Under the pieces are notes generated by a model. The model was not told the origin of the DNA and searched no databases. It was given only the letters and a program-made list of their open reading frames with translations. 64,000 bases of DNA, taken from NCBI GenBank assembly GCA_023664305.1, contig JAMPFT010000010.1, forward strand, positions 21,483 through 85,482, written 5' to 3'. This document shows, one piece after another, positions 1 through 64,000 of this stretch; the stretch's first letter is position 1, and every line of letters begins with the position of its first letter. The translations under genes and the position numbers were made by a program. Origin of the DNA: a bacterium. Lineage in GTDB: Bacteria > Bacillota > Clostridia > Lachnospirales > Lachnospiraceae.

Positions 1-6
1 GGGAAG

Positions 7-90
7 TGTGCAAAGATTTTCTAAGCCCGCAAGAGGGTGCGTAGCACACCTCTTTAGTACGCGGACTAAGAAAATCTAAGTTGCGCAAAC
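7..90. repeat. Nested hairpin element at window edge
   Basis: Two nested inverted repeats are visible. The inner one pairs AAGAGGGTGC (31-40) with GCACACCTCTT (44-54) around a GTA loop. The outer one pairs AGATTTTCT (14-22) with AGAAAATCT (68-76), with near-complementary flanks further out. No reading frame is convincing here. A related inner hairpin occurs at 50551-50575. It resembles a small palindromic repeat rather than a simple terminator, since no T run follows. Confidence 0.5.
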
Positions 91-217
91 TATTTTGAGG
101 CACATCCTTAGGATAGCACAAAAGAGGAATCGGTTGTATCGAATTGATATGGATTTTCCTTACGTTTTTGTAAGATTGGCGCAGAACGGGCAGCTCCGCC
201 CGCGAGATGCTTCCCGT

Positions 218-277
218 GAACATTCTGTCTGGTTGCTGTTTTTAGATTGCATTACAGTTACGTTCACTCGTTACAGA
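218..277. repeat. Degenerate dispersed repeat, copy 1
   Basis: This stretch resembles 1651-1710: both start GARCATTCTGTCTG and continue through a diverged block containing ATTGCAT and CAGT. Similarity is roughly 70 percent by eye. No gene is recognised inside. Together the two copies flank the antitoxin/PIN toxin and GNAT genes, so they may mark the ends of an old insertion; that is inference. Confidence 0.35.
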
Positions 278-304
278 GGAAGCTCCTTTTTACAGAAAAA
301 TATA

Positions 305-333
305 GTGTAAACGACTGGATTTTTTGTTATAAT
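305..333 (+). promoter_or_regulatory. Promoter of PIN toxin-antitoxin pair
   Basis: A GTGTAA box (305-310) and an extended -10 TGTTATAAT (TATAAT at 328-333) are separated by exactly 17 bp. The same box, spacing and surrounding TAGTGTAA context recur at 3862, 12357, 14098 and 14575. It would drive the antitoxin starting at 378. Confidence 0.6.
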
Positions 334-377
334 AGAATTTGGATAATAAAAATGAAGATCGATCAGGAGGTGGTTAT

Positions 378-641
378 ATGGCACCAGCAGCATTGCAGGT
401 AAACGATATGTTGAATACACTGGAAAAAGAAGATTATGAGATGGTAGTAAATTATATTCAGTTTCTTTCTGAAAAGAGAAAAAAGGAACATAAAATCAGT
501 ATAGAAAAGAACTCCGCAAGCAATTCAGAAAAGGGAGGAATTAAGTTGGGATTGTTTAATGGAATGAAGTATATTGCCGACGGACATGACATTGATGAAT
601 GTAATGATGAAATTGCTGAAATGTTTGGAGTGAATGACTGA
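378..641 (+). CDS. Antitoxin of PIN-type toxin-antitoxin pair
   Basis: Small 87-residue protein. The start chosen is ATG 378, which has AGGAGG at 365-370; an earlier in-frame start at 339 has no such site. The C-terminus (DGHDIDECNDEIAEMFGV) closely matches the antitoxin at 60829-61077 (DGYDIDESNAEIAKMFGV), a segment likely to wrap the toxin. The stop overlaps the start of the PIN-domain gene by one base (ATGA), typical of translationally coupled type II pairs. By analogy it should neutralise the ribonuclease and repress its own promoter. Since the toxin gene is broken, it may now be an orphan antitoxin. Confidence 0.7.
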   Translation: MAPAALQVNDMLNTLEKEDYEMVVNYIQFLSEKRKKEHKISIEKNSASNSEKGGIKLGLFNGMKYIADGHDIDECNDEIAEMFGVND

Positions 642-1035
642 TGAATATTTTGGTTGATACCCATATTGCTATGTGGTCAGTGTTTGATGCAGATAAGTTA
701 TCGAAAAAAGCGCGGGATATTCTTAGCGACAGCGAAAATGAATTTTTCTACAGTGCGGTTTCGGTTTGGGTAAGGGTATTGCCAGACCGGACTTAAGCAT
801 TGCCGAGGGGGAGATATTTGCCAAGTGTTGTGAAATGGCAGGTTTTCGTGAGCTTTCGCTTAATAAGAGCCATGTGTTTGCTTTGAAAACGCTTAAACGA
901 TCTGAAGCTGCTCCAAAGCACAAAGCTCCATTTGACCGTATTCTTATATGTCAGGCAAAAATAGAGAATATGAAATTTCTTACGCATGATTCATTGATTC
1001 CATATTATGAGGAGTCTTTTATCATTTCTGTGTAG
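641..1035 (+). pseudogene. Frameshifted PIN-domain (VapC-like) toxin
   Basis: The 5' part encodes MNILVDTHIAMWSVFDADKL and a sequence ending ...YSAVSVW, a PIN-domain start with the first catalytic Asp (VDTH). At about 769-775 the frame is lost and translation stops soon after. The other frame continues with ...IARPDLSIAEGEIFAKCC and ends in the PIN C-terminus with FDRILICQAK and FLTHDS. The expected WEV(x)IKH segment, carrying the second acidic residue, is exactly where the break lies, so a short deletion removed it. The gene would normally encode about 130 residues, a single-strand RNase. A sequencing error cannot wholly explain the loss because residues are missing as well as the frame. Confidence 0.75.
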
Positions 1036-1133
1036 AATATATTGGATTGATTTGACGAAATGAGATCTTAGCTTGCTGCTTCAGATTATGCAGCGGGGTA
1101 TTGATTTACAAATCAGGAGTTACAGGGGATAAA

Positions 1134-1610
1134 ATGGAGCTTGATTCAAATCAGATTGATGAAGCGATTAAGATTATGAGGGAAGTTGCTGCGTGGGGGC
1201 GAAATAAAGGCTTTCGCATCTGGCGGGATGAATGGCTGACAAAAGAGGAACTGATTACGATAGATGCGCAGCCAGAGAATTTTTATATTGGTAAAATAGA
1301 TGGCGTTGCAGTTTGTGCGTTTATTTTACAACGGAGAGATTCCGAGTACTGGGCTGATACGGAAAATGAAGCTGTGTATTTGCACAAACTTTGTGTAAAA
1401 CGGGAATTTGCCGGTAAAAGCATGACAGGTTTCATTATTGAGGCGATCAAAGAGCTTTGCAAAGAGAAGGGGATAAAGTATATACGATTGGATACAGCGC
1501 TTGATGAAGAAGCTGTAAAGAAGATATATTTAAAATTGGGATTTAAAATTGTGGATATTATAGATTATCCCAATGGGCGATCTGTTGCATTATATGAGTT
1601 AGAGGTATAA
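1134..1610 (+). CDS. GNAT-family N-acetyltransferase
   Basis: About 158 residues from ATG 1134, which has AGGGG at 1124-1128; an upstream in-frame TTG at 1101 lacks a good site. The middle and C-terminal half has the GNAT layout: a strand with VYLHKLCVKREFAGKSM, where the acetyl-CoA pyrophosphate loop would lie, then a helix (IIEAIKELCKEKG), then YIRLDTALDEEAVKKIYLKL and GFKIV, the family's usual ending. The substrate cannot be told. It stands alone downstream of the broken toxin gene, in the same direction, with no shared operon partner. Confidence 0.75.
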   Translation: MELDSNQIDEAIKIMREVAAWGRNKGFRIWRDEWLTKEELITIDAQPENFYIGKIDGVAVCAFILQRRDSEYWADTENEAVYLHKLCVKREFAGKSMTGFIIEAIKELCKEKGIKYIRLDTALDEEAVKKIYLKLGFKIVDIIDYPNGRSVALYELEV

Positions 1611-1650
1611 ATTCGGGCTTACAGAGCAGCCGGAAGAGATCGCCTCCTGC

Positions 1651-1710
1651 GAGCATTCTGTCTGATTGTCGCATTTGAATTGCATCGCAGTCACACTCAT
1701 TTGCTGCGGA
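1651..1710. repeat. Degenerate dispersed repeat, copy 2
   Basis: Diverged second copy of the block at 218-277. It lies between the GNAT stop and the convergent histidine kinase stop. No terminator-like hairpin with a T run was seen in this gap. Confidence 0.35.
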
Positions 1711-1772
1711 ATCCCGGCAGGTGCCTTCAGGCGTGAGCAGAAGTTATAGTTTTAAGCCACTCTAAGGGTATT

Positions 1773-2765
1773 TTATTCCGCCGGAAAGGTCAGCGTCACA
1801 CAGGTTCCGGCTCCCTCTATCGACTGAATCTGCAGGCCGATTTCCAAAGCGTCCGCCAGCCGCTTGCAGAGATACAGTCCCATACCGGTGGAGCCGCCCC
1901 GGCTTCTGCCGTTTCTTCCGGTAAAGCCTCTGTCGAAGACGCGGGGCAGTTCATGGGCAGGGATACCAGGCCCGTTGTCCTGAACGGCAAGCTGCATCTG
2001 CCGCCCCAGCCTCCTGCCGGACAATGTGATAACAGGGCTTTCCCCGCGATACCGGGCGGCGTTTTGCAAAAGCTGTCCCAGCATGAACGCCGCCCACTTC
2101 CTGTCCGTATAAACGCGCCCGTCCAGATTTTCTGTCTCCACCCGGACGCCGTTTTCGATCAGCAGGGCTCTGTGAGCCTGAACCGCCTCCTCGCAGATCG
2201 CGGAAAGCTTTGTCCTGCAAACAATAAAATCCTTTTCCGGGCTTTCGCTTCTGGCATAGTACAGGGCCCGCTCCACATGGGCGTCGATCTGCGCCAATTC
2301 CTTCGACAGCCTGCGTCTTGTATCGCTGTCCGTATTCCGGCAAATCAGCTTCGCCGCCGTGATGGGCGTCTTGATTTCATGCACCCACTGCTCAATATAT
2401 TCCCGATATTCTTTTCCGGCGGCCTGCGCGTCCGACACGGTTTCGATCATGGACTTGCCGGACAGATGCAGCAGATCGAACAGCTTGCGCTCGTAGAGGC
2501 TGCGAGGTTTGGGCGCACACTCGGCAAAAAGATACCGTTGATCCAATTCGCTCATAATCGCCTGCAGCTCGCTCAATCGCTTTTTCATCCTCTGAAAACT
2601 GAAAAACTGCTCCAGCAAAAAAATCAGCAGGCACACGATCAGCAGAAGGACGACAACGCCCGGCTGTGTGCCTGTTGCAAGCAAAAAGGCAGCGGCCGCA
2701 AAAAGGAACGAGACGCTGAGGAGCATCCGTCCCAGTCTGTCTGTAATAAATTCTCCTGCCGTCAT
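1773..2765 (-). CDS. Sensor histidine kinase, BceS-like
   Basis: A 330-residue kinase starting at the ATG that overlaps the response-regulator stop (ATGA at 2765-2762). Two closely spaced membrane segments (about residues 12-31 and 35-52) leave almost no extracellular domain, the layout of intramembrane-sensing kinases that partner with Bce-type peptide exporters. The phospho-acceptor box is EQWVHEIKTPITA with His 129. N and G boxes follow (LLQNAARY, DNGPGIP, GGSTGMGLYLCKRLA). No BceAB-type permease is adjacent, so its sensory partner is missing from the window. The base composition is visibly GC-richer than in neighbouring genes, suggesting transfer. Specificity (antimicrobial peptide sensing) is inference. 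Confidence 0.85.
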   Translation of the reverse strand: MTAGEFITDRLGRMLLSVSFLFAAAAFLLATGTQPGVVVLLLIVCLLIFLLEQFFSFQRMKKRLSELQAIMSELDQRYLFAECAPKPRSLYERKLFDLLHLSGKSMIETVSDAQAAGKEYREYIEQWVHEIKTPITAAKLICRNTDSDTRRRLSKELAQIDAHVERALYYARSESPEKDFIVCRTKLSAICEEAVQAHRALLIENGVRVETENLDGRVYTDRKWAAFMLGQLLQNAARYRGESPVITLSGRRLGRQMQLAVQDNGPGIPAHELPRVFDRGFTGRNGRSRGGSTGMGLYLCKRLADALEIGLQIQSIEGAGTCVTLTFPAE

Positions 2766-3427
2766 AGCTGATACCCCATTCCCCGGCGCGTCTTGATCGC
2801 GTCCGGCATCCCTAAGCCCTCCAGCTTGCCCCGCAAGCGGGTCACGTTGACGCTGAGGGTATTGTCGTCGATATAAATCTGACTGTCCCACAGCGCCTCG
2901 ATCAGGTCCGCCCGCGAGACGATTTCCCCGGTGTGGGTCATCAGGTGGGCTAAAATCTTCAGCTCGTTTCGGGTCAGCTCCGCCGTCCGCCCGTCGGCGG
3001 TCACGGTTCCCTTTGTCAGACTTAAGAAAAGCCCCGCCGCCTTTAAGCCCTCCGGCTCTGCGCTTTCGCCGCCGTTTCGCCGCAGGACAGCCTTGATCCG
3101 GGCCAGCAGGACGGGGATATTGTAGGGCTTGGTCACATAGTCGTCGCTGCCCAGGTTCAACGCCCGAAGCTCGTCCAAGGCGGAGGTTCGGCTGGTGACT
3201 ACGATAATGGGCGCGATTTTCCGTATCGCGGCGCACAGGGAAAGCCCGTCCCGTCCGGGCAGACCCAGATCCAGAAGGACCAAATCAGGGGAGGCAGAGT
3301 ACACCTGTTCCGGGAGAGCTTCAAAGTCCGTTACAGACAAAACCCGATACCCTTCATTCTCCAACAGAAAGGCCAGCTCCTCACGGATATCGGGGTCATC
3401 CTCAACAATCATAATGGTTTGCATCAT
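2762..3427 (-). CDS. OmpR-family response regulator, BceR-like
   Basis: A 221-residue regulator. The receiver domain has the acidic pocket (E9, D10, D11), phospho-acceptor Asp 53 in LVLLDLGLPGRDG, the switch Thr/Ser in IIVVTSR and Lys in DDYVTKPYN. The C-terminal winged helix contains ELTRNELKILAHLM and ends ...TRRGMGYQL. AGGAGG precedes the start closely. It is the first gene of a two-gene operon, with 4-bp overlap to the kinase. Its leader contains the hairpin element at 3459-3509. Targets are likely detoxification transporters elsewhere; that is inference. Confidence 0.9.
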   Translation of the reverse strand: MMQTIMIVEDDPDIREELAFLLENEGYRVLSVTDFEALPEQVYSASPDLVLLDLGLPGRDGLSLCAAIRKIAPIIVVTSRTSALDELRALNLGSDDYVTKPYNIPVLLARIKAVLRRNGGESAEPEGLKAAGLFLSLTKGTVTADGRTAELTRNELKILAHLMTHTGEIVSRADLIEALWDSQIYIDDNTLSVNVTRLRGKLEGLGMPDAIKTRRGMGYQL

Positions 3428-3458
3428 ACACCTCCTGGTACGACTTCTCCCTCAGATT

Positions 3459-3509
3459 CACTCGCAAGCTCGCGCTTCGCGCTCTCTGCCCTGCTTCGTA
3501 GCCGCTTGC
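3459..3509 (-). promoter_or_regulatory. Structured leader element, copy facing BceRS
   Basis: Read on the minus strand, GCAAGC (3509-3504) pairs with GCTTGC (3469-3464). They enclose a weak CTAC-GAA-GCAG hairpin and a perfect GCGC-GAA-GCGC hairpin, then GAGTG. The plus-strand copy at 3953-3999 has the same plan with GCAAAC/GTTTGC in the closing stem, so both sides of that stem changed together. It lies about 35 bases before the response-regulator start. A cis-acting RNA or DNA structure is inferred. Confidence 0.55.
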
Positions 3510-3540
3510 TTTTCACTGGCACCATTGTACCATGAGCGCA

Positions 3541-3577
3541 GAAAATCAAGCGGCTGCGAAGCAGACATTTGATTTTC
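3541..3577. repeat. 37-bp palindromic repeat, copy 1
   Basis: Begins GAAAATCA and ends TGATTTTC with an internal CTGCGAAGCAG hairpin. It is identical but for one base to 3901-3937. Several other hairpins lie nearby (GATTCTGC-GAAT-GCAGAATC around 3642-3661; CGCCGC-GCAT-GCGGCG around 3602-3617), so the whole 3430-3800 gap is repeat-rich and holds no supported gene. Confidence 0.7.
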
Positions 3578-3861
3578 AAGCCATGGATTGCCAAGTACAA
3601 TGCGCCGCGCATGCGGCGACGAGACAGCGTATGCTGGCTCGGATTCTGCGAATGCAGAATCATTGTACCATAAGGGCGGGAAATAATCTACCGCGATTAT
3701 TGTGTAAGCTTCAATCTGTGCATAATTTTCTGCACTTGCGTTCTTCCGGGCTTGCGCCCGCTCATTGATTGTTTGTGCTACTGTTGGCGGCATGATGTTT
3801 CTATCGTCAAAGCACTACTGATCGTCAGGCGCTAAGACGCGCAAGGGATATAAGAATCTTA

Positions 3862-3890
3862 GTGTAATTTGAAGAAATACTTGTTATAAT
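3862..3890 (+). promoter_or_regulatory. Promoter of rightward two-component operon
   Basis: GTGTAA (3862-3867), 17-bp spacer, extended -10 TGTTATAAT (TATAAT 3885-3890). The predicted start of transcription falls at the base of the palindrome beginning at 3892, so the transcript would open with a long stem-loop. Confidence 0.6.
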
Positions 3891-3891
3891 A

Positions 3892-4000
3892 GGCGCAAAG
3901 GAAAATCAGGCGGCTGCGAAGCAGACATTTGATTTTCCTGCGCCGTTAACGAGCAAACGTCCTGCGAAGCAGGACAAAGAGCGCGAAGCGCGTGTTTGCG
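3892..4000 (+). promoter_or_regulatory. Structured 5' leader upstream of response regulator
   Basis: The first stem is formed by GGCGCA and AGGAAAATCA pairing with TGATTTTCCT and GCGCC, containing the 37-bp repeat copy 2 (3901-3937). A second unit has closing stem GCAAAC (3953-3958) with GTTTGC (3994-3999), and inside it GTCCTGC-GAA-GCAGGAC (3959-3975) and GCGC-GAA-GCGC (3981-3991), giving a three-way-junction plan. This unit is homologous to the minus-strand element at 3459-3509. The sequence suggests regulated leader RNA; no known riboswitch class was recognised. Confidence 0.5.
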
Positions 4001-4030
4001 AGTGTGGGAAAAAGGATTGCAAGGTTGGGG

Positions 4031-4084
4031 GCTGCACCGTCAGGAGTGGAACCGTCAGAAGCTGCACCGTCAGGAGTGGAACCG
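4031..4084. repeat. 30-bp tandem direct repeat, two copies
   Basis: GCTGCACCGTCAGGAGTGGA begins at 4031 and again at 4061, each copy continuing with ACCG; the second copy is partial. It lies between the structured leader and the response-regulator start, inside the presumed untranslated leader. It could be a protein-binding site or a replication-slippage product. Confidence 0.7.
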
Positions 4085-4130
4085 GAAAAATGTGCCCAAA
4101 GGATAAGCATATCAGGGGAAGAGAGTAGAA

Positions 4131-4805
4131 GTGGCTTATAAAATATTGATGATCGACGATGACAAAGACCTTCTTAAAATGCTGAGAAAATACTTTGAAA
4201 TGAAAAAGTACGAAGTCGTTACGGCGGAAAACGGCGCAGAGGGGTTGGATAAGATAAAGGTACAGCCGGATCTCATATTGCTGGATGTAAATATGCCGGG
4301 AGCGGACGGAATAGAGGTATGCCGCAGGATACGGGATAAAGTGGCCTGTCCCATTTTATTTCTGACGGCAAGGGTAGAAGAGCAGGATGTTGTGAACGGG
4401 CTCTTGTCGGGCGGCGACGATTATATTTTAAAGCCGTTCAGCCTGAAGGAGCTTGACGCGAGGATTACGGCGCACCTGAAACGGGAGGGTCGGCGCAAAA
4501 CTGCGGCGGAATGCTGTTTCCGGGGTGAATTGACGATCGATTACAGGGCCAGAACCGTACAGATTCAGGAGGATTATCTGGAGATGACGAAGCTGGAATA
4601 CGCAATCCTCGAATTTTTGTCTATGAATCCGGGAATGGTCTTTGACAGGGATAGGATTTATGAGAAGGTCTGTGGATTTGACGCGGAGGGGGACAGCAGG
4701 GTAATTACGGAGCTGATCCGCAGAATCAGGAACAAGCTTCGGGAATATACAGAAACGGAATATATTGAAACGGTATGGGGGATGGGATACCGATGGATAA
4801 AATAA
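4131..4805 (+). CDS. OmpR-family response regulator
   Basis: A 224-residue regulator starting at GTG 4131; AGGGG lies at 4114-4118, somewhat far. The receiver domain has the acidic triad D9-D11, Asp 52 in LILLDVNMPGADG, a Thr switch in ILFLTARV and Lys in DDYILKPFS. The C-terminal winged helix contains LEMTKLEYAILEFLSMNPG and ends VWGMGYRWIK. The next gene, a histidine kinase, overlaps it by 13 bases. The ABC-2 exporter genes that follow at 6131 are the likely target, by context. Confidence 0.9.
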   Translation: MAYKILMIDDDKDLLKMLRKYFEMKKYEVVTAENGAEGLDKIKVQPDLILLDVNMPGADGIEVCRRIRDKVACPILFLTARVEEQDVVNGLLSGGDDYILKPFSLKELDARITAHLKREGRRKTAAECCFRGELTIDYRARTVQIQEDYLEMTKLEYAILEFLSMNPGMVFDRDRIYEKVCGFDAEGDSRVITELIRRIRNKLREYTETEYIETVWGMGYRWIK

Positions 4806-5974
4806 GAAATCTTTCTCTGAGAAAAACGATTCTTTTCTATGTGTCGGCAGTATTGCTTTGCAGTTTTCTGCTCTCGGCAGCGATAGCCCGGATTGCCTCG
4901 CGGGCGCAGCAGCGTGTCTGGTGGAATTATGTGGACGAAGAGGCATATTTTAATGCGGTCGAAAAAGAGGAACCTTATTCTGTACCGGATGTCCCGAGAC
5001 CGGGCGCCGATCAGATGACGCCGTCGGACGTTTTTTTGTCGGAGCTTTGCGACTTTTTACAGACTTATACGGTATTGGTTCTGTCTATGGCGGGAAGCTG
5101 CGCGGCAGTATTTCTTTTTTACCGGAATAAGCTGAAAAAGCCGATTGAGGAGCTGGCGTCAGCCTCGAAAAGGATTGCCGAAAATCGTCTGGATTTTTGT
5201 ATCGCCTATGAAAACAGGGATGAAATGGGTGTGCTCTGCAGGGAATTTGAGAGAATGAGGGAGCAGCTTGCCGAGAATAATCGGATATTGTGGAAAAAGA
5301 TGGAGGAGGAAAAGCTTCTTCGGGCGGCGATTGCCCACGATATCCGCGCGCCGCTGTCCGTTTTGAAGGGGTATCAGGAAATGCTGACGGAGTATCTGGC
5401 GAATGCGGACATAGACAGGGAACAGGCGCTGGAAATGCTGTCGGAAAGCGGGCGGCAGATTGAGCGCATGGATGGGTTCGTGGAAACCATGCGAAAAATG
5501 AGCAGTCTGGAAAGCCGGAAGCTGGCGGCCCGGGAGATTTCCGCAGGGCAGCTGGAGGCGGAGATCCGGGCGGAGCTGAACGTTTTGGAAAAAGAGTACG
5601 GAAAGCAGGCCGTCTTACAGGTGCAGGCGTCAAATGAAATGTTTTGCGGAGACAGGGAAGTGATTTTGGAGGTGACGGAAAATCTGCTGTCAAATGCCTT
5701 CCGTTATGCGAAAAGCCAGGTCGAAATCAGGATACGGGCGGAATATTCGGAATTAAATATTTCTGTCAGGGACGATGGAGAGGGATTTGGGGAAGAGGAG
5801 GAAAAAGTTACGGAAGCCTTCTACCGGCAAAATATAAAAGACAGCCTGAAGCATGCGGGAATCGGGATGTATATCAGCAGGCTGTACTGCGAAAAGCATG
5901 GAGGGAAATTAGCGATTGGAAATGAGGAACAGGGAGGGGCTGTGGCGACAGCGACATTCCGTCGGATTGCGTAA
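4793..5974 (+). CDS. Sensor histidine kinase with HAMP domain
   Basis: 393 residues from ATG 4793; an in-frame ATG at 4775 is also open but lies deeper in the upstream gene. Membrane segments are at about 12-33 and 91-110, enclosing a 55-residue extracellular loop. A HAMP-like linker follows (KLKKPIEELASASKRIAENRLD), then the phospho-acceptor box AIAHDIRAPLSVLKGYQ with His 182. N and G1/G2 motifs are present (ENLLSNAFRYA, RDDGEGFG, HAGIGMYISRLYCEKHGG). It pairs with the regulator at 4131. A terminator-like hairpin lies at its 3' end. The signal is unknown. Confidence 0.88.
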   Translation: MDKIRNLSLRKTILFYVSAVLLCSFLLSAAIARIASRAQQRVWWNYVDEEAYFNAVEKEEPYSVPDVPRPGADQMTPSDVFLSELCDFLQTYTVLVLSMAGSCAAVFLFYRNKLKKPIEELASASKRIAENRLDFCIAYENRDEMGVLCREFERMREQLAENNRILWKKMEEEKLLRAAIAHDIRAPLSVLKGYQEMLTEYLANADIDREQALEMLSESGRQIERMDGFVETMRKMSSLESRKLAAREISAGQLEAEIRAELNVLEKEYGKQAVLQVQASNEMFCGDREVILEVTENLLSNAFRYAKSQVEIRIRAEYSELNISVRDDGEGFGEEEEKVTEAFYRQNIKDSLKHAGIGMYISRLYCEKHGGKLAIGNEEQGGAVATATFRRIA

Positions 5975-5993
5975 GCGATCCGGCGTTTTTTCT
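5961..5993 (+). terminator. Rho-independent terminator after histidine kinase
   Basis: CGTCGGAT pairs with ATCCGGCG (one wobble) across a short loop that spans the stop codon, followed by a TTTTTT run. It separates the two-component pair from the exporter genes. Confidence 0.65.
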
Positions 5994-6073
5994 TTCCGTT
6001 GTCTTTTTGTTGTGATTCTTCTTTTATGATGGAACAAATTACTGCAGGCAGCCCAGGTTCCCAGAAAGGGGAA

Positions 6074-6113
6074 AGATTCCCGTAAACGGGACAGATTCCC
6101 GTAAACGGGAATC
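6074..6113 (+). promoter_or_regulatory. Tandem 19-bp dyads upstream of ABC exporter
   Basis: AGATTCCCGTAAACGGGA occurs at 6074-6091 and again at 6093-6110, period 19. The second extends to a perfect dyad, GATTCCCGT-AA-ACGGGAATC. Two direct copies spaced close to two helical turns, 20-40 bases before the permease start, look like a binding site for an OmpR-type regulator dimer pair. The regulator at 4131 is the obvious candidate; this is inference. Confidence 0.6.
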
Positions 6114-6130
6114 GAAAAGGAGGTGTAAAG

Positions 6131-7195
6131 ATGTGCTCCATTTTAATAAGAGAGGTAAAAAATTATATGAAAAAGCCTCTGTTTTGGATTGGTATCGCGG
6201 CCGTTGCCCTTATGGTGTTTCAAAATGTCAGTCCCTATCTGCAGATCCGGTATCTCGCCGAGGGGGAGGAGATTGTGAATGATTACCCGGAAACCTTCCG
6301 CGAGGGGGATGTTTCTGAGGGATATGTGCCGACGGACGAGGAAGCGAGACGGGGAGCCTGGGAAGAATATGTGCAGGAGGTTCTTGTCTCTGAGCTGCAG
6401 ATGAAGCGGGAGGAAGCGCAGGCTGTTCTCCGTGAAACGGCGGGAATGGATATCATGGCAGCTTGCAGATATCTGGAGGAATACCGATATTACGGCGCTT
6501 ACGTTGCTTATGTGGATACAGCCTACCATAAGGGGACACGGGAAGAAATCAACTCTTATATCGCAGGGAAACTGGAGAGCAGGACATTTTCGTATTATTT
6601 TTCAAGGAAATTCGCGGATTTTGCGGGGTTGTCTATGGGATTTCTGGCAACGGTTTTATTTGCCGCTTTATTCGCACAGGATACAAGGAAGAGTAACTAT
6701 GAGCTCCTTCATACAAAGCCTGTCGGCGCGGGGAACTATTTGTTGGGGAAAGCAGGGGGAGGCTTTGCGGTCTGCGTGATGGCGCTTGCGATTCTAAATC
6801 TGGTATTTTTCGGGTTATGCTCGGTATTCACAAAAAGCAGCGGCTTTGAAGTAAAGCTGTCGGATTTCTTACTGGCGACCTGCCTTTATATTCTGCCGAA
6901 TGTGCTGATGATCGTAAGCGTCTACAGTTTGGTTTCGCTGCTGTTTAAAAGCCCGCTGCCAGCAGTCCCGCTTTTGCTCCTGTATATCGTATATTCGAAT
7001 ATGGGAAGCAGGGACACCAACGGCGTGTACGGATATTATGGCAGACCGTTAGCGATTATAGTGCGGTTCCCGGGAGCATTTTTCGATATTTCTCCCCCGC
7101 CGATGGTATTGCTGAACCAGAGCTTTTTAATCTTAGCCTCCGCGGGCATTCTTTTTCTCTCGATGCAGATATGGAAAAGGAGGCGGGTATATTGA
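6131..7195 (+). CDS. ABC-2 type permease, first subunit
   Basis: 354 residues; AAAAGGAGG is at 6115-6123, just before ATG 6131. One N-terminal membrane segment (about 14-32, after KKPLFWIGIAAVALMVFQ) is followed by a hydrophilic, probably extracellular region (to about 165). About five further membrane helices follow (SMGFLATVLFAALFA, AVCVMALAILNLVFFGL and others). This is the ABC-2 exporter plan. It overlaps the next permease gene and precedes an ATPase, forming a three-gene exporter behind a two-component system. Cargo could be a peptide, lipid or drug; nothing in the sequence decides. Confidence 0.8.
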   Translation: MCSILIREVKNYMKKPLFWIGIAAVALMVFQNVSPYLQIRYLAEGEEIVNDYPETFREGDVSEGYVPTDEEARRGAWEEYVQEVLVSELQMKREEAQAVLRETAGMDIMAACRYLEEYRYYGAYVAYVDTAYHKGTREEINSYIAGKLESRTFSYYFSRKFADFAGLSMGFLATVLFAALFAQDTRKSNYELLHTKPVGAGNYLLGKAGGGFAVCVMALAILNLVFFGLCSVFTKSSGFEVKLSDFLLATCLYILPNVLMIVSVYSLVSLLFKSPLPAVPLLLLYIVYSNMGSRDTNGVYGYYGRPLAIIVRFPGAFFDISPPPMVLLNQSFLILASAGILFLSMQIWKRRRVY

Positions 7196-7863
7196 GGCAG
7201 GAAGCAAAAATCTCACTTCCGGTCTACAAGGTTTCCTGTGCAGTTTTTTTCATTGTGATGTTAAGTCTTGTCAGGGGAGTAACCTATTCTTTTGAAGTAG
7301 GGATTGCGTTGGAGACGCCGATGGCGTTGCTTGCAGCCTGCGTCCTCGCAGATACCTATACAAAAGAAATTACCGGAAAGAGGTCGGAAATCTGGCGGTT
7401 GTACCCTATGAAAAAGAAAATGCAAGCTATTTACAGGAGAATTGTGATACAGGAAGTGTTTCTGCTGGCGGCAGCAGTCGTCGGATACGGATTGTTTTTT
7501 CTGTTTCAAAAGCCGAGAACGGTTGACAGGATGCGGTCGGGTTCGGGAAATGAAATGGGGCAGTTTCTTATATACCTTGCCTCCATCGCTGTCACGCTTT
7601 TGTTTTGGGGGCTGTTGTCGAATCTGCTTTCCTGTCTGCTCCGGAATATGTGGTTCGGGATTGGGGGCTGTCTGATCTTATGGGTGATCACAAATTCCAG
7701 TATCGGCGACAGATACTTAGGAGCGTGGAACTTATTTTCCTATACCTTCAGGGATATCGAAAACAGCGGCGATTTCAGCTGGATACGCGGGAAAATAGTC
7801 TGTATCTGTATCAGTGTGATCATGCTGGCAATATTGCCTGAAGCAATCAGGAGGAGGGGCTGA
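7192..7863 (+). CDS. ABC-2 type permease, second subunit
   Basis: 223 residues from TTG 7192, whose TTGA overlaps the upstream stop and which has AAGGAGG at 7177-7183, eight bases away; the ATG at 7171 lies inside the upstream gene without a site. Hydrophobic helices include SCAVFFIVMLSLVRG, PMALLAACVLA, FLLAAAVVGYGLFFLF and a C-terminal VCICISVIMLAILP. A TKEITGKRSEIW(R) segment resembles the cytosolic coupling loop of ABC-2 subunits. It should form a heterodimer with the 6131 product. Confidence 0.75.
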   Translation: MRQEAKISLPVYKVSCAVFFIVMLSLVRGVTYSFEVGIALETPMALLAACVLADTYTKEITGKRSEIWRLYPMKKKMQAIYRRIVIQEVFLLAAAVVGYGLFFLFQKPRTVDRMRSGSGNEMGQFLIYLASIAVTLLFWGLLSNLLSCLLRNMWFGIGGCLILWVITNSSIGDRYLGAWNLFSYTFRDIENSGDFSWIRGKIVCICISVIMLAILPEAIRRRG

Positions 7864-7867
7864 AATA

Positions 7868-8746
7868 ATGGGAATCAAAATTGAGGATTTAACGGTAACA
7901 TTTCAAAATAAAGTGACGGCAATCAATCATGCGAGTCTGGAGATTCCAAAGGGAGTCTTTGGGCTGTTAGGGGAAAACGGGGCGGGAAAGACGACGCTGA
8001 TGAGGGTGCTGACGACTCTTATTTCACCTGCAGACGGGACCGTAACTCTTGACGGAATACGCTACTGCAAGGAAAACCATGAAAAAATACAGCGAAAAAT
8101 AGGGTATTTGCCGCAGGAAATTGATTTGTACCCAAGCCTGACCGTACAGGAATGTCTGGAATATCTGGGGGATTTATCGGGGACACCTAAGCGGATCTAC
8201 AAGGAACGCATTCCATACTATCTGGAAAAGACAAATCTGTCAGAGCATCGCAGAAAAAAGATAAAGCATTTATCCGGCGGTATGAAACGGAGGGTCGGGC
8301 TCATCCAGGCGCTGCTGAATGAGCCGGAGGTTTTAATAGTCGATGAACCCACAACCGGATTAGACCCGGAAGAGCGTATCCGCATCCGAAATCTGTTGGT
8401 TGATTTTTCAGAGGGCCGCACCGTGCTGTTTTCAACTCATGTGGTAGAAGATCTGGCGGCAGTCTGTAATCAGCTTGCGGTTATGAAGAAAGGGGAATTT
8501 CTTTATACGGGAAGCGTGAAGGGATTATTGGAGCAGGCGAGAGGCCATGTCTGGGTCTGCAATGTGCGGGAGGAAGAAGCGGCAAGGGAGCTGGAAAAGA
8601 ATTATCGCGTCTTATCAAAGCAGTATGCGGGGGAAGAATTGCAGATGAAATTGATCAGCGAGACGCCGCCCGGGGTAGAGTGCAGTCCCTGCGAGGCGAC
8701 GCTGGAGGATGCATATATTTATATTTGTGAACGCATTGATTCCTGA
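7868..8746 (+). CDS. ABC transporter ATP-binding protein
   Basis: 292 residues with AGGAGG just upstream. Walker A GENGAGKTT (about 34-42), Q-loop in GYLPQEIDLYP, signature LSGGMKRRVGL, Walker B VLIVDEPTTGLD and the H-loop STHVVED are all intact. The last 80 residues form the small accessory region common in DrrA/CcmA-type exporter ATPases. It is the motor of the exporter formed by the two preceding permeases and the last gene of the operon. Confidence 0.93.
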   Translation: MGIKIEDLTVTFQNKVTAINHASLEIPKGVFGLLGENGAGKTTLMRVLTTLISPADGTVTLDGIRYCKENHEKIQRKIGYLPQEIDLYPSLTVQECLEYLGDLSGTPKRIYKERIPYYLEKTNLSEHRRKKIKHLSGGMKRRVGLIQALLNEPEVLIVDEPTTGLDPEERIRIRNLLVDFSEGRTVLFSTHVVEDLAAVCNQLAVMKKGEFLYTGSVKGLLEQARGHVWVCNVREEEAARELEKNYRVLSKQYAGEELQMKLISETPPGVECSPCEATLEDAYIYICERIDS

Positions 8747-9039
8747 CAAAAGCCTTTTAATCATAGAATCTCTGATTCTATTGTATACCGCTTTCCATGC
8801 CAGATTGCCCATGCGTTCCGCGTTTACAATGTAAGCGGAAATCAATTGCGCTAATGAGTTTATATTGTAGACCGCTGGAGGCTGCGGTAGGGCAGCCGGT
8901 CAAAGTATCAGGGTCATTGCAAATTTGCAAATTGATTGAAAGGAAAGAAAACCGCTGCTTTATAACCATCTTGCCGCCGCAGCAAAATAAAGCTGACAGA
9001 TGGCCTAAACGGGCGATGGAACCTGTGCAGGAGGCTCTC
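8747..9039. other. Intergenic region without supported gene
   Basis: Contains a short hairpin ATAGAATC-TCT-GATTCTAT (about 8764-8782) with no long T run, which could weakly end the exporter operon. The open frames seen are short and lack ribosome sites. Nothing else is recognised. Confidence 0.5.
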
Positions 9040-9948
9040 CTATTGTCCTACATGCTTTCGGTACAGCAATCCCTTGCAGGCATTATAAATACCTGACCAG
9101 ACCGGACTTTCCGCCATCTTCGTCCGAAGCGGCTGCAGGGTCAGCAGCATAATCATGCGATACCGCAGCAGCTGCCCACGGGTCAGATACCGCGCGGTGA
9201 TCTCCCGGTGCTCCCGTGCGGAGCATTTGCGGTTCTCCGGCGTTTCCGAAAAACCGCCTCCCTCGTAGGAGGCCAGCGTTACCGGAATATACAGCGGTCT
9301 TACTTTTTCCGAAAAATAACACCACAGAAAATGTTCATAATCCGCCCTCACCCGGTACTTTGGTTCATACCCCCGTTTGGAAAACAGGCTGTAATGGTAA
9401 ATACAGGCCTGATGACAGGGAACGTTCCGATAGCAGGCAAAGGCGTCTATATGAGGATTGGAGGACACGGCCTGCCGCCGCAGTGCGTCAAAAATGTTCC
9501 CGTAAAAAATGTTCCTCGCGGAAGCGCCCGCTTCCAAATGCCTGCCGATCTCTCCGGCCGCCTGTTCCAGCGCCGTCCCGGAGGTAAACACGTCTCCGCA
9601 GTTTAAAAAATACAAATATTCCCCCAAGGCCGCCTGAGCCGCCTGGTTCATCCCATCGTATATACTTTCGTCCGCCTGCTCCAAAATGCGCACTGCAGGA
9701 AACCTTTTCGGCGCCGCCCCATCTGCAGGGGTATCCTTTCCGCCTCCGGAAACCGCTCCCTGCGCCGGACGGCCCTGTCCGGACAAATATTCCCGAAGCG
9801 CCTCCAAAGAGCCGTCTTCGGAGCCCCCGTCCTTCACGATCACTTCATAATCCGTATAGCTTTGTCCCGCTATGCTTTTCACAGTATCCACCAGCTTGTG
9901 GCCCGGATTCAGGGAAACCACGATAATGCTGAACATAGGAGTCCTCAT
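9040..9948 (-). CDS. Glycosyltransferase family 2
   Basis: About 302 residues from ATG 9948; an ATG at 9957 abuts the AGAGG site, so the later start is better spaced. The GT-A fold begins with FSIIVVSLNPGHKL, then VIVKDGGSEDGS (nucleotide binding) and YLYFLNCGDVF in place of a classical DxD. A 30-residue Gly/Ala-rich insertion (around GQGRPAQGAVSGGGKD) interrupts the usual spacing. No C-terminal membrane helices are clear. It likely adds a sugar to a surface glycan. It runs in the same direction as the GT gene at 10127 but is separated from it by the 77-bp repeat. Confidence 0.83.
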   Translation of the reverse strand: MRTPMFSIIVVSLNPGHKLVDTVKSIAGQSYTDYEVIVKDGGSEDGSLEALREYLSGQGRPAQGAVSGGGKDTPADGAAPKRFPAVRILEQADESIYDGMNQAAQAALGEYLYFLNCGDVFTSGTALEQAAGEIGRHLEAGASARNIFYGNIFDALRRQAVSSNPHIDAFACYRNVPCHQACIYHYSLFSKRGYEPKYRVRADYEHFLWCYFSEKVRPLYIPVTLASYEGGGFSETPENRKCSAREHREITARYLTRGQLLRYRMIMLLTLQPLRTKMAESPVWSGIYNACKGLLYRKHVGQ

Positions 9949-9964
9949 ATTTGCCATCCTCTTT

Positions 9965-10041
9965 TTATTCTATAGGAAACTTCGTCGTAGCAAGGGAAGA
10001 ATGCGAAGCATTCTTCTAAGTGCCGCTTGCGGCACTTTTTT
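9965..10041. repeat. 77-bp twin-hairpin repeat, copy 1
   Basis: Contains GAAGAATGC-GAA-GCATTCTTC followed by AAGTGCCGC-TT-GCGGCACTT and a T run. About 93 percent identical by eye to 34850-34926. The second hairpin plus T run could act as a rho-independent terminator for plus-strand transcripts. It lies just upstream of the leftward glycosyltransferase at 9948. Confidence 0.75.
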
Positions 10042-10126
10042 ACAGTGAGTATAAAGCCATGCTCCACGGTCTGACAAATGCCGCGAGGGCTGATTCCCGT
10101 CGGTGGTCGCGAAAAGCCTGATTTTG

Positions 10127-10903
10127 TCATGCTGCCGGTTTGATTCCGCGCTTCATGATCCGGTAGGCCTTTTTCCATGGGATCTCACAACAGATTGTTT
10201 TCCTGTGTACCAGCAAAAAACGCAGGGCCATCAGACGCGCCATGCCGCCGTACAGGTATCGGTACAAGACTCCCCTGTCATAAAAAAATTTTTCATGGTA
10301 GCCGGTAAACCATGTGGATTCCCGCACCTTTTCATGCCCGATGCATACGGGTATCTTATAAATACGCAGCCCGGCCTTCAGACAGTCCCGCAGGAACAGG
10401 CTGTCCTCCCCGTTGCTGTATTTTGCGCCGCCGCCAAACAGCAGCGAAAAGGTAATGTTTTCTTCGTGAAGCCGCTTAAGGCGCGCTGCAAAGCTGTATG
10501 TCGGATAACGTCCGCAATTATACCACCGCACCCGGCCGAAGCTTTCGTTGCGGTAGGTTTCCCGCCCCGGCATAGCCTGCACGTTGAAAAGCAGCATATC
10601 CGCCTCGGGATGCGCTGCAAAGGCATTCAGGACGGTCTTTGCATAATCCGGCTCATAGATAATATCCTCATCGGCAAATAAAACCACATCCGCGTCGGCG
10701 CGCTGCAGACTGAAATTGCGACTCAAGCCGACTCCCCGTTCCGCCATGGAGAAAAAACGGAGCCGATGTCCCCGCCATGTCAGCTCCTCGTATCCGTAGT
10801 GATCGCCCTGACTGACAATGACGGCGTCGCTGTCAATCCGCATCTCTTCTGCAAGCTCTTCGGGCGCCCTGTTTACGGCAGCCACTAATAGTTGTAATGT
10901 CAT
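10127..10903 (-). CDS. Glycosyltransferase family 2
   Basis: 258 residues from ATG 10903, which has GGAGG five bases upstream; a longer reading frame to 10951 lacks a site. The fold core shows LQLLVAAVNR, then RGVGLSRNFSLQRADADVVLFADEDIIYEPDY, where ADED serves as the DxD-like metal site. YSNGEDSLFLRDCLKAG matches the ED acid motif expected for catalysis. It is probably a glycan-synthesis enzyme. It is GC-rich, like the neighbouring glycosyltransferase, and unlike the AT-rich acyltransferase beside it. Confidence 0.82.
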   Translation of the reverse strand: MTLQLLVAAVNRAPEELAEEMRIDSDAVIVSQGDHYGYEELTWRGHRLRFFSMAERGVGLSRNFSLQRADADVVLFADEDIIYEPDYAKTVLNAFAAHPEADMLLFNVQAMPGRETYRNESFGRVRWYNCGRYPTYSFAARLKRLHEENITFSLLFGGGAKYSNGEDSLFLRDCLKAGLRIYKIPVCIGHEKVRESTWFTGYHEKFFYDRGVLYRYLYGGMARLMALRFLLVHRKTICCEIPWKKAYRIMKRGIKPAA

Positions 10904-11025
10904 TTCGTCCTCCCTGCCGTCTCCTGTGATGTAAGTGATAATTTGTAACAAGCCGATAACATATTCAATTTATCTTATCATAAAAGATTTGTCCTTTCAA
11001 CGGAATTTCTGCTCTTACGTTTTAC

Positions 11026-12092
11026 CTATATTTTCTCATTTGAAGTTTCGCTGTTTCTGTTCCCTGTTAGAATCTTCCATAACATGGGCAGCCGCATCTT
11101 TAGAAGATAAGCAATCAGGATTAAAACGATCTCGACCAGGATGGGAGCGAAGAGATAGTCTAATAAAGCAAAGACTGCCTTTTTCCCAAATATGACAAGT
11201 ATAATTTTTTCAAAAGCTTCCAAAAAGGCATCATGAGCAACGTATGTAAAGAAGGTAATTGACATCCACCAGGGAAGTTTCTTTCCTGCGAGCGGGAGGA
11301 GATCGCACGCAAACCATATTGCAATAAAAAGTAAAATCTCCGTGATAATATTCCAGAATCGGAATGCCGTAACTAATGTGAAAATGACATATAGCAAGGA
11401 TATTGCAGCAAGCACCTTGTTCCTGACAGCCAATAACTCCCTGCAATTAAGCCCGATATAGCTTCCAACCAGATAGATATCAAGACCGCTTGTGTATGGA
11501 ATATTAATCGCTGAATGTTGTTTGATCAAAATCAGTGCAATTAAGGCAACTAATCCCGTAGGAAATTTTTTCCGGTGGTTATTGAGTAACAGCCAGATGA
11601 CAGGAGCCGCAGCAATAAAGATGATAAGCTCCTGCAAAAACCAAAGGGTATAATATTCGCTGACCCATAGCCACCTTACCCATTCGGAAATTGAAAATCT
11701 GACTATATTGGGGGTGCTCATCAGAGACCTTATTATCGGAATATTTGTTATAACCACATAGTATATATAATAAATCGTACACCAAATAATATAAGGCAGA
11801 ACTACCGTAAATAATCTGGATTTCCATTTGCCTGCAAGGTTTGAAATTGTAAAGGATTTAAAAAATAAAATGCCTGAAATAAAAAAGAACATAGGAACGG
11901 CTATTTGTAAGACATTGGGCCAATAATTTTCGATGGCAAATGTTATTCTCTCAATCACCCCCCTGCTCCTTCTGCTATGCCGTAAGTATCTAAATTATAT
12001 GTGTGGATATAGATAACCAACACGCTGCAAATAAAGGATATAAAGGTAAATTTGTTTCTTATTGTCAATTCATCATTTTTGATAATTTTCAA
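11026..12092 (-). pseudogene. Acyltransferase-3 family protein broken at a G tract
   Basis: From TTG 12092 (AAGGAG just upstream) one frame reads MKIIKNDELTIRNKF, then SVLVIYIHTYN. This is the first helix of acyltransferase-3 proteins with the conserved His, and the frame ends at a six-G run (11963-11958 on this strand). The next frame, open from GTG 11958, continues directly with VIERITFAIENYWP, then VPMFFFISGILFF and about eight more membrane helices. One extra G (seven) would join them into a normal protein of about 355 residues. Family members O-acetylate or succinylate cell-surface sugars. Whether this is true loss, phase variation or a base-calling error cannot be decided here. Confidence 0.75.
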
Positions 12093-12356
12093 AGTTGCTG
12101 CTCCTTTTCCAATGGACTTCCGAAGAAGAATTGTTCTATATTCCGGTGTTAGCCTCGGAAATTCGTTTCCTGTTGCAAGATGACACAGAATGATATTTTT
12201 ATCTTTTTTCGTTGGATATCCTTAATACGATTATAAAGCTTATTTTTAAAGCGGACAACCCTGATATGGAATTTGATCAGTTGCTTTTGGTCAGCTGCTG
12301 CAATCTGTGGAGAGAAAAACAGAAAAACAAACTAACTTAATAGCAGAAAAAATATA

Positions 12357-12385
12357 GTGTAAATGGCTGGATTTTTTGCTATAAT
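12357..12385 (+). promoter_or_regulatory. Promoter of Rpn-like nuclease gene
   Basis: GTGTAA (12357-12362), 17-bp spacer, extended -10 TGCTATAAT (TATAAT 12380-12385). It closely matches the block at 293-333 (both have ATATAGTGTAAA and GGATTTTTTG). The preceding 12093-12356 has no supported gene. Confidence 0.6.
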
Positions 12386-12433
12386 GATAGTGTGATCCAG
12401 TGTGGCGTTACAGTTTGAAAAGGCGGTGAGCAA

Positions 12434-13234
12434 ATGACAAATGAAGAATTGCAGCTGGATAACAGAACGGTAGAGCAGATTGTCGATGATATGGATTTAT
12501 TTGATGGTGATCTGATGTCTATGGTCTTTGATGGTAATATTCCTGCTACGGAGCTTTTGCTAAAGATTATATTAAAACGGGACGATATTACGGTAATAAA
12601 TGTGGTGGGGCAACGAGAATTTCAGAATCCGATAGTGGGTGGACGGAATATTCGTTTGGATATTCTGGCAAAGGACAGCACAGGCAAGAATTATAATGTG
12701 GAGGTACAAAAGAAACCGGAAGGCGCACATATACGCCGTGCGAGGTTTAACAGCAGCATGATGGATTCCCGGATGCTGAAAGAGGGACAGGAGTTTTCGG
12801 AGCTTCAGGATTCTTACATGGTGTTTATTACACAGGCAGATATATTTGGGTATGGGATTCCAATTTATACGATCAATCGTCATTTTGAGGAAATAGACGA
12901 TCTTTTTGATGATGGTTCTCATATCATTTATGTGAATGGCGGATATAAAGGAAATGATGCAGTCGGAAAGCTGATGCATGATTTTGGATGCAGGGAATCA
13001 AAGGATATGTATTATTCCGAACTGGCTAAAGGCGTGAAGCATTTTAAGGAGGAAGAAGGAGGTCGAAGAGCTATGTGTGAAGCGGTTGAGAGATATGCGG
13101 ATCGAAAAAGGCTGGATACTTTGTATGAGGCTGTGAAGAATTTAATGGAAAGCATGAAATTGAGTGCAGAACAAGCGATGGTAGCCTTGAAAATATCTGA
13201 TAATGACAGGGCGATATTACAAAAAAGGCTGTGA
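12434..13234 (+). CDS. Rpn/PD-(D/E)XK family nuclease (putative transposase)
   Basis: 266 residues, start ATG 12434 with AAGGCGG upstream. The N-terminal half holds the nuclease core: GGRNIRLDILAKDSTGKNYNVEVQ gives the metal-binding Asp and the E-x-Q variant of the E-x-K motif. Then follow a helix with ARFNSSMMDSRML and the strand DSYMVFITQADIFG. The C-terminal tail (SAEQAMVALKISDNDRAILQKRL) is typical of these proteins, which are annotated as recombination-promoting nucleases or PD-(D/E)XK transposases. It appears complete and stands alone. Confidence 0.82.
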   Translation: MTNEELQLDNRTVEQIVDDMDLFDGDLMSMVFDGNIPATELLLKIILKRDDITVINVVGQREFQNPIVGGRNIRLDILAKDSTGKNYNVEVQKKPEGAHIRRARFNSSMMDSRMLKEGQEFSELQDSYMVFITQADIFGYGIPIYTINRHFEEIDDLFDDGSHIIYVNGGYKGNDAVGKLMHDFGCRESKDMYYSELAKGVKHFKEEEGGRRAMCEAVERYADRKRLDTLYEAVKNLMESMKLSAEQAMVALKISDNDRAILQKRL

Positions 13235-13370
13235 GTAATTATGTTATCATGGCAACAAAGCTTTGGAAATGTTCTGGAAATGTAATGAAATTAGAAACGG
13301 ATTCAATTATTAAAGTTCTATAATGGCTTAGAAATTTAACAAGAGAACTGTATTTTGGGGGGGGAAGCAG

Positions 13371-13606
13371 TTGCGAGGCGGAAATGAAGGGGTTCAGCTT
13401 GAAATCAAGCAAAAGCGTGTCATAGTCTATGTTAATGATATTGTTATCGGATCCATGGAATTATATTGCAATCCCTATCATATGCAGAATCAATTTACTT
13501 TGAGGCGGACGACTGTGATCAGACAGCCATGCAGCTGAAGGCTTTGTTTACAAATCAGAGTGAATCCAGCTTCGATACTTATGTCTATGACGGAGTGTTA
13601 TCTTGA
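13371..13606 (+). pseudogene. Decayed small ORF, frameshifted
   Basis: One frame from TTG 13371 reads through GNEGVQLEIKQKRVIVYVND and IVIGSMELYC, then runs out at 13538. A second frame continues with SIYFEADDCDQTAMQLKAL and ends ...YVYDGVLS at 13606. The acidic, soluble-looking sequence changes frame near 13475-13485. An eight-G run lies just before the start (13357-13364). The family is not recognised. It precedes the Sel1 gene in the same direction. Confidence 0.45.
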
Positions 13607-13674
13607 AGAGACAGGTATGAGTATTTTCAGAGTGCTTTGAAGGCGGATTCAGAGTTAGCGGAGGGAGCCATAAG

Positions 13675-14103
13675 ATGTCAGAATCATACTATAAACCATG
13701 CAGAGAATTAGACGCCTGCAACGAGCTGATTGAAAAATATTTTAACACACAGCAGTATGAGAAATGCTTTGAAGGACATCTGGCGCTGGCGGAACAGGGC
13801 TATCCTCTGGCAGAGTGTCAGGTGGGATATTTCTACTACGAAGGGCTGGGCGTTAAGAAGGATTTAGAACAGGCTCTCTATTGGACGAAAAGGGCTGCGG
13901 AGCATGGGGACAGAGACGGGCAGTGCAATCTGGCCTGGTTTTATGAGGATGCCATAGGGGTATCCCAAGATATGGAGAAAGCAAAATATTGGTATAGGCA
14001 GGCTGCTTTGCAGGGGCATGATCTGGCTCTTGAGAAGTGCAGGGAGTTAAATGTTGCCGTTGAAGAGCAGAGCATTAAAGTCGATACAAAATTATTGGTG
14101 TAA
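13675..14103 (+). CDS. Sel1-like repeat protein
   Basis: 142 residues, AGGGAG upstream of ATG 13675. Tetratricopeptide-like Sel1 repeats are visible: LALAEQGYPLAECQVGYFYY with EGLGVKKDLEQALYWTKRAA (about 36-75), EHGDRDGQCNLAWFYEDAIG with VSQDMEKAKYWYRQAA (76-112), then a partial third. There is no signal peptide. Such repeats mediate protein-protein contacts; no enzymatic domain is present. The first 12 codons are duplicated at 14530-14562. The stop codon lies inside the next promoter's GTGTAA box. Confidence 0.85.
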   Translation: MSESYYKPCRELDACNELIEKYFNTQQYEKCFEGHLALAEQGYPLAECQVGYFYYEGLGVKKDLEQALYWTKRAAEHGDRDGQCNLAWFYEDAIGVSQDMEKAKYWYRQAALQGHDLALEKCRELNVAVEEQSIKVDTKLLV

Positions 14104-14126
14104 CTTTAGAAAATATTTGTTATTAT
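14098..14126 (+). promoter_or_regulatory. Promoter at end of Sel1 gene
   Basis: GTGTAA (14098-14103, including the stop codon TAA), 17-bp spacer, -10 TATTAT (14121-14126). Same architecture as the promoter at 305. It would drive the toxin-fragment/antitoxin pair. Confidence 0.5.
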
Positions 14127-14164
14127 TATCATGTGAAGACGGAAGCAAGCAGGAGGTAAATCTT

Positions 14165-14290
14165 TTGAAGGTGTATCTGGATAATTGTTGCTATAATCGT
14201 TTGCTTGACGATAGATCAAATATCAAAAATCCGATTGAATTTGTAATGGAGGTATTTGGTTATGATGAGTCAGACAATGAAAATAGTTAA
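14165..14290 (+). pseudogene. N-terminal fragment of a PIN-domain toxin
   Basis: TTG start at 14165 with AGGAGG about eight bases before. The peptide begins MKVYLDNCCYNRLLDDRSN, the characteristic start of a PIN-domain family (first catalytic Asp in YLDNCC), but after about 20 residues it runs into unrelated sequence and ends at 41 residues. The other acidic residues are missing, so it cannot be active. The fragment overlaps the ribosome site and start of the antitoxin-like gene at 14262, suggesting a deletion fused two toxin-antitoxin loci. Confidence 0.6.
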
Positions 14291-14447
14291 GGCCAGTGAG
14301 GTGCGGCGATTAGGGACAGAAGCATTGGTAAAGGCTCTGGGGCCCGTTGGAATGGCCAGATATCTTGAGGAATACGATAATGGCGGGCAGGGAGATTACA
14401 CAAAAGAAAAATATGAGCAGCCTGATACTCTATTGAAGATATTTTAG
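14262..14447 (+). CDS. Small antitoxin-like protein
   Basis: 61 residues from ATG 14262 with GGAGG at 14248-14252. ASEVRRLGTEALVKALGPVG and MARYLEEYDNGGQGDYTKEK match a small protein family that, from memory, normally lies just upstream of PIN-domain genes of the MKxYLDNCC type. Here the toxin fragment precedes it and no toxin follows. Probable orphan antitoxin; its DNA binding is not demonstrated. Confidence 0.6.
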   Translation: MMSQTMKIVKASEVRRLGTEALVKALGPVGMARYLEEYDNGGQGDYTKEKYEQPDTLLKIF

Positions 14448-14529
14448 AGTTGGCAAATGAAAATTAAATACAAACCTTTGTTCCGGTTCCGAGCCAGGGA
14501 GCGGATGGAAAAGGAGTTGGAGAAAAGTG

Positions 14530-14562
14530 TATTATAAACCATGCAGAGAATTGGATGTCTGC
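14530..14562 (+). repeat. Duplicated 5' end of Sel1 gene
   Basis: About 33 bp near-identical to 13687-13719, encoding YYKPCRELDVC in the duplicate against YYKPCRELDAC in the gene. The copy lacks the rest of the gene. It sits directly before the promoter of the next toxin-antitoxin pair. Confidence 0.65.
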
Positions 14563-14574
14563 GGAAAGAAAATA

Positions 14575-14603
14575 GTGTAATTCATTTGGTTTTCTGCTAT
14601 AAT
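14575..14603 (+). promoter_or_regulatory. Promoter of PIN toxin-antitoxin operon
   Basis: GTGTAA (14575-14580), 17-bp spacer, extended -10 TGCTATAAT (TATAAT 14598-14603). Same type as at 305, 3862 and 12357. Confidence 0.6.
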
Positions 14604-14651
14604 ATTTGTGTAAGCACTAAGCAAGGATTATTTTGAAAGGTGGCATGGAAG

Positions 14652-14927
14652 ATGTCTGCATGGGAAACGCAGGTGCTTCAATCTGTGTCTGGGATAGGCG
14701 AAGCATATAGAGAACCGCTATTGGAGATTATCAGGGCGTATGTTCGGTCTGTAAAGATAGGAAATCCTGATGTCGGCAGAATGGATCTGCAAGAGCCATT
14801 ATCAGACAAGAAGAAAGCGCTTATGAGAATGGAAGAATTGAGGGCGGAATTTACCTTTCCAGCGGATTTCGATCCTGACAGAGAGCTGGCAGAAGCGCGA
14901 GAGGCAAAATATGGTAGTATTGGTTGA
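14652..14927 (+). CDS. Antitoxin of PIN toxin
   Basis: 91 residues from ATG 14652, with AAAGGTGG at about 14636-14643; GTG 14640 is also in frame but sits inside that site. Mostly helical and charged, with a C-terminal FPADFDPDRELAEAREAKYG, a typical toxin-binding tail. Overlaps the toxin gene by 17 bases, so the two are translationally coupled. Expected to repress the operon and inhibit the PIN RNase. The N-terminal DNA-binding fold is not assignable by eye. Confidence 0.65.
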   Translation: MSAWETQVLQSVSGIGEAYREPLLEIIRAYVRSVKIGNPDVGRMDLQEPLSDKKKALMRMEELRAEFTFPADFDPDRELAEAREAKYGSIG

Positions 14928-15330
14928 TGCAAATGTAATTATTGATTATTACTGTGAAAGAGAAGAATTTTATAAAGCTTCTAAGGCTGTGATGACATGG
15001 TATGGTGAGGACAGTGTAAACGGATATGTGGCATTCCATTCGCTTCCGAATATCTGGTTTATATTGAGGAAATCGCCTGAAAAAGTCCGTAGGGAGATTT
15101 TATTGAATATTTGCAAGGTACTTACCATTGCGGGTGCAGATCAGGAAGAAGTGGTTAAGGCAATAGAAAATTCTGACTTTAAGGACTTTGAGGATTGTCT
15201 GCAGGATAGATGTGCTGTCAGTGTTGCGGCAGACTATATTGTGACAAGAAATGAGAAGGATTTTGTTGCGGCGGAAACGAAGGCGATCACGCCAGAAGAG
15301 TTTTGTGAATTGATGGAAAAAAGTAAATAG
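14911..15330 (+). CDS. PIN-domain toxin (VapC-like ribonuclease)
   Basis: 139 residues. The PIN core is complete: Asp in VVLVDANVIIDYY (D6), an acidic position in the middle segment, DFKDFEDCLQDRCAVSVAADY (D/E triad) and the terminal Asp in IVTRNEKDF. Unlike the other toxin genes in the window this one is not frameshifted or shortened. It is expected to cleave RNA when its antitoxin at 14652 is degraded. Confidence 0.82.
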   Translation: MVVLVDANVIIDYYCEREEFYKASKAVMTWYGEDSVNGYVAFHSLPNIWFILRKSPEKVRREILLNICKVLTIAGADQEEVVKAIENSDFKDFEDCLQDRCAVSVAADYIVTRNEKDFVAAETKAITPEEFCELMEKSK

Positions 15331-15414
15331 AGCGCGATAACGAATAAAAAAGACGTAGAAAAATTTAGCCCGGAGGGAAATCCTCTGGGTATTTTTGTGC
15401 AAAGAAGGAGATTA

Positions 15415-15531
15415 TGCGATATGAGAAATACCAACTTTCAAAATCTTTTGGAGTTGCCGCGGATTTATGGTTAAAGTTGAAAATATACGCTTTAGAGGAT
15501 ATAATGTATGAAGATGTTGAAAAAGCATAAA
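15415..15531 (+). CDS. Small ORF of unknown function
   Basis: 38 residues starting MRYEKYQLSKSFG, with AAGGAG five bases before ATG 15415. Contains ADLWLKLKIYALEDIMYEDV. It may be the remnant of a larger gene or a genuine small protein. Nothing recognisable; listed because the ribosome site is good and the region is otherwise empty (15331-15587). Confidence 0.25.
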
Positions 15532-15587
15532 GAAGTTGGAATTGGCTTATATGACAGGAAGCCGTTTCGTCTGATAAGGATGGGTAA

Positions 15588-16145
15588 GGCGCAGAAACGG
15601 AGCTTATCCATCTTTTTGACCTGAATTTCAAAGACTGTAAGAGTTGCTTTGCCTGTAAAGCAAAAGGCAACAAAACAAATGGTATTTGTGCCATCCGGGA
15701 TGATCTGCGCCCAGTGTTGGAAAAAATACATGAGGCAAATGCAGTCATAATTGGTTCTCCGGCTTATTATGGCGATCTGACTGGTGAGGCCCTCTCGGTA
15801 ATCCACAGGATGCTTTTTGCGCCCATGCATTATGAAGACGATGGTTCCCGTGATGAACTTCTGCCTGTTAAGAAAAAGTGCGGATTGATCGTTACCATGA
15901 ACGCTACGGAAGATATGATCAGAAAAGGATATGACCGCTATTTTCAGAATACTGCTGACATGATCGGCATGGTTTTTGGAAGATGCGAAACCTTATATGC
16001 CTGTGACACTTATCAGTTTGATGATTACAGTAAATATTATGCCGGAATGTTTAATGAGGCACATAAAGCTACCCATAGGGAAAAGCAGTTTCCAGTAGAT
16101 CAGCAAAGGGCTTATGAATTGGGTAAAAGGGTAGTGGAATTATAA
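15588..16145 (+). pseudogene. 5'-truncated flavodoxin-fold NADPH-dependent FMN reductase
   Basis: The frame opens directly after a TAA (15585) with ETELIHLFDLNFKDCKSCFA, then CKAKGNKTNGICAIRDD and IGSPAYYGDLTGEA. This is the iron-sulfur flavoprotein/flavodoxin-fold family with its Cys cluster (C-x2-C-x2-C). The usual N-terminus with the start codon and the FMN-phosphate loop (SPR motif) is missing. Downstream sequence to 16145 looks intact. An internal ATG at 15714 is open but would yield a truncated fold. Likely a dead oxidoreductase gene. Confidence 0.65.
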
Positions 16146-16220
16146 AGCCTAAGTTGCTCTATGTAAGCAAATAAAGTTTCAACTGGATAAACGAATGAAA
16201 GGAAATGGTATACAGTCACT

Positions 16221-16358
16221 ATGGATCTGAAAGCGTTCAGAATAGCTCACAGTACGGTTATGGAGCATTATCAGTTTATAGAGCGGGAAGAAAATGGCGG
16301 ATGTAGACTACATCAATCGCACGCTTTCTGTGGAAAGGCAGTTGGGAAGGGCACTTAA
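16221..16358 (+). other. Fused remnant ORF before integrase fragment
   Basis: An open frame starting MDLKAFRIAHSTVMEHYQFI ends 45 residues later after crossing into out-of-frame integrase sequence at about 16290. The first 22 residues look like the genuine start of some gene; the rest does not. It marks the left breakpoint of the integrase fragment. Family not recognised. Confidence 0.3.
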
Positions 16359-16683
16359 TACAAGAAAAGAGGATTTTGCGCCCAAAACCTTCACGAAACA
16401 GGAGATCCGGCTGAAGACATCATCAAGCAGAAGGGAGCTTCCGATACCGGATTATGTCTTTGAGGCGATTCTGGAAGAGCGGAAGATTTATGAAAAGAGA
16501 AGAAGCCGCAGGAGAACATCATTTCAGGATTTGGATTATATCTGCTGTTCCGGTTACGGAAGACCGAGGAGTAAAGATTTTCAGATGTTTATCCGGACAG
16601 TTCCGATATTGTTTCAAGAGGAAGATTCAACGAAAGAGAACAAAAGTTCGATTTTGCATCTATACAAATTCAGAGGTTTGTGA
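16294..16683 (+). pseudogene. Internal fragment of a tyrosine recombinase/integrase
   Basis: Codes for DVDYINRTLSVERQLGRALN, TSSSRRELPIPDYVFEAILE and DYICCSGYGRPRSKDF, the mid-part of phage or transposon integrase catalytic domains (between the first Arg and the H-x-x-R box). All catalytic Arg, His and Tyr residues lie outside the retained segment. The sequence after RSKDF diverges. Shows that an integrative element once ended beside uvrB. Confidence 0.7.
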
Positions 16684-16745
16684 TAAGATAATTAAGCATG
16701 TTTCGTCCTGTTTTGTCCATTTTAGAATATTCAGTTTTAGGACAT

Positions 16746-16830
16746 CCGGGAGATGGCTCCCGGTGAACGAAATTCGTCGTGGAGCTAAAATTTGAAAATT
16801 TCAGAAAAAACAGAATACTCGCACGACGAA
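16746..16830 (+). promoter_or_regulatory. Inverted repeats upstream of uvrB
   Basis: CCGGGAG-ATGG-CTCCCGG (16746-16763) forms a tight hairpin. TTCGTCGTG (16773-16781) is matched by CACGACGAA (16822-16830) across a 40-base AT-rich centre. No consensus LexA box of the CGAAC-N4-GTTCG kind was found. Function unknown; it may be the remnant end of the element represented by the integrase fragment. Confidence 0.4.
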
Positions 16831-16881
16831 AAACGGGCTTATAGTAATCATTTTTGGGTATGAAATCGGAGGTGAATTTTT

Positions 16882-18909
16882 GTGCAAAAGGAACAAAGCG
16901 CATTCATCGAACAAAAACCCTTTAAACTTCATTCAGAATATCAGCCCACCGGCGACCAGCCCCAGGCCATCGCGGAGCTGGTGGAGGGCTTTCAAAAAGG
17001 CAATCAGTTCCAGACTTTGCTGGGGGTAACTGGAAGCGGAAAGACCTTCACCATGGCGAACGTCATCGCCGCCCTGAACAAGCCCACTCTGGTCATAGCC
17101 CACAACAAGACCCTTGCCGGGCAGCTCTACGGCGAGTTCAAGGAATTTTTCCCTGAAAACGCCGTAGAGTATTTCGTGTCCTACTACGATTATTACCAGC
17201 CGGAGGCCTATGTGCCCTCCTCGGATACCTATATTGCGAAGGATTCCGCGATTAATGACGAGATCGACAAGCTGCGCCTGTCGGCGACGGTATCTTTGAC
17301 GGAACGCAGGGATGTGGTGGTGGTGGCCAGCGTCTCCTGCATTTACGGTTTGGGAAGTCCGGACGAATATCAGGATATGGTGGTTTCCCTGCGGCCCGGG
17401 ATGACGAAGGATCGGGACCGGGTGCTGCGGGAGCTGGTGGATATCCAGTATACCAGAAACGAGCTGGATATGCAGAGAGGATGCTTTCGGGTACACGGGG
17501 ACGTCATCGAGGTATATCCGGCCCAGGGCGGCGATTATTTTATCCGGATCGAGTTTTTTGGAGACGAGATAGACCGGATCGCGGAGGTGGAGCCGCTGTC
17601 GGGCAAAGTGCATTCCACGCTGAGTCATATTGCGATTTTCCCCGCGTCTCACTATGTGGTGTCTCAGGACAAGATCAGGGCGGCCTGCGACAATATTGAA
17701 AAAGAGCTGGAGGAGCGCGTGCGTTGGTTCAAGGGGGAGGACAAGCTGATCGAGGCGCAGCGTATTGCGGAGCGGACGAATTTTGACATCGAGATGATGC
17801 GTGAGACAGGCTTTTGCTCGGGGATTGAGAATTATTCCAGGCATCTGAGCTTTATGCCGCCGGGAGCGCCGCCCATGACGCTGATGGACTTTTTCCCCGA
17901 TGACTTCCTGATTATTATCGACGAGTCCCATATGACGATTCCGCAGATCAGGGGGATGTTTGCGGGGGACCGTTCGCGGAAGCAGACGTTGGTGGACTAC
18001 GGCTTCCGGCTGCCCTCGGCGCTGGATAACAGACCCTTGAATTTTCAGGAGTTTGAGTCGCATATCGATCAGATGATGTTTGTGTCGGCTACGCCGTCGG
18101 ATTACGAGGAGGCCCACGAGCTGCTGCGGACAGAGCAGATCATCCGTCCTACGGGGCTGTTGGATCCGGAGGTGGACGTGCGCCCGGTGGAAGGGCAGAT
18201 CGACGACCTGATCGGCGAGATCAACAAGGAGACGGCAAAGCATAATAAGGTGCTGGTGACCACGCTGACGAAGAGGATGGCGGAGGATCTGACGGATTAT
18301 ATGAAGGAGGTAGGGGTGCGGGTAAAATACCTTCATTCCGATATCGATACGCTGGAGCGGGCGGAGATTATCCGGGATATGCGTCTGGACGTGTTCGACG
18401 TGCTGGTGGGAATTAATCTTTTGCGGGAAGGCCTTGACATCCCGGAGATATCGCTGGTGGTGATTCTGGACGCGGACAAGGAGGGTTTCCTGCGGAGCGG
18501 CACTTCCCTGATTCAGACCATCGGCCGCGCGGCCCGGAACGCGGAGGGGAGAGTGATCATGTATGCGGATATGATCACGGATTCCATGCGCACAGCCATC
18601 GACGAGACGAACCGCCGCCGGGAAATTCAGCTGAAATACAACGAAGAGCACGGGATCACACCTCAGACGATTCAAAAAGCTGTCCGGGATCTGATCAGTA
18701 TTTCCAAGGTGATCGCAAAGGAGGAGATGCAGTTCGAGAAGGATCCGGAATCCATGAACCGCAAGGAACTGGAGAAGCTGATCGCGGATGTGCAGAAGAA
18801 GATGCAGAGGGCGGCGTCGGATTTGAACTTCGAGGCGGCTGCGGAGCTGCGTGACAAGATGATCGAGCTGAAGGAGAAGCTGCGGGATCTGAAGGAGGAC
18901 GAGGGGTAG
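16882..18909 (+). CDS. uvrB: Excinuclease ABC subunit B
   Basis: 675 residues, usual UvrB length. GTG 16882 is chosen because GGAGGTGA lies at 16869-16876. Walker A GVTGSGKT (48-55), the damage-probing beta-hairpin [16 protein letters not shown], helicase motif DESHM and the C-terminal helicase lobe ending with QTIGRAARN are present, plus a UVR domain near the end ([20 protein letters not shown]) for UvrC contact. It verifies damage loaded by UvrA and positions UvrC in nucleotide excision repair. uvrA follows at 19381, with a repeat-filled gap between. Confidence 0.98.
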
Positions 18910-19013
18910 AGCGCAGAAGCTGACAGCGGAGAACGCTGCAGAGGCGTGTCGCGCGCGTTTTTGGAGGCTGCCGTGAATCCTTATTCCGGGGAAGCAGCGA
19001 TGCAAGTGAACAG

Positions 19014-19283
19014 ATGTGGAAACCGGGCGCGAACGTGAGCAAGAAAAGCAGAGGCAAGAAATCGGGCGCGAGCGTGAGCAAGAAAGGCAGAGGCAAGAAA
19101 TCGGGCGCGAGCGTGAGCAAAAAAGGCAGAGGCAGGAAACCGGGCGCGAACGTGAGCAAGAAAAGCAGAGGCAGGAAACCGGGCGCGAGCGTGAGTAAAA
19201 ACCAGAGGCAGGGAACCCGGCACGGAAAGCAAATAAGAAGACCAGGTGCGGGAATGAGCAAGGAATCAGGCGCAAAAAGATAA
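19014..19283 (+). CDS. Possible basic repeat peptide between uvrB and uvrA
   Basis: A frame from ATG 19014 encodes 89 residues, more than a quarter of them Lys or Arg, made of 13-residue units of the form KPGANVSKKSRGK. No convincing ribosome site precedes the ATG. Because the DNA unit is 39 bp, every frame of the array stays open, so openness is not evidence for coding. If made, it would be a highly basic nucleic-acid-binding peptide. Otherwise it is a minisatellite. No family is claimed. Confidence 0.25.
   Translation: MWKPGANVSKKSRGKKSGASVSKKGRGKKSGASVSKKGRGRKPGANVSKKSRGRKPGASVSKNQRQGTRHGKQIRRPGAGMSKESGAKR
19020..19214. repeat. 39-bp minisatellite, about five copies
   Basis: Units begin at 19020, 19059, 19098, 19137 and 19176, the last degenerate. 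Copies differ by a few substitutions (AACGTG/AGCGTG, AAAAGC/AAAGGC). It lies in the 471-bp uvrB-uvrA gap. Tail sequence to 19380 is purine-rich and repeat-like. Copy number would be expected to vary between strains. Confidence 0.85.
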
Positions 19284-19380
19284 ATAAGAGAACAGGCGAG
19301 AAGGCAAGCGCAAAAAGAGCGTGAAAAAGAAGATATAGAAAACACAAAAAAAGGCAACATAAGAAAAAGGCAGGTACAAG

Positions 19381-22239
<2,859 letters not shown>

Positions 22240-22256
22240 AAATTTTCCGGAGACTC

Positions 22257-22284
22257 TAAAGAAAAGTCTTTTTGCTGCCGATAA
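22257..22284 (+). promoter_or_regulatory. Sigma-28/SigD-like promoter
   Basis: TAAA (22257-22260), 16-bp spacer, then the exact flagellar -10 GCCGATAA (22277-22284). The spacing falls within the 14-16 reported for B. subtilis SigD promoters. It lies 18 bases after the uvrA stop and upstream of mbl and flagellar genes, but a strong terminator follows at 22302. Either the flagellar genes are reached by read-through or a short RNA is made. Confidence 0.5.
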
Positions 22285-22301
22285 AAAATAGTAGAGCAGG
22301 G

Positions 22302-22353
22302 ATGCAGGAGAGGAGCGGACGGAACCGCTCTGTTTCCTGCAGCTTTTTTTGAA
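22302..22353 (+). terminator. Strong rho-independent terminator after uvrA
   Basis: GCAGGA ... TCCTGC encloses GAGCGG ... CCGCTC, followed by seven Ts. It could end uvrA transcripts or a short RNA from the SigD-like promoter. Confidence 0.85.
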
Positions 22354-22412
22354 ACAGAATTTGATTTCATTAAAATTTTCAGAAACCCCTATGAAAAAAG
22401 ATGGATTTCGGT

Positions 22413-22418
22413 TATAAT
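22413..22418 (+). promoter_or_regulatory. Likely -10 box of mbl
   Basis: GGTTATAATATAATCC contains two overlapping TATAAT-like boxes about 60 bases before the mbl start. The -35 region (TATGAA) is poor. Probably vegetative sigma A. Confidence 0.45.
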
Positions 22419-22476
22419 ATAATCCATATGACCAGATTTAAGAGACGTGATCCGTGAGAAAGGGGTATTTTATAAT

Positions 22477-23469
22477 ATGCAGTGTACAGATATCGGAATT
22501 GATTTGGGAACCGCCAGCATTTTAGTATATATCAGAGGGAAGGGCGTTGTTTTGAAGGAGCCCTCGGTTGTGGCGTTTGACAGGGATACAAATAAGATTA
22601 AGGCGATCGGCGAGGACGCGCGTCTGATGCTGGGAAGGACTCCCGGAAATATCGTGGCGGTACGGCCCCTGCGTCAGGGCGTTATCTCTGACTATACCGT
22701 TACGGAAAAAATGATGAAATATTTCATCCAGAAGGCGCTGGGAAGAAGGACGTTCCGTAAGCCCCGCATCGCGGTCTGTGTTCCCAGCGGTGTGACAGAG
22801 GTGGAGAAGAAGGCGGTTGAGGACGCTACCTATCAGGCGGGAGCGCGGGAGGTAGCTATCATCGAGGAGCCCATCGCAGCGGCGATCGGAGCGGGCATCG
22901 ATATTTCCAAGCCCTGCGGCAACATGATCGTGGATATCGGCGGAGGTACTTCCGATATCGCGGTGATTTCTCTCGGAGGCACGGTGGTCAGCGCGTCGAT
23001 TAAGATTGCGGGCGATGACTTTGACGAGGCAATTGTGCGTTATATGCGTAAGAAACATAATCTGCTGATCGGTGAGAGAACGGCGGAGGATCTGAAGATC
23101 AAGATCGGCTCGGCTTTTCCCAGGACGGAGACGGACTACATGGATGTGAGGGGCCGTAACCTTGTGACGGGACTTCCCAAGACCGTAAAGGTTTCTTCGG
23201 AGGAGACGGAGGAGGCGCTGCGGGAGACCACGGCTCAGATCGTGGAGACGATCCACAGCGTGCTGGAGAAGACACCGCCGGAGCTTGCGGCGGATATCGC
23301 CGACAGGGGGATCGTACTTACCGGCGGCGGCAGTCTTTTGCGCGGACTGGAGGAGTTGATCTCCGCGAAGACGGGGATCAATACTATGACGGCAGAGGAT
23401 CCCATGACGGCTGTCGCAGTGGGGACGGGAAGGTATGTGGAGTTCCTTTCCGGCTATAGAGAGGGTTAA
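22477..23469 (+). CDS. mbl: MreB-family actin-like cell shape protein
   Basis: 330 residues from ATG 22477; a GTG at 22447 is in frame but would add an atypical leader, and AAAGGGG lies between the two. Actin-fold phosphate loops are clear: IDLGTASILVY near the start, DIGGGTSDIAVISLGG (phosphate 2), then VLTGGGSLLRGL (adenosine). Polymers under the membrane direct lateral wall synthesis. The following flhO and flhP homologues give the same gene order as B. subtilis mbl-flhO-flhP, supporting mbl over mreB. The bridge to the flagellar genes is about 117 bases without a terminator. Confidence 0.92.
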   Translation: MQCTDIGIDLGTASILVYIRGKGVVLKEPSVVAFDRDTNKIKAIGEDARLMLGRTPGNIVAVRPLRQGVISDYTVTEKMMKYFIQKALGRRTFRKPRIAVCVPSGVTEVEKKAVEDATYQAGAREVAIIEEPIAAAIGAGIDISKPCGNMIVDIGGGTSDIAVISLGGTVVSASIKIAGDDFDEAIVRYMRKKHNLLIGERTAEDLKIKIGSAFPRTETDYMDVRGRNLVTGLPKTVKVSSEETEEALRETTAQIVETIHSVLEKTPPELAADIADRGIVLTGGGSLLRGLEELISAKTGINTMTAEDPMTAVAVGTGRYVEFLSGYREG

Positions 23470-23586
23470 ACGGATCCAATGCGTACAGCCGGCCGGGACC
23501 CGGATCGGCGGACAGAAATCGGAGAAGTGACAACCCGGGAGAAATGAAAGAGAAGTACCCGCAAAGGCGGGCAAGGAGGCATACGG

Positions 23587-24366
23587 ATGGTAAAGGGCTT
23601 ATATACCGCCTATACGGGAATGATCAACGAGCAGCACAGAATGGATACCCTGACCAATAATCTGGCCAATGCGTCCACGGTGGGCTTTAAGAAGGAAGGC
23701 GCGACCAGCCAGTCCTTCGACAGTATCCTTGCCGTAAAAATCAAGGATCAGTCGGTCGGCGTGACAAATGTGCAGAGGATGGGGCTGAACAATCCGGGAG
23801 TGAAGATCGGAGAAAACTATACGGATTTTACCCAGGGATCTTTTCGGATCACGGACAACACATACGATCTGGCGCTGGCGGGAGAAGGCTTTTTTGCCAT
23901 TGAGTTTACCAATAAGGCCGGCGAGACGTCCACCATGTATACCCGGGCAGGCCAGTTTACGCTGAACAGAGACGGTTTTCTGGTGACGGAGGACGGCGAT
24001 TATGTGCTGGATACGCAAAGCAGAAGAATCCAGCTGAATACATTGACGGATGCGGTGATCTCGGACGACGGGACGATCACGCAGGACGGAAGAGTCGTGA
24101 CGCGGATTCAGGTGACGGACTTTGAAAATTATGATTATCTGGAAAAATACGGCGAGACTTATTATCGGCCGGTAGAGGGCGCGCGGATGATTCCGGCGGA
24201 CGCGGAGGTGAAGTCGGGATATCTGGAGATGGCGAACGTGCAGGTGGTGTCGGAGATGGTAAATCTGATCGCCATCACCAGGGCTTACGAGAGCAATCAG
24301 AAGGTAATCCAGACCTTTGACGATACGCTGGAGATTGCCACGACGCAGTTGGGACGTGTTCAGTAG
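23587..24366 (+). CDS. flhO: Flagellar hook-basal body protein, FlgF/FlhO type
   Basis: 259 residues, AGGAGG before ATG 23587. The N-terminal flagellar rod motif LYTAYTGMINEQHRMDTLTN with NLANASTVGFKKEG and the C-terminal NVQVVSEMVNLIAITRAYES, VIQTFDDTLEIA are the hallmark coiled segments of rod/hook proteins. The middle domain is the FlgE/F/G beta fold. Exported by the flagellar type III apparatus to form the rod. The SigD-like promoter at 22257 fits its regulation. Confidence 0.92.
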   Translation: MVKGLYTAYTGMINEQHRMDTLTNNLANASTVGFKKEGATSQSFDSILAVKIKDQSVGVTNVQRMGLNNPGVKIGENYTDFTQGSFRITDNTYDLALAGEGFFAIEFTNKAGETSTMYTRAGQFTLNRDGFLVTEDGDYVLDTQSRRIQLNTLTDAVISDDGTITQDGRVVTRIQVTDFENYDYLEKYGETYYRPVEGARMIPADAEVKSGYLEMANVQVVSEMVNLIAITRAYESNQKVIQTFDDTLEIATTQLGRVQ

Positions 24367-24465
24367 TAATCGGTAATTGCGCCAGGGCGGCGCGGCAGTA
24401 AAAGGTGACGCGACGAAGTTTTCTATAAGGTAAAAACGCCCGGAGAACGGGCAGGAGGTATCAGC

Positions 24466-25281
24466 ATGGTTCGAAGCTTATGGACGGCTGCGACGGGTAT
24501 GATCGCCCAGCAGACAAATATTGACACGATCGCCAACAATCTGGCGAACGTGAATACCCACGGTTATAAGACGCAGGTGAATGAATTTAAGACATTACTG
24601 TATCAGACCCTGCAGACAAGGACGACAACGGCGAACGGGGCGGCGAAGCCGACCAGCGCACAGGTGGGACTCGGCACCCGTAATTCGGCGATCTCTTCTA
24701 TCTTCAGAGAGGGCAATCTGATTGCATCCGAGAGCGAGACTTCTTTTGCCATCGACGGAAAGGGGTTTTTCGCGGTGAGAGGAGCGGACGGGAATACATA
24801 CTATACGAGAAACGGTAACCTGAAGTTTACGCTTGCCACGAACGGCAATATGCTGGCGACTTCGGACGGACTGCCGGTTTTGGATACCAGCGGCCAGCCT
24901 ATCATCTTAAACGATACCTATATTCTGAGCAGGGTTACCGTGACGAAGGACGGGGAGCTGTGCTATCCTGACGCCAGCGGGAATCCTCAGCGTATCGGGC
25001 GCACGATAGGGGTGTTCCAGTTTAACAATCCCAACGGATTGGACAGACTGGAGGACAGCCTTTACGCGCAGACGGCGGCCAGCGGCCAGCCGATCAACGA
25101 GGCGACGAACCCTAACGTGGAGAAGAGCGACATTATCCAGGGATATCTGGAGGGCTCCAATGTTCAGGTGGTGGACGAGATGGTGAATATGATTGTGGCG
25201 CAGCGTGCGTATGAGCTGAACTCGAAGGCGATTACGGCTTCGGACGAGATGCTGCAGCAGGCAAATAACCTGCGCCGTTAA
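24466..25281 (+). CDS. flhP: Flagellar distal rod protein, FlgG/FlhP type
   Basis: 271 residues with CAGGAGG upstream. Starts MVRSLWTAATGMIAQQTNID with TIANNLANVNTHGYKTQ, the FlgG signature, and ends with EGSNVQVVDEMVNMIVAQRA, YELNSKAITASDEML. Slightly longer and closer to FlgG than the preceding gene. It forms the distal rod linking the basal body to the hook. The 100-base gap to the preceding gene has no terminator. Confidence 0.92.
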   Translation: MVRSLWTAATGMIAQQTNIDTIANNLANVNTHGYKTQVNEFKTLLYQTLQTRTTTANGAAKPTSAQVGLGTRNSAISSIFREGNLIASESETSFAIDGKGFFAVRGADGNTYYTRNGNLKFTLATNGNMLATSDGLPVLDTSGQPIILNDTYILSRVTVTKDGELCYPDASGNPQRIGRTIGVFQFNNPNGLDRLEDSLYAQTAASGQPINEATNPNVEKSDIIQGYLEGSNVQVVDEMVNMIVAQRAYELNSKAITASDEMLQQANNLRR

Positions 25282-25299
25282 TAGTGGAGGGAGGATCCT

Positions 25300-25683
25300 A
25301 TGGATTTCAGTAATATTACTTCAATGTACAGCGATGTTTACGCCAATGCGGCGAATCAGTCCGCGTCCAGGCTGCAGGATAAGCTGAACGGCGCCGACTA
25401 CTCGAAGGCTGACGACGATGAACTGATGGATGCCTGTAAACAGTTTGAAGCCTATTTTGTGGAGCAGATGTATAAATCCATGTTGAAGACCATACCGCAG
25501 AATGAGGAAATGTCTGCTTCCACCAGCAACATGCTTGATTACTATAAGGATGAGATGATCCAGAAGGTTGCGGAGCAGACGACAAATCAGAACGGCGGGC
25601 TGGGACTTGCGCAGATGCTTTATGAGCAGATGCGGCGTAATTACGGCCTGGATGCCGTGAGTGCCGGGGATATCGCAGAATAA
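25300..25683 (+). CDS. Rod-binding protein, FlgJ N-terminal domain
   Basis: 127 residues; GGAGGGAGG precedes ATG 25300. Contains ELMDACKQFEAYFVEQMYKS and the TSNMLDYYKDEM, GLGLAQMLYEQM segments of the FlgJ rod-capping domain. The C-terminal muramidase domain of proteobacterial FlgJ is absent, as is usual in Firmicutes, so wall digestion must come from another enzyme. Last flagellar gene of this block; two terminator hairpins follow. Confidence 0.88.
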   Translation: MDFSNITSMYSDVYANAANQSASRLQDKLNGADYSKADDDELMDACKQFEAYFVEQMYKSMLKTIPQNEEMSASTSNMLDYYKDEMIQKVAEQTTNQNGGLGLAQMLYEQMRRNYGLDAVSAGDIAE

Positions 25684-25688
25684 ACAAC

Positions 25689-25718
25689 GGGCAGCACGTT
25701 TCGCGAACTGCCCTTATG
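25689..25718 (+). terminator. Terminator after flagellar block
   Basis: GGGCAG (25689-25694) pairs with CTGCCC (25708-25713) followed by TTATGTTAAT. A modest hairpin five bases after the flgJ stop. Confidence 0.6.
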
Positions 25719-25732
25719 TTAATAAAAATGAA

Positions 25733-25769
25733 AAGGCTGCTGGCGAAAAGGCAGCCTTCTTTTCGTTTT
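25733..25769 (+). terminator. Second terminator before recD2
   Basis: AAGGCTGC (25733-25740) pairs with GCAGCCTT (25751-25758), followed by CTTTTCGTTTT. Makes separate transcription of recD2 likely. Confidence 0.75.
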
Positions 25770-25846
25770 ACGAAAAATATTCTTTCAAGCCGGTGTGCCG
25801 GTCAGCTGGAGAGTCAGAAAGAACAGAAGTGACAAAGGGAGTCGGG

Positions 25847-28075
25847 ATGGAAAAAGTAAGCGGTTATGTGGAGCACATTATTTTTCAAAACAGCGAAAAC
25901 GGGTATACGGTGTTTGAACTGACGGCGGAGGGAGAGGAGATCACCTGCGTCGGTATGTGCAAGGGACTCGGCCAGGGGGAGAGCTTGGAAGCGGAAGGCG
26001 ATTACACGGAGCATCCCGTCTACGGGAAGCAGTTTAAAATTATAAGCTACAGGGCGGTAGTGCCCAAAGACAGCGCGAGCATGGAGCGCTATCTGGGTTC
26101 CGGTGCCATAAAGGGCGTGGGCGCGGCGCTGGCGGCAAGGATCGTCAAACGGTTCGGCGACGACACGTTCCGCATCATTGAGGAAGAGCCGGAGCGGCTT
26201 GCGGAGGTAAAGGGCGTCAGCGAGCGAAAAGCCCAGGAGATCGCCCTGCAGATGGAGGAAAAGAAGGATCTGCGGGACGCTCTGGTATATCTCCAGCAGT
26301 ATGGGATATCTAATGCCCTTTCCGTTAAGATATATAATCAGTACGGGATGGAATTATACAGCGTTATGAGGGAAAATCCCTACCGGCTGGCGGAGGATAT
26401 CGCAGGAGTCGGGTTTAAGATGGCGGATGAGCTTGCGTCCAGGATCGGGATCCATACGGATTCGGATTATCGGATCAGAAGCGGTGTTTTTTACACACTG
26501 TCGCAGTCGGTGGGAGAGGGGCACTGCTATCTGCCGATGAATACGCTTTTACAGCGGGCGCGTGCTCTTCTGGGAGTAGAGGAAGAGAATATACGTCCCC
26601 AGGTGGATAACCTGATGATGGAGAAGAAGGTAGTTATCAAGGATGACTGCGTATTTGCCGCACCGTACTATTACGCGGAGCTGAACTGTGCGAGGATGCT
26701 GGACGAGCTGAACGTGTCTGTGGATTCGGAGCGCCAGACGGCCGGGGAGGATGTGATCCGCAGGCGGCTGGAGAAGCTGGCGAAGGATTTGAACATGGAA
26801 TTGGACGAGCTGCAGATGCAGGCGGTGAGGGAGAGCATCGAAAACGGACTCTTTATTTTGGCGGGCGGCCCGGGAACCGGAAAGACGACCACGATAAATA
26901 TGATGATCCGGTTTTTTGAGGCGGAGGGGCTCGATATTTTTCTGGGAGCGCCTACCGGGCGCGCGGCAAAACGCATGACGGAGGCTACCGGCTATGAGGC
27001 GAGGACGGTACACCGTATGCTGGAGCTGAACAGCGCCCTCTCCGATGAGGACGCACAGAAGGTACGGTTTGAGAGAAATGAGGAGAATCCGCTGGAGGCG
27101 GATGTCATTATCATTGACGAGATGTCGATGGTAGATATCAGGTTGTTTCAGGCGCTGCTGAAAGCCGTGATCCCCGGAACGCGCCTGATTCTCGTAGGGG
27201 ATGTAAACCAGCTGCCCAGCGTCGGCCCCGGTCAGGTGCTGCGGGATCTGATTGAGAGCAGACGGTTTCCGATGGTGGAATTAAAGAAAATATTTCGCCA
27301 GGCGGAAGAAAGCGACATTATTGTCAACGCGCACAAAATCAACAGAGGAGAGCAAATTGCGCTGGATAATAAATCCAGAGATTTCTTCATGCTGGAGAGA
27401 AATGACGTAAATGTCATATACAAACATATGATCCAGCTGATACGGGAGAAGCTTCCGAAATATGTGAAGGCGACGCCCTTTGATATTCAGGTGCTGACGC
27501 CCATGAGAAAGGGCAGCCTGGGATGCGAGACGCTGAACGGGATCCTGCAGCAGTATCTCAACCCGCCCGAACCGCACAAGAGAGAGCATGTAAGCGGGGA
27601 GACTGTTTACCGCGTGGGAGATAAGGTCATGCAGGTAAAAAACAATTATCAGCTGGAATGGGAGATTGTCAGCCGCTACGGGATTCCCGTGGACCGGGGG
27701 ACCGGGGTCTTTAACGGTGATATGGGCAAGATTGTGGAGATCAATGAAAGCGCTTCCAGTCTTGTGGTGGAATACGACGAGCAGCGCAGAGTAACTTATC
27801 CGTTTTCGCTGCTGGAGGAATTGGAGCTGTCGTATGCAATTACAATCCACAAATCGCAGGGGAGCGAGTATCCGGCGGTGCTTCTGCCGCTGCTGGGCGG
27901 CCCGAGGATGCTGTTGAACAGGAATCTGCTGTATACGGCGATCACGAGGGCCAAAAGCTGCGTCACCGTTTTGGGAAGCAGCGAGACGGTGCGGACCATG
28001 ATTGACAATATTAGTGAAAACAGGCGCTGTACCGCGCTTGCACAGAGGATTCGGGAAATCGGAGGAACGGATTGA
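25847..28075 (+). CDS. recD2: RecD2-type superfamily 1B DNA helicase
   Basis: 742 residues from ATG 25847 with AAAGGGAG upstream; the frame is open further 5' but that part runs through the terminators. The N-terminal OB-like and helix-hairpin-helix repeats (IKGVGAALAARIVKRFG, VKGVSERKAQEI, IAGVGFKMADELASRIGI) are specific to RecD2. Walker A GGPGTGKT (340-347), Walker B IIIDEMSMVD, and the C-terminal AITIHKSQGSEYPAV of helicase domain 2 are intact. A 5'-3' helicase acting in repair without RecBC. TTGA overlap with comF shows operon structure. Confidence 0.95.
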   Translation: MEKVSGYVEHIIFQNSENGYTVFELTAEGEEITCVGMCKGLGQGESLEAEGDYTEHPVYGKQFKIISYRAVVPKDSASMERYLGSGAIKGVGAALAARIVKRFGDDTFRIIEEEPERLAEVKGVSERKAQEIALQMEEKKDLRDALVYLQQYGISNALSVKIYNQYGMELYSVMRENPYRLAEDIAGVGFKMADELASRIGIHTDSDYRIRSGVFYTLSQSVGEGHCYLPMNTLLQRARALLGVEEENIRPQVDNLMMEKKVVIKDDCVFAAPYYYAELNCARMLDELNVSVDSERQTAGEDVIRRRLEKLAKDLNMELDELQMQAVRESIENGLFILAGGPGTGKTTTINMMIRFFEAEGLDIFLGAPTGRAAKRMTEATGYEARTVHRMLELNSALSDEDAQKVRFERNEENPLEADVIIIDEMSMVDIRLFQALLKAVIPGTRLILVGDVNQLPSVGPGQVLRDLIESRRFPMVELKKIFRQAEESDIIVNAHKINRGEQIALDNKSRDFFMLERNDVNVIYKHMIQLIREKLPKYVKATPFDIQVLTPMRKGSLGCETLNGILQQYLNPPEPHKREHVSGETVYRVGDKVMQVKNNYQLEWEIVSRYGIPVDRGTGVFNGDMGKIVEINESASSLVVEYDEQRRVTYPFSLLEELELSYAITIHKSQGSEYPAVLLPLLGGPRMLLNRNLLYTAITRAKSCVTVLGSSETVRTMIDNISENRRCTALAQRIREIGGTD

Positions 28076-28791
28076 GCAAAATAAAAAAGATAGGGGAGGG
28101 TCTGCTGCAGATCGTATACCCCAGACGGTGCCCCGTCTGTGACGGGATCACGGGCCGCAGGGGAGAAAAAATATGTCCGGAGTGTACCCGGAAGCTGACG
28201 CTTCTGACGTCGCCCTGGTGTATGCGGTGTGGCAGAAAGCTGCAGGAGGAAGAGGAATACTGTCCGGAGTGCAGGGGAAGAAAACGTTCTTTTGAGCGCG
28301 GCAGGTCGCTTTACGAGTACGAGGGGGCGGCGGAGGCCATCTATCGGTTTAAATACGCAGGCCGCAGGGAATACGCCGACTTTTTCGGGGAACAGATCTG
28401 CGCGCATTTGGGCGAATTTATCCGGAATACGAAACCGGACGCTCTGGCGCCGATCCCGCTGCACAAAAGCAGAATGCGCGCCCGGGGCTACAATCAGGCG
28501 GCGCTGCTTGCCAGGGCGGTGGGAAGGCAGATGAACATTCCTGTTTACCCCAAAATGCTGGTACGGGTGAAAAAAACGGCGCCTCAGAAAAAATTAAATC
28601 CGGAAGAACGTCAAAATAATTTGAAAAAGGCTTTTATTATGGGACGAAATGATGTAAAATTAAAGACGATTATAGTTATCGATGACATCTATACCACCGG
28701 CGCTACAATAGAGGAAGCGGCAAAGGTGTTAAAGGAGGCCGGAGCCGACAGAATTTATTTCATCACTTTGGCCTGTGGGGCGGGGGTATAG
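28072..28791 (+). CDS. comF: ComF family phosphoribosyltransferase-like protein
   Basis: 239 residues from TTG 28072, overlapping the recD2 stop, with GGAGG six bases before. An N-terminal zinc ribbon has CPVCDG, CPECTRK, CMRCGRK and CPECRGRK. The PRTase fold follows: LAPIPLHKSRMRARGYNQAA and the PRPP loop IIVIDDIYTTGATIEEAAKV. ComFC/ComF is needed for uptake of transforming DNA. In B. subtilis it also precedes yvyF, as here. Confidence 0.92.
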   Translation: MSKIKKIGEGLLQIVYPRRCPVCDGITGRRGEKICPECTRKLTLLTSPWCMRCGRKLQEEEEYCPECRGRKRSFERGRSLYEYEGAAEAIYRFKYAGRREYADFFGEQICAHLGEFIRNTKPDALAPIPLHKSRMRARGYNQAALLARAVGRQMNIPVYPKMLVRVKKTAPQKKLNPEERQNNLKKAFIMGRNDVKLKTIIVIDDIYTTGATIEEAAKVLKEAGADRIYFITLACGAGV

Positions 28792-28821
28792 TGAATTAGC
28801 CGCAAAAAAACGGAGGATACT

Positions 28822-29229
28822 ATGAATATCAGAAATTGTAAAATGTGTGGCAGGATTTTTAACTATGTTTCCGGTCCGGCGGTCTGTCCGAGCTGCAAGG
28901 ACAGTCTGGAGGTCAAGTTCCAGGAGGTCAAGGATTATATCCGGGAACACAAGGGCGTGGGAATCAACGAGGTGGCGGAGGCCTGTGATGTGGAAGCGGC
29001 TCAGATCCGCCAGTGGCTGCGGGAGGACAGACTGGAGGTTACGGAGGATTCCGCCCTCTACTTGAGCTGCGAGTCCTGCGGCGCGCCGATCCGCAGCGGA
29101 CGGTTTTGCGAAAAATGCAAGAACAACATGGCAAAGAATTTGAACAGCGCGATAAGCGCCGGGAAACCTGCGCCGAAGCCGGAACGTCCCAAGGAGGAAG
29201 GCGGCGCGAAGATGAGGTTCCTGCAGTAG
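28822..29229 (+). CDS. yvyF: YvyF-like flagellar operon protein
   Basis: 135 residues, CGGAGG upstream. Two zinc knuckles: CKMCGR with CPSC at the start and CESCG with CEKC at about 83-100. Between them lies a MerR-like helix-turn-helix, VGINEVAEACDVEAAQIRQW with LREDRLEV. The C-terminus is low-complexity (KPAPKPERPKEEGG). Matches the TIGR03826-type flagellar operon proteins seen beside comF and flgM in Bacillus. Role unproven; possibly a translational or transcriptional regulator of late flagellar genes. flgM does not follow here. Confidence 0.8.
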   Translation: MNIRNCKMCGRIFNYVSGPAVCPSCKDSLEVKFQEVKDYIREHKGVGINEVAEACDVEAAQIRQWLREDRLEVTEDSALYLSCESCGAPIRSGRFCEKCKNNMAKNLNSAISAGKPAPKPERPKEEGGAKMRFLQ

Positions 29230-29239
29230 GAGGATTTGT

Positions 29240-29662
29240 ATGCTGAATGAAGAGCGCGTGATCATGATGACGCATATGGCGTCCTATGAGAACGGCGAAG
29301 GAAAAAAGAATGTAAAGATCGGCAGTTACTTCAGGAGCGATTACATTGCGGTGCAGATACTGAAATCCCTGATCTGCGGCACAATCGCTTTTGCCGTGGT
29401 GTTTGCGCTGTACGTTTTTTACGATTTTGAAGTATTTATGCAGAATCTGTACAAAGCGGATCTGATTGAGCTTGCCAAAAAGATACTGATGTATTATGCG
29501 GTGACGGTGGCAGGCTACGGCATTGTGACTTATATCGTCTGCACATACCGTTATGCGGAGGCTAAGCACAGCCTGAAAAGATATTATCATAGTTTGAAAA
29601 AGCTGAATTCTCTTTACGGCGGCGAGAGCGCCCCGAAGAAGACAGCCGGAGGCCGTAGATGA
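29240..29662 (+). CDS. Conserved membrane protein of unknown function
   Basis: 140 residues, TAGGAGG before ATG 29240. Two membrane segments (SLICGTIAFAVVFALYVFYD, about 43-62, and MYYAVTVAGYGIVTYIVCTY, about 84-103) joined by an amphipathic loop, with basic ends (KHSLKRYYHSLKKL). No enzyme motif. Ten bases after yvyF and overlapping the next gene by ATGA, so it belongs to the operon leading to cdaA. Confidence 0.75.
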   Translation: MLNEERVIMMTHMASYENGEGKKNVKIGSYFRSDYIAVQILKSLICGTIAFAVVFALYVFYDFEVFMQNLYKADLIELAKKILMYYAVTVAGYGIVTYIVCTYRYAEAKHSLKRYYHSLKKLNSLYGGESAPKKTAGGRR

Positions 29663-30759
29663 CAGGATTACTGGAAATGAGAGAAAAATTAAAGGCGTTG
29701 TACAGCAGATATGAGGTGTTTCTTCTGCCCATTGTCAAATTTCTGCTGGCATTTATCGTGTTGAATACGCTGAACGGAAAGATGGGATATATGACGAGGC
29801 TGGATAACATAGCCATCGTGCTGATCGCGGCGCTGATGTGCTCGTTCCTCCCTACAGGATTTATCGTCCTGTTTGCGGCGGGATTCAGTCTGATGCATAT
29901 GTATGCGCTTTCCATGGAAGTGGCGCTGGTGGGAGTATGCGTGTATCTGATTATGTTTCTGCTGTTTTTCAGATTCAGCCCTAAGGATACGGTGCTGGTG
30001 ATTCTGACGCCGCTTTTGTGTACAATGAAAATCCCCTATATCATCCCGCTGGCGGCGGGGCTGTTGTGCGCGCCCACGGCGATTGTATCCGTGGGGTGCG
30101 GTCTGGCGGTATATTATCTGCTTCGGACGGTAATCAACGCAGCGCCCGCAATTTCAACCATGGACGAGACGGCAGGAAAGCTGCGTCTGATTATCGACGG
30201 GATTGCGGGAAACCGGGAAATGATGGTGATGATCGCCGCTTTTGCAGTGACGATTTTAACCGTATATCTGATCAGAAGGCTGTCTGTGGATTACGCGTGG
30301 ACGATAGCAATGATAGCCGGCGCGATGGTTAATGTGGTAATCCTGCTGATCGGGGATCTGCTGTACGAGATCAATATTTCGATTCTGGGAGCGCTTTTGG
30401 GATCCGTTCTGGCGCTGGGAGCCGCAAAGGTAATTGAGTTTTTCCGGTTCTGCGTGGATTACAGGCGCACGGAAAAGGTACAGTTTGAGGATGACGAATA
30501 TTATTATTACGTCAAGGCGGTCCCGAAGATGAGCGTGACGGCTCCTACCAAGACGGTGAAGAGGATTAATGCGCAGCGCCCCGGGGGAGGCGGCCGCAGC
30601 GTCGCGACGGAGAGAGCCGCGGGACGCAGACAGGGAGCGCACGACGCCGCGCGGAGAGCCGGAAGCGGCCGAAATAACGGCAGGAGCATAACAGTCGGAA
30701 ACACGGACGTAGATGCGGAAATCGAAGATCAGACCGACGATTATGACGAGATTTATTAA
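29659..30759 (+). CDS. Polytopic membrane protein of unknown function
   Basis: 366 residues. About nine hydrophobic helices in the first 265 residues (for example FLLPIVKFLLAFIVLN, IAIVLIAALMCSFLPTGFIV, MMVMIAAFAVTILTVYLI). A cytosolic tail follows with EDDEYYYYVKAVPKMSVTAP, a Gly/Arg-rich linker (RPGGGGRSVATERAAGRRQG) and an acidic end DVDAEIEDQTDDYDEIY. The tail, reversing charge from basic to acidic, looks like a binding or regulatory region. The following gene is the c-di-AMP synthase, with 28 bases between. Family not recognised. Confidence 0.75.
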   Translation: MTGLLEMREKLKALYSRYEVFLLPIVKFLLAFIVLNTLNGKMGYMTRLDNIAIVLIAALMCSFLPTGFIVLFAAGFSLMHMYALSMEVALVGVCVYLIMFLLFFRFSPKDTVLVILTPLLCTMKIPYIIPLAAGLLCAPTAIVSVGCGLAVYYLLRTVINAAPAISTMDETAGKLRLIIDGIAGNREMMVMIAAFAVTILTVYLIRRLSVDYAWTIAMIAGAMVNVVILLIGDLLYEINISILGALLGSVLALGAAKVIEFFRFCVDYRRTEKVQFEDDEYYYYVKAVPKMSVTAPTKTVKRINAQRPGGGGRSVATERAAGRRQGAHDAARRAGSGRNNGRSITVGNTDVDAEIEDQTDDYDEIY

Positions 30760-30787
30760 GAAAAGGCAAAATAGGATGTAGGGCGAG

Positions 30788-31684
30788 ATGCAGTGGGTTG
30801 AGCAAGTAGTAGGCTATGTAAAAAACATCGGCACATACCGTGGTACAATCGATGCATATGATATTTTGGAGATCCTGATTATTGCCATTCTGGTGTATTA
30901 CATTCTGGTCTGGATGAAGACCACCAGAGCATGGCAGCTGTTGAAGGGTCTGATTGTCATAAGCGTATTTCTGATACTGGCATACTGCATGGAGATGACT
31001 ACCATCATGTGGCTGGCCAGAAATCTCCTGTCCTTTGCGGTGACGGCGATTATCGTCGTGATGCAGCCGGAGCTCCGCCACGCCTTGGAAGAGCTGGGGA
31101 AAAAGAATTTTCTGCCGATCGGCGTTTTCACGGATTCTTCCCGAAAAGAGCAGAATGTTTTCTCCGAGAAGACAATCAACGAGATCGTCAAGGCCTGCGT
31201 CGAGATGGGCAAGGTAAAGACGGGAGCGCTGATCGTTATTGAACAGAAGGAGTCCCTGAAGGATTATGAGCGCACCGGCATCGCGGTTGACGGTATCGTC
31301 ACAAGCCAGCTGCTCATCAATATATTCGAACATAATACGCCGCTGCACGACGGGGCTGTAATCATCCGTGGCAACCGCATCACGTCGGCCACCTGCTATC
31401 TGCCTCTGTCCGACAATCTGGGCCTGAGCAAGGAGCTGGGAACCAGGCACCGCGCAGGCGTGGGCATTTCCGAGGCTACGGATTCGCTGACCGTCATTGT
31501 GTCGGAAGAGACAGGAAAGCTGAGCGTTGCATATGAAGGGAAGCTGGAGCGTGGGCTCGGCGCAGACGAGCTGAGAACCAGAATGTATCAGATCCTGAAT
31601 AAACAGGGCGGCGAAAGGCCGAAGGCTAAGGTGATCTGGAAGGGAAGGAGAAAAGCGAAGCATGAAAAAAAAGATATTACATAA
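30788..31684 (+). CDS. cdaA: Diadenylate cyclase CdaA
   Basis: 298 residues. Three N-terminal membrane helices (about 26-42, 52-67, 76-92) and the cytosolic DAC domain with DGA (188-190, in TPLHDGAVII) and RHR (220-222, in LGTRHRAGVGISE), the two catalytic motifs. It makes c-di-AMP from two ATP, controlling potassium and osmolyte transport and wall stress. It overlaps cdaR by 23 bases and is followed by glmM, the conserved cdaA-cdaR-glmM module in which both neighbours modulate the cyclase. Confidence 0.97.
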   Translation: MQWVEQVVGYVKNIGTYRGTIDAYDILEILIIAILVYYILVWMKTTRAWQLLKGLIVISVFLILAYCMEMTTIMWLARNLLSFAVTAIIVVMQPELRHALEELGKKNFLPIGVFTDSSRKEQNVFSEKTINEIVKACVEMGKVKTGALIVIEQKESLKDYERTGIAVDGIVTSQLLINIFEHNTPLHDGAVIIRGNRITSATCYLPLSDNLGLSKELGTRHRAGVGISEATDSLTVIVSEETGKLSVAYEGKLERGLGADELRTRMYQILNKQGGERPKAKVIWKGRRKAKHEKKDIT

Positions 31685-32936
31685 CTGGGCGCTGAAGCTG
31701 GCTTCTCTTCTTCTGGCTTTTGTGCTCTGGTTTCTTGTGGTCAGAATAGACGATCCGCCGGAGACGGTAAACTTTTCCAACGTGCCCGTGAATCTTCTGA
31801 ATACGGATCTGCTGGATAAGGAAAATAAGGTTTTTGAAGTGCTGGGCAATACGGATACCGTCAGAGTAACGGTCAGAGCGCCCGGAAGCATCGTGAGAGA
31901 GCTGCGCGCCTCGGATATTGTGGCAGAGGCCGATGTGAGCAAGCTGACAGACATTAATACGATTGAAATATCATATGTTGTTCAGAATGCAAATGTGGAA
32001 TCTATAAAAGGAGATCATGATTTTGTACGCCTCAGCGTAGAGGATAGGCTGACCGAACTGTTCCGGGTCCAGTGTAAGACGAAGGGAGAGGTGGCCGAGG
32101 GTTATCTCGTGGCAAGCGTTACCCCGGACCAGAACCGGATAGAGGTCAGCGGGCCGAGATCTTCGGTGGAGAGAATCAGCTATGTCGGGGTGGAGGTCGA
32201 TGTCACCGGAGCGTTCGCCAATGTCTCCATGAATGTGGAGACGCAGTTTTATGACGCGGAGGACAATCTGCTGGATTTGCCCAATGTGACGGCAAACGTG
32301 CATTACATCCATACGGCGGTAGAGGTGCTGGCTACGAAAGAGGTTCCCCTTGAGCTGAATGTGATGGGAGTTCCTGCGGAGGGCTATCTGGCTACGGGAA
32401 AGGTAGAGTGTGACATTTCCAGCGTCAGGGTAGCGGGATCGGTTACGGCGCTGGCCGGATTGGCAAAGATTACAATTCCGGAGGAAGTGCTCAATATAAC
32501 CGGTGAGAGCGGTAATATGGTTACCGTTATCAACCTGAAGGACTATCTGCCGAACGGTGTGCGCCTGGAGGACAGCGCGTCCAACGGCAGGGCAACGGTC
32601 ACGGTCTATATTGAACCTCTGGTCGAGAGAACCTATACGCTCCGCGCGTCCGATTTTGAGATACTCAACGTACCGGCGGGGTATGAGGTTGAAATCATGG
32701 AGACAGAAGAGCCTTACGAGTTGACCGTCGAGGGGCTGCGAGATGCGGTATCCGCGGTTTCTGCGGAGATGACGCGGGGAACGGTGAATATCGGAGAATG
32801 GATGGCGGAAGAGGAAATCAGTGATCCCGGGGATCATACCTATCAGATTCCTGCGGTATTTTCCCTGCCGGCCAACGTGGAAAGAACAAATGAGGTCATT
32901 CTGACGGTACATTTTTATAAGACGGGGGAAGCCTGA
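31662..32936 (+). CDS. cdaR: YbbR-domain regulator of CdaA
   Basis: 424 residues. An N-terminal membrane anchor (WALKLASLLLAFVLWFLVV, about 6-24) is followed by four extracytoplasmic YbbR repeats, each with an immunoglobulin-like beta pattern ending in VRVTVRAPG-, IEVSGPRSSV-, VRVAGSVTAL- and LTVEGLRDAV-type strands. It sits in the cdaA operon and binds the cyclase from outside. The overlap with cdaA suggests coupled translation. Confidence 0.93.
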   Translation: MKKKILHNWALKLASLLLAFVLWFLVVRIDDPPETVNFSNVPVNLLNTDLLDKENKVFEVLGNTDTVRVTVRAPGSIVRELRASDIVAEADVSKLTDINTIEISYVVQNANVESIKGDHDFVRLSVEDRLTELFRVQCKTKGEVAEGYLVASVTPDQNRIEVSGPRSSVERISYVGVEVDVTGAFANVSMNVETQFYDAEDNLLDLPNVTANVHYIHTAVEVLATKEVPLELNVMGVPAEGYLATGKVECDISSVRVAGSVTALAGLAKITIPEEVLNITGESGNMVTVINLKDYLPNGVRLEDSASNGRATVTVYIEPLVERTYTLRASDFEILNVPAGYEVEIMETEEPYELTVEGLRDAVSAVSAEMTRGTVNIGEWMAEEEISDPGDHTYQIPAVFSLPANVERTNEVILTVHFYKTGEA

Positions 32937-33032
32937 GGGAAATCCTTTCAGCGGGAAGGGAATCCGGCTTCGCACAGATAGTTATGTATGCAGCCTGTTT
33001 TATGCGGCGGGAACGGAGGAGCAAGACAGAAA

Positions 33033-34382
33033 ATGGCGAGATTATTCGGTACGGACGGCGTCAGAGGGATCGCAAACGAGGAATTAACGCCGCTTTTGGC
33101 GATGCAGCTGGGGCAGGCGGGAGCATGTGTGCTGACAAGGGAGAAAGAACATAAGCCGACTATTATGGTGGGATGCGATACGAGAATTTCAGGCGATATG
33201 CTTGCCAACGCGCTGATGGCGGGAGCGTGCTCCGTGGGCGCAAACTGTGTCTATGTGGGCGTTATTCCCACCCCGGCGGTGGCGTATCTCACACAGAAAT
33301 ACAGGGTGGATGCGGGGGTGGTTATCTCGGCCTCCCACAATCCGGTGGAGTTTAACGGAATCAAGTTTTTTGACGGGAACGGTTATAAGCTCCCCGACGA
33401 ACTGGAGGACGAGATCGAACAGCTGATCCGTGAGAATATGGACGGCGTCAAATTCCCGATCGGCCCGGGCGTGGGTAAGATCAAATACCGCACGGATGCC
33501 AGGGAGGAATATATCAACCATTCCATTCGGGCGGTTCCCGTCAATCTGAGCGGAATGAAGATTGTGGTAGACTGTGCAGAGGGCGCGGCATTTTATACCT
33601 CCGTGGAGGCGTTGAAGGAATTGGGAGGCAGCATTGTGGCCATCCACAACAATCCCGACGGCACGAACATTAATGCAAACTGCGGTTCTACCCATATGGA
33701 GGAGCTGCAGGCGAGAGTTGTGTATGAAAAGGCGCAGATCGGCCTTGCCTTTGACGGCGACGCGGACAGACTGCTGGCTGTGGACGAGACCGGACGCATA
33801 GTGGACGGCGATCAGATTATGGCGATTGTGGGAAACCACATGAAGAGGCAGGGAAAACTGAAAAAGGATACTATTGTGGCTACCGTGATGAGTAATCTCG
33901 GCTTTTTCCTCATGGGAGAAAAATGCGGACTTACCATCGAGCAGACGAAGGTTGGCGACCGCTATGTATTGGAGCGCATGAAGGAAATCGGCGCCAGCCT
34001 TGGGGGAGAGCAGTCCGGACACATCATTTTTCTGGACGAAAACACTACGGGAGACGGGCTGCTCAGCGCGCTGCATCTGCTGGAGGTGATGGCGGAGACG
34101 GGGAAAAGTCTTTCGGAGCTAACTTCCGTTATGGAGGTGTTGCCGCAGGCGCTGGTAAACGCTAAAGTTGCAAATCATAAAAAGGATAAATATCTGGAGT
34201 ATCCTGAGGTGTCTGACGCGATCAGAGAACTGGAAAATAAATTTGCCGGAGAAGGCCGCGTGCTGATCAGGCCGTCCGGAACGGAGCCGCTGGTTCGCGT
34301 CATGATCGAGGGGAAGGATCAGAAGGTGATTCAGGAAGAAGCGGAAAAGCTGGCCGGACTGATTCAGGACGTGATGTTTTAG
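33033..34382 (+). CDS. glmM: Phosphoglucosamine mutase
   Basis: 449 residues from ATG 33033 (GGAGGA at 33015-33020); the upstream ATG at 32988 would add 15 residues before the conserved MARLFGTDGVRG. The active-site Ser 101 is in VVISASHNPVEFNG, the metal loop is AFDGDADRL, and EQSGHIIF and the phosphate-binding RPSGTEPLVRVM follow. Converts glucosamine-6-P to glucosamine-1-P for peptidoglycan; it also inhibits CdaA in several Firmicutes. Confidence 0.97.
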   Translation: MARLFGTDGVRGIANEELTPLLAMQLGQAGACVLTREKEHKPTIMVGCDTRISGDMLANALMAGACSVGANCVYVGVIPTPAVAYLTQKYRVDAGVVISASHNPVEFNGIKFFDGNGYKLPDELEDEIEQLIRENMDGVKFPIGPGVGKIKYRTDAREEYINHSIRAVPVNLSGMKIVVDCAEGAAFYTSVEALKELGGSIVAIHNNPDGTNINANCGSTHMEELQARVVYEKAQIGLAFDGDADRLLAVDETGRIVDGDQIMAIVGNHMKRQGKLKKDTIVATVMSNLGFFLMGEKCGLTIEQTKVGDRYVLERMKEIGASLGGEQSGHIIFLDENTTGDGLLSALHLLEVMAETGKSLSELTSVMEVLPQALVNAKVANHKKDKYLEYPEVSDAIRELENKFAGEGRVLIRPSGTEPLVRVMIEGKDQKVIQEEAEKLAGLIQDVMF

Positions 34383-34396
34383 ACGGCAAAAAGCAC

Positions 34397-34425
34397 TTGT
34401 GAATCATTCTTAATCATGATATGAT
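34397..34425 (+). promoter_or_regulatory. Promoter of ptsH
   Basis: TTGTGA (34397-34402), 17-bp spacer, TATGAT (34420-34425). About 97 bases before the HPr start; the gap is otherwise featureless. Confidence 0.65.
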
Positions 34426-34521
34426 AAGTGTGTAAAAACAGAGTTTTCGCGTTATGGGGTGATTTGCAAATAAAATGGGAGAAGGACGCTGCGTGGCAGC
34501 AGAAATTGGAGGGAAGTTACA

Positions 34522-34785
34522 ATGGTAAGTCAGAAGGTAATGATCAAAAATCCCACGGGCTTGCACCTCAGGCCGGCGGGTATCCTGTGTAAAGAAGCAA
34601 TGCAGTTTAAATCCCTGATTACGTTTACCTTCAGGGATAACACGGCAAATGCGAAAAGCGTGTTGAGCGTGTTGGGGGCGTGCGTGAAATGCGGCGATGA
34701 GATTGAGTTTGTCTGCGAGGGCGAGGATGAGCAGGAGGCGTTGGCTGCGTTAGTGCAGGCGGTAGAAAGCGGTTTGGGGGAATAA
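34522..34785 (+). CDS. ptsH: Phosphocarrier protein HPr
   Basis: 87 residues, GGAGGGAAG before ATG 34522. His 15 lies in NPTGLHLRPAG, with Leu instead of the usual Ala between His and Arg. Ser 46 lies in NAKSVLSVL, so regulatory phosphorylation by HPr kinase is possible. Carries phosphate from enzyme I to sugar-specific EIIs. No ptsI follows; the gene stands alone with its own promoter and terminator. A catabolite-repression Crh-like role is less likely because His 15 is present. Confidence 0.93.
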   Translation: MVSQKVMIKNPTGLHLRPAGILCKEAMQFKSLITFTFRDNTANAKSVLSVLGACVKCGDEIEFVCEGEDEQEALAALVQAVESGLGE

Positions 34786-34800
34786 ATCGGTCTGTATCAA

Positions 34801-34855
34801 AACGGGCCTGCGGTTGACGAAAGGACAGTCGAACCGCAGACCCGTTATTTTATTC
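34801..34855 (+). terminator. Terminator after ptsH
   Basis: AACGGGCCTGCGGTT (34801-34815) pairs with AACCGCAGACCCGTT (34832-34846), then TTATTTTATT. Confidence 0.88.
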
Positions 34856-34926
34856 TATAGTAAACTTCGTTGCAACAAGGGAAGAATGCGGAGCATTCTT
34901 CTAAGTGCCGCTTGCGGCACTTTTTT
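34850..34926. repeat. 77-bp twin-hairpin repeat, copy 2
   Basis: Same plan as 9965-10041: GAAGAATGC-GGA-GCATTCTTC then AAGTGCCGC-TT-GCGGCACTT and a T run. Its right end overlaps the stop codon of the DUF3048 gene. Differs from copy 1 at about five positions, one of which is the loop base of the first hairpin. Confidence 0.75.
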
Positions 34927-36064
34927 AGCGGAAAGAAAACCGGTCGCCCTTCAGGGCCACACAGATCATGGTTTTTCCTGTATTGAGGCAGATTTCTTCT
35001 CCGTTATCGTCGTAAAATTTTGTAGGAGCGTAGTCGCCGGATTTTTTCCATGTGACATGGATGCCTCTGCCGTTAGTAAAATACCAGCCGTCCTCGGTAT
35101 CGTCATTGCACTGAAAGGACAGGTAACCGTCTCCCAGGTCAACGTATTTTACATACTGCACGATAATGTTTTTGAAAGTCAGCTGATTCCCGGATTCGTC
35201 TTCATGAGGGCCGTCTGAGCTGCCGGAAAGATGCTGAAAGCGGTAATACAGCCCGTCTTGTTCGTTATAATCGAAATAGCAGCGCGTCAGGGGATAACAA
35301 CCCGACATGTCAATATAGATCGCCGTCTTCGCCTCTTCCCCGTACTGCTCCAGCGTATTGGGCGCCGCTTCGTTCGCAAAGGTAAAATGATTCTGATCCG
35401 TCAGGCCGCGGTACTTTAGAGGATAACCCTTGGCGTTCACCGCATTAAGAATGCCCTGGCCGGTGGCAAAAGCGTTGTGGGGCCGCCGCCGTGTCTCATC
35501 CCGGTAAAAGGCAAAGGAATCCACATAATTTTCCTCGTTGATCGTCTGCGTATCGGGAGCCGCCAAAATTTCATCGACATAAAAAGGCTGCCCGCAATGA
35601 ATGATGAAAGCGTCCCATTCAAAAGCCCAGTACGCATAATACGAACGGAGACTCCTGATATTTCCGATCTTTTCCAGATCCTCCCAGTCCTCATAAACGG
35701 CGAGAAGACGCGACATACAGCCTTCTACGTTAGCTTCGTAAAGGATAGAAGCCTGAGAAAGCGCATAATGAGGCAGGGCGCTGGATTCGTTGGGAGTCAT
35801 GACGGCGATGGGGCGCGTCTTTGCGGCCTCGCCGTCTATCCATTCGTTAGTGAGGGGACTGCGGACCATACCGTCGCGGGGAGGCAGGGAACCGTTGCCG
35901 GAAGCCTCGTCCTCAGACTGCGAATTTTGTAAATTTGATTGATCCGACGAATTGACAGACTGGCTGTCAGCCGTGTCGGGATCCCGGTAGGGATCTTTTT
36001 CACCGCAGGCAACAAGCAAAAGCGCAGCGGCAAAAAGTAATATCCTGATTTTTATCCTGCGCAT
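34925..36064 (-). CDS. DUF3048 (YerB-like) lipoprotein
   Basis: 379 residues. A signal peptide and lipobox LLLVACG place Cys 20 as the lipid anchor. A Ser/Asn/Gln-rich linker (residues 30-60) leads to the DUF3048 fold, starting MVRSPLTNEWIDGEAAKTRP with PIAVMTPNESSALPHYALSQ and ending with GRGIHVTWKK, NTGKTMICVALKGD. It is surface-attached. B. subtilis YerB has no firm function. GAAGGAG precedes the start. It is divergent from the glycosyltransferase at 36316. Confidence 0.88.
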   Translation of the reverse strand: MRRIKIRILLFAAALLLVACGEKDPYRDPDTADSQSVNSSDQSNLQNSQSEDEASGNGSLPPRDGMVRSPLTNEWIDGEAAKTRPIAVMTPNESSALPHYALSQASILYEANVEGCMSRLLAVYEDWEDLEKIGNIRSLRSYYAYWAFEWDAFIIHCGQPFYVDEILAAPDTQTINEENYVDSFAFYRDETRRRPHNAFATGQGILNAVNAKGYPLKYRGLTDQNHFTFANEAAPNTLEQYGEEAKTAIYIDMSGCYPLTRCYFDYNEQDGLYYRFQHLSGSSDGPHEDESGNQLTFKNIIVQYVKYVDLGDGYLSFQCNDDTEDGWYFTNGRGIHVTWKKSGDYAPTKFYDDNGEEICLNTGKTMICVALKGDRFSFR

Positions 36065-36199
36065 AATAACTCCTTCTTTATCCGTCTTATTTTAACACAG
36101 AATGCTTCAGCAGTCATCCGGATAACCGAAAAATTAAGAATATTTAATAATAAAACGGAAGGAGCGAACCTGTGCAGCCTTTTTTAGAGCACGTTTCGC

Positions 36200-36228
36200 T
36201 TGCAGAACGGCTGTCATAATAGTATACT
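36200..36228 (+). promoter_or_regulatory. Promoter of GtrB-like glycosyltransferase
   Basis: TTGCAG (36200-36205), 17-bp spacer, TATACT (36223-36228). The remaining sequence 36065-36315 shows nothing else. Confidence 0.6.
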
Positions 36229-36315
36229 GAAACCAGTATTTGCCATGAAAAACAATTCGGGCGGCTTTGTGCGGTTTGAGACGAAAACCGGGCGGAAAAG
36301 ATAAGGAGTGCGGCC

Positions 36316-37248
36316 ATGAGCGTATTGAGTGTAATCGTTCCCTGCTACAATGAGGAAGAGAATGTGTCGGCATTTTACCGGGAACTGAAAAAGAACGACG
36401 CTTTTTTTCAGGAAAAGGGGCTGGAGCTGGAAATCCTGTATGTGGATGACGGCTCCGCAGACAAAACGGCGGAAGAAGTAAAAAAGCTTATAGCAGAGGA
36501 TTTTAGAGTTCATTTGCTCTCTTTTTCCAGAAATTTCGGCAAAGAGGCGGCTATGTATGCCGGCCTGGAAAATTCAGGAGGAGATTACGTCGTGTTCATG
36601 GATGTGGATCTGCAGGATCCGCCTTCTCTTCTGCCGGAAATGTACTCCTGTATCGTGGAAGAGGGGTATGACTCTGTGGCGACCAGAAGGGTGAGCCGTA
36701 AAGGAGAGCCGCCGGTCAGGAGTCTTTTTGCCCGGTTGTTTTACCGCCTGATGAAGAGGATATCGAAGACGGAAATCATGGACGGAGCCAGAGATTACCG
36801 TCTGATGACGCGCCAGATGGCGGACGCTATCCTTTCCATGAAGGAATATAACCGTTTTTCCAAGGGAATTTTCGGCTGGGTAGGTTTTCGGACGAAATGG
36901 CTGGAGTATGAAAATGTGGAGCGGGCGAAGGGCGAGACAAAGTGGAATTTCTGGAAGCTTTTTCTCTATTCGCTGGACGGAATTACCGCGTTTTCTACGG
37001 TTCCGCTGATGATATCCTCCGTGATGGGTGTGCTGCTGTGCATGCTGGCCTTTGTGATGATCGTTTTTATTGTGGTGAGAAAGCTTGTCTTCGGTGATCC
37101 TGTGTCGGGCTGGCCTTCGTTGGTCTGTATTATTCTTTTCCTCAGCGGAGCGCAGTTTTTTTGCACCGGAATACTCGGACAGTACCTTTCCAAGACTTAT
37201 ATGGAGGTAAAAAAGCGTCCGATTTATCTTGTACGGGAAAAAATATGA
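36316..37248 (+). CDS. Polyprenyl-phosphate glycosyltransferase, GtrB/DPM1-like
   Basis: 310 residues, AAGGAG before ATG 36316. Family 2 core: VLSVIVPCYNEEENVSAFYR, ILYVDDGSADKT, LLSFSRNFGKEAAMYAGLE, FMDVDLQDPPSLLPEM (DxD-like) and a catalytic RDYRLM. Two C-terminal membrane helices (about 231-256 and 267-292) are typical of enzymes that transfer a sugar to undecaprenyl phosphate for flipping. The product probably feeds glycan or teichoic acid decoration. It starts the polysaccharide region but is separated from it by the Spo0A-like gene. Confidence 0.9.
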   Translation: MSVLSVIVPCYNEEENVSAFYRELKKNDAFFQEKGLELEILYVDDGSADKTAEEVKKLIAEDFRVHLLSFSRNFGKEAAMYAGLENSGGDYVVFMDVDLQDPPSLLPEMYSCIVEEGYDSVATRRVSRKGEPPVRSLFARLFYRLMKRISKTEIMDGARDYRLMTRQMADAILSMKEYNRFSKGIFGWVGFRTKWLEYENVERAKGETKWNFWKLFLYSLDGITAFSTVPLMISSVMGVLLCMLAFVMIVFIVVRKLVFGDPVSGWPSLVCIILFLSGAQFFCTGILGQYLSKTYMEVKKRPIYLVREKI

Positions 37249-37270
37249 TAATTTATTGCGATATAACATA

Positions 37271-37299
37271 TTCACATCGAAAGCGTTATATGGTATTAT
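37271..37299 (+). promoter_or_regulatory. Promoter of Spo0A-like gene
   Basis: TTCACA (37271-37276), 17-bp spacer, TATTAT (37294-37299). No 0A box (TGTCGAA) was recognised nearby. Confidence 0.5.
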
Positions 37300-37349
37300 C
37301 TATTTGTTCCTGAAAAAGAGTATTGATCATGGCAAAAAGGGGAATGCAA

Positions 37350-37727
37350 ATGGAAATTAGCGCTGTAAAGGATTGTGAATTGGAGAGATACGTCACGGAT
37401 ATCATGCTGGATATAGGAGTACCGGCACATTTGAAAGGATATCATTTTATCAGGGAAGCAATAATATTGTCAGGCAGGGATATGGAAATGGTGAGCAGCG
37501 TCACAAAGCTGCTGTACCCCGCCATAGCCAGGCGTTTCAAGACGACAGACCAAAAGGTGGAACGGGCGATTCGAAATGCAATTGAGGTATCCTGGAACAG
37601 AGGGAACGCAAAAACCTTTGAGAAAATGTTCGGCTATTCTGTACTGAGCGGCAGATCAAGGCCGACGAACAGCGAGTATATTGCCCGCATCGCCGACAAG
37701 GTCCGCCTTGACATCAAGGCAATGTAA
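37350..37727 (+). CDS. Stand-alone Spo0A C-terminal DNA-binding domain protein
   Basis: 125 residues from ATG 37350 (AAAAGGGGA at 37336-37343); ATG 37329 is an alternative. Almost the whole length matches the effector domain of Spo0A: YVTDIMLDIGVPAHLKGYHF, IREAIILSG, SVTKLLYPAIARRFKTTDQK with VERAIRNAIEVSWNRG, the recognition-helix region, and GYSVLSGRSRPTNSEYIARI. No receiver domain exists upstream. It may bind 0A-like boxes without phosphorylation control. Own promoter and terminator; next to polysaccharide genes, so a role in surface-glycan regulation is possible. Confidence 0.88.
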   Translation: MEISAVKDCELERYVTDIMLDIGVPAHLKGYHFIREAIILSGRDMEMVSSVTKLLYPAIARRFKTTDQKVERAIRNAIEVSWNRGNAKTFEKMFGYSVLSGRSRPTNSEYIARIADKVRLDIKAM

Positions 37728-37790
37728 GATCTATATATGAAACTGTAAACAAGATTAAGCGATCAGTGCTCTTTTTCCGGGAATACAAGG

Positions 37791-37822
37791 GCAGCCGATG
37801 CGTAGTGCCATCGGCTGCTTTT
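37791..37822 (+). terminator. Terminator after Spo0A-like gene
   Basis: GCAGCCGATG (37791-37800) pairs with CATCGGCTGC (37809-37818), then TTTT; flanking ACAAG/CTTGT extends the stem. Confidence 0.88.
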
Positions 37823-37853
37823 ACTTGTATGAACAGGATAAATATGGTAAAAT

Positions 37854-37879
37854 GTTGACACAGAAGGCATTGTGTCAAC
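37854..37879 (+). promoter_or_regulatory. Perfect dyad near start of polysaccharide genes
   Basis: GTTGACACA (37854-37862) and TGTGTCAAC (37871-37879) form a 9-bp inverted repeat with an 8-bp centre. GGTAAAATGTTGACACA around it recurs in similar form at 40466-40482 (TATAATGTTGACACA), and a second GGTAAAAT lies at about 37916. It may be an operator overlapping promoters. Confidence 0.5.
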
Positions 37880-37955
37880 TTCTGATTCCATGTGCGCTGA
37901 GGCGCACGGGATTATGGTAAAATCCCCTTATCCTTATTTGGGGCAGAGGAGGAAG

Positions 37956-38855
37956 ATGACGAAAAATTACTGCTTCACAGATATAATAGCATCTGCTGTG
38001 ATCCTGCTGATCGGCGGGGCGGAGGCGGCTCATCTGTACGGCGTTTTTCCGGGAGGTACACTGGGGAAATGCTGTGTTCTGTTTGCTGTGCTGACGGCGC
38101 TTGCGCTGGCGGCACTGACAGGCGCGGTTTTTATCTGCCGCAGAAGCAGGCCGCAGGACGGTACGGTGACAAATACGCCGTGGACAAAAGGCGAATGGAT
38201 TCTGCTGGCCGTTTTTCTGACGGTTGTGATGACACAGCTTTTTTATTTGTTCAGCGGAAGAAGCGTATACCGCCAGGGAGATATGACGCTGGAGACCGTG
38301 GGCAGCTTTCTGGAGTGCGACGGTATTTATCGGACGAACCCCATGACGGGAAATGCTTATGAGGCGGGGCTGCCGCGCAGAATAGAAATTTTGTGTCTGC
38401 CTACGCTGTATGCCATGATCTGCAGGATTTTTTCCGCGCGTCCCGAGACCGTAATCCGACAGATCATACCGCCGGCGGCGCTGATCTGCTGTTATGCCGC
38501 GTATTTTTGCGTGGGCAGGAGTCTTTTCCCGAAAGACCGCCGCAGGCGGTTGTGTTTTCTGGCGGTCACAGCCCTTTTGATATGGGTCGGGAGCTATCGG
38601 TACGGAATGGACGGATTCGGAATTTTGTATTGCGGGTGGCGCGGCACGGTTTGGAGAAATGCGGTGCTGATTCCCTATACGTTTTCCCTTTGTCTGAGGC
38701 GGAAATACGGTCATGCTTTTTTATGCGTGCTGGCAGAGGCCTGCATTGTGTGGACATTATACGGAATGGGAGCCTGTCTGACGGTGATTGCAGGTATGGC
38801 GCTGATTGATTTTTTCCGCGGAAAGAGAAAGGCACGAAAGGAGAGTAAGCGATGA
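37956..38855 (+). CDS. Polytopic membrane protein of polysaccharide locus
   Basis: 299 residues from ATG 37956 (AGAGGAGGAAG just upstream); the frame is open to 37872 without a site. About seven hydrophobic helices, with a hydrophilic central segment (SGRSVYRQGDMTLETVGSFL, ECDGIYRTNPMTGN). Ends with a basic tail GKRKARKESKR. Overlaps the next gene by 4 bases. No definite family; the pair with 38852 might be the halves of one larger membrane protein of GT-C kind. That is inference. Confidence 0.65.
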   Translation: MTKNYCFTDIIASAVILLIGGAEAAHLYGVFPGGTLGKCCVLFAVLTALALAALTGAVFICRRSRPQDGTVTNTPWTKGEWILLAVFLTVVMTQLFYLFSGRSVYRQGDMTLETVGSFLECDGIYRTNPMTGNAYEAGLPRRIEILCLPTLYAMICRIFSARPETVIRQIIPPAALICCYAAYFCVGRSLFPKDRRRRLCFLAVTALLIWVGSYRYGMDGFGILYCGWRGTVWRNAVLIPYTFSLCLRRKYGHAFLCVLAEACIVWTLYGMGACLTVIAGMALIDFFRGKRKARKESKR

Positions 38856-39661
38856 CGGATCTCCTGAAAAACGCCTGGAACGGCTGGCACGATTTTACGG
38901 ACACAGGGAAATTGGCGGCGCTGCTTTTGATTTCTTTGCTGTTTTTGTGGATATATTATAAGAGAGTGGAACAGAAGACCTTCCTGATCTATGCGACGGT
39001 GACCTCGATCTGTTGTATGATTCCGGTGACGGCGGTCTGGCTCATGCTTTATCAGACGAGATTTTATGACTATGAATGGATCTGGAGCATTGTGCCCGTG
39101 ACTGCGGCGGTCGGGTATGGAGCCACGGTATTTATCACTGATTTCCTGAAAGAGCTGAGCGGAGGAGACCGGAAAAAAGCGGCTGCCGCAGTGGCAGGGC
39201 TTTTAGTCATGACGCTGCTTTGCGGCGGCATGGGGACAAGCCCGTGGGACAGCCGGTGCGAACGGGAGGAGGAACAGTACGCCAAAACACTGATTCCCCA
39301 GCTCAGAGAGCACATGGCGGACAGGCAGATCTCTCTGTGGGCGCCGAGGGAAATTTTGGAATATACAAGAGAGCAGGATGCAACGATCCGGCTTCTCTAC
39401 GGCAGGAATATGTGGGACGAGTCTCTGAACGCGTATGTCTACGGAGGGTATTCGCAGGAATACGAAAGCCTGTATGACTGGATGGAGAGGACGGAAAGCG
39501 AGCCGATTTCGGCCCCGGAATGCGCAGAGATACTGATAAATACGGATGTGAACTGTATTCTCCTGCCGGAGGATACGGAGGAAGAGACGGTAGAATGCTT
39601 CGAGGAAACGCTCGGTATGAGCAGAGAAAAACTCGGAAAATATTACCTTCTGATCAGATGA
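38852..39661 (+). CDS. Membrane protein with C-terminal soluble domain
   Basis: 269 residues, overlapping the upstream gene (ATGA). Four membrane helices occupy about residues 20-150 (LAALLLISLLFLWIYY, IYATVTSICCMIPVTAVWLM, WSIVPVTAAVGYGATVFI, AAAAVAGLLVMTLLCGGMG). A soluble C-terminal part follows, with REILEYTREQDATIRLLYGR and INTDVNCILLPEDTEEET, resembling the mixed alpha/beta tail of large sugar-locus membrane proteins. Function unknown; expression linked to 37956 and 39671. Confidence 0.65.
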   Translation: MTDLLKNAWNGWHDFTDTGKLAALLLISLLFLWIYYKRVEQKTFLIYATVTSICCMIPVTAVWLMLYQTRFYDYEWIWSIVPVTAAVGYGATVFITDFLKELSGGDRKKAAAAVAGLLVMTLLCGGMGTSPWDSRCEREEEQYAKTLIPQLREHMADRQISLWAPREILEYTREQDATIRLLYGRNMWDESLNAYVYGGYSQEYESLYDWMERTESEPISAPECAEILINTDVNCILLPEDTEEETVECFEETLGMSREKLGKYYLLIR

Positions 39662-39670
39662 GGTTACGCG

Positions 39671-40429
39671 GTGAATGAGATAATCAGCGTCATCGTTCCC
39701 GTATATCGGGCGGAGAGGTTTATAGAAGAGACCTTGAACTGTGTTGCGGCGCAGACTTACCCGCACTGGGAGCTGCTGCTGATAGACGATGCGGGCGGCG
39801 ACGGGACGGTGGAGAAAATTGAAAAGTACATCAGGGAGCACGACGAGACAAGGATCCGCCTGCTGATACAGCCGGAGAACGGAGGCGCCGCAAGGGCCCG
39901 TAACCGCGGCCTGAAGGAGGCGTCGGGGCGGTATATTGCCTATCTGGATGCGGATGACCTGTGGACGTCCGACAAGCTGGAGCGGGAACTGAATTTCATG
40001 CGGGAGCATGACGCCGCATTTGTCTTTACGGGATATGAGTTCGCCGACGAAAACGGCAGAGGAACCGGGAAAGTGGTTCATGTGCCCGGGACGCTTCGCT
40101 ACAGACAGGCGTTGAGCAACACTACCATATTTACTACGACAGTGATGTTTGACACGGAAAAGATTCCGAAGGAGCTGCTGGAGATGCCGAATGTCAAAAG
40201 CGAGGATACGGCGCTTTGGTGGAAGGTGCTCCGGAACGGTTATGTAGCGTGGGGACTGGACGAAAACCTGGCGAAGTATCGCAGGGCAGGGAAAAGCCTG
40301 TCGTCCAACAAGCTAAAAGCGCTGCGGCGGATCTGGAATCTGTACAGGAATGAGGAAAAGCTGGGGATTGCCGCCAGCACGATGTATTTCTGCCTGTGGG
40401 CTGTGCGCGCGGTAAAACGGAGAATATAG
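39671..40429 (+). CDS. Glycosyltransferase family 2
   Basis: 252 residues from GTG 39671. GT-A core: IISVIVPVYRAERFIEETLN, LLLIDDAGGDGT, RNRGLKEASGRYIAYLDADD with the DADD metal site, and a later KSEDTALWWKVLRNG where ED supplies the catalytic base. No membrane helix. Likely adds a sugar to a polyprenyl-linked intermediate. Nine bases after the preceding gene. Confidence 0.9.
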   Translation: MNEIISVIVPVYRAERFIEETLNCVAAQTYPHWELLLIDDAGGDGTVEKIEKYIREHDETRIRLLIQPENGGAARARNRGLKEASGRYIAYLDADDLWTSDKLERELNFMREHDAAFVFTGYEFADENGRGTGKVVHVPGTLRYRQALSNTTIFTTTVMFDTEKIPKELLEMPNVKSEDTALWWKVLRNGYVAWGLDENLAKYRRAGKSLSSNKLKALRRIWNLYRNEEKLGIAASTMYFCLWAVRAVKRRI

Positions 40430-40465
40430 CGTCCGTCCGGGCTGTACGAGGGCGGAAAACTGTGT

Positions 40466-40497
40466 TATAATGTTGACACAAAAGGGTATGGTATAAT
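40466..40497 (+). promoter_or_regulatory. Double TATAAT promoter region
   Basis: TATAAT at 40466-40471 and again at 40492-40497, with TTGACACA between them, in a block similar to 37846-37870. It precedes the sugar-phosphate transferase at 40521. The TTGACA to second TATAAT spacing is only 13, so the first TATAAT or another -35 is probably used. Confidence 0.45.
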
Positions 40498-40520
40498 GCC
40501 CTTATTTGGAGGAATCTGTC

Positions 40521-41963
40521 TTGAGACCTGTTACGAACGAAGAAAAACTGAGGAAGCTTGAAACCTTTAAGAGACTGATTAATCTGGTGCTTGTCGGCAT
40601 TTGCCTGGGGCTGGAGGCAGCAGACTTTCACTATCATTGGATGTATCACTTCCGCCCGGGTCTGGTAGTGGGCCTGCAGGACCTCTGGTCCAGAGCTACG
40701 CTGGCGGAGATGGCGCTTTACTCTATCGTGCTGTTGTTTTTGTCGGCCACCTACGGAGGAGTGCGGCTGGGCTACCAGAAGAATGCGGAGATTGTGTTTT
40801 CTCAGGTCCTTTCTACGTTCCTGTCAAATATCATCATCTATATACAGATTTCCCTTATGGCCAGAAGGCTTTTTGCGCCGGATATGTTTTTTGCCATGAT
40901 GGTGGAGCAGATGGTGATTGTGCTTGTCTATGTCAATATTGCCAACCGGATTTACAGGCATATCTTTCCGCCGAGACGGCTTTTGTTGGTTCACGGGGAC
41001 AGGCCGACCGGCGATATCTGCGATAAATTCGAAAGCCGTAAGGATAAATACAGGATTGTAAGATCGGTTCACATAAAAGAAGGAACGCAGGCTGTCTGCG
41101 AGGAGATCCGAAAGGCGTATGAGAGCGGCGAGTGCAATGCGGTAGTGATCGGAGACATTTCCACCAAGGATCGGAGTCCGCTGTTAAAGTTCTGTTACGG
41201 ATACTCCATACGGGTTTACCTTTTGCCGAAAATCACGGATGTAATTCTTGCGGGGGCGGAGGAGCTGCATGTGTTTGACAGTCCGCTGCTTTTGACGAGA
41301 GAGTACAGCCTGACCATGGAACAGCGCTTTTTTAAGAGGATGATCGATATCGTCTGTTCTCTGATTCTGCTTGTGATTGCCTCTCCGATTATGTTAATCA
41401 CGGCGGCAGCCATAAAGCTTTACGACAGAGGTCCTGTCTTATACAAGCAGGTACGCTGTACCGTCAATAAAAGAAGATTTTATATTATGAAGTTCCGCAG
41501 TATGCGGACAGACGCGGAAAAGGACGGAGTAGCCCGGCTGGCAAAGAAAAATGACGACCGGATCACGCCCATCGGAAAATTTATCCGCAAGTGCAGGATT
41601 GACGAGCTGCCGCAGCTGATCAATATCCTGAAAGGAGACATGTCGTTTATCGGCCCGAGGCCCGAAAGACCGGAGATCATCGAGAAATATCTTGAGGTGA
41701 TGCCGGAGTTTGCCTTTCGGATGAAGGTAAAAGCCGGACTGGCCGGTTTTGCGCAGGTTTACGGCAAGTATAATACGACGCCCTACGACAAGCTGAAGCT
41801 GGATCTGATTTATATTGAAAACTATTCGATTTGGCTGGATTTGAAGCTGATGATGCTGACTTTGAAGGTTCTGTTCTGGCCGGACAGCACGGAAGGGGTG
41901 GAAACGGAGCAAATCACCGCGCTGAAGGAAGAAAAGATGCGCTGGGAGCAGGAGTCAAAATGA
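40521..41963 (+). CDS. Polyprenyl glycosylphosphotransferase (initiating enzyme)
   Basis: 480 residues from TTG 40521, with TGGAGGA at 40507-40512. Four N-terminal membrane helices and a Rossmann-like middle, then the bacterial sugar transferase domain: RMIDIVCSLILLVIASPIML, GPVLYKQVRCTVNKRRFYIM, KFRSMRTDAEKDG, CRIDELPQLINILKGDMSFI, GPRPERPE. It moves sugar-1-phosphate from a nucleotide donor to undecaprenyl phosphate, the first step of a repeat unit. WbaP/CpsE-like layout. Two other such enzymes lie at 48072 and 54349. Confidence 0.92.
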   Translation: MRPVTNEEKLRKLETFKRLINLVLVGICLGLEAADFHYHWMYHFRPGLVVGLQDLWSRATLAEMALYSIVLLFLSATYGGVRLGYQKNAEIVFSQVLSTFLSNIIIYIQISLMARRLFAPDMFFAMMVEQMVIVLVYVNIANRIYRHIFPPRRLLLVHGDRPTGDICDKFESRKDKYRIVRSVHIKEGTQAVCEEIRKAYESGECNAVVIGDISTKDRSPLLKFCYGYSIRVYLLPKITDVILAGAEELHVFDSPLLLTREYSLTMEQRFFKRMIDIVCSLILLVIASPIMLITAAAIKLYDRGPVLYKQVRCTVNKRRFYIMKFRSMRTDAEKDGVARLAKKNDDRITPIGKFIRKCRIDELPQLINILKGDMSFIGPRPERPEIIEKYLEVMPEFAFRMKVKAGLAGFAQVYGKYNTTPYDKLKLDLIYIENYSIWLDLKLMMLTLKVLFWPDSTEGVETEQITALKEEKMRWEQESK

Positions 41964-42072
41964 GGCGGTATTCAGGGCAGATTGAGATATCTGCCTTTTT
42001 CGGTGAGGATATTGTCTGTGCGCCGGGACATGCGGCAGATACGGCGCGGTGAGGCGGACAAGGGGTATAGGT

Positions 42073-43452
42073 ATGAAAGTGCTTTGGCTGTGTAACGTAA
42101 TGCTGCCTGTAATCGCAAAGGGGCTGAATCTGGAGGCGTCCAACAAGGAGGGCTGGCTTTCCGGACTGGCGGACGCGGTGTTGAGACGGCGGGAGGAAAA
42201 CCGGATTGAACTGACGGTTGCTTTTCCTGCGCCGAGGGGACAACTTGCGCCCGACTGTCAGGTCCTCGCATATGCGATAGAGACAGAGTACGGCACGCTG
42301 AATTGTTACGGATTTCGGGAAGCGGTAGAAAATCCGCATGTCTATGACGAAGGGCTGGAAGACAGGATGCGGAAGATTCTTGACGGCTGCAATCCGGACG
42401 TGATTCACTGCTTTGGGACGGAATATCCCCATACGCTGGCTATGTGCAGAGTAGCGCCCCAAAAAGAGCGTCTGCTCGTGGGAATCCAGGGACTCTGCGC
42501 GGTATGTGCCAACGCTTATTATGCCGATCTGCCGGAAAAAGTGATACGCTCCGTAACCCTCCGGGACTTTTTGAAGGGCGACAGCCTGATCCGTCAGCAG
42601 CGGAAATTCGTTTTGCGCGGCGAGATGGAAAAGCAGGCGGTGCGGCTGGCGGGAAATATTACGGGCAGGACGGACTGGGACCGTTTTTACACCGGGAAGT
42701 GGAATCCCGGGGCAAGGTATTTTCTCATGAATGAGACGTTGCGCGCCGATTTCTACGGTGCGGTCTGGAACAAAGAAGACTGCATGCCTCATTCGATCTT
42801 TGTAAGCCAGGGAGACATGCCTTTAAAGGGGCTCCACTATCTGCTGAACGCGCTGCCGGCGGTTATGGAGGAATATCCGGATACGCATGTATATGTGGCG
42901 GGGGCGGATATTACACAATATAAATCCTGGAAGCAAAAGTTGAAAATATCTGCGTACGGAAAGTATCTGAGAAGGTTGCTTGGAGAAAATGGCTTAACGG
43001 AACATGTAACCTTTCTGGGGCGGCTGAGCGGTGCCGGGATGAAAGAGCAGTATCTGAGGAGTCATCTTTACGTCTGCTGCTCCTCCATAGAAAATTCCCC
43101 CAACTCTCTGGGGGAGGCGATGCTGTTGGGCATGCCGTGCGTCAGCGCCGATGTGGGGGGGATTGCCAGTATTTTCACGGGTGGAGAGGACGGCATCCTG
43201 TATAGGGGATTCCGCAGTACACAGAATGAGTTTGATAACACATGTGATTTAGAAAGCGATCGGGAAGAATCCCTAAAAAAGATTTCAAAGAGGCTTTCAA
43301 ACGCAATTATTGAAATTTGGAGCGACGAAGAAAAGATGAGTCAATATTGTGAAAATGCAAGAAAACATGCAAAAAGGACCCATGATAGAGATGTTAACTA
43401 CGAGAAAATGAAAGAAATCTATTCAATTATTGTAGCGGACATGTCTGAGTGA
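42073..43452 (+). CDS. Glycosyltransferase family 4
   Basis: 459 residues from ATG 42073 with AAGGGG upstream. GT-B fold: N-terminal VLWLCNVMLPVIAKGLNLEA, DVIHCFGTEYPHTLAMC, and the C-terminal nucleotide-sugar half with SQGDMPLKGLHYLLNALPAV, HVTFLGRLSG and ENSPNSLGEAMLLGMPCVSA (E-x7-E motif). The last 75 codons are visibly AT-richer than the rest, hinting at a recombination point near 43210. It acts in repeat-unit assembly in the cytoplasm. Confidence 0.88.
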   Translation: MKVLWLCNVMLPVIAKGLNLEASNKEGWLSGLADAVLRRREENRIELTVAFPAPRGQLAPDCQVLAYAIETEYGTLNCYGFREAVENPHVYDEGLEDRMRKILDGCNPDVIHCFGTEYPHTLAMCRVAPQKERLLVGIQGLCAVCANAYYADLPEKVIRSVTLRDFLKGDSLIRQQRKFVLRGEMEKQAVRLAGNITGRTDWDRFYTGKWNPGARYFLMNETLRADFYGAVWNKEDCMPHSIFVSQGDMPLKGLHYLLNALPAVMEEYPDTHVYVAGADITQYKSWKQKLKISAYGKYLRRLLGENGLTEHVTFLGRLSGAGMKEQYLRSHLYVCCSSIENSPNSLGEAMLLGMPCVSADVGGIASIFTGGEDGILYRGFRSTQNEFDNTCDLESDREESLKKISKRLSNAIIEIWSDEEKMSQYCENARKHAKRTHDRDVNYEKMKEIYSIIVADMSE

Positions 43453-43493
43453 TTTTGGGGACGGAAACAGAGAGATTGTAAATTACGGATGTT

Positions 43494-44849
43494 ATGAAAG
43501 AAGAGGGAATGCTTTTGGAAGATCAGAAAAAGATGGTGTTTGTGTCTAATTATATCAATCATCATCAGATTCCGTTCTGCAATGCCATGTACAGGATTCT
43601 GAGAAGCAGCTTCCTGTTTGTCCAGACGGAACCAATGGAGCGGGAACGGGTGGAAATGGGGTGGAAGGAAGAGACGGAGGTCCCCTATCTGAAGCGCTAT
43701 TATGAGGAGCCGAAGGAATGCCAACGTCTGATCGATACGGCGCGAACCGTTCTGTTCGGCGGATGCGAAGAGGAGAGCTATGTGGAAAGCCGTCTGGAGA
43801 GAAAGCTGCCTGTGATACGCTGTAGTGAGAGGCTTTATAGGACAGGGCAGTGGAAGGCGGTCTCCCCGAGGGGACTGAGAAAGAAATATCACGATCATAC
43901 CAGACACAAAAACGATCCTGTGTATCTGCTGTGCGCGGGAGCCTATGTGGCGTCGGATTTTCATATTGTGAGAGCATACCCCGGAAAAATGTACTGTTGG
44001 GGATATTTCCCGGAGACCAGGCATTATGATTTGGAGACGCTTCTGAACGGAAAGGGCTGGCCGGGAAAAGCAGGAAGCGGAATAGGCGAAACTATATCCG
44101 GGAAAGCAGAAATCGGAATAGACAAAGCTGTGCTCGGGAAAAAGGTGCCGTATCTGCTCTGGGCGGCCCGGATGATAGATTTGAAGCATCCGGAGCTTGC
44201 CATGGAGACTGCCCGGTATCTGAAAGAAAAGGGGCTCGCCTTTCACATGGATATCATCGGCGGCGGAGACAGAATGGAAGGATTGGAAGCCGCCAGAGTG
44301 CGGTACGGACTGGAAGATCAGGTCAGTCTGCCGGGGTCCATGACGCCGGATCAGGTCAGAGAGCATATGGAGAGGGCAGATATCTTTCTGTTTACCAGCG
44401 ACAGACAGGAGGGCTGGGGAGCGGTGGCAAACGAGGCGATGAACAGCGGCTGTGCCCTGATTGCGGATCATATGATCGGCGCGGCGCCTTTCCTGATCCA
44501 AAACGGACGAAACGGGCTGATCTACAGGGACGGAGACAAAGGTCAGCTGTTTGCCCTGACAGAGCGGCTTGTGCGCGACAAAAAGCTTTGCAGAAGGCTG
44601 GGAGAAAATGCGTACCGAACCGTTACAGAAGAATGGAACGCGGAACAGGCGGCCGAAAGACTGGCGTTATTGTGCGCCAGTCTGGGGATTTTGAATGCGG
44701 AAGATCTGGAAATAACCGATGTGGAAGGACAGCTGGGACGTTTTCAGGACAGTCTTCGGGAAGGCACGTTGACCGGTCCCTGCGCTCCCGCAAGAGTCTT
44801 GCAGGAGAGGGGAAGGGCGTCCAGAGAACTGTATACGGCGGAGGAATGA
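43494..44849 (+). CDS. Glycosyltransferase family 4
   Basis: Up to 451 residues; TTG 43515, seven bases after AGAGGG, may be the true start, giving EDQKKMVFVSNYINHHQIPF at the N-terminus. GT-B C-terminal motifs: LLWAARMIDLKHPELAMETA, HMDIIGGGDRMEGLEAARVR, LPGSMTPDQVREHMERADIF and QEGWGAVANEAMNSGCALIA. A low-complexity insert GKAGSGIGETISGKAEIGID (about residues 196-216) separates the halves. C-terminal 60 residues extend beyond the family. Confidence 0.83.
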   Translation: MKEEGMLLEDQKKMVFVSNYINHHQIPFCNAMYRILRSSFLFVQTEPMERERVEMGWKEETEVPYLKRYYEEPKECQRLIDTARTVLFGGCEEESYVESRLERKLPVIRCSERLYRTGQWKAVSPRGLRKKYHDHTRHKNDPVYLLCAGAYVASDFHIVRAYPGKMYCWGYFPETRHYDLETLLNGKGWPGKAGSGIGETISGKAEIGIDKAVLGKKVPYLLWAARMIDLKHPELAMETARYLKEKGLAFHMDIIGGGDRMEGLEAARVRYGLEDQVSLPGSMTPDQVREHMERADIFLFTSDRQEGWGAVANEAMNSGCALIADHMIGAAPFLIQNGRNGLIYRDGDKGQLFALTERLVRDKKLCRRLGENAYRTVTEEWNAEQAAERLALLCASLGILNAEDLEITDVEGQLGRFQDSLREGTLTGPCAPARVLQERGRASRELYTAEE

Positions 44850-44858
44850 AGGCGGAAA

Positions 44859-45929
44859 ATGAAAAGCGGCGAATTGATCAGCATCATTGTACCTGTTTAC
44901 AATACGGAAGGCTATCTGACAAAATGTGTGGATTCCCTTCGGGCGCAGACCTATGCCGATCTGGAGATTATTCTGGTGGACGATGGCTCCACGGACGGAA
45001 GCGGCGCGCTTTGCGACCGCTTTGCGGCAGAGGACAGGCGGATTAAGGTGCTACACAAGGAAAACGGAGGTTCCTCCTCTGCCAGAAACCTGGGGATAGC
45101 CAAGGCAAAGGGACAGTATATCGGGTTTGTAGACAGCGACGATTATGTGGATGCGGATATGTATGAGAAGCTTTATGCCGCCCTGCAAAGCGGTCATGTA
45201 AAAGCGGCGCAGATTGGCAGAGATGAGATTGCTCCTGACGGGAGCGTGATGCCCGATATCTGTATTCCGCCCAAAGAGCAGGAATTTGTACCTCCGGAGA
45301 AGTTTATGGAGGAGCTCCTGATGCATCGGGGAGACTGCTCCTTTTGCACCAAACTGATTCGAACGGACTGTTTTCGGGAGCTGTCGGGGATGGCGCCATC
45401 CCCGGATTCGGCAGAGGATCGTCAAGACGAACAGTCGGCCGCTATTGTGGAATATTTTCCTACGGGAAGGCTCAACGAGGATTTTCATCTGCTGGTGCGC
45501 CTGCTGGGACAGTTGGGAACGGTCGTGTCTCTTCCCGGACATGCCTATCATGTCTTTTACCGTGTGGGAAGCAATTCGCGCAAAGAAAGCAGAGATATTT
45601 TTTCGCGGGTATTTGCCGATTCGGTAGACAACGCGGATATGGCGGCGCGGATTGTGGAAGAGAGGTATCCCGGCCTTAAGGATATAGCTTTTCGCTTCGG
45701 TATTTTTCAGCGGCTGGAATATATGCTTCATATTCCCATCGGTCAGATGACAGGGCAAAACGGAACGTATCGGGAAATTGTCTCCTATCTTCGGAAAAAC
45801 TGGGCAAGATCCATGCGCAATCCGATCCTGACAGGGAAAAACAAAGTATATCACACGTTATTTGCCGTCGCTCCGGCAACGGTCAGACGGCTGCACCGGT
45901 TTTTACGCAGACCGGACGGAGGGCGCTGA
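44859..45929 (+). CDS. Glycosyltransferase family 2
   Basis: 356 residues. The classic start LISIIVPVYNTEGYLTKCVD is followed by IILVDDGSTDGSGALCDRFA, KENGGSSSARNLGIAKAKGQ and YIGFVDSDDYVDADMYEKLY. EDFHLL further on supplies the base. The C-terminal 120 residues are an uncharacterised extension with a basic end (VRRLHRFLRRPDGGR). Likely inverting transferase of the same polysaccharide. Confidence 0.9.
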   Translation: MKSGELISIIVPVYNTEGYLTKCVDSLRAQTYADLEIILVDDGSTDGSGALCDRFAAEDRRIKVLHKENGGSSSARNLGIAKAKGQYIGFVDSDDYVDADMYEKLYAALQSGHVKAAQIGRDEIAPDGSVMPDICIPPKEQEFVPPEKFMEELLMHRGDCSFCTKLIRTDCFRELSGMAPSPDSAEDRQDEQSAAIVEYFPTGRLNEDFHLLVRLLGQLGTVVSLPGHAYHVFYRVGSNSRKESRDIFSRVFADSVDNADMAARIVEERYPGLKDIAFRFGIFQRLEYMLHIPIGQMTGQNGTYREIVSYLRKNWARSMRNPILTGKNKVYHTLFAVAPATVRRLHRFLRRPDGGR

Positions 45930-46004
45930 TTTGGGCGAAGTGACAGAAAGAAGTGTAGAAGGCACATGATCTGCTACAGGTTTCAGAGAATGAAGATTGA
46001 TTTG

Positions 46005-46033
46005 ATGACATATTGCAGAGCTTATGATATAAT
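46005..46033 (+). promoter_or_regulatory. Promoter of dehydratase gene
   Basis: ATGACA (46005-46010), 17-bp spacer, extended -10 TGATATAAT (TATAAT 46028-46033). About 90 bases before the TTG start at 46123. Confidence 0.5.
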
Positions 46034-46122
46034 AATCTTATTCAGGGCAGGAAACCGGCCGAATGGTCATTGCTGCAAAAGATGGAATCGCCGGTATGGC
46101 GGAGAGGTAAGAGGAATCTATT

Positions 46123-47985
46123 TTGAGTAAAGAGAGAAGGCTGCTTAGTATACCGGCCAGTCGAATAATGGTATTAGTTTTGCTGGACGTGATGAGTATC
46201 CTCATCGCGTCCTTTGTGCCCCTGTATTTTCGGTTCGACTTTAAATTTAAGGACATCATGCCTGTATTTCTGGAGAGAATGGGACATATCCTGATCCCGA
46301 ATGTTGTGATTACGCTTGCGTTCTATGTGGTCTGGAGGCTGTACAAAAGCGTCTGGCGCTATGCCAGCGCAAACGAACTGATCAACATTGCCTTCGCCGA
46401 TATCTGCGCGACGGCGGTGCAAATGATTTACTGCCGCCTCACAGGCAACCTGATGCCCAGAAGTTACCCGGTGATTTACTGTTTTTCCCTTATGCTGATG
46501 ACCTGCGGCGTTCGCTTCAGCTACCGTATTCTTCGGATTTTCAATAACAAAAGAACCAGCCTTGCCGATAAGGAAGGCCGCGTCAACGTCATGGTGATCG
46601 GCGCCGGAGAGGCCGGGAATATGATCTTAAAGGAGATCGAGAGCAGCAGATATCTGAACCTTTCCGCCAAATGCGTCATTGACGACCAGCCCGGCTGCCA
46701 CGGGAAATTCCTGCGCGGCGTGCCTATTGTAGGAGGCAGGGATAAAATACTGGAAGCCGCAAAGCAATACGGTATCGATGAGATTATTTTTGCCATTCCA
46801 TCCGCGGGGGTGAAGACGAGAAAGGAAATACTGGATATCTGTAAGGAATCCGGCTGTAAGATGAGAAGCCTTCCGGGCGTTTATCAGCTGATTAACGGGG
46901 AGGTATCGGTAGCCAAGCTGCGGGAGGTGGAGATTGAGGATCTTTTAGGGAGAGAGCCTATACAGATTAATGTGGAGGAAGTCCTGCAATCTGTCAGCGG
47001 GAAGGTAATCATGGTTACAGGCGGCGGGGGATCCATCGGAAGCGAGCTTTGCAGGCAGATTGCGTCCCACAATCCCGCGCAGCTGATTATCCTGGATATC
47101 TACGAAAACAATGCTTACGATATCCAGCAGGAGCTGCAGCGCAAATATCCGAAGCTTAATCTGACGGTATTGATCGCTTCCGTGCGCAATACCAACAGGA
47201 TGAACGGTATTTTTGAAAAATACCGCCCTCAGATTGTTTATCATGCTGCGGCTCACAAGCATGTGCCGCTCATGGAAGACAGCCCGAACGAGGCCGTGAA
47301 AAACAATGTGATGGGAACCTATAAAACCGCGTGGGCGGCAGACAAATACGGCGCGGAGAAATTTGTTTTGATTTCTACGGATAAGGCGGTAAACCCTACC
47401 AATGTCATGGGAGCCTCCAAGCGGATCTGTGAGATGATCATCCAGATGATGAACCAGCGATCGAAAACCAATTTTGTGGCGGTGCGGTTTGGAAACGTAC
47501 TGGGCAGCAACGGAAGCGTGATACCGCTGTTTAAGCAGCAGATTGCCGAGGGCGGCCCCGTGACGGTAACGGATCCGGAGATTATCCGCTATTTTATGAC
47601 GATACCGGAGGCGGTGTCCTTAGTGCTTCAGGCAGGGGCTTACGCGAAGGGCGGGGAGATTTTCGTTCTGGATATGGGGGAGCCGGTAAAAATATTGGAT
47701 CTTGCAGTGAATTTGATCAAGCTTTCCGGATACAGGCCCGGCGAGGACATTGAAATTAAGTTTACGGGACTCCGCCCGGGCGAAAAAATGTACGAGGAGC
47801 TTCTGATGGATGACGAGGGACTGAAGAAAACGGCTAACAAGATGATCTTTATTGGAAAGCCCATAGAGTTTGAAACGGAGAAGTTTGAGAAGCAGCTCGC
47901 CGGACTGATTGCTGACGCCAAAAAGGAAACCGACAATATCCGCAGGGACATCAGGGAGATCGTGGAGACGTATCAGTATGAGTGA
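46123..47985 (+). CDS. Membrane nucleotide-sugar dehydratase, FlaA1/CapD/PglF type
   Basis: 620 residues from TTG 46123 with AGAGGAA upstream. Four N-terminal membrane helices, a CoA-binding-like Rossmann domain (NVMVIGAGEAGNMILKEIES), then a short-chain dehydrogenase domain: VMVTGGGGSIGSELCRQIAS, STDKAVNPTNVMGASKR, where Met replaces the usual catalytic Tyr, as in known 4,6-dehydratases, and VRFGNVLGSNGSVIPLFKQQ. Probably converts UDP-GlcNAc to a 4-keto-6-deoxy sugar, first step to bacillosamine or QuiNAc/FucNAc-type sugars. Confidence 0.92.
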   Translation: MSKERRLLSIPASRIMVLVLLDVMSILIASFVPLYFRFDFKFKDIMPVFLERMGHILIPNVVITLAFYVVWRLYKSVWRYASANELINIAFADICATAVQMIYCRLTGNLMPRSYPVIYCFSLMLMTCGVRFSYRILRIFNNKRTSLADKEGRVNVMVIGAGEAGNMILKEIESSRYLNLSAKCVIDDQPGCHGKFLRGVPIVGGRDKILEAAKQYGIDEIIFAIPSAGVKTRKEILDICKESGCKMRSLPGVYQLINGEVSVAKLREVEIEDLLGREPIQINVEEVLQSVSGKVIMVTGGGGSIGSELCRQIASHNPAQLIILDIYENNAYDIQQELQRKYPKLNLTVLIASVRNTNRMNGIFEKYRPQIVYHAAAHKHVPLMEDSPNEAVKNNVMGTYKTAWAADKYGAEKFVLISTDKAVNPTNVMGASKRICEMIIQMMNQRSKTNFVAVRFGNVLGSNGSVIPLFKQQIAEGGPVTVTDPEIIRYFMTIPEAVSLVLQAGAYAKGGEIFVLDMGEPVKILDLAVNLIKLSGYRPGEDIEIKFTGLRPGEKMYEELLMDDEGLKKTANKMIFIGKPIEFETEKFEKQLAGLIADAKKETDNIRRDIREIVETYQYE

Positions 47986-48071
47986 CGGGCATGGGAAAGC
48001 CGGTATACCGCGCGATGCGGAAAGCGGGAAAGAGCGACCGGCAGGCCTGCTATGCAGTTTGGGGAGGAAGC

Positions 48072-48728
48072 ATGTATAAGACAGTAAAACGTATCATAGA
48101 CTGTATTCTCGCATTGCTGGGACTGATTCTCCTGTCGCCCCTGTTTGCCGGCCTGATGCTCGCGATCAAGGCGGATTCGCCGGGGCCGGTTTTTTTTAAG
48201 CAAAAGAGAGTCGGTATTCACAAAACTTATTTTCCTATTTTAAAATTCCGAACCATGCGGATCGATACGCCGAAGGACACACCGACCCATCTGTTGGAAA
48301 ATCCGGAACAGTACATCACAAAGGTCGGCAGGTTTCTTCGTCGGACAAGCCTGGACGAGCTGCCGCAGATCCTTAATATCCTGAAGGGAGACATGGCTGT
48401 GGTAGGGCCGCGCCCCGCGCTTTGGAATCAGTATGATCTGATCGCCGAAAGAGACCGATACGGAGCCAACGATATCCTTCCCGGGCTGACGGGCTGGGCA
48501 CAGATCAACGGCAGAGATGAGCTCCCAATCGATGTAAAGGCCAGACTGGACGGAGAATATGTAAAGATGATGAGCCTGAAAACGGATCTGAAGTGCATTT
48601 TGGGTACAGTGAAGTCCGTGGCAAAACAGGAGGGAGTCGTAGAGGGCGGCACCGGAGCGCTGGGAAAAACGGCGGAGCCGGGGAAGGCCGAAAAACCGGG
48701 GAAGGACGGAGAAAAGGAGAAACCGTGA
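48072..48728 (+). CDS. Short sugar-phosphate transferase (PglC/EpsL-like)
   Basis: 218 residues from ATG 48072, GGGGAGG just before. Only one membrane helix (DCILALLGLILLSPLFAGLM) precedes the catalytic domain: GPVFFKQKRVGIHKTYFPIL, KFRTMRIDTPKD, TSLDELPQILNILKGDMAVV, GPRPALWNQ. Typical of monotopic phosphoglycosyltransferases such as PglC, which use UDP-diNAcBac; the dehydratase just upstream fits that. C-terminal low-complexity tail EKPGKDGEKEKP. Confidence 0.9.
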   Translation: MYKTVKRIIDCILALLGLILLSPLFAGLMLAIKADSPGPVFFKQKRVGIHKTYFPILKFRTMRIDTPKDTPTHLLENPEQYITKVGRFLRRTSLDELPQILNILKGDMAVVGPRPALWNQYDLIAERDRYGANDILPGLTGWAQINGRDELPIDVKARLDGEYVKMMSLKTDLKCILGTVKSVAKQEGVVEGGTGALGKTAEPGKAEKPGKDGEKEKP

Positions 48729-48853
48729 AGCCGGAAGAGATCAGAGAGACGGGAGAACTGTGAGGCCGGGAAAAAGAGAGACAGAAGGAGCTGTGAGGAA
48801 TAGACTCGAAGCAGACAAAAAAGGATTTTGGGGCGGGAAAAGGAATCGTAAGT

Positions 48854-49738
48854 ATGAAAAAGGTTTTGATCACCGGAGCCGACAGCTATATCGGCACCAG
48901 CTTTGAAAACTGGATCAGAGAAAACGGGAGCGATATTGAGACCGAGACGGTAGATATGAAAAGCAGTTCCTGGAGACAAAAAAATTTCGGCAGATATGAC
49001 ACGGTTTTTCATGTGGCGGGGATTGCTCACGCGGATGTGGGCAAAGTCACAGAGGAGCAGAGGCAGCTTTACTACCGGGTCAATGCTCAGCTTACGGCGG
49101 AGTGCGCACAGAAGGCAAAGCTGGAGGGCGTAAAGCAGTTTATCTTTATGAGCAGCATGATCGTTTACGGGGAGAGCGGCAGAATCGGGGAGCAAAAGGT
49201 GATTACGGCGAATACGCCCGCCGAGCCGTCTAATTTTTATGGGGACAGCAAGAGGAAAGCGGAGGATGTGCTCTTGAAGCTGGACGACGACAGCTTCCGG
49301 GTAGTCATCTTAAGGCCCCCTATGATATACGGCAAAGGCTCTAAGGGAAACTATCCGACACTGGCAAGGCTGGCGGTAAAGCTGCCTTTTTTCCCGAAGG
49401 AAAAGAACAGCAGAAGCATGTTATACATCGGAAACCTCTGCAGATTTGTGGAGCTTATGATCAAAAATGACGAGAGAGGTATATTTTTTCCCCAGAACAG
49501 AGATTATGTGTGTACCGCAGAGCTGGCGGCGGCCATCGCGGCGGAACACGGGAAAAAGCTGCGCCTGACCCGCCTGTTTCATCCGGCGCTTCTGCTTTTG
49601 GGAAAGCTTGGAGGAAAGCCGGGAGGCACGGTCAATAAAGCCTTTGGGAATATGGTCTATGAACAGAAGATGAGCGAATACAGGGAAGAATACCGGATGT
49701 ACGGCTTAAAAGAATCCGTGCATCTGACGGAGAACTGA
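48854..49738 (+). CDS. NAD-dependent epimerase/dehydratase
   Basis: 294 residues, AAAGGAA upstream. Rossmann dinucleotide site VLITGADSYIGTSFENW, then VFHVAGIAHADVG, FIFMSSMIVYG and the catalytic YGDSK (Y-x3-K, in NFYGDSKRKAEDVL). Extended SDR. Likely reduces or epimerises the keto sugar made by the dehydratase, or makes UDP-sugars for neighbouring transferases; substrate not decidable. Confidence 0.88.
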   Translation: MKKVLITGADSYIGTSFENWIRENGSDIETETVDMKSSSWRQKNFGRYDTVFHVAGIAHADVGKVTEEQRQLYYRVNAQLTAECAQKAKLEGVKQFIFMSSMIVYGESGRIGEQKVITANTPAEPSNFYGDSKRKAEDVLLKLDDDSFRVVILRPPMIYGKGSKGNYPTLARLAVKLPFFPKEKNSRSMLYIGNLCRFVELMIKNDERGIFFPQNRDYVCTAELAAAIAAEHGKKLRLTRLFHPALLLLGKLGGKPGGTVNKAFGNMVYEQKMSEYREEYRMYGLKESVHLTEN

Positions 49739-49739
49739 G

Positions 49740-50483
49740 ATGCCGGAAAAAGTAAGTATCATAACCGTAACCTACAACAGTAAAGCAACGCTGGGAGTGA
49801 CGGTGGAGTCTGTGCTGCGCCAGACCTTTTCCAGAATAGAATACCTGATTATCGACGGCGCGTCCGAGGACGGAACCGCGGAACTGGCGGAAAGCTACCG
49901 GAGACGCATGGAGGAAAAGGGAATCAGCTTCCGTATTGTCTCAGAGAAGGACGAAGGAATTTATGATGCCATGAACAAGGGGATACGTCTTGCCACAGGA
50001 GGCATCATCGGAATTATAAACAGCAGCGACTGGTACGAGCCGGACGCCGTGGAGACGGCAGAAAGGGAATTTCGGAATAATCGCTGTGACCTGATGTTTG
50101 CCAACATCCGTATCCATAAAGCCGACGGCGCAAGCTTTGTCAAAAAGGCGAGACTGCGCCGGTTCCAGACCTCCAGAGACTGGAATCATCCCACCATGTT
50201 TGTGAGGGCGGATGTTTACAAAAGTCATCCCTTCCGCTGCAAGGGGATCCATGATGACTACGGCTGTTATCTGCAGCTGAAAAAGGAAGGGTTTCGGGTC
50301 GCAGCCGTAGACAAGATTCTGGCTAACTTTCGGATGGGCGGGATCAGCAACCGCAAAAGCCTGAAGGAGGCAGTGCGGAGGATCAGGGATCGGTATCGCT
50401 GGTGCTATCGGGTGAACGGGTACAGCAGGTGGTATCTGGCGGAATGTGTTGCGATTGAAGCGGTGAAAATGTTGCTGGGATAG
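49740..50483 (+). CDS. Glycosyltransferase family 2
   Basis: 247 residues, starting right after the preceding stop, with a weak ribosome site. VSIITVTYNSKATLGVTVES, YLIIDGASEDGTAELAE, SEKDEGIYDAMNKGIRLATG and GIIGIINSSDWYEPDAVETA, where SSD replaces the usual DxD as in the WcaA/PGL subgroup. The C-terminus is helical. Compact inverting enzyme of the same locus. Confidence 0.88.
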   Translation: MPEKVSIITVTYNSKATLGVTVESVLRQTFSRIEYLIIDGASEDGTAELAESYRRRMEEKGISFRIVSEKDEGIYDAMNKGIRLATGGIIGIINSSDWYEPDAVETAEREFRNNRCDLMFANIRIHKADGASFVKKARLRRFQTSRDWNHPTMFVRADVYKSHPFRCKGIHDDYGCYLQLKKEGFRVAAVDKILANFRMGGISNRKSLKEAVRRIRDRYRWCYRVNGYSRWYLAECVAIEAVKMLLG

Positions 50484-50550
50484 GGGTTTGGGCATGTACA
50501 AAGGGGTATAAGTTTGAAAATAAATTTTCAAATTTTGATTGGTATGCGCA

Positions 50551-50575
50551 AAGAGGGGTGTTTGCACACCCTCTT
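50551..50575 (+). repeat. Hairpin related to the one at 31-54
   Basis: AAGAGGGGTGT-TTGC-ACACCCTCTT with flanking GCGCAAA. A second imperfect dyad TTTGAAAAT-AA-ATTTTCAAA lies at about 50513-50532, and GTATAA(G/C)T(T/A)TGAAAAT occurs twice (near 50507 and 50591), once as the start of the next gene. Confidence 0.5.
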
Positions 50576-50598
50576 ATGGGGCGCAAAGGGGTATAACT

Positions 50599-51699
50599 AT
50601 GAAAATTGGCATTGATCTGCTGTGGGTTCGCCCAGGCATTTGTGGCGGCACGGAATCTTATATCAGAAACCTGATGAAGGGGTTTGGAAAATATGATAAG
50701 TCGAATGAGTACTTACTTTTTGTGTCTATGGATAACTGTGAAAGTTTTTTGATATATGAACAGTATCAAAATATGAAATGCCGGGTGATGCCGGTGTATT
50801 CTTCCAGTCAGCCCCGACGCATTCTGTGGGAAAATCTTCATCTGGATAAGGCTGCGAAAAAACAGAAGGTGGATGTTATGTTTATCCCTGTGTACAGCAT
50901 GCCACTGACGTACGGAAGCAGGATACCGTATGTCAGTGTAATTCATGATCTACAGGCACTCCATTATCCGCAATACTTCTCTGCGGTCAGAAAGATGTTT
51001 CTCAGATACATGTGGAAACATGCCTGTAAGGCTTCTTCCCGGGTGATTACTATATCGGAATATTGTAAAAAAGATCTGGCAGAGCATTATCCGGCGGTAA
51101 AACAAAAATGCACTGTAATTTACAATCCTGTAGAGACAAAAGTCTCTGATCTGTCTGCGGCCGCTCTAAAAGAAAAATACGGTATTTCAAAGGATAAATA
51201 TTATTATTGCGTCAGTTCCATGCTTCCGCACAAGAATCTGGACACATTACTCAAGGTGATTTCATTGAGAAAGCAAAAAGGCGATATCTGTCCCCTGGTT
51301 TTAAGCGGAGTTGGAGGAGATACGGAGACGTTTGACAGAGCGGTGAAGGAGCAGGGAATCAGTGAGATGGTGATTAATACAGGCTTTGTCTCCGATCAGG
51401 AGAGGGACTGCCTTTATGAGAATTGCAGGCTGTTTCTGTTTCCCAGCGTGTTTGAGGGGTTCGGAATGCCGCCTATCGAAGCGATGCGCAGGGGAAAACG
51501 CGTCGTTATGACAAGAGAAAGCTGTCTGGAAGAGATAACGCAGGGGAAGGCTGTTTATGTAGATAACCCTTATGATATTGAGGAATGGTCAGAGAAAATA
51601 GACAGTACACTGGGACTTCCCTGTGAGGCGGTGGCGTTTGAAGAGTACAGTCTGCGGAAGGTAGTGGAAAAATATGTGAAGGTAATACAAAATCCGTAG
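50599..51699 (+). CDS. Glycosyltransferase family 4
   Basis: 366 residues from ATG 50599 with AAAGGGG at 50585-50591. MKIGIDLLWVRPGICGGTES, then acceptor-side IPYVSVIHDLQALHYPQYFS, SRVITISEYCKKDLAEHYPA, and donor-side YYYCVSSMLPHKNLDTLLKV, FLFPSVFEGFGMPPIEAMRR. GT-B retaining mannosyl/galactosyl-type transferase. From here to 59674 the DNA is AT-richer than in the preceding genes. Confidence 0.92.
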   Translation: MKIGIDLLWVRPGICGGTESYIRNLMKGFGKYDKSNEYLLFVSMDNCESFLIYEQYQNMKCRVMPVYSSSQPRRILWENLHLDKAAKKQKVDVMFIPVYSMPLTYGSRIPYVSVIHDLQALHYPQYFSAVRKMFLRYMWKHACKASSRVITISEYCKKDLAEHYPAVKQKCTVIYNPVETKVSDLSAAALKEKYGISKDKYYYCVSSMLPHKNLDTLLKVISLRKQKGDICPLVLSGVGGDTETFDRAVKEQGISEMVINTGFVSDQERDCLYENCRLFLFPSVFEGFGMPPIEAMRRGKRVVMTRESCLEEITQGKAVYVDNPYDIEEWSEKIDSTLGLPCEAVAFEEYSLRKVVEKYVKVIQNP

Positions 51700-51725
51700 G
51701 GGTGGCGGATGATTAGGAGAGTGGA

Positions 51726-53243
51726 ATGAAGAGAACCCGGAAAACTTTTATCAATGTAGTCACATCCGCAGTTACATATGCAGCGAATTTAGTTACGGCT
51801 TTTGTGGTTCAACGGGTGCTGGTAGAGACCATGGGGACGGACTATAACGGTATAAATGGGCTGTTTGGAAGCATTATTTCTATGATGTCCCTTGCCGATT
51901 TGGGAATAGGAACAGCGATTATTTATCATATGTATCGTCCCATGGCCGAGAAAAATGAGCGACAGATCAATTCCCTGATGCGTTTTTACAGAAGATGCTA
52001 TGTAGTGATCTCCGGGATTGTGCTTTTGCTTGGCGTCGTGGTAGCTCTTTTTATCCCGCTTCTTGTGGGCAATGTGGAAATAAAGGACAGTATCTATTTG
52101 ATTTATGCGCTTTTTTTGTTGGATTGCCTGTGTTCCTATTTTCTTGCATATAAAAAATCATTACTCTATGCGGACTTGATGAATTATGTGCCTGATACAA
52201 TTTATTTCCTGACATATATTGTGCAGAATGTATTACAGGTCTATGTATTGCTTGCTTTTCAGAATTTTATTCTTTTTTTAGTTGTAAAAACGCTGGGAAA
52301 ATGTGTTCCGAATTTGTTTATTTCTCTATATATCAGAAAAAAGTATCCTTTTACAGCGGAAAAAAACGTCGCGCCTGTAGACCGGGAAATCAAGGAAGAT
52401 ATCATCACAAAAGTGAAAGGCCTGTTATGCCATAAATTAGGTAAGATAATTATTACCGGCAGTGACAGCATTGTGATTACCGGGATATTGGGTATAAAGG
52501 TTATGAGTTTATATACTAATTATCGTCTTGTCATCGCGGGAATAACGGCGCTGCTGAACAGGATGTTTGAGACATTGACAAACAGCGTCGGAAATTTTTT
52601 GCTGGCAAGCGACAGGCAGCGGAGGCTTGATGTTTACAAGAAAATAGATTTTTTGAACTTCTGGTGTTTTGGATGTGTGGCGGCAGGCATGTACGCGGTT
52701 CTTCAGCCGCTGGTTACATTGTGGCTGGGAGAGGATTTTTTGTTTAGTAAACCGGTAGTATTTGTACTGGTGGTAAATTTTTATCTGGAAGGGATGAGGG
52801 CTTCCGTAAATACTTTTAAGGAAGCAGCAGGCATCTTTCATGAGGATAGAAGGATCCCCTTGACAGAAGCGTTCATAAATTTGATTTCGTCTGTTATACT
52901 GGCGAAACTGTTAGGGGTTGCCGGAGTGTTCCTTGGGACGATCCTGAGTACGGCGGCAGCGTATCTGTACAGTTATCCAAAGTATGTGTGTAAACCGCTT
53001 TTTAACATGTCATACCGACAGTATGTCGGCATGACGGCCAGACATCTGACAGTTTTTTTGTTAATATTGGGTGTGACGGAATACTGCATCAGGGGGATGG
53101 AAAACTGGAACCTTTGGCTCCGCATGTTCCTGTCAGGTACGGCAGCGGTGATAATCTTTCATGTTTTTTTCCTGTTGTTATACGGAAAAAGCAGAGAACT
53201 GCAATATTATGTCAACCTGGTGAAGGGAAAAATATGGTCATAG
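51726..53243 (+). CDS. Polysaccharide flippase, Wzx-like
   Basis: 505 residues, AGGAG before ATG 51726. About 12-14 membrane helices (for example VVTSAVTYAANLVTAFVVQR, VVISGIVLLLGVVVALFIPL) and no signal peptide. The MOP-superfamily pattern has basic loops (MKRTRKTF, SLYIRKKYP) between helix pairs and GIGTAIIYHMYRPMAEKN near helix 3. Exports lipid-linked repeat units across the membrane. Adjacent to the Wzy-like gene. Confidence 0.88.
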   Translation: MKRTRKTFINVVTSAVTYAANLVTAFVVQRVLVETMGTDYNGINGLFGSIISMMSLADLGIGTAIIYHMYRPMAEKNERQINSLMRFYRRCYVVISGIVLLLGVVVALFIPLLVGNVEIKDSIYLIYALFLLDCLCSYFLAYKKSLLYADLMNYVPDTIYFLTYIVQNVLQVYVLLAFQNFILFLVVKTLGKCVPNLFISLYIRKKYPFTAEKNVAPVDREIKEDIITKVKGLLCHKLGKIIITGSDSIVITGILGIKVMSLYTNYRLVIAGITALLNRMFETLTNSVGNFLLASDRQRRLDVYKKIDFLNFWCFGCVAAGMYAVLQPLVTLWLGEDFLFSKPVVFVLVVNFYLEGMRASVNTFKEAAGIFHEDRRIPLTEAFINLISSVILAKLLGVAGVFLGTILSTAAAYLYSYPKYVCKPLFNMSYRQYVGMTARHLTVFLLILGVTEYCIRGMENWNLWLRMFLSGTAAVIIFHVFFLLLYGKSRELQYYVNLVKGKIWS

Positions 53244-53258
53244 CAGGAGGAAAAAAAT

Positions 53259-54362
53259 TTGAACATTAGACATAAATTAGCAAAATATCAGGATTTTTAT
53301 TATATGATTTTTATCCTGGCCATGACGGGTATGACCTCAGCCGGCATCAATTCAGAGTACGGTATCTATAAGATCGTTTTTGCGGCGGGAACCGTGCTGT
53401 TACTGCTGAAAATGGCTGTTACAGATTTTACATGGCGGGAGATCCTTGTCATGGCGTTGTTTACGGCTTTGCTGGGAGTAAATTTGCTGCGAAACGGCGA
53501 AAAGACACTTGTTCTTACGGCCATGGGGATTTTTGGAGCCAAAAACATTTCCCTGGATAAGGTATTTAAATACGCTTTATGGCTGAAAGCGGCGCTTACC
53601 GCGTGTACTCTGCTATTGGCGGCGACGGGAGTAATTGAGAATCGGATGATTGAATTACCTAAAAACGGAGAAATGGTGACATTATACTGCTATGGGTACT
53701 ACACACCTAATATGGCTTTCGCCAATATTTTTGTAGTGCTTTTGTTGGCGATTCTTGTGTACAGGGATAAATTGAAATGGTATGCCTATGTAATTGCAAC
53801 GGCTATCATGTTCGCGGCGTATAAAGTTTTCATGTGTAGAACCGGACTCGTGGTATGGTTTGTGTTGTGCCTGATGGTGCTGGGCTATAGACTGACAAGA
53901 CGCTGGAAATACGAGAAAATTTATATGACATTGTTTATAGCCATTCCCGCGGTGCTTGCTGCATTGACATTGATCCTGCCTGTGCTTTTACAGAAGGGAT
54001 ACAAATTTGCTGCAAAACTGAATTTCTATCTGACCGGCAGAATACAGCTTCAGAATTTATTTTATAATGACATAGGGACCTTGCTGCTGGGACATGTTCC
54101 CCGCAATCCCTTTGACAGTATTTATTTTCATTTGATTTATAATTACGGGTGGATTCTGTTTCTGCTTTGCTTTATTGCCTATTGTTACGGAATATGGTAC
54201 TGTATTAAAAGAGAGAATTATTACGGGGTGATCGGAATGGGCGTCATGGCAGTATATGGCTTCATGGAACAGCTGCCGTTAAGCGTACTCTGGAATCTTC
54301 CTTTGTTATATTTATCCTGGGTTCTTTTTAAGGAGAAAAAAACGACCGATGAACAACTATAA
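53259..54362 (+). CDS. Wzy-like polysaccharide polymerase
   Basis: 367 residues from TTG 53259 with AGGAGG before it. Some 9-10 membrane helices and a longer outside loop with LNFYLTGRIQLQNLFYNDIG, LLGHVPRNPFDSIYFHLIYN, the place and style of O-antigen ligase/polymerase loops. Sequence conservation in this family is always low, so the call rests on topology and the neighbouring flippase and transferases. Overlaps the next gene by 14 bases. Confidence 0.75.
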   Translation: MNIRHKLAKYQDFYYMIFILAMTGMTSAGINSEYGIYKIVFAAGTVLLLLKMAVTDFTWREILVMALFTALLGVNLLRNGEKTLVLTAMGIFGAKNISLDKVFKYALWLKAALTACTLLLAATGVIENRMIELPKNGEMVTLYCYGYYTPNMAFANIFVVLLLAILVYRDKLKWYAYVIATAIMFAAYKVFMCRTGLVVWFVLCLMVLGYRLTRRWKYEKIYMTLFIAIPAVLAALTLILPVLLQKGYKFAAKLNFYLTGRIQLQNLFYNDIGTLLLGHVPRNPFDSIYFHLIYNYGWILFLLCFIAYCYGIWYCIKRENYYGVIGMGVMAVYGFMEQLPLSVLWNLPLLYLSWVLFKEKKTTDEQL

Positions 54363-55770
54363 CAGGAAATATCAACTGATAGAAACTTATAGCCTCTGGA
54401 TGCTGGATATGCTATGTATTACGGTTTCCTATGTGCTGGCGTATCTGATCCGTTTTGCCGAAGAGCCGGGGGCGCTGGGAAGCCGGGAAATCATGCAGAT
54501 TTATGTGCCTTTTCTGCTGTTCTGTATGCTAAACAGTTTTTTTACCAACGAGTATAAACATTTTTTTGAAAGAGGATATTATTATGAGCTCCTGCGTGTC
54601 CTGCGCTATAATCTGATTTTATTTGTGGGAACGGGTTTTTATATTTATGTACTTCGTTTGGAGCTGGAGTTTTCCAGACTGCTTTTGGGATATTTGATTT
54701 TAATCAATACCGTGCTGACCTATTTGGTTCGTGTGACGTTTAAAAAGTACATGAAGCAGCGATATAAAAAGAGTAAGAACAGCGATAAAATTATTGTTGT
54801 GACGGACAGCGGCGAAGTAGAGAGTGTAATGCGCCATATTGAGCAGGATGCGGGATGGAGTTATGAAATTATCGGCATTGCGATTATAGATATTGACAGA
54901 ATCGGGGAGACTGTGGAGGATATTCCCGTTATAGCCGACAGAAACAATGTTGTCGAGGTGGTTCGGCAGAGCGCTGTGGACGTGATTTTCCTGCACAGCC
55001 CTCAGACAAAGTACAGCGACCTGGAGAATCTGATCCAGTCTTTTTTGGCAATGGGTATCATTTGTCATAATTGCATGGAACGGTTCAGCATCGATACACC
55101 CTGCAGCAGTGTAGGAAAGTTTGCGGGACTTCCCGTGATGACCTATCTGAACAATGAGATCGATTACCGGCGGAGGATTGTTAAACGGGTGATGGATATT
55201 TTAGGCGGAGGTATCGGACTGCTTTTTACACTGATTCTGACGCCCTTTGTGGCGCTGGCCATCAAGATCGATTCCCGCGGGCCAGTTTTTTTCTCTCAGA
55301 TCAGGATCGGAAAAAACGGCAGGCGGTTTAGAATGTACAAATTTCGTTCCATGTATGTTGACGCCGAAGAGCGGAAAAAGGATCTGATGGAGCAGAATGA
55401 GATGCAGGGGCTCATGTTTAAGATGAATAAGGATCCCCGGGTTACCCGGGTCGGGAGATTTCTTCGAAAAACGAGCATTGACGAGCTGCCGCAGTTTTGG
55501 AATGTGGTCAAGGGAGATATGAGCTTAGTAGGCACGAGGCCTCCTACTGAGGATGAGTTTGGGCAGTATAACATTTATTATCGGAGAAGACTCAGCATCA
55601 CCCCGGGGCTGACCGGTATGTGGCAAGTCAGCGGACGGAGCGATGTCCGCAATTTTGAGGACGTGGTGAAGCTGGATCTGAAATACATTGACGAGTGGTC
55701 CTTGCGGCAGGATGTGAAAATTCTGCTTCAAACGATAGGAGTGGTGCTGTTTGGGAGGGGGTCAAGGTGA
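54349..55770 (+). CDS. Polyprenyl glycosylphosphotransferase
   Basis: 473 residues. Four N-terminal membrane helices, a Rossmann-like middle (KIIVVTDSGEVESVMRHIEQ), then the sugar transferase domain KRVMDILGGGIGLLFTLILT, GPVFFSQIRIGKNGRRFRMY, KFRSMYVDAEERKKDL, TSIDELPQFWNVVKGDMSLV, GTRPPTEDE. WcaJ/WbaP family, transferring glucose- or galactose-1-P to undecaprenyl phosphate. Last gene of the polysaccharide run. Confidence 0.92.
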   Translation: MNNYNRKYQLIETYSLWMLDMLCITVSYVLAYLIRFAEEPGALGSREIMQIYVPFLLFCMLNSFFTNEYKHFFERGYYYELLRVLRYNLILFVGTGFYIYVLRLELEFSRLLLGYLILINTVLTYLVRVTFKKYMKQRYKKSKNSDKIIVVTDSGEVESVMRHIEQDAGWSYEIIGIAIIDIDRIGETVEDIPVIADRNNVVEVVRQSAVDVIFLHSPQTKYSDLENLIQSFLAMGIICHNCMERFSIDTPCSSVGKFAGLPVMTYLNNEIDYRRRIVKRVMDILGGGIGLLFTLILTPFVALAIKIDSRGPVFFSQIRIGKNGRRFRMYKFRSMYVDAEERKKDLMEQNEMQGLMFKMNKDPRVTRVGRFLRKTSIDELPQFWNVVKGDMSLVGTRPPTEDEFGQYNIYYRRRLSITPGLTGMWQVSGRSDVRNFEDVVKLDLKYIDEWSLRQDVKILLQTIGVVLFGRGSR

Positions 55771-55799
55771 CTACATCTGTCACCGATTCATGATATAAT
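55766..55799 (+). promoter_or_regulatory. Promoter and operator-like dyad of ATPase-AIPR operon
   Basis: GGTGAC (55766-55771) and GTCACC (55779-55784) form an inverted repeat with a 7-bp centre, overlapping the expected -35 region. The extended -10 TGATATAAT has TATAAT at 55794-55799. A repressor binding the dyad would block the promoter. It could also be a weak terminator stem, but no T run follows. Confidence 0.5.
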
Positions 55800-55830
55800 A
55801 AAAATGCAAGAACAGAAAAGAGGGTTTCTT

Positions 55831-57075
55831 TTGAGTATAAGAGTAGATGTCAGTAAATTTGCGAAAATTGAGAGAGCTTCTGTAAGAACAGGTGATTTCC
55901 TGCTGTTTGTAGGAGATAATAACAGTGGGAAAACTTTGATGATGGAGCTTCTGTATGGGATTATAAATATAGTGTCCGAGTGGAACGTGGAAATCGGTTG
56001 TGCTAAAAGCGCGGAGCAGGGAGATATAACTTATATCCGGTTTTCTCATGAATGGTTTGCCGAAATAGAAAGCAGGGTGAACAGCTATCTGCGGGACAAT
56101 AAAAAGAAATTTCTTTTAGACTGTTTTTCCGTAGAAATTCCTGTGGAGGAAATAACAATACATTTTGAGTCTGCAGAAGAAGTATTCTATGTCGGTACGG
56201 TTGCGGAAACGGCGTATCTGGAGAAAGAGTATGCCGATGGCACCAGAGAAAATATTGCAGGTCATGTAACGGGAACGGCGGATGAGATGAAATTACAGCT
56301 TGCTCGGTGCGCCCTGCGGGATATGTTGGGACTGCCCGTGGGAAAAGGGCAGTTGTTCCTCCCGGCAGCACGGGCCGGTCTGCAGATGCTCTACCGGAAT
56401 TTTTTTGTGAATATGCAGGGAAAGGCCGGAATGCCCCTGCCGGTTTATGATTATCTGAAATTTCTGCAGACTTATTCATCCAGAACACAGTTCAGTGAAA
56501 ATGAGGCGGATTTAATAGAATTTGTGAACCGTGAACTGCTGGGCGGAGAAATTGAATATCAGAACGACAGGTTTATGTACCGGGAGGGGGCTTGTTTTAT
56601 TCCTTTGAACATGGCTTCGTCAATGATACATGAGTTATCACCCTTCAGCAGTGTGCTGAAGTCGGAAAGCAGCTACGGATATCTGTACTACGATGAGGTA
56701 GAAAACAGCATCCATCCCATTAAACAGGGAAGTGTCGCAAAAACGTTGATTAGATTCTGTAATCTTGGCAACAAGTTGATTGTTTCAACTCATAGTGATA
56801 CTTTGGCGGGAAGAATGAATAATTTAATCTTAGTGTCGAGGATGAAAAACGTAATCCGAAAAAACGATATCTTGGAGAAAATAAATTGGAGCATGCAGGA
56901 TATGCTTCGACCGGAAAAAACAGTAAATATATATGAATTTAAAAAAAATGAAAAGGGCAGTGTGGTTATCGAGGAATTAGAATTTTTTGATTATCCGAGG
57001 ATCGGCTATGACTTTGGACGATTTAATGAAAATATTGATCTGTTGTACGATGAATCAAACTGTATCATAGGATAG
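55831..57075 (+). CDS. OLD/AAA-like ATPase of candidate defence operon
   Basis: 414 residues from TTG 55831, which has AAAGAGGG six bases upstream; ATG 55804 is open but lies only five bases after the -10 box. Walker A GDNNSGKT (28-35), a long helical insertion (about 80-230), Walker B YLYYDEVENSIHP and the H-loop STHSDTLAGRMNNLI are visible: the SMC/ABC-type fold of OLD and related AAA_15/AAA_21 proteins. No C-terminal TOPRIM is recognisable, so nuclease activity must come from partners, if any. Followed within 7 bases by the next gene. AT-rich, unlike the glycan genes upstream. Confidence 0.8.
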   Translation: MSIRVDVSKFAKIERASVRTGDFLLFVGDNNSGKTLMMELLYGIINIVSEWNVEIGCAKSAEQGDITYIRFSHEWFAEIESRVNSYLRDNKKKFLLDCFSVEIPVEEITIHFESAEEVFYVGTVAETAYLEKEYADGTRENIAGHVTGTADEMKLQLARCALRDMLGLPVGKGQLFLPAARAGLQMLYRNFFVNMQGKAGMPLPVYDYLKFLQTYSSRTQFSENEADLIEFVNRELLGGEIEYQNDRFMYREGACFIPLNMASSMIHELSPFSSVLKSESSYGYLYYDEVENSIHPIKQGSVAKTLIRFCNLGNKLIVSTHSDTLAGRMNNLILVSRMKNVIRKNDILEKINWSMQDMLRPEKTVNIYEFKKNEKGSVVIEELEFFDYPRIGYDFGRFNENIDLLYDESNCIIG

Positions 57076-57082
57076 TTGCCAA

Positions 57083-57763
57083 ATGAAAGCACAAAAGCTA
57101 AAACCGGGAAAGACACATAATAGAACAGCGATGTATTGGTTCGACTATTCCAGAGATATCATTGTGGAAGAAAGACAGACCGATACATTAGACAGGGTCA
57201 TCCTGCATTATACGGTAAGAGACGGGGACAAGGCTTATTTCAGTGAGGAGTATATACCGGAAGGAACTCCGCAGGAAAAAACTAAAAAACCGGATGTTAC
57301 CGCTATTTTGGAAAACGTTACCGAAACAAAAGTAAAATGGTATATTTTTGATTTGAAAGATACGGTTATTCATGCTAAAACGGCGCTGAAGCTCTGTAAC
57401 CAATGGCATAGCGGGATAGAACATATAGAAGAGCAATACTTAAGCGAATTGGACGGATACAGCGTGGAAGGGTCTTTGGGGGTCATAACCAGATATTGGA
57501 GCAGGGAGCTGCTACAAAAAGAAAAGGATACTTATGAGGAAAAAATCAACCGGACTGATGAAAATACTTTGCTTACGGCGAGGAAAAGCATGGCAAAACG
57601 GAATGAATACCGCCAAAGGGTTAAGGCCATTCAATATATTTTGGATGGGATATTTATTGATAATGATGTGTCCGGAGAGGGGATATTCTATGATATCCAT
57701 TATGTATATATGACTACGACCGACAAAATCACATATACTGCAGAAATGACTATAAAATTTTGA
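57083..57763 (+). CDS. Unrecognised 226-residue protein in AIPR operon
   Basis: Starts MKAQKLKPGKTHNRTAMYWF. Predominantly beta-rich and charged in the first half (HYTVRDGDKAYFSEEYIPEG), helical and Lys/Glu-rich in the second (ELLQKEKDTYEEKINR, MAKRNEYRQRVKAIQYILDG). Ends with FYDIHYVYMTTTDKITYTAE. No signal peptide, membrane helix or known motif. Sits between the ATPase (7-base gap) and the AIPR gene (21-base gap), so it should act with them. Confidence 0.75.
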   Translation: MKAQKLKPGKTHNRTAMYWFDYSRDIIVEERQTDTLDRVILHYTVRDGDKAYFSEEYIPEGTPQEKTKKPDVTAILENVTETKVKWYIFDLKDTVIHAKTALKLCNQWHSGIEHIEEQYLSELDGYSVEGSLGVITRYWSRELLQKEKDTYEEKINRTDENTLLTARKSMAKRNEYRQRVKAIQYILDGIFIDNDVSGEGIFYDIHYVYMTTTDKITYTAEMTIKF

Positions 57764-57784
57764 TAAACGGCGGGAGGAATTATT

Positions 57785-59674
57785 GTGTTTGAAAATCCGA
57801 TACTGAAAGCATGGCTTAACGAATACAGCAAAGAGAATGAACTGGCAGAAAACGCCATGTCCGATAACGAGAGAAGATATATCGATTATATCTATTTTTC
57901 ACAAATTCAGCCGGACAGGTTGGACAGGGATTTCGACCTGTTAAATCAGATATGCGATGAGGTGCCTGAAGGGCGGGGGCTGATCGGCATCGCCATAACG
58001 ATGAATGGGCAGTTGCTCTCTACGAAAACAGACATTGACGATATTTTGCAGAAAGACGGTCAAGGTAAGTTTGAGGTATATATTTTGGCCTATAAGGGAA
58101 CATTTTCCGCTGACGAGTTGATTAATGAAATCTATCATAAACGGCAGGACGGTTACAGTTTTTCGGAGATTATCGGTTATTTTCAAACGCAGAAAATCGT
58201 TGCCCGCTGGGAGAATCTTCCCAGCGTAAACGTCGTTTTTGTGGCGGCGGATAAAGCTGAAATTCAAAATATCAAGAACAAAGGATACTCCGTGAGTATC
58301 CAGCAAATTGATGAAGAGAAGCTATATGCTATTGCTCAGACGAACAGGAAGGAATATCAGGCGGCTCTTGAATATAAAGATTCTATTGAATTTGGGAAAT
58401 TGGAAAATGCGGGGCAGGTTTATGTTGTGCTTTGCAATGCAGACAGTCTGGTTCGGATCCTGACAAATGACGACGGATTGATTCGGGCAAGTATATTTGA
58501 CGACAATGTCCGGGATTATCAGGGAGATACGGACGTAAACCAGGAGATGGAAGCGACCCTGTCAACTAATCCTGTAAATTTTGTCCTGTTTAACAATGGA
58601 ATTACGATTGTATGCGATAAGCTCGAATCAAAAAATAAGGAATTGATGATCAAGAATCCCCAGATTGTAAACGGCTGCCAGACATGTAATTCGCTTTATA
58701 AGGTAAAAAGAAAAGGAAGGGACTTGTCTCAGGTTCAGGTAATCGTGAAGGTTATTGAGGCCACCAAACCGGAGGTAACCCAGGGAATTGTCAAGGGAAC
58801 GAACAGACAGAATATCGTTTATGAAGAGGCTTTTGAAACCATTCGACGGTATCACAAGGAGTTGGAAGACTTTTTTAATGTTACGCAGACAGAAGGTTTT
58901 TACAAAGTATATTATGAAAGGCGTTCGAAACAATATGCGAGGGACAATGCGGTAAAACCGTATCAAAAAATCAGCTTCAGAGTACTGATCCAAAGCATGA
59001 TGGCAATGTATATGAACCACGTTGAAATCTCGCATCGGCACGAATCAAAACTTATCAGCGATTACAAGGATAAACTGTTTGTGGAGGGACAGTCTTATTA
59101 TCCTTATTATGTGGCGGCGCTTTTGGCCTCAAATCTGGAGTACATTATGAAGCAGAATCATAGTCTTAGTGACATGAGACCGTACAAGATGCATCTCCTG
59201 TTCCTGATCCAGGAATTGAACATGGGGCCGGCGCCGGATATAGATGATAAGGAAAGGATAGAGGATTATTGCAAAAAGCTGTTGAAGCTGCTGGGTAAAA
59301 CGGAGTATAAAACGACGGTTTTGCAGGCAGCAGGCAGATTTCGGCAAATAATGGCGCAGTGGGTTGCCACAAAGGGATCCAATTACAGATATTTTATAAA
59401 AGATAACCCTGAATTTAAGGATTTCATGTTAAAGGAATTGCGGGGACATACTGCCATGAAGGTTAATTCCAATGTATATACCGGAAAGGTTATGACTGTT
59501 ACTACGGACAAATATGGTAATTTGTTTGGTTTTATTGCATACAAACCAGAAAATATTTATTTTAACGAACTGGATAACCCAGATATGAATATTTCTTATG
59601 AAGGGAAAAAAGTATCGTTTCGCCTGGCCGAGACAGCCGGAAAAATCAGAGGAATTAACGTGAGGGTTTTGTGA
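57785..59674 (+). CDS. AIPR-family protein
   Basis: 629 residues from GTG 57785 with GGGAGG upstream. The AIPR core is clear: SIFDDNVRDYQGDTDVNQEM (236-255), NFVLFNNGITIVCD (265-278), then NPQIVNGCQTCNSLYKVK (291-308). AIPR (Pfam, named for abortive infection phage resistance) proteins often carry an N-terminal PD-(D/E)XK-like region. Here the corresponding segment reads GLIGIAITMNGQLL ... FEVYILAYKGTF, where the usual D and Q/E of the active site appear to be I and A; this alignment is from memory. The rest of the protein is helical. It is the third gene of the operon; no terminator was seen after it. Confidence 0.85.
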   Translation: MFENPILKAWLNEYSKENELAENAMSDNERRYIDYIYFSQIQPDRLDRDFDLLNQICDEVPEGRGLIGIAITMNGQLLSTKTDIDDILQKDGQGKFEVYILAYKGTFSADELINEIYHKRQDGYSFSEIIGYFQTQKIVARWENLPSVNVVFVAADKAEIQNIKNKGYSVSIQQIDEEKLYAIAQTNRKEYQAALEYKDSIEFGKLENAGQVYVVLCNADSLVRILTNDDGLIRASIFDDNVRDYQGDTDVNQEMEATLSTNPVNFVLFNNGITIVCDKLESKNKELMIKNPQIVNGCQTCNSLYKVKRKGRDLSQVQVIVKVIEATKPEVTQGIVKGTNRQNIVYEEAFETIRRYHKELEDFFNVTQTEGFYKVYYERRSKQYARDNAVKPYQKISFRVLIQSMMAMYMNHVEISHRHESKLISDYKDKLFVEGQSYYPYYVAALLASNLEYIMKQNHSLSDMRPYKMHLLFLIQELNMGPAPDIDDKERIEDYCKKLLKLLGKTEYKTTVLQAAGRFRQIMAQWVATKGSNYRYFIKDNPEFKDFMLKELRGHTAMKVNSNVYTGKVMTVTTDKYGNLFGFIAYKPENIYFNELDNPDMNISYEGKKVSFRLAETAGKIRGINVRVL

Positions 59675-59837
59675 TTGGGAAAAAGCTGAAAAGTTTGCGG
59701 TAGCCTTGTCCTGGTATGAGGAATGCAGTATCCTTTCAGGCTGGAACAGGCTGCCGAGCATTTCATCAAAAATTTAGAATATACAGGTGAAAAAAAGATG
59801 GGAAATGATATACTTAAGAATACGGAAAGGAGATTTT

Positions 59838-60164
59838 ATGGAGGATTTCCGGGAGCTGTTGAACCGGAGGAAGCTGATGACGGGAAGAGAGGATAGTGAG
59901 CTGGCGGATTCTGTTCTGGAAGTGAGTATCAGCGCAAATAGGGAAATAGTTGACGAGTTGATAGGAGATGAGAGTATGTACGAAACATTGATGGAGATTA
60001 TGGAGCCGAAGTTGAGAATAAGGGAAGAAAAGGTGCGCATTAAAGAAGCGATTGATTTGCTTCGTGATATTCAACAGACGGATCAAGAAATCAAAAAAGT
60101 AATTATAAAGAGATATAATCTCACAGAAGATGAAGCGGAAGAATATATTTGTAGCGCGGTATGA
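59838..60164 (+). pseudogene. Internally deleted PD-(D/E)XK gene copy
   Basis: 108 residues. After the start (ATG 59838, AAAGGAG upstream) the sequence jumps straight to DFRELLNRRKLM and then follows the last 107 residues of the intact gene at 62163-63011 almost identically. The nuclease core (about 175 residues) is missing. The 5' flank (59751-59835) also matches that of the intact copy. A -10-like TGATATACT precedes it. Inactive as a nuclease. Confidence 0.82.
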
Positions 60165-60246
60165 AGCGTTAATGGAGATTATGGAGCTATAGTGGGGAAG
60201 GTGCGTATCAGAGAAGCGGACGATTTTAATAAAGCATTAAAAGGCC

Positions 60247-60495
60247 CTATCTGTTTGAACGGCATGCCTTTTTCTGATCAGAAATTACGATCTGTTTGAC
60301 CAACTCCGATGCGATGAATGTATCTGCCAGATCAAAGTTTGCCCTCTTCAATATCTTGCGCACCGCCTCTCTGCTGATATCCATCTCCAGTTCCCGGCTT
60401 GCTACTTTCGCGAGCAGTCTGATCGTCCATCTGCAATGTCCTTCCGGAAGAGGCCCTTTCGCCAGACGGACCACGGTCTCCTCCACATTTTTATC
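60247..60495 (-). pseudogene. 3' fragment of IS630-like HTH gene
   Basis: Nearly identical to the C-terminal half of the genes at 61163 and 63094 (KNVEETVVRLAKGPLPEGHC onwards). The homology ends sharply at about 60495, giving way to sequence flanking the PIN toxin gene. The intact N-terminal HTH is lost. Confidence 0.82.
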
Positions 60496-60538
60496 TGTTT
60501 TCTCTTTCGTATTTTTCTGTTTGAAGCGTTTCTCTCCG

Positions 60539-60832
60539 TCAAACATATATGATACAGTCTTCATTATAATCGGAAAGCAATAAATCATGTGTGAGAAATT
60601 TCATTCCCTCTGTTTTTGATTGGCAGATCAAAAGACGATCAAAAGGATCGTTGTGTTTGGGAGCATCATCCGGTCTGATACAATGTTTTATCGCAACCTC
60701 CCAAACGGACGCCGTGCTATAATATATTTCGTTATTCTCATCCATAAGAATTTTCCCTGCTTGCGTCGGCATCTTCGGATCATCTATCAATGCCCAAAGC
60801 GCTATGTGTGTATCAATTAAGACTTTCATCAT
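60539..60832 (-). CDS. PIN-domain toxin with internal deletion
   Basis: 97 residues against about 128 usual. It starts MMKVLIDTHIALWALIDDPK and ends with a normal PIN C-terminus (DPFDRLLICQSK, FLTHD). Between WEVAIKHCIRP and DAPKHNDPFDR about 30 residues of the usual helical segment are missing in frame. All acidic catalytic positions remain. Related to the frameshifted toxin at 641. Overlaps its antitoxin by 4 bases. Activity is doubtful. Confidence 0.72.
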   Translation of the reverse strand: MMKVLIDTHIALWALIDDPKMPTQAGKILMDENNEIYYSTASVWEVAIKHCIRPDDAPKHNDPFDRLLICQSKTEGMKFLTHDLLLSDYNEDCIIYV

Positions 60833-61077
60833 TCTACCCCAAACATTTTTGCAATTTCTGCGTTGCTCTCATCTATATCATAGCCATCCGAGATAAGCTT
60901 GTGTCTTTTCAGGCTTCCCATCCTGCGCGGTCTGCTCTGATATTGAGCCGAACCGCCAACGCTCTCCTTATGTTCCAATGGAAGCACAACCTGCTTTACC
61001 ACTTCTAACAACATTCGCATAGTATCATCTGACAGCCCTTCTATTGTTTTCATAAATTCCATTTGTAATGTTGACAT
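60829..61077 (-). CDS. Antitoxin of PIN toxin
   Basis: 82 residues from ATG 61077; GTG 61086 overlaps the AGGTG site, so the inner ATG is better. N-terminal helices MSTLQMEFMKTIEGLSDDTM and a Gly/Ser linker lead to the C-terminal ISDGYDIDESNAEIAKMFGV, shared with the antitoxin at 378. First gene of the pair; it is followed downstream by the IS630 fragment at 60247. Confidence 0.72.
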   Translation of the reverse strand: MSTLQMEFMKTIEGLSDDTMRMLLEVVKQVVLPLEHKESVGGSAQYQSRPRRMGSLKRHKLISDGYDIDESNAEIAKMFGVE

Positions 61078-61162
61078 CAATGTCACCTCATTCTTATTTT
61101 CTATCTACGCAAAATCGTTATGTCTTTTCTACTGCCATTATAACTATCGGAAAGAAAGATTG

Positions 61163-61702
61163 TTATCTGTTTGAACGGCATGCCTTTTTCTGATCAGAAA
61201 TTACGATCTGTTTGACCAACTCCGATGCGATGAATGTATCTGCCAGATCAAAGTTTGCCCTCTTCAATATCTTGCGCACCGCCTCTCTGCTGATATCCAT
61301 CTCCAGTTCCCGGCTTGCTACTTTCGCGAGCAGTCTGATCGTCCATCTGCAATGTCCTTCCGGAAGAGGCCCTTTCGCCAGACGGACCACGGTCTCCTCC
61401 ACATTTTTGTCTATTTTGCGGGCAGCTCTGACCGGATTGCCTTCTTCGTCTGTCCGAGTGACGGCATGAATCCCGTTTTCGTTGTAAAACCGGGCAAGGA
61501 CCGAAACGGTCGCGGGAGAGACCGCGTATTTCTCGGCGATCTGGTTATGAGAAAGCGTTTCGCCGTGGTTTTCGTCTAAGTCAAGTAATATTTTGCATCT
61601 TTGCACCGCAAACTTCCGTGTGTTTTTATCGGCCGCCATTCTTTCCAGCATAGCGACTTCCTCATCGCTCAATCTTACAATGTGCTTCTTCACTCTCGCC
61701 AT
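61163..61702 (-). CDS. IS630-like transposase N-terminal HTH protein, copy 1
   Basis: 179 residues. HTH_23/HTH_32-type start MARVKKHIVRLSDEEVAMLE, NQIAEKYAVSPATVSVLARF and a second HTH TIRLLAKVASRELEMDISRE with AVRKILKRANFDL. In IS630 family transposases a DDE domain follows; here the reading frame ends after ADTFIASELVKQIVISDQKK and no DDE segment lies downstream. Identical in protein to 63094-63633. It may bind DNA but cannot transpose by itself. Confidence 0.75.
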   Translation of the reverse strand: MARVKKHIVRLSDEEVAMLERMAADKNTRKFAVQRCKILLDLDENHGETLSHNQIAEKYAVSPATVSVLARFYNENGIHAVTRTDEEGNPVRAARKIDKNVEETVVRLAKGPLPEGHCRWTIRLLAKVASRELEMDISREAVRKILKRANFDLADTFIASELVKQIVISDQKKACRSNR

Positions 61703-61887
61703 AGTTTTCTACCGTTTTCTTTCGTATATTTTCTTTGATAACGCTGATAACAGGTATATTATTGTTCAGATACTGGAGATCCTCTATGATGACAATAGCA
61801 TGAATCAAGAGCATTTTCAAGACTTGCCAACATATATTTTCTACAGGAAATCTTTCACTGATCAGTATACGGTATACCAAATGATAA
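61163..61887 (-). mobile_element. IS630-like truncated repeat, copy 1
   Basis: Similarity to 63094-63823 runs from TATCTGTTTGAACGG, the tail of the coding frame (about 61164), to the end of GGTATACCAAATGATAA at 61887. It includes the HTH gene and about 185 bases upstream of it. That flank is more diverged (small indel at about 61770) than the gene. Terminal inverted repeats were not evident. Confidence 0.65.
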
Positions 61888-62162
61888 ATATTCCGGTAAA
61901 TACCTTAATGCTGCTCACATCAATATACTGCTTTCAGAAAACAGATCAAACAGGATGGGGGCAAGCAGCAGGGCGTCATGTGTCAAAGAGATGCGGAAGA
62001 AAGAGTAAAATGGTACAGGGTATGCGATTTCAATACAGTCATTCCGGGGAATAGGGTGACAGATTTGTGTGGGCTGTCGAGCGTTTCATCAAAAATTTAG
62101 AAGATACAGGTGGCAAAAAAGGGTGGGAAATGATATACTTAGGAGTACAGAAGGGAGATTTT

Positions 62163-63011
62163 ATGAAAGAAACGAAAATACAGTGGCATTCGGCTTTTGC
62201 GTCCGCGCTGGGGCTGGATTTTGGGCCGGACAGGGCTGACTTGATATTTGAGAAGGAATACAATCTGAATACCAAGCCGTTGGAAATCGACCTGTTGGTG
62301 ATCAAAAAGGAGGCTTCTTTCCAGATTGCCAGTGAAATAGGGAAGCTGTTTAGAGGGCATAATATCATAGAGTACAAGTCGCCGGAAGACCATTTGGATA
62401 TCGACACCTTTTATAAGACACTGGCATATGCCTGCCTTTACAAAGCTTATGGAAAAACTGTAGATGCCATAAAGGCAGAAGACATTACATTGTCTATCGT
62501 CCGGGAGAAGAAGCCGACAGGGCTTTTCCGCTACTTCACGGAGCATGGGTGTGAAATCGTGGAGTTCGGCGGCGGGATCTACTATTTGGAGGGAAAAGTC
62601 TGGTTTCCAACGCAGATAGTGGTTACGGATGAACTGGATGATGCTTCCCATATCTGGGTGAAAGGGGTATCGGATAACCTGAGCAAAGAGGATTTCCGGG
62701 AGCTGTTGAACCGGAGGAAGCTGATGACGGAAAAAGAGGACAGGGAGCTGGCGGATTCTGTTCTGGAAGTGAGTATTAGCGCAAATAGGGAAATAGTTGA
62801 CGAGTTGATAGGAGATGAGAGCATGTACGAGACATTGATGGAGATTATGGAGCCGAAGTTGAGAATAAGGGAAGAAAAGGTGCGCATTAAAGAAGCGATT
62901 GATTTGCTTCGTGATATTCAACAGACGGATCAAGAAATCAAAAAAGTAATTATAAAGAGATATAATCTCACAGAAGATGAAGCGGAAGAATATATTTGTA
63001 GCGCGGTATGA
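62163..63011 (+). CDS. PD-(D/E)XK nuclease-like protein
   Basis: 282 residues from ATG 62163 with AAGGGAG five bases before. FEKEYNLNTKPLEIDLLVIK and GHNIIEYKSPEDHLDIDTFY give D and E-x-K spaced as in PD-(D/E)XK folds. The C-terminal third is helical (DFRELLNRRKLM, EIMEPKLRIREEKVRIKEAI). Same general class as the gene at 12434 but a different subfamily. The copy at 59838 lacks its core. The HTH element follows it immediately in both places. Confidence 0.78.
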   Translation: MKETKIQWHSAFASALGLDFGPDRADLIFEKEYNLNTKPLEIDLLVIKKEASFQIASEIGKLFRGHNIIEYKSPEDHLDIDTFYKTLAYACLYKAYGKTVDAIKAEDITLSIVREKKPTGLFRYFTEHGCEIVEFGGGIYYLEGKVWFPTQIVVTDELDDASHIWVKGVSDNLSKEDFRELLNRRKLMTEKEDRELADSVLEVSISANREIVDELIGDESMYETLMEIMEPKLRIREEKVRIKEAIDLLRDIQQTDQEIKKVIIKRYNLTEDEAEEYICSAV

Positions 63012-63093
63012 AGCGTTAATGGAGATTATGGAGCTATAGTGGGGAAGGTGCGTATCAGAGAAGCGGACGATTTTAATAAAGCATTAAAAGGCC

Positions 63094-63633
63094 CTATCTG
63101 TTTGAACGGCATGCCTTTTTCTGATCAGAAATTACGATCTGTTTGACCAACTCCGATGCGATGAATGTATCTGCCAGATCAAAGTTTGCCCTCTTCAATA
63201 TCTTGCGCACCGCCTCTCTGCTGATATCCATCTCCAGTTCCCGGCTTGCTACTTTCGCGAGCAGTCTGATCGTCCATCTGCAATGTCCTTCCGGAAGAGG
63301 CCCTTTCGCCAGACGGACCACGGTCTCCTCCACATTTTTGTCTATTTTGCGGGCAGCTCTGACCGGATTGCCTTCTTCGTCTGTCCGAGTGACGGCATGA
63401 ATCCCGTTTTCGTTGTAAAACCGGGCAAGGACCGAAACGGTCGCGGGAGAGACCGCGTATTTCTCGGCGATCTGGTTATGAGAAAGCGTTTCGCCGTGGT
63501 TTTCGTCTAAGTCAAGTAATATTTTGCATCTTTGCACCGCAAACTTCCGTGTGTTTTTATCGGCCGCCATTCTTTCCAGCATAGCGACTTCCTCATCGCT
63601 CAATCTTACAATGTGCTTCTTCACTCTCGCCAT
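63094..63633 (-). CDS. IS630-like transposase N-terminal HTH protein, copy 2
   Basis: 179 residues identical to the 61163 product, including the non-IS630 tail VISDQKKACRSNR. Lies immediately after the intact PD-(D/E)XK gene on the opposite strand, as the truncated copy at 60247 lies after the deleted one at 59838. No DDE domain. Confidence 0.75.
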   Translation of the reverse strand: MARVKKHIVRLSDEEVAMLERMAADKNTRKFAVQRCKILLDLDENHGETLSHNQIAEKYAVSPATVSVLARFYNENGIHAVTRTDEEGNPVRAARKIDKNVEETVVRLAKGPLPEGHCRWTIRLLAKVASRELEMDISREAVRKILKRANFDLADTFIASELVKQIVISDQKKACRSNR

Positions 63634-63823
63634 AGTTTTCTACCGTTTTCTTTCGTATATTTTCTTTGATAACGCTGATAACATGTATATTATTGTTCAG
63701 ATACTTGACTTGACGTCCTCTATGATGACAATAGCATGAATCAGGAGTATTTTCAAGAGTTGTCAACATATATTTTCCACGAAAAGCCTTTCATCGATCT
63801 GCATACGGTATACCAAATGATAA
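63094..63823 (-). mobile_element. IS630-like truncated repeat, copy 2
   Basis: Second full copy of the repeat at 61164-61887. Its right flank contains an additional short insertion (TTGACTTGACGT around 63703) relative to copy 1. Ends at the same GGTATACCAAATGATAA. Confidence 0.65.
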
Positions 63824-64000
63824 GATGTTGGGGTCAAAAGAGTTGATAAAGGACTCCATGACCTCCCATATAGCACCTTGAAAATTTCACACACTTGTTT
63901 TGTGACAGCCAGGCCTGTGTACTTGAAGGCCGGGCGGTCTGCCTATTCCTTTGTCATTCGGTCAAGATCGGATTTTGCGCATAATGCCCCAGGCCCTTTT
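63824..64000. other. Window end without supported gene
   Basis: No convincing start or ribosome site. On the minus strand a frame ending at 63954 reads ...GLGHYAQNPILTE and could be the C-terminus of a gene lying mainly beyond the window, but this is too short to identify. Confidence 0.3.

Follow-up and report, generated by a model that had tools for sequence, protein, structure and literature searches.

Layout of the three-gene cassette

Within the window, i.e. the whole stretch of 64,000 nucleotides analysed, three ORFs follow each other on the + strand at 55804-57075, 57083-57763 and 57785-59674, confirming the arrangement described in an earlier note on this sequence. The genes, referred to as A, B and C, are separated by 7 bases (A/B) and 21 bases (B/C). 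For the first gene the ORF itself is present, but its ATG at 55804, the start of the longer form, is probably not used: a GAGGG box lies 6 bases upstream of TTG 55831, and five close intact relatives of A all measure 414 aa (start TTG in four, GTG in one), so that TTG 55831 is most likely the start codon. The features are as follows:

55791..55799, + strand: possible extended -10 promoter element TGATATAAT, read by eye
55831..57075, + strand: gene A, 414 aa from the likely TTG start, OLD-type ABC ATPase without TOPRIM
55912..55935, + strand: Walker A motif GDNNSGKT of A (three-way alignment)
56692..56697, + strand: Walker B Asp-Glu of A (LYYDEVE), invariant in the three-way alignment
56785..56799, + strand: STHSD motif of A, invariant in the three-way alignment
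57083..57763, + strand: gene B, 226 aa, predicted PD-(D/E)xK nuclease, divergent PD-T4-4_B-like partner
57293..57358, + strand: putative catalytic residues D71 ... D90-L-K92 of B (two alignments)
57785..59674, + strand: gene C, 629 aa, AIPR/AbiU-family protein
57785..58114, + strand: nuclease-like domain at the N-terminus of C, without its active-site residues (homology to other AIPRs)
58496..59215, + strand: AIPR core of C with IVNGCQT (Pfam match)
59462..59671, + strand: possible C-terminal cold-shock-like (OB-fold) stretch of C (profile of 12 C-termini)

The operon had been assigned its own promoter. An extended -10 element is legible by eye, but since a sigma-70 promoter scan listed no site at 55791-55799 we regard it as a candidate only. 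Likewise, the description of the cassette as AT-richer than the polysaccharide genes before it holds in part: its GC content (0.40-0.43 at 56-60 kb) is lower than that of the polysaccharide genes at 40-50 kb (0.47-0.55) but equals that of the last ones at 52-55 kb (0.40-0.43). The duplicated DNA 3' of the cassette was found again as a pair of 300-base repeats at 59841/62688 (98% alike) and a further 300-base set at 60248/61164/63095; other contigs of this genome carry additional copies.

The three proteins and their families

Protein A carries both motifs by which it had been recognised as an OLD-like ATPase, GDNNSGKT and STHSD, and matches Pfam AAA_15 (6.4e-12). Within Walker A, G37 and N39-T44 are invariant in the three-way alignment. 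The nearest PADLOC model is PD-T4-4_A (4.2e-27, best stretch residues 207-419), followed by PDC-M47A (4.5e-19) and weaker matches to the ATPases of PARIS, Septu, Gabija and OLD. The protein ends about 90 residues past STHSD, and no TOPRIM family was among its Pfam matches. Searching A or C against PDB sequences gave nothing useful.

The middle protein had been called unrecognisable. As far as family models are concerned this is correct: nothing was found in Pfam up to E 1, no PADLOC or NCBIfam model matched, and PHROGs gave a match only at E 0.28. Across 22 B-family proteins PADLOC returned four isolated weak matches, all to unrelated models. The family nevertheless has a conserved E-D-DxK signature: E56, D71, D90, K92 and Q107 are found in 22/22 proteins and E30 in 21/22. 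We predict that B is a PD-(D/E)xK nuclease and a distant relative of the nuclease partner in PD-T4-4 and PDC-M47. The link to PD-T4-4_B, with an hhalign probability of 49%, passes through a second family, B2, whose genes also follow an A-type ATPase. The B and B2 profiles match with a score of 34.9, compared to 14.1 for the reversed profile and at most 25.9 in 60 block shuffles; B against the N-termini of cassette C proteins, which served as a control, scored 23.7 (probability 4.2%). AIPR N-termini, used as negative controls, showed no relation to the B or B2 profiles. When scanning 39 of the 50 B2 proteins (the same 39 form the B2 alignment), up to 4/39 matched one PD-T4-4_B model and up to 6/39 one PDC-M47B model, while 0/22 of the B family matched either. 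A PD-T4-4 pair from a plasmid of E. marmotae has its E and D in the same alignment columns as B and its K in nearly the same one. Against PDB sequences the B profile found nothing useful and no sequence relative, and the B2 profile two chance matches only. B was not found in plasmids and phages at E 0.01.

Protein C is an AIPR protein with the IVNGCQT core, as had been proposed (PF10592, 5.9e-45, residues 238-477). It also matches PADLOC AbiU (1.8e-78, residues 157-515) and PHROG 1841, Abi alpha-like (5.4e-49). An assignment to MzaE of the MZA system was rejected, the score being 50.4 bits against an NCBIfam cut-off of 1050.

The N-terminal domain of C is homologous to the corresponding region of 11 AIPRs encoded outside cassettes (hhalign: probability 97.5, E 5.8e-12). 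These comprise five plasmid AIPRs, drawn from 57 matching plasmid records and all among the 15 listed, and those of the six best-scoring Lachnospiraceae genomes outside cassettes, meaning that no A or B profile matched in the flanking stretch, one side of which is short at L138, L142 and L143. A D/QxK site is kept in 11/11 of these near relatives, whereas D and Q are gone in 11/11 cassette copies. This loss is not unique to cassettes, since G028, the seventh Lachnospiraceae relative, has D and K without Q, and the motif or the domain is missing from many remoter Lachnospiraceae AIPRs. The 24 other rows of this AIPR alignment, the remoter proteins included, were judged by eye; one of them (L102) is not the AIPR frame. 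The accessible text of PMC3506569 states that the AIPR N-terminus is a HEPN domain. We did not retain this assignment, because the invariant residues in the 11 relatives include E, D, Q and K; this suggests a restriction-nuclease-like site. By eye, one AIPR relative, L141, adjoins dnd-like genes.

At the other end of the protein, searching PDB with a profile of 12 C-termini gave 24 matches, of which the top 19 were cold-shock domains (best E 0.0041) that include many variants of a single protein. Pfam CSD matched in 5/22 AIPR proteins (best 0.0014); the C tail from the window gave no match up to E 1. These matches hint that cassette C proteins may end in a cold-shock-like tail. In the C tree the cassette proteins form one clade (99/96), and their sister is an AIPR on a Phocaeicola massiliensis plasmid (L133, OY726013; 98/95). 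The latter spans 95% of C at 28.5% identity and has a similar tail but, unlike cassette C, has retained its nuclease-like site, and neither A nor B was found within 5 kb on either side of it.

Conservation of the unit and origin of the trio

Rare adjacency elsewhere had been named as a finding that would speak against a system. We found the three genes in order in 11 intact sets (the window and ten loci), mostly within Lachnospiraceae, with no internal stop in any of the 33 coding sequences. Excluded from this count were a locus with truncated B (L011), three loci at contig ends (L014, L020, L022) and L021, L032 and L085; L013 and L024, whose contigs equal those of G076 and G022 in length and are apparently identical to them, were counted once. 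L021 and L085 are internal deletions and L032 is a decayed remnant fused to other sequence, so that A-C without B was dismissed as a working form. Comparing the window with L008, L009, L010, L012 and L013, dN/dS was 0.08-0.14 for A, 0.13-0.20 for B and 0.055-0.07 for C. The identity matrices of the three proteins correlate at 0.986-0.994 over all pairs, but most of this signal is carried by the split into two clades, and within clade 1 the correlations fall to 0.74-0.90.

The flanks of the 11 sets represent nine contexts, in agreement with the expected conservation in unrelated surroundings; L010, L011 and L018 offered under 600 bases upstream for this comparison, and L008 and L009 have 146 bases in common (75%) immediately 5' of A. 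Other defence genes nearby had been named as support. We scanned ten proteins from six loci, out of 92 flank ORFs, with PADLOC and read the others by eye. L009 is flanked by a PglZ end and a DrmD/BrxH-type helicase and L013 by a cytosine methyltransferase; two more proteins, at L009 and L008, gave weaker matches and the rest of the ten none. Many of the remaining ORFs look ordinary by eye.

These ordinary flanks, together with the repeats next to the cassette and the rarity of B (3/150 Lachnospiraceae genomes and 2/391 genomes of the class, own included in both), would fit genes that have nothing to do with defence, forming a selfish or housekeeping cassette or having been thrown together by mobile DNA. 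We consider this improbable: gene order is conserved and dN/dS low in nine contexts, with A and C 35-44% identical between the two clades, and A belongs to a family with PD-T4-4. A search for viral contigs carrying A and B gave pattern matches among which no relative was confirmed.

We scanned ATPase loci for the origin of the trio, retaining 80 of 108 relatives. A B (21) or B2 (50) protein lies directly 3' of A in 71/80. Pairs without C occur at nine loci of the B family and at the 50 A-B2 loci. In the A tree, a quick build without bootstrap that gave long-branch warnings (e.g. L031, L033), B-type and B2-type ATPases are split by a branch with 100% SH-aLRT; two rows, L041 and L051, are labelled B2-type though no B2 gene was found there. 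One gain of C suffices once four unclear rows are set aside. Apparently, C joined the A-B pair once, in a mostly Lachnospiraceae lineage.

Relation to known systems and proposed mechanism

In PD-T4-4 (Vassallo 2022) and the PADLOC candidate PDC-M47, for which our literature search found no paper, an OLD-type ATPase is directly followed by a small E-D-(D/E)xK protein, as in A-B. Cassette A is homologous to PD-T4-4_A, and cassette B matches neither B model; PD-T4-4 is a two-gene operon, in contrast to the intact cassette sets with their third gene. WonAB of Vibrio cholerae, described as similar to PD-T4-4, likewise combines an OLD-type ABC ATPase with a PD-(D/E)xK nuclease partner; it consists of two genes with no AIPR mentioned in the accessible text (PMC12137116), and we liken it to A-B by description rather than by sequence. 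The ATPase motifs of A and the E-D-(D/E)xK residues of its partner agree with this class. Judged from A being nearest to PD-T4-4_A, the signature of B and its distant kinship to the PD-T4-4/PDC-M47 partner, A-B is predicted to belong with PD-T4-4 and WonAB in the class that pairs an ATPase and a PD-(D/E)xK nuclease.

The ATPases of PARIS, Septu, Gabija and OLD are of the same superfamily as A. Their partners or domains (DUF4435, HNH, helicase, TOPRIM), as far as the accessible sources describe them, are unmatched by Pfam in the cassette: OLD nucleases carry a C-terminal TOPRIM on the ATPase, absent from A, and PARIS has a DUF4435 partner (AriB), whereas B has no Pfam match. Cassette C shares the AIPR core of the AbiU/AIPR family (PF10592, PHROG 1841) but differs in lacking the N-terminal D/QxK residues, in its putative cold-shock-like tail and in being in an operon with A-B. 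The set had been thought unlike any named system. For the A-B pair this has to be revised; the addition of an AIPR protein to such a pair, and thus the whole A-B-C set, is covered by no model in PADLOC, NCBIfam, Pfam or PHROGs.

The proposal of a defence operon is upheld as that of a candidate, its function being read from sequence. The cassette of this gut bacterium is probably an anti-virus alarm. In the accessible text on WonAB (PMC12137116), infection is reported to be aborted via translation arrest while genomic DNA stays intact, activity requires the ATPase and the nuclease lysine, and rRNA or tRNA is suggested as the nucleic acid cut. By analogy, we see about an even chance that the cassette is a compact WonAB-like abortive infection system in which A licenses the nuclease B, and C, itself nuclease-dead, serves as a regulator or adaptor that binds nucleic acid. 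A would sense infection and hold or license B, possibly in a complex. On activation B would cut cellular nucleic acid, and growth would stop before phage are produced. C would most likely act as regulator or substrate adaptor rather than as a second nuclease, because the catalytic residues of its nuclease-like domain are lost and its tail may resemble cold-shock domains.

Alternatively, C may be the main effector through an AIPR core active by itself, independently of the N-terminal site, with A-B only sensing infection and switching C on. Its matches to Abi-named models, the intact IVNGCQT and the lowest dN/dS of the three genes are consistent with this. Moreover, AIPR occurs in 24/150 Lachnospiraceae genomes (own included) compared to three for B, which indicates that most AIPRs act without an A-B pair. 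Because relatives have A-B without C and B retains its site within cassettes, we consider this clearly less likely than C as regulator or adaptor.

We rate lower still, as unlikely, an antitoxin-like or safety function in which C restrains A-B and its loss is toxic. According to the accessible text (PMC12137116), the WonAB nuclease is toxic in excess, and Lon holds its amount low; in the C-bearing clade no intact A-B without C was found (L021, L085 and L032 are broken, L014, L020 and L022 lie at contig ends). However, intact A-B without C occurs just outside this clade, and in the same text WonB toxicity requires WonA, from which the authors conclude that simple sequestration is ruled out.

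Returning to C as a regulator or adaptor, its history may have been that an abortive-infection effector, a nuclease-type AIPR with a cold-shock-like tail, was taken over by an ATPase-nuclease pair and, its catalytic activity lost, came to serve as a subunit for nucleic-acid sensing or targeting, leaving the nuclease job to B and recognition to C. We put this forward tentatively, as somewhat short of an even chance.

AIPR is a widespread family named for abortive infection, and in the sources accessible to our literature search we found no AIPR mechanism worked out by experiment. The cassette lineage has AIPR proteins with a decayed nuclease-like site, strong selection on the remainder and a separate predicted nuclease encoded alongside. 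Here the AIPR core stands apart from nuclease activity, so that its role becomes testable. The class of WonAB and PD-T4-4 would be extended to a three-part form, and the unannotated B family gains a predicted function. If C was captured as proposed, the cassette would represent the conversion of an effector into a sensor inside a three-part system that is absent from the family libraries searched.

Layout and surroundings of the cassette

The three ORFs that the earlier note had proposed as an operon were all found where it placed them:

55804–57075, + strand, ORF of gene A (OLD-type ABC ATPase)
57083–57763, + strand, ORF of gene B (226 aa, predicted PD-(D/E)xK nuclease)
57785–59674, + strand, ORF of gene C (629 aa, AIPR/AbiU-family protein)

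A most probably begins at the TTG at 55831, with a GAGGG box upstream; its length of 414 aa is also found in five close relatives, starting from TTG or GTG. Upstream of A a bacterial sugar transferase gene (PF02397, 5.5e-68) ends at 55770. A promoter of its own, as had been suggested for the cassette, is unproven, and the proposed higher AT content relative to the polysaccharide genes holds for the more distant of these but not for the remaining, nearer ones.

Downstream of C we found repeated, mobile-looking DNA (59787–63633). Here a 300-base stretch is present twice, within ORFs that encode 125 and 314 aa, and another stretch, which codes for a transposase-like HTH_32 fragment, three times; further copies of the repeats are located on other contigs of the same genome (3.58 Mb, 44 contigs). 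At 60539–61086 an ORF with a PIN domain (1.5e-6) and, preceding it on the minus strand, a small ORF have the appearance of a toxin-antitoxin pair, adjoining a transposase-like fragment.

Conservation of A-B-C in relatives

The ATPase alignment was scanned against genome contigs, and 80 of the 108 relatives, mostly Lachnospiraceae, were taken on. Profile searches of these 80 loci revealed ordered A-B-C in two groups beyond the window, L008–L013 (A identity 75–85% in the intact sets) and L015–L019 (35–36%). Including the window there are 11 intact sets, with no stop in any of the 33 coding sequences. Within the flanks covered, common flanking DNA is restricted to L010/L012 and L015/L016, except that L008 and L009 have 146 bases upstream of A in common; the 11 sets therefore represent nine contexts. 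Between the window and five relatives dN/dS amounts to 0.08–0.14 for A, 0.13–0.20 for B and 0.055–0.07 for C. Compared with one another, the identity matrices of the three proteins have correlations of 0.986–0.994 overall, but of 0.74–0.90 inside the window's clade. Composition, conservation and sequence signatures of the cassette were demonstrated computationally.

Broken loci of the C-bearing clade are L021, L085 and L032, and its remaining loci are incomplete at contig borders or, in L011, encode a shortened B. In L032 (6423–8348) a decayed ATPase remnant runs, by eye, in frame into glycoside hydrolase-like sequence.

Ten flank proteins from six loci were scanned against PADLOC, five of them without a match. 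In the L009 flank there are a PglZ end, a helicase of DrmD/BrxH type and a weaker match to a pAgo model; the L013 flank has a cytosine methyltransferase and the L008 flank one weak match. The PglZ C-terminal piece and the helicase (L009, 10300–13260) lie by the cassette as a BREX/DISARM-like neighbourhood.

The ATPase and its small partner

Walker A, Walker B and STHSD motifs are all present in A, and a Pfam search found no TOPRIM in it. Its top PADLOC models are PD-T4-4_A (4.2e-27) and PDC-M47A (4.5e-19). Directly 3' of the ATPase, 71 of the 80 loci encode a protein of the B family (21) or of B2, a second family of small partners (50); the other nine are located at contig ends, broken or unclear. 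The ATPase + B2 set L035–L087 is large and mostly from Bacillota, with some Spirochaetota and Planctomycetota, and the B models match at most 13 of its 39 scanned B2 proteins. In Fibrobacter (L031) two ATPase genes of the family lie nearby (3843–5021 and 5929–7356), with B only behind the second.

In the B family (n=22) E56, D71, D90, K92 and Q107 are each invariant and E30 is present in 21; in B2 (n=39) D77 and E95 are invariant, while E30 and K97 each occur in 36. Both patterns are consistent with PD-(D/E)xK nucleases. Aligned as profiles, B and B2 score 34.9 (probability 48.9%), compared with 14.1 for the reversed control and at most 25.9 for 60 block shuffles. Within B2, some proteins are recognised by the partner models PD-T4-4_B (best 5.3e-6) and PDC-M47B (best 1.7e-5). 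None of the 22 B-family proteins matches either model. An Escherichia marmotae plasmid pair is PD-T4-4 by both models (1.3e-262, 3.1e-108), and in a 12-sequence alignment including its partner protein (A9) the E and D columns are common to all and the K column to nearly all. Judged by sequence, A-B belongs to a known class of ATPase-nuclease pairs, within which it is divergent.

The ATPase tree (77 rows) was built by a quick method with no bootstrap and gave long-branch warnings; a 100% branch has the B2-type rows as one side, and one gain of C suffices when four unclear rows are set aside. The trees support that C joined the pair a single time.

The AIPR-family protein and a possible role of the cassette

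C matches AIPR (Pfam, 5.9e-45) and AbiU (PADLOC, 1.8e-78). Its nearest relatives outside cassettes, among the matches listed, share ~20–32% identity. For comparison we used 11 outside AIPRs, five of them on plasmid records and six in Lachnospiraceae genomes, with no A or B match within the stretch examined around them. Their N-terminal E33, D70, Q105 and K107 are invariant (alignment A8), which suggests a restriction-nuclease-like N-terminal domain in this subfamily. The AIPR N-terminus has, by contrast, been termed HEPN (PMC3506569). In L141 (5880–12129) an AIPR with intact N-terminal motif adjoins, by eye, dnd (phosphorothioation)-like genes.

The N-termini of cassette C proteins are homologous to those of the outside AIPRs (probability 97.5%, E 5.8e-12). 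In all 11 cassette copies the D column has changed to I, H or Q and the Q column to A, T or S; the E column is R or K in the alignment, and the K is retained only by the window's group. Against a loss peculiar to cassettes, a near relative outside the comparison set (Lachnospiraceae genome G028) is without the Q, and more distant AIPRs vary at the site. Cassette C proteins group as one clade (99/96); its sister (98/95) is a Phocaeicola plasmid AIPR (L133, 5001–7046), in which an intact nuclease-like site occurs together with a cold-shock-like tail resembling that of C. An AIPR of this type could be the form ancestral to cassette C. A PDB profile search with the C tail gave 24 matches; the top 19 are cold-shock domains (E from 0.0041), and many among these are variants of a single protein. 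Pfam finds the domain in 5 of 22 members' tails (best 0.0014), and the window's own tail alone is below its reach.

The four family libraries searched contain no model covering the three-part form, nor did literature searches on AIPR, AbiU, PD-T4-4, PDC-M47 and WonAB, which covered mainly open papers, turn up a description of it. PD-T4-4 came out of a functional selection carried out in E. coli (PMC9519451), and a review table gives its families as PF13175 and PF11645 (PMC10952713). WonAB, in which a PD-(D/E)xK nuclease accompanies an OLD-type ABC ATPase, is said to resemble PD-T4-4; both activities are required, and infection is aborted by a translation stop with genomic DNA intact, for which reason its target was proposed to be an rRNA or tRNA (PMC12137116). 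For the cassette we infer both the biochemistry and a role in defence: by analogy A would be the sensor and B the effector. C, whose nuclease-like domain appears dead, whose AIPR core is conserved and whose tail looks cold-shock-like, would best be seen as a regulator or adaptor that links the pair with a trigger or substrate of nucleic acid.
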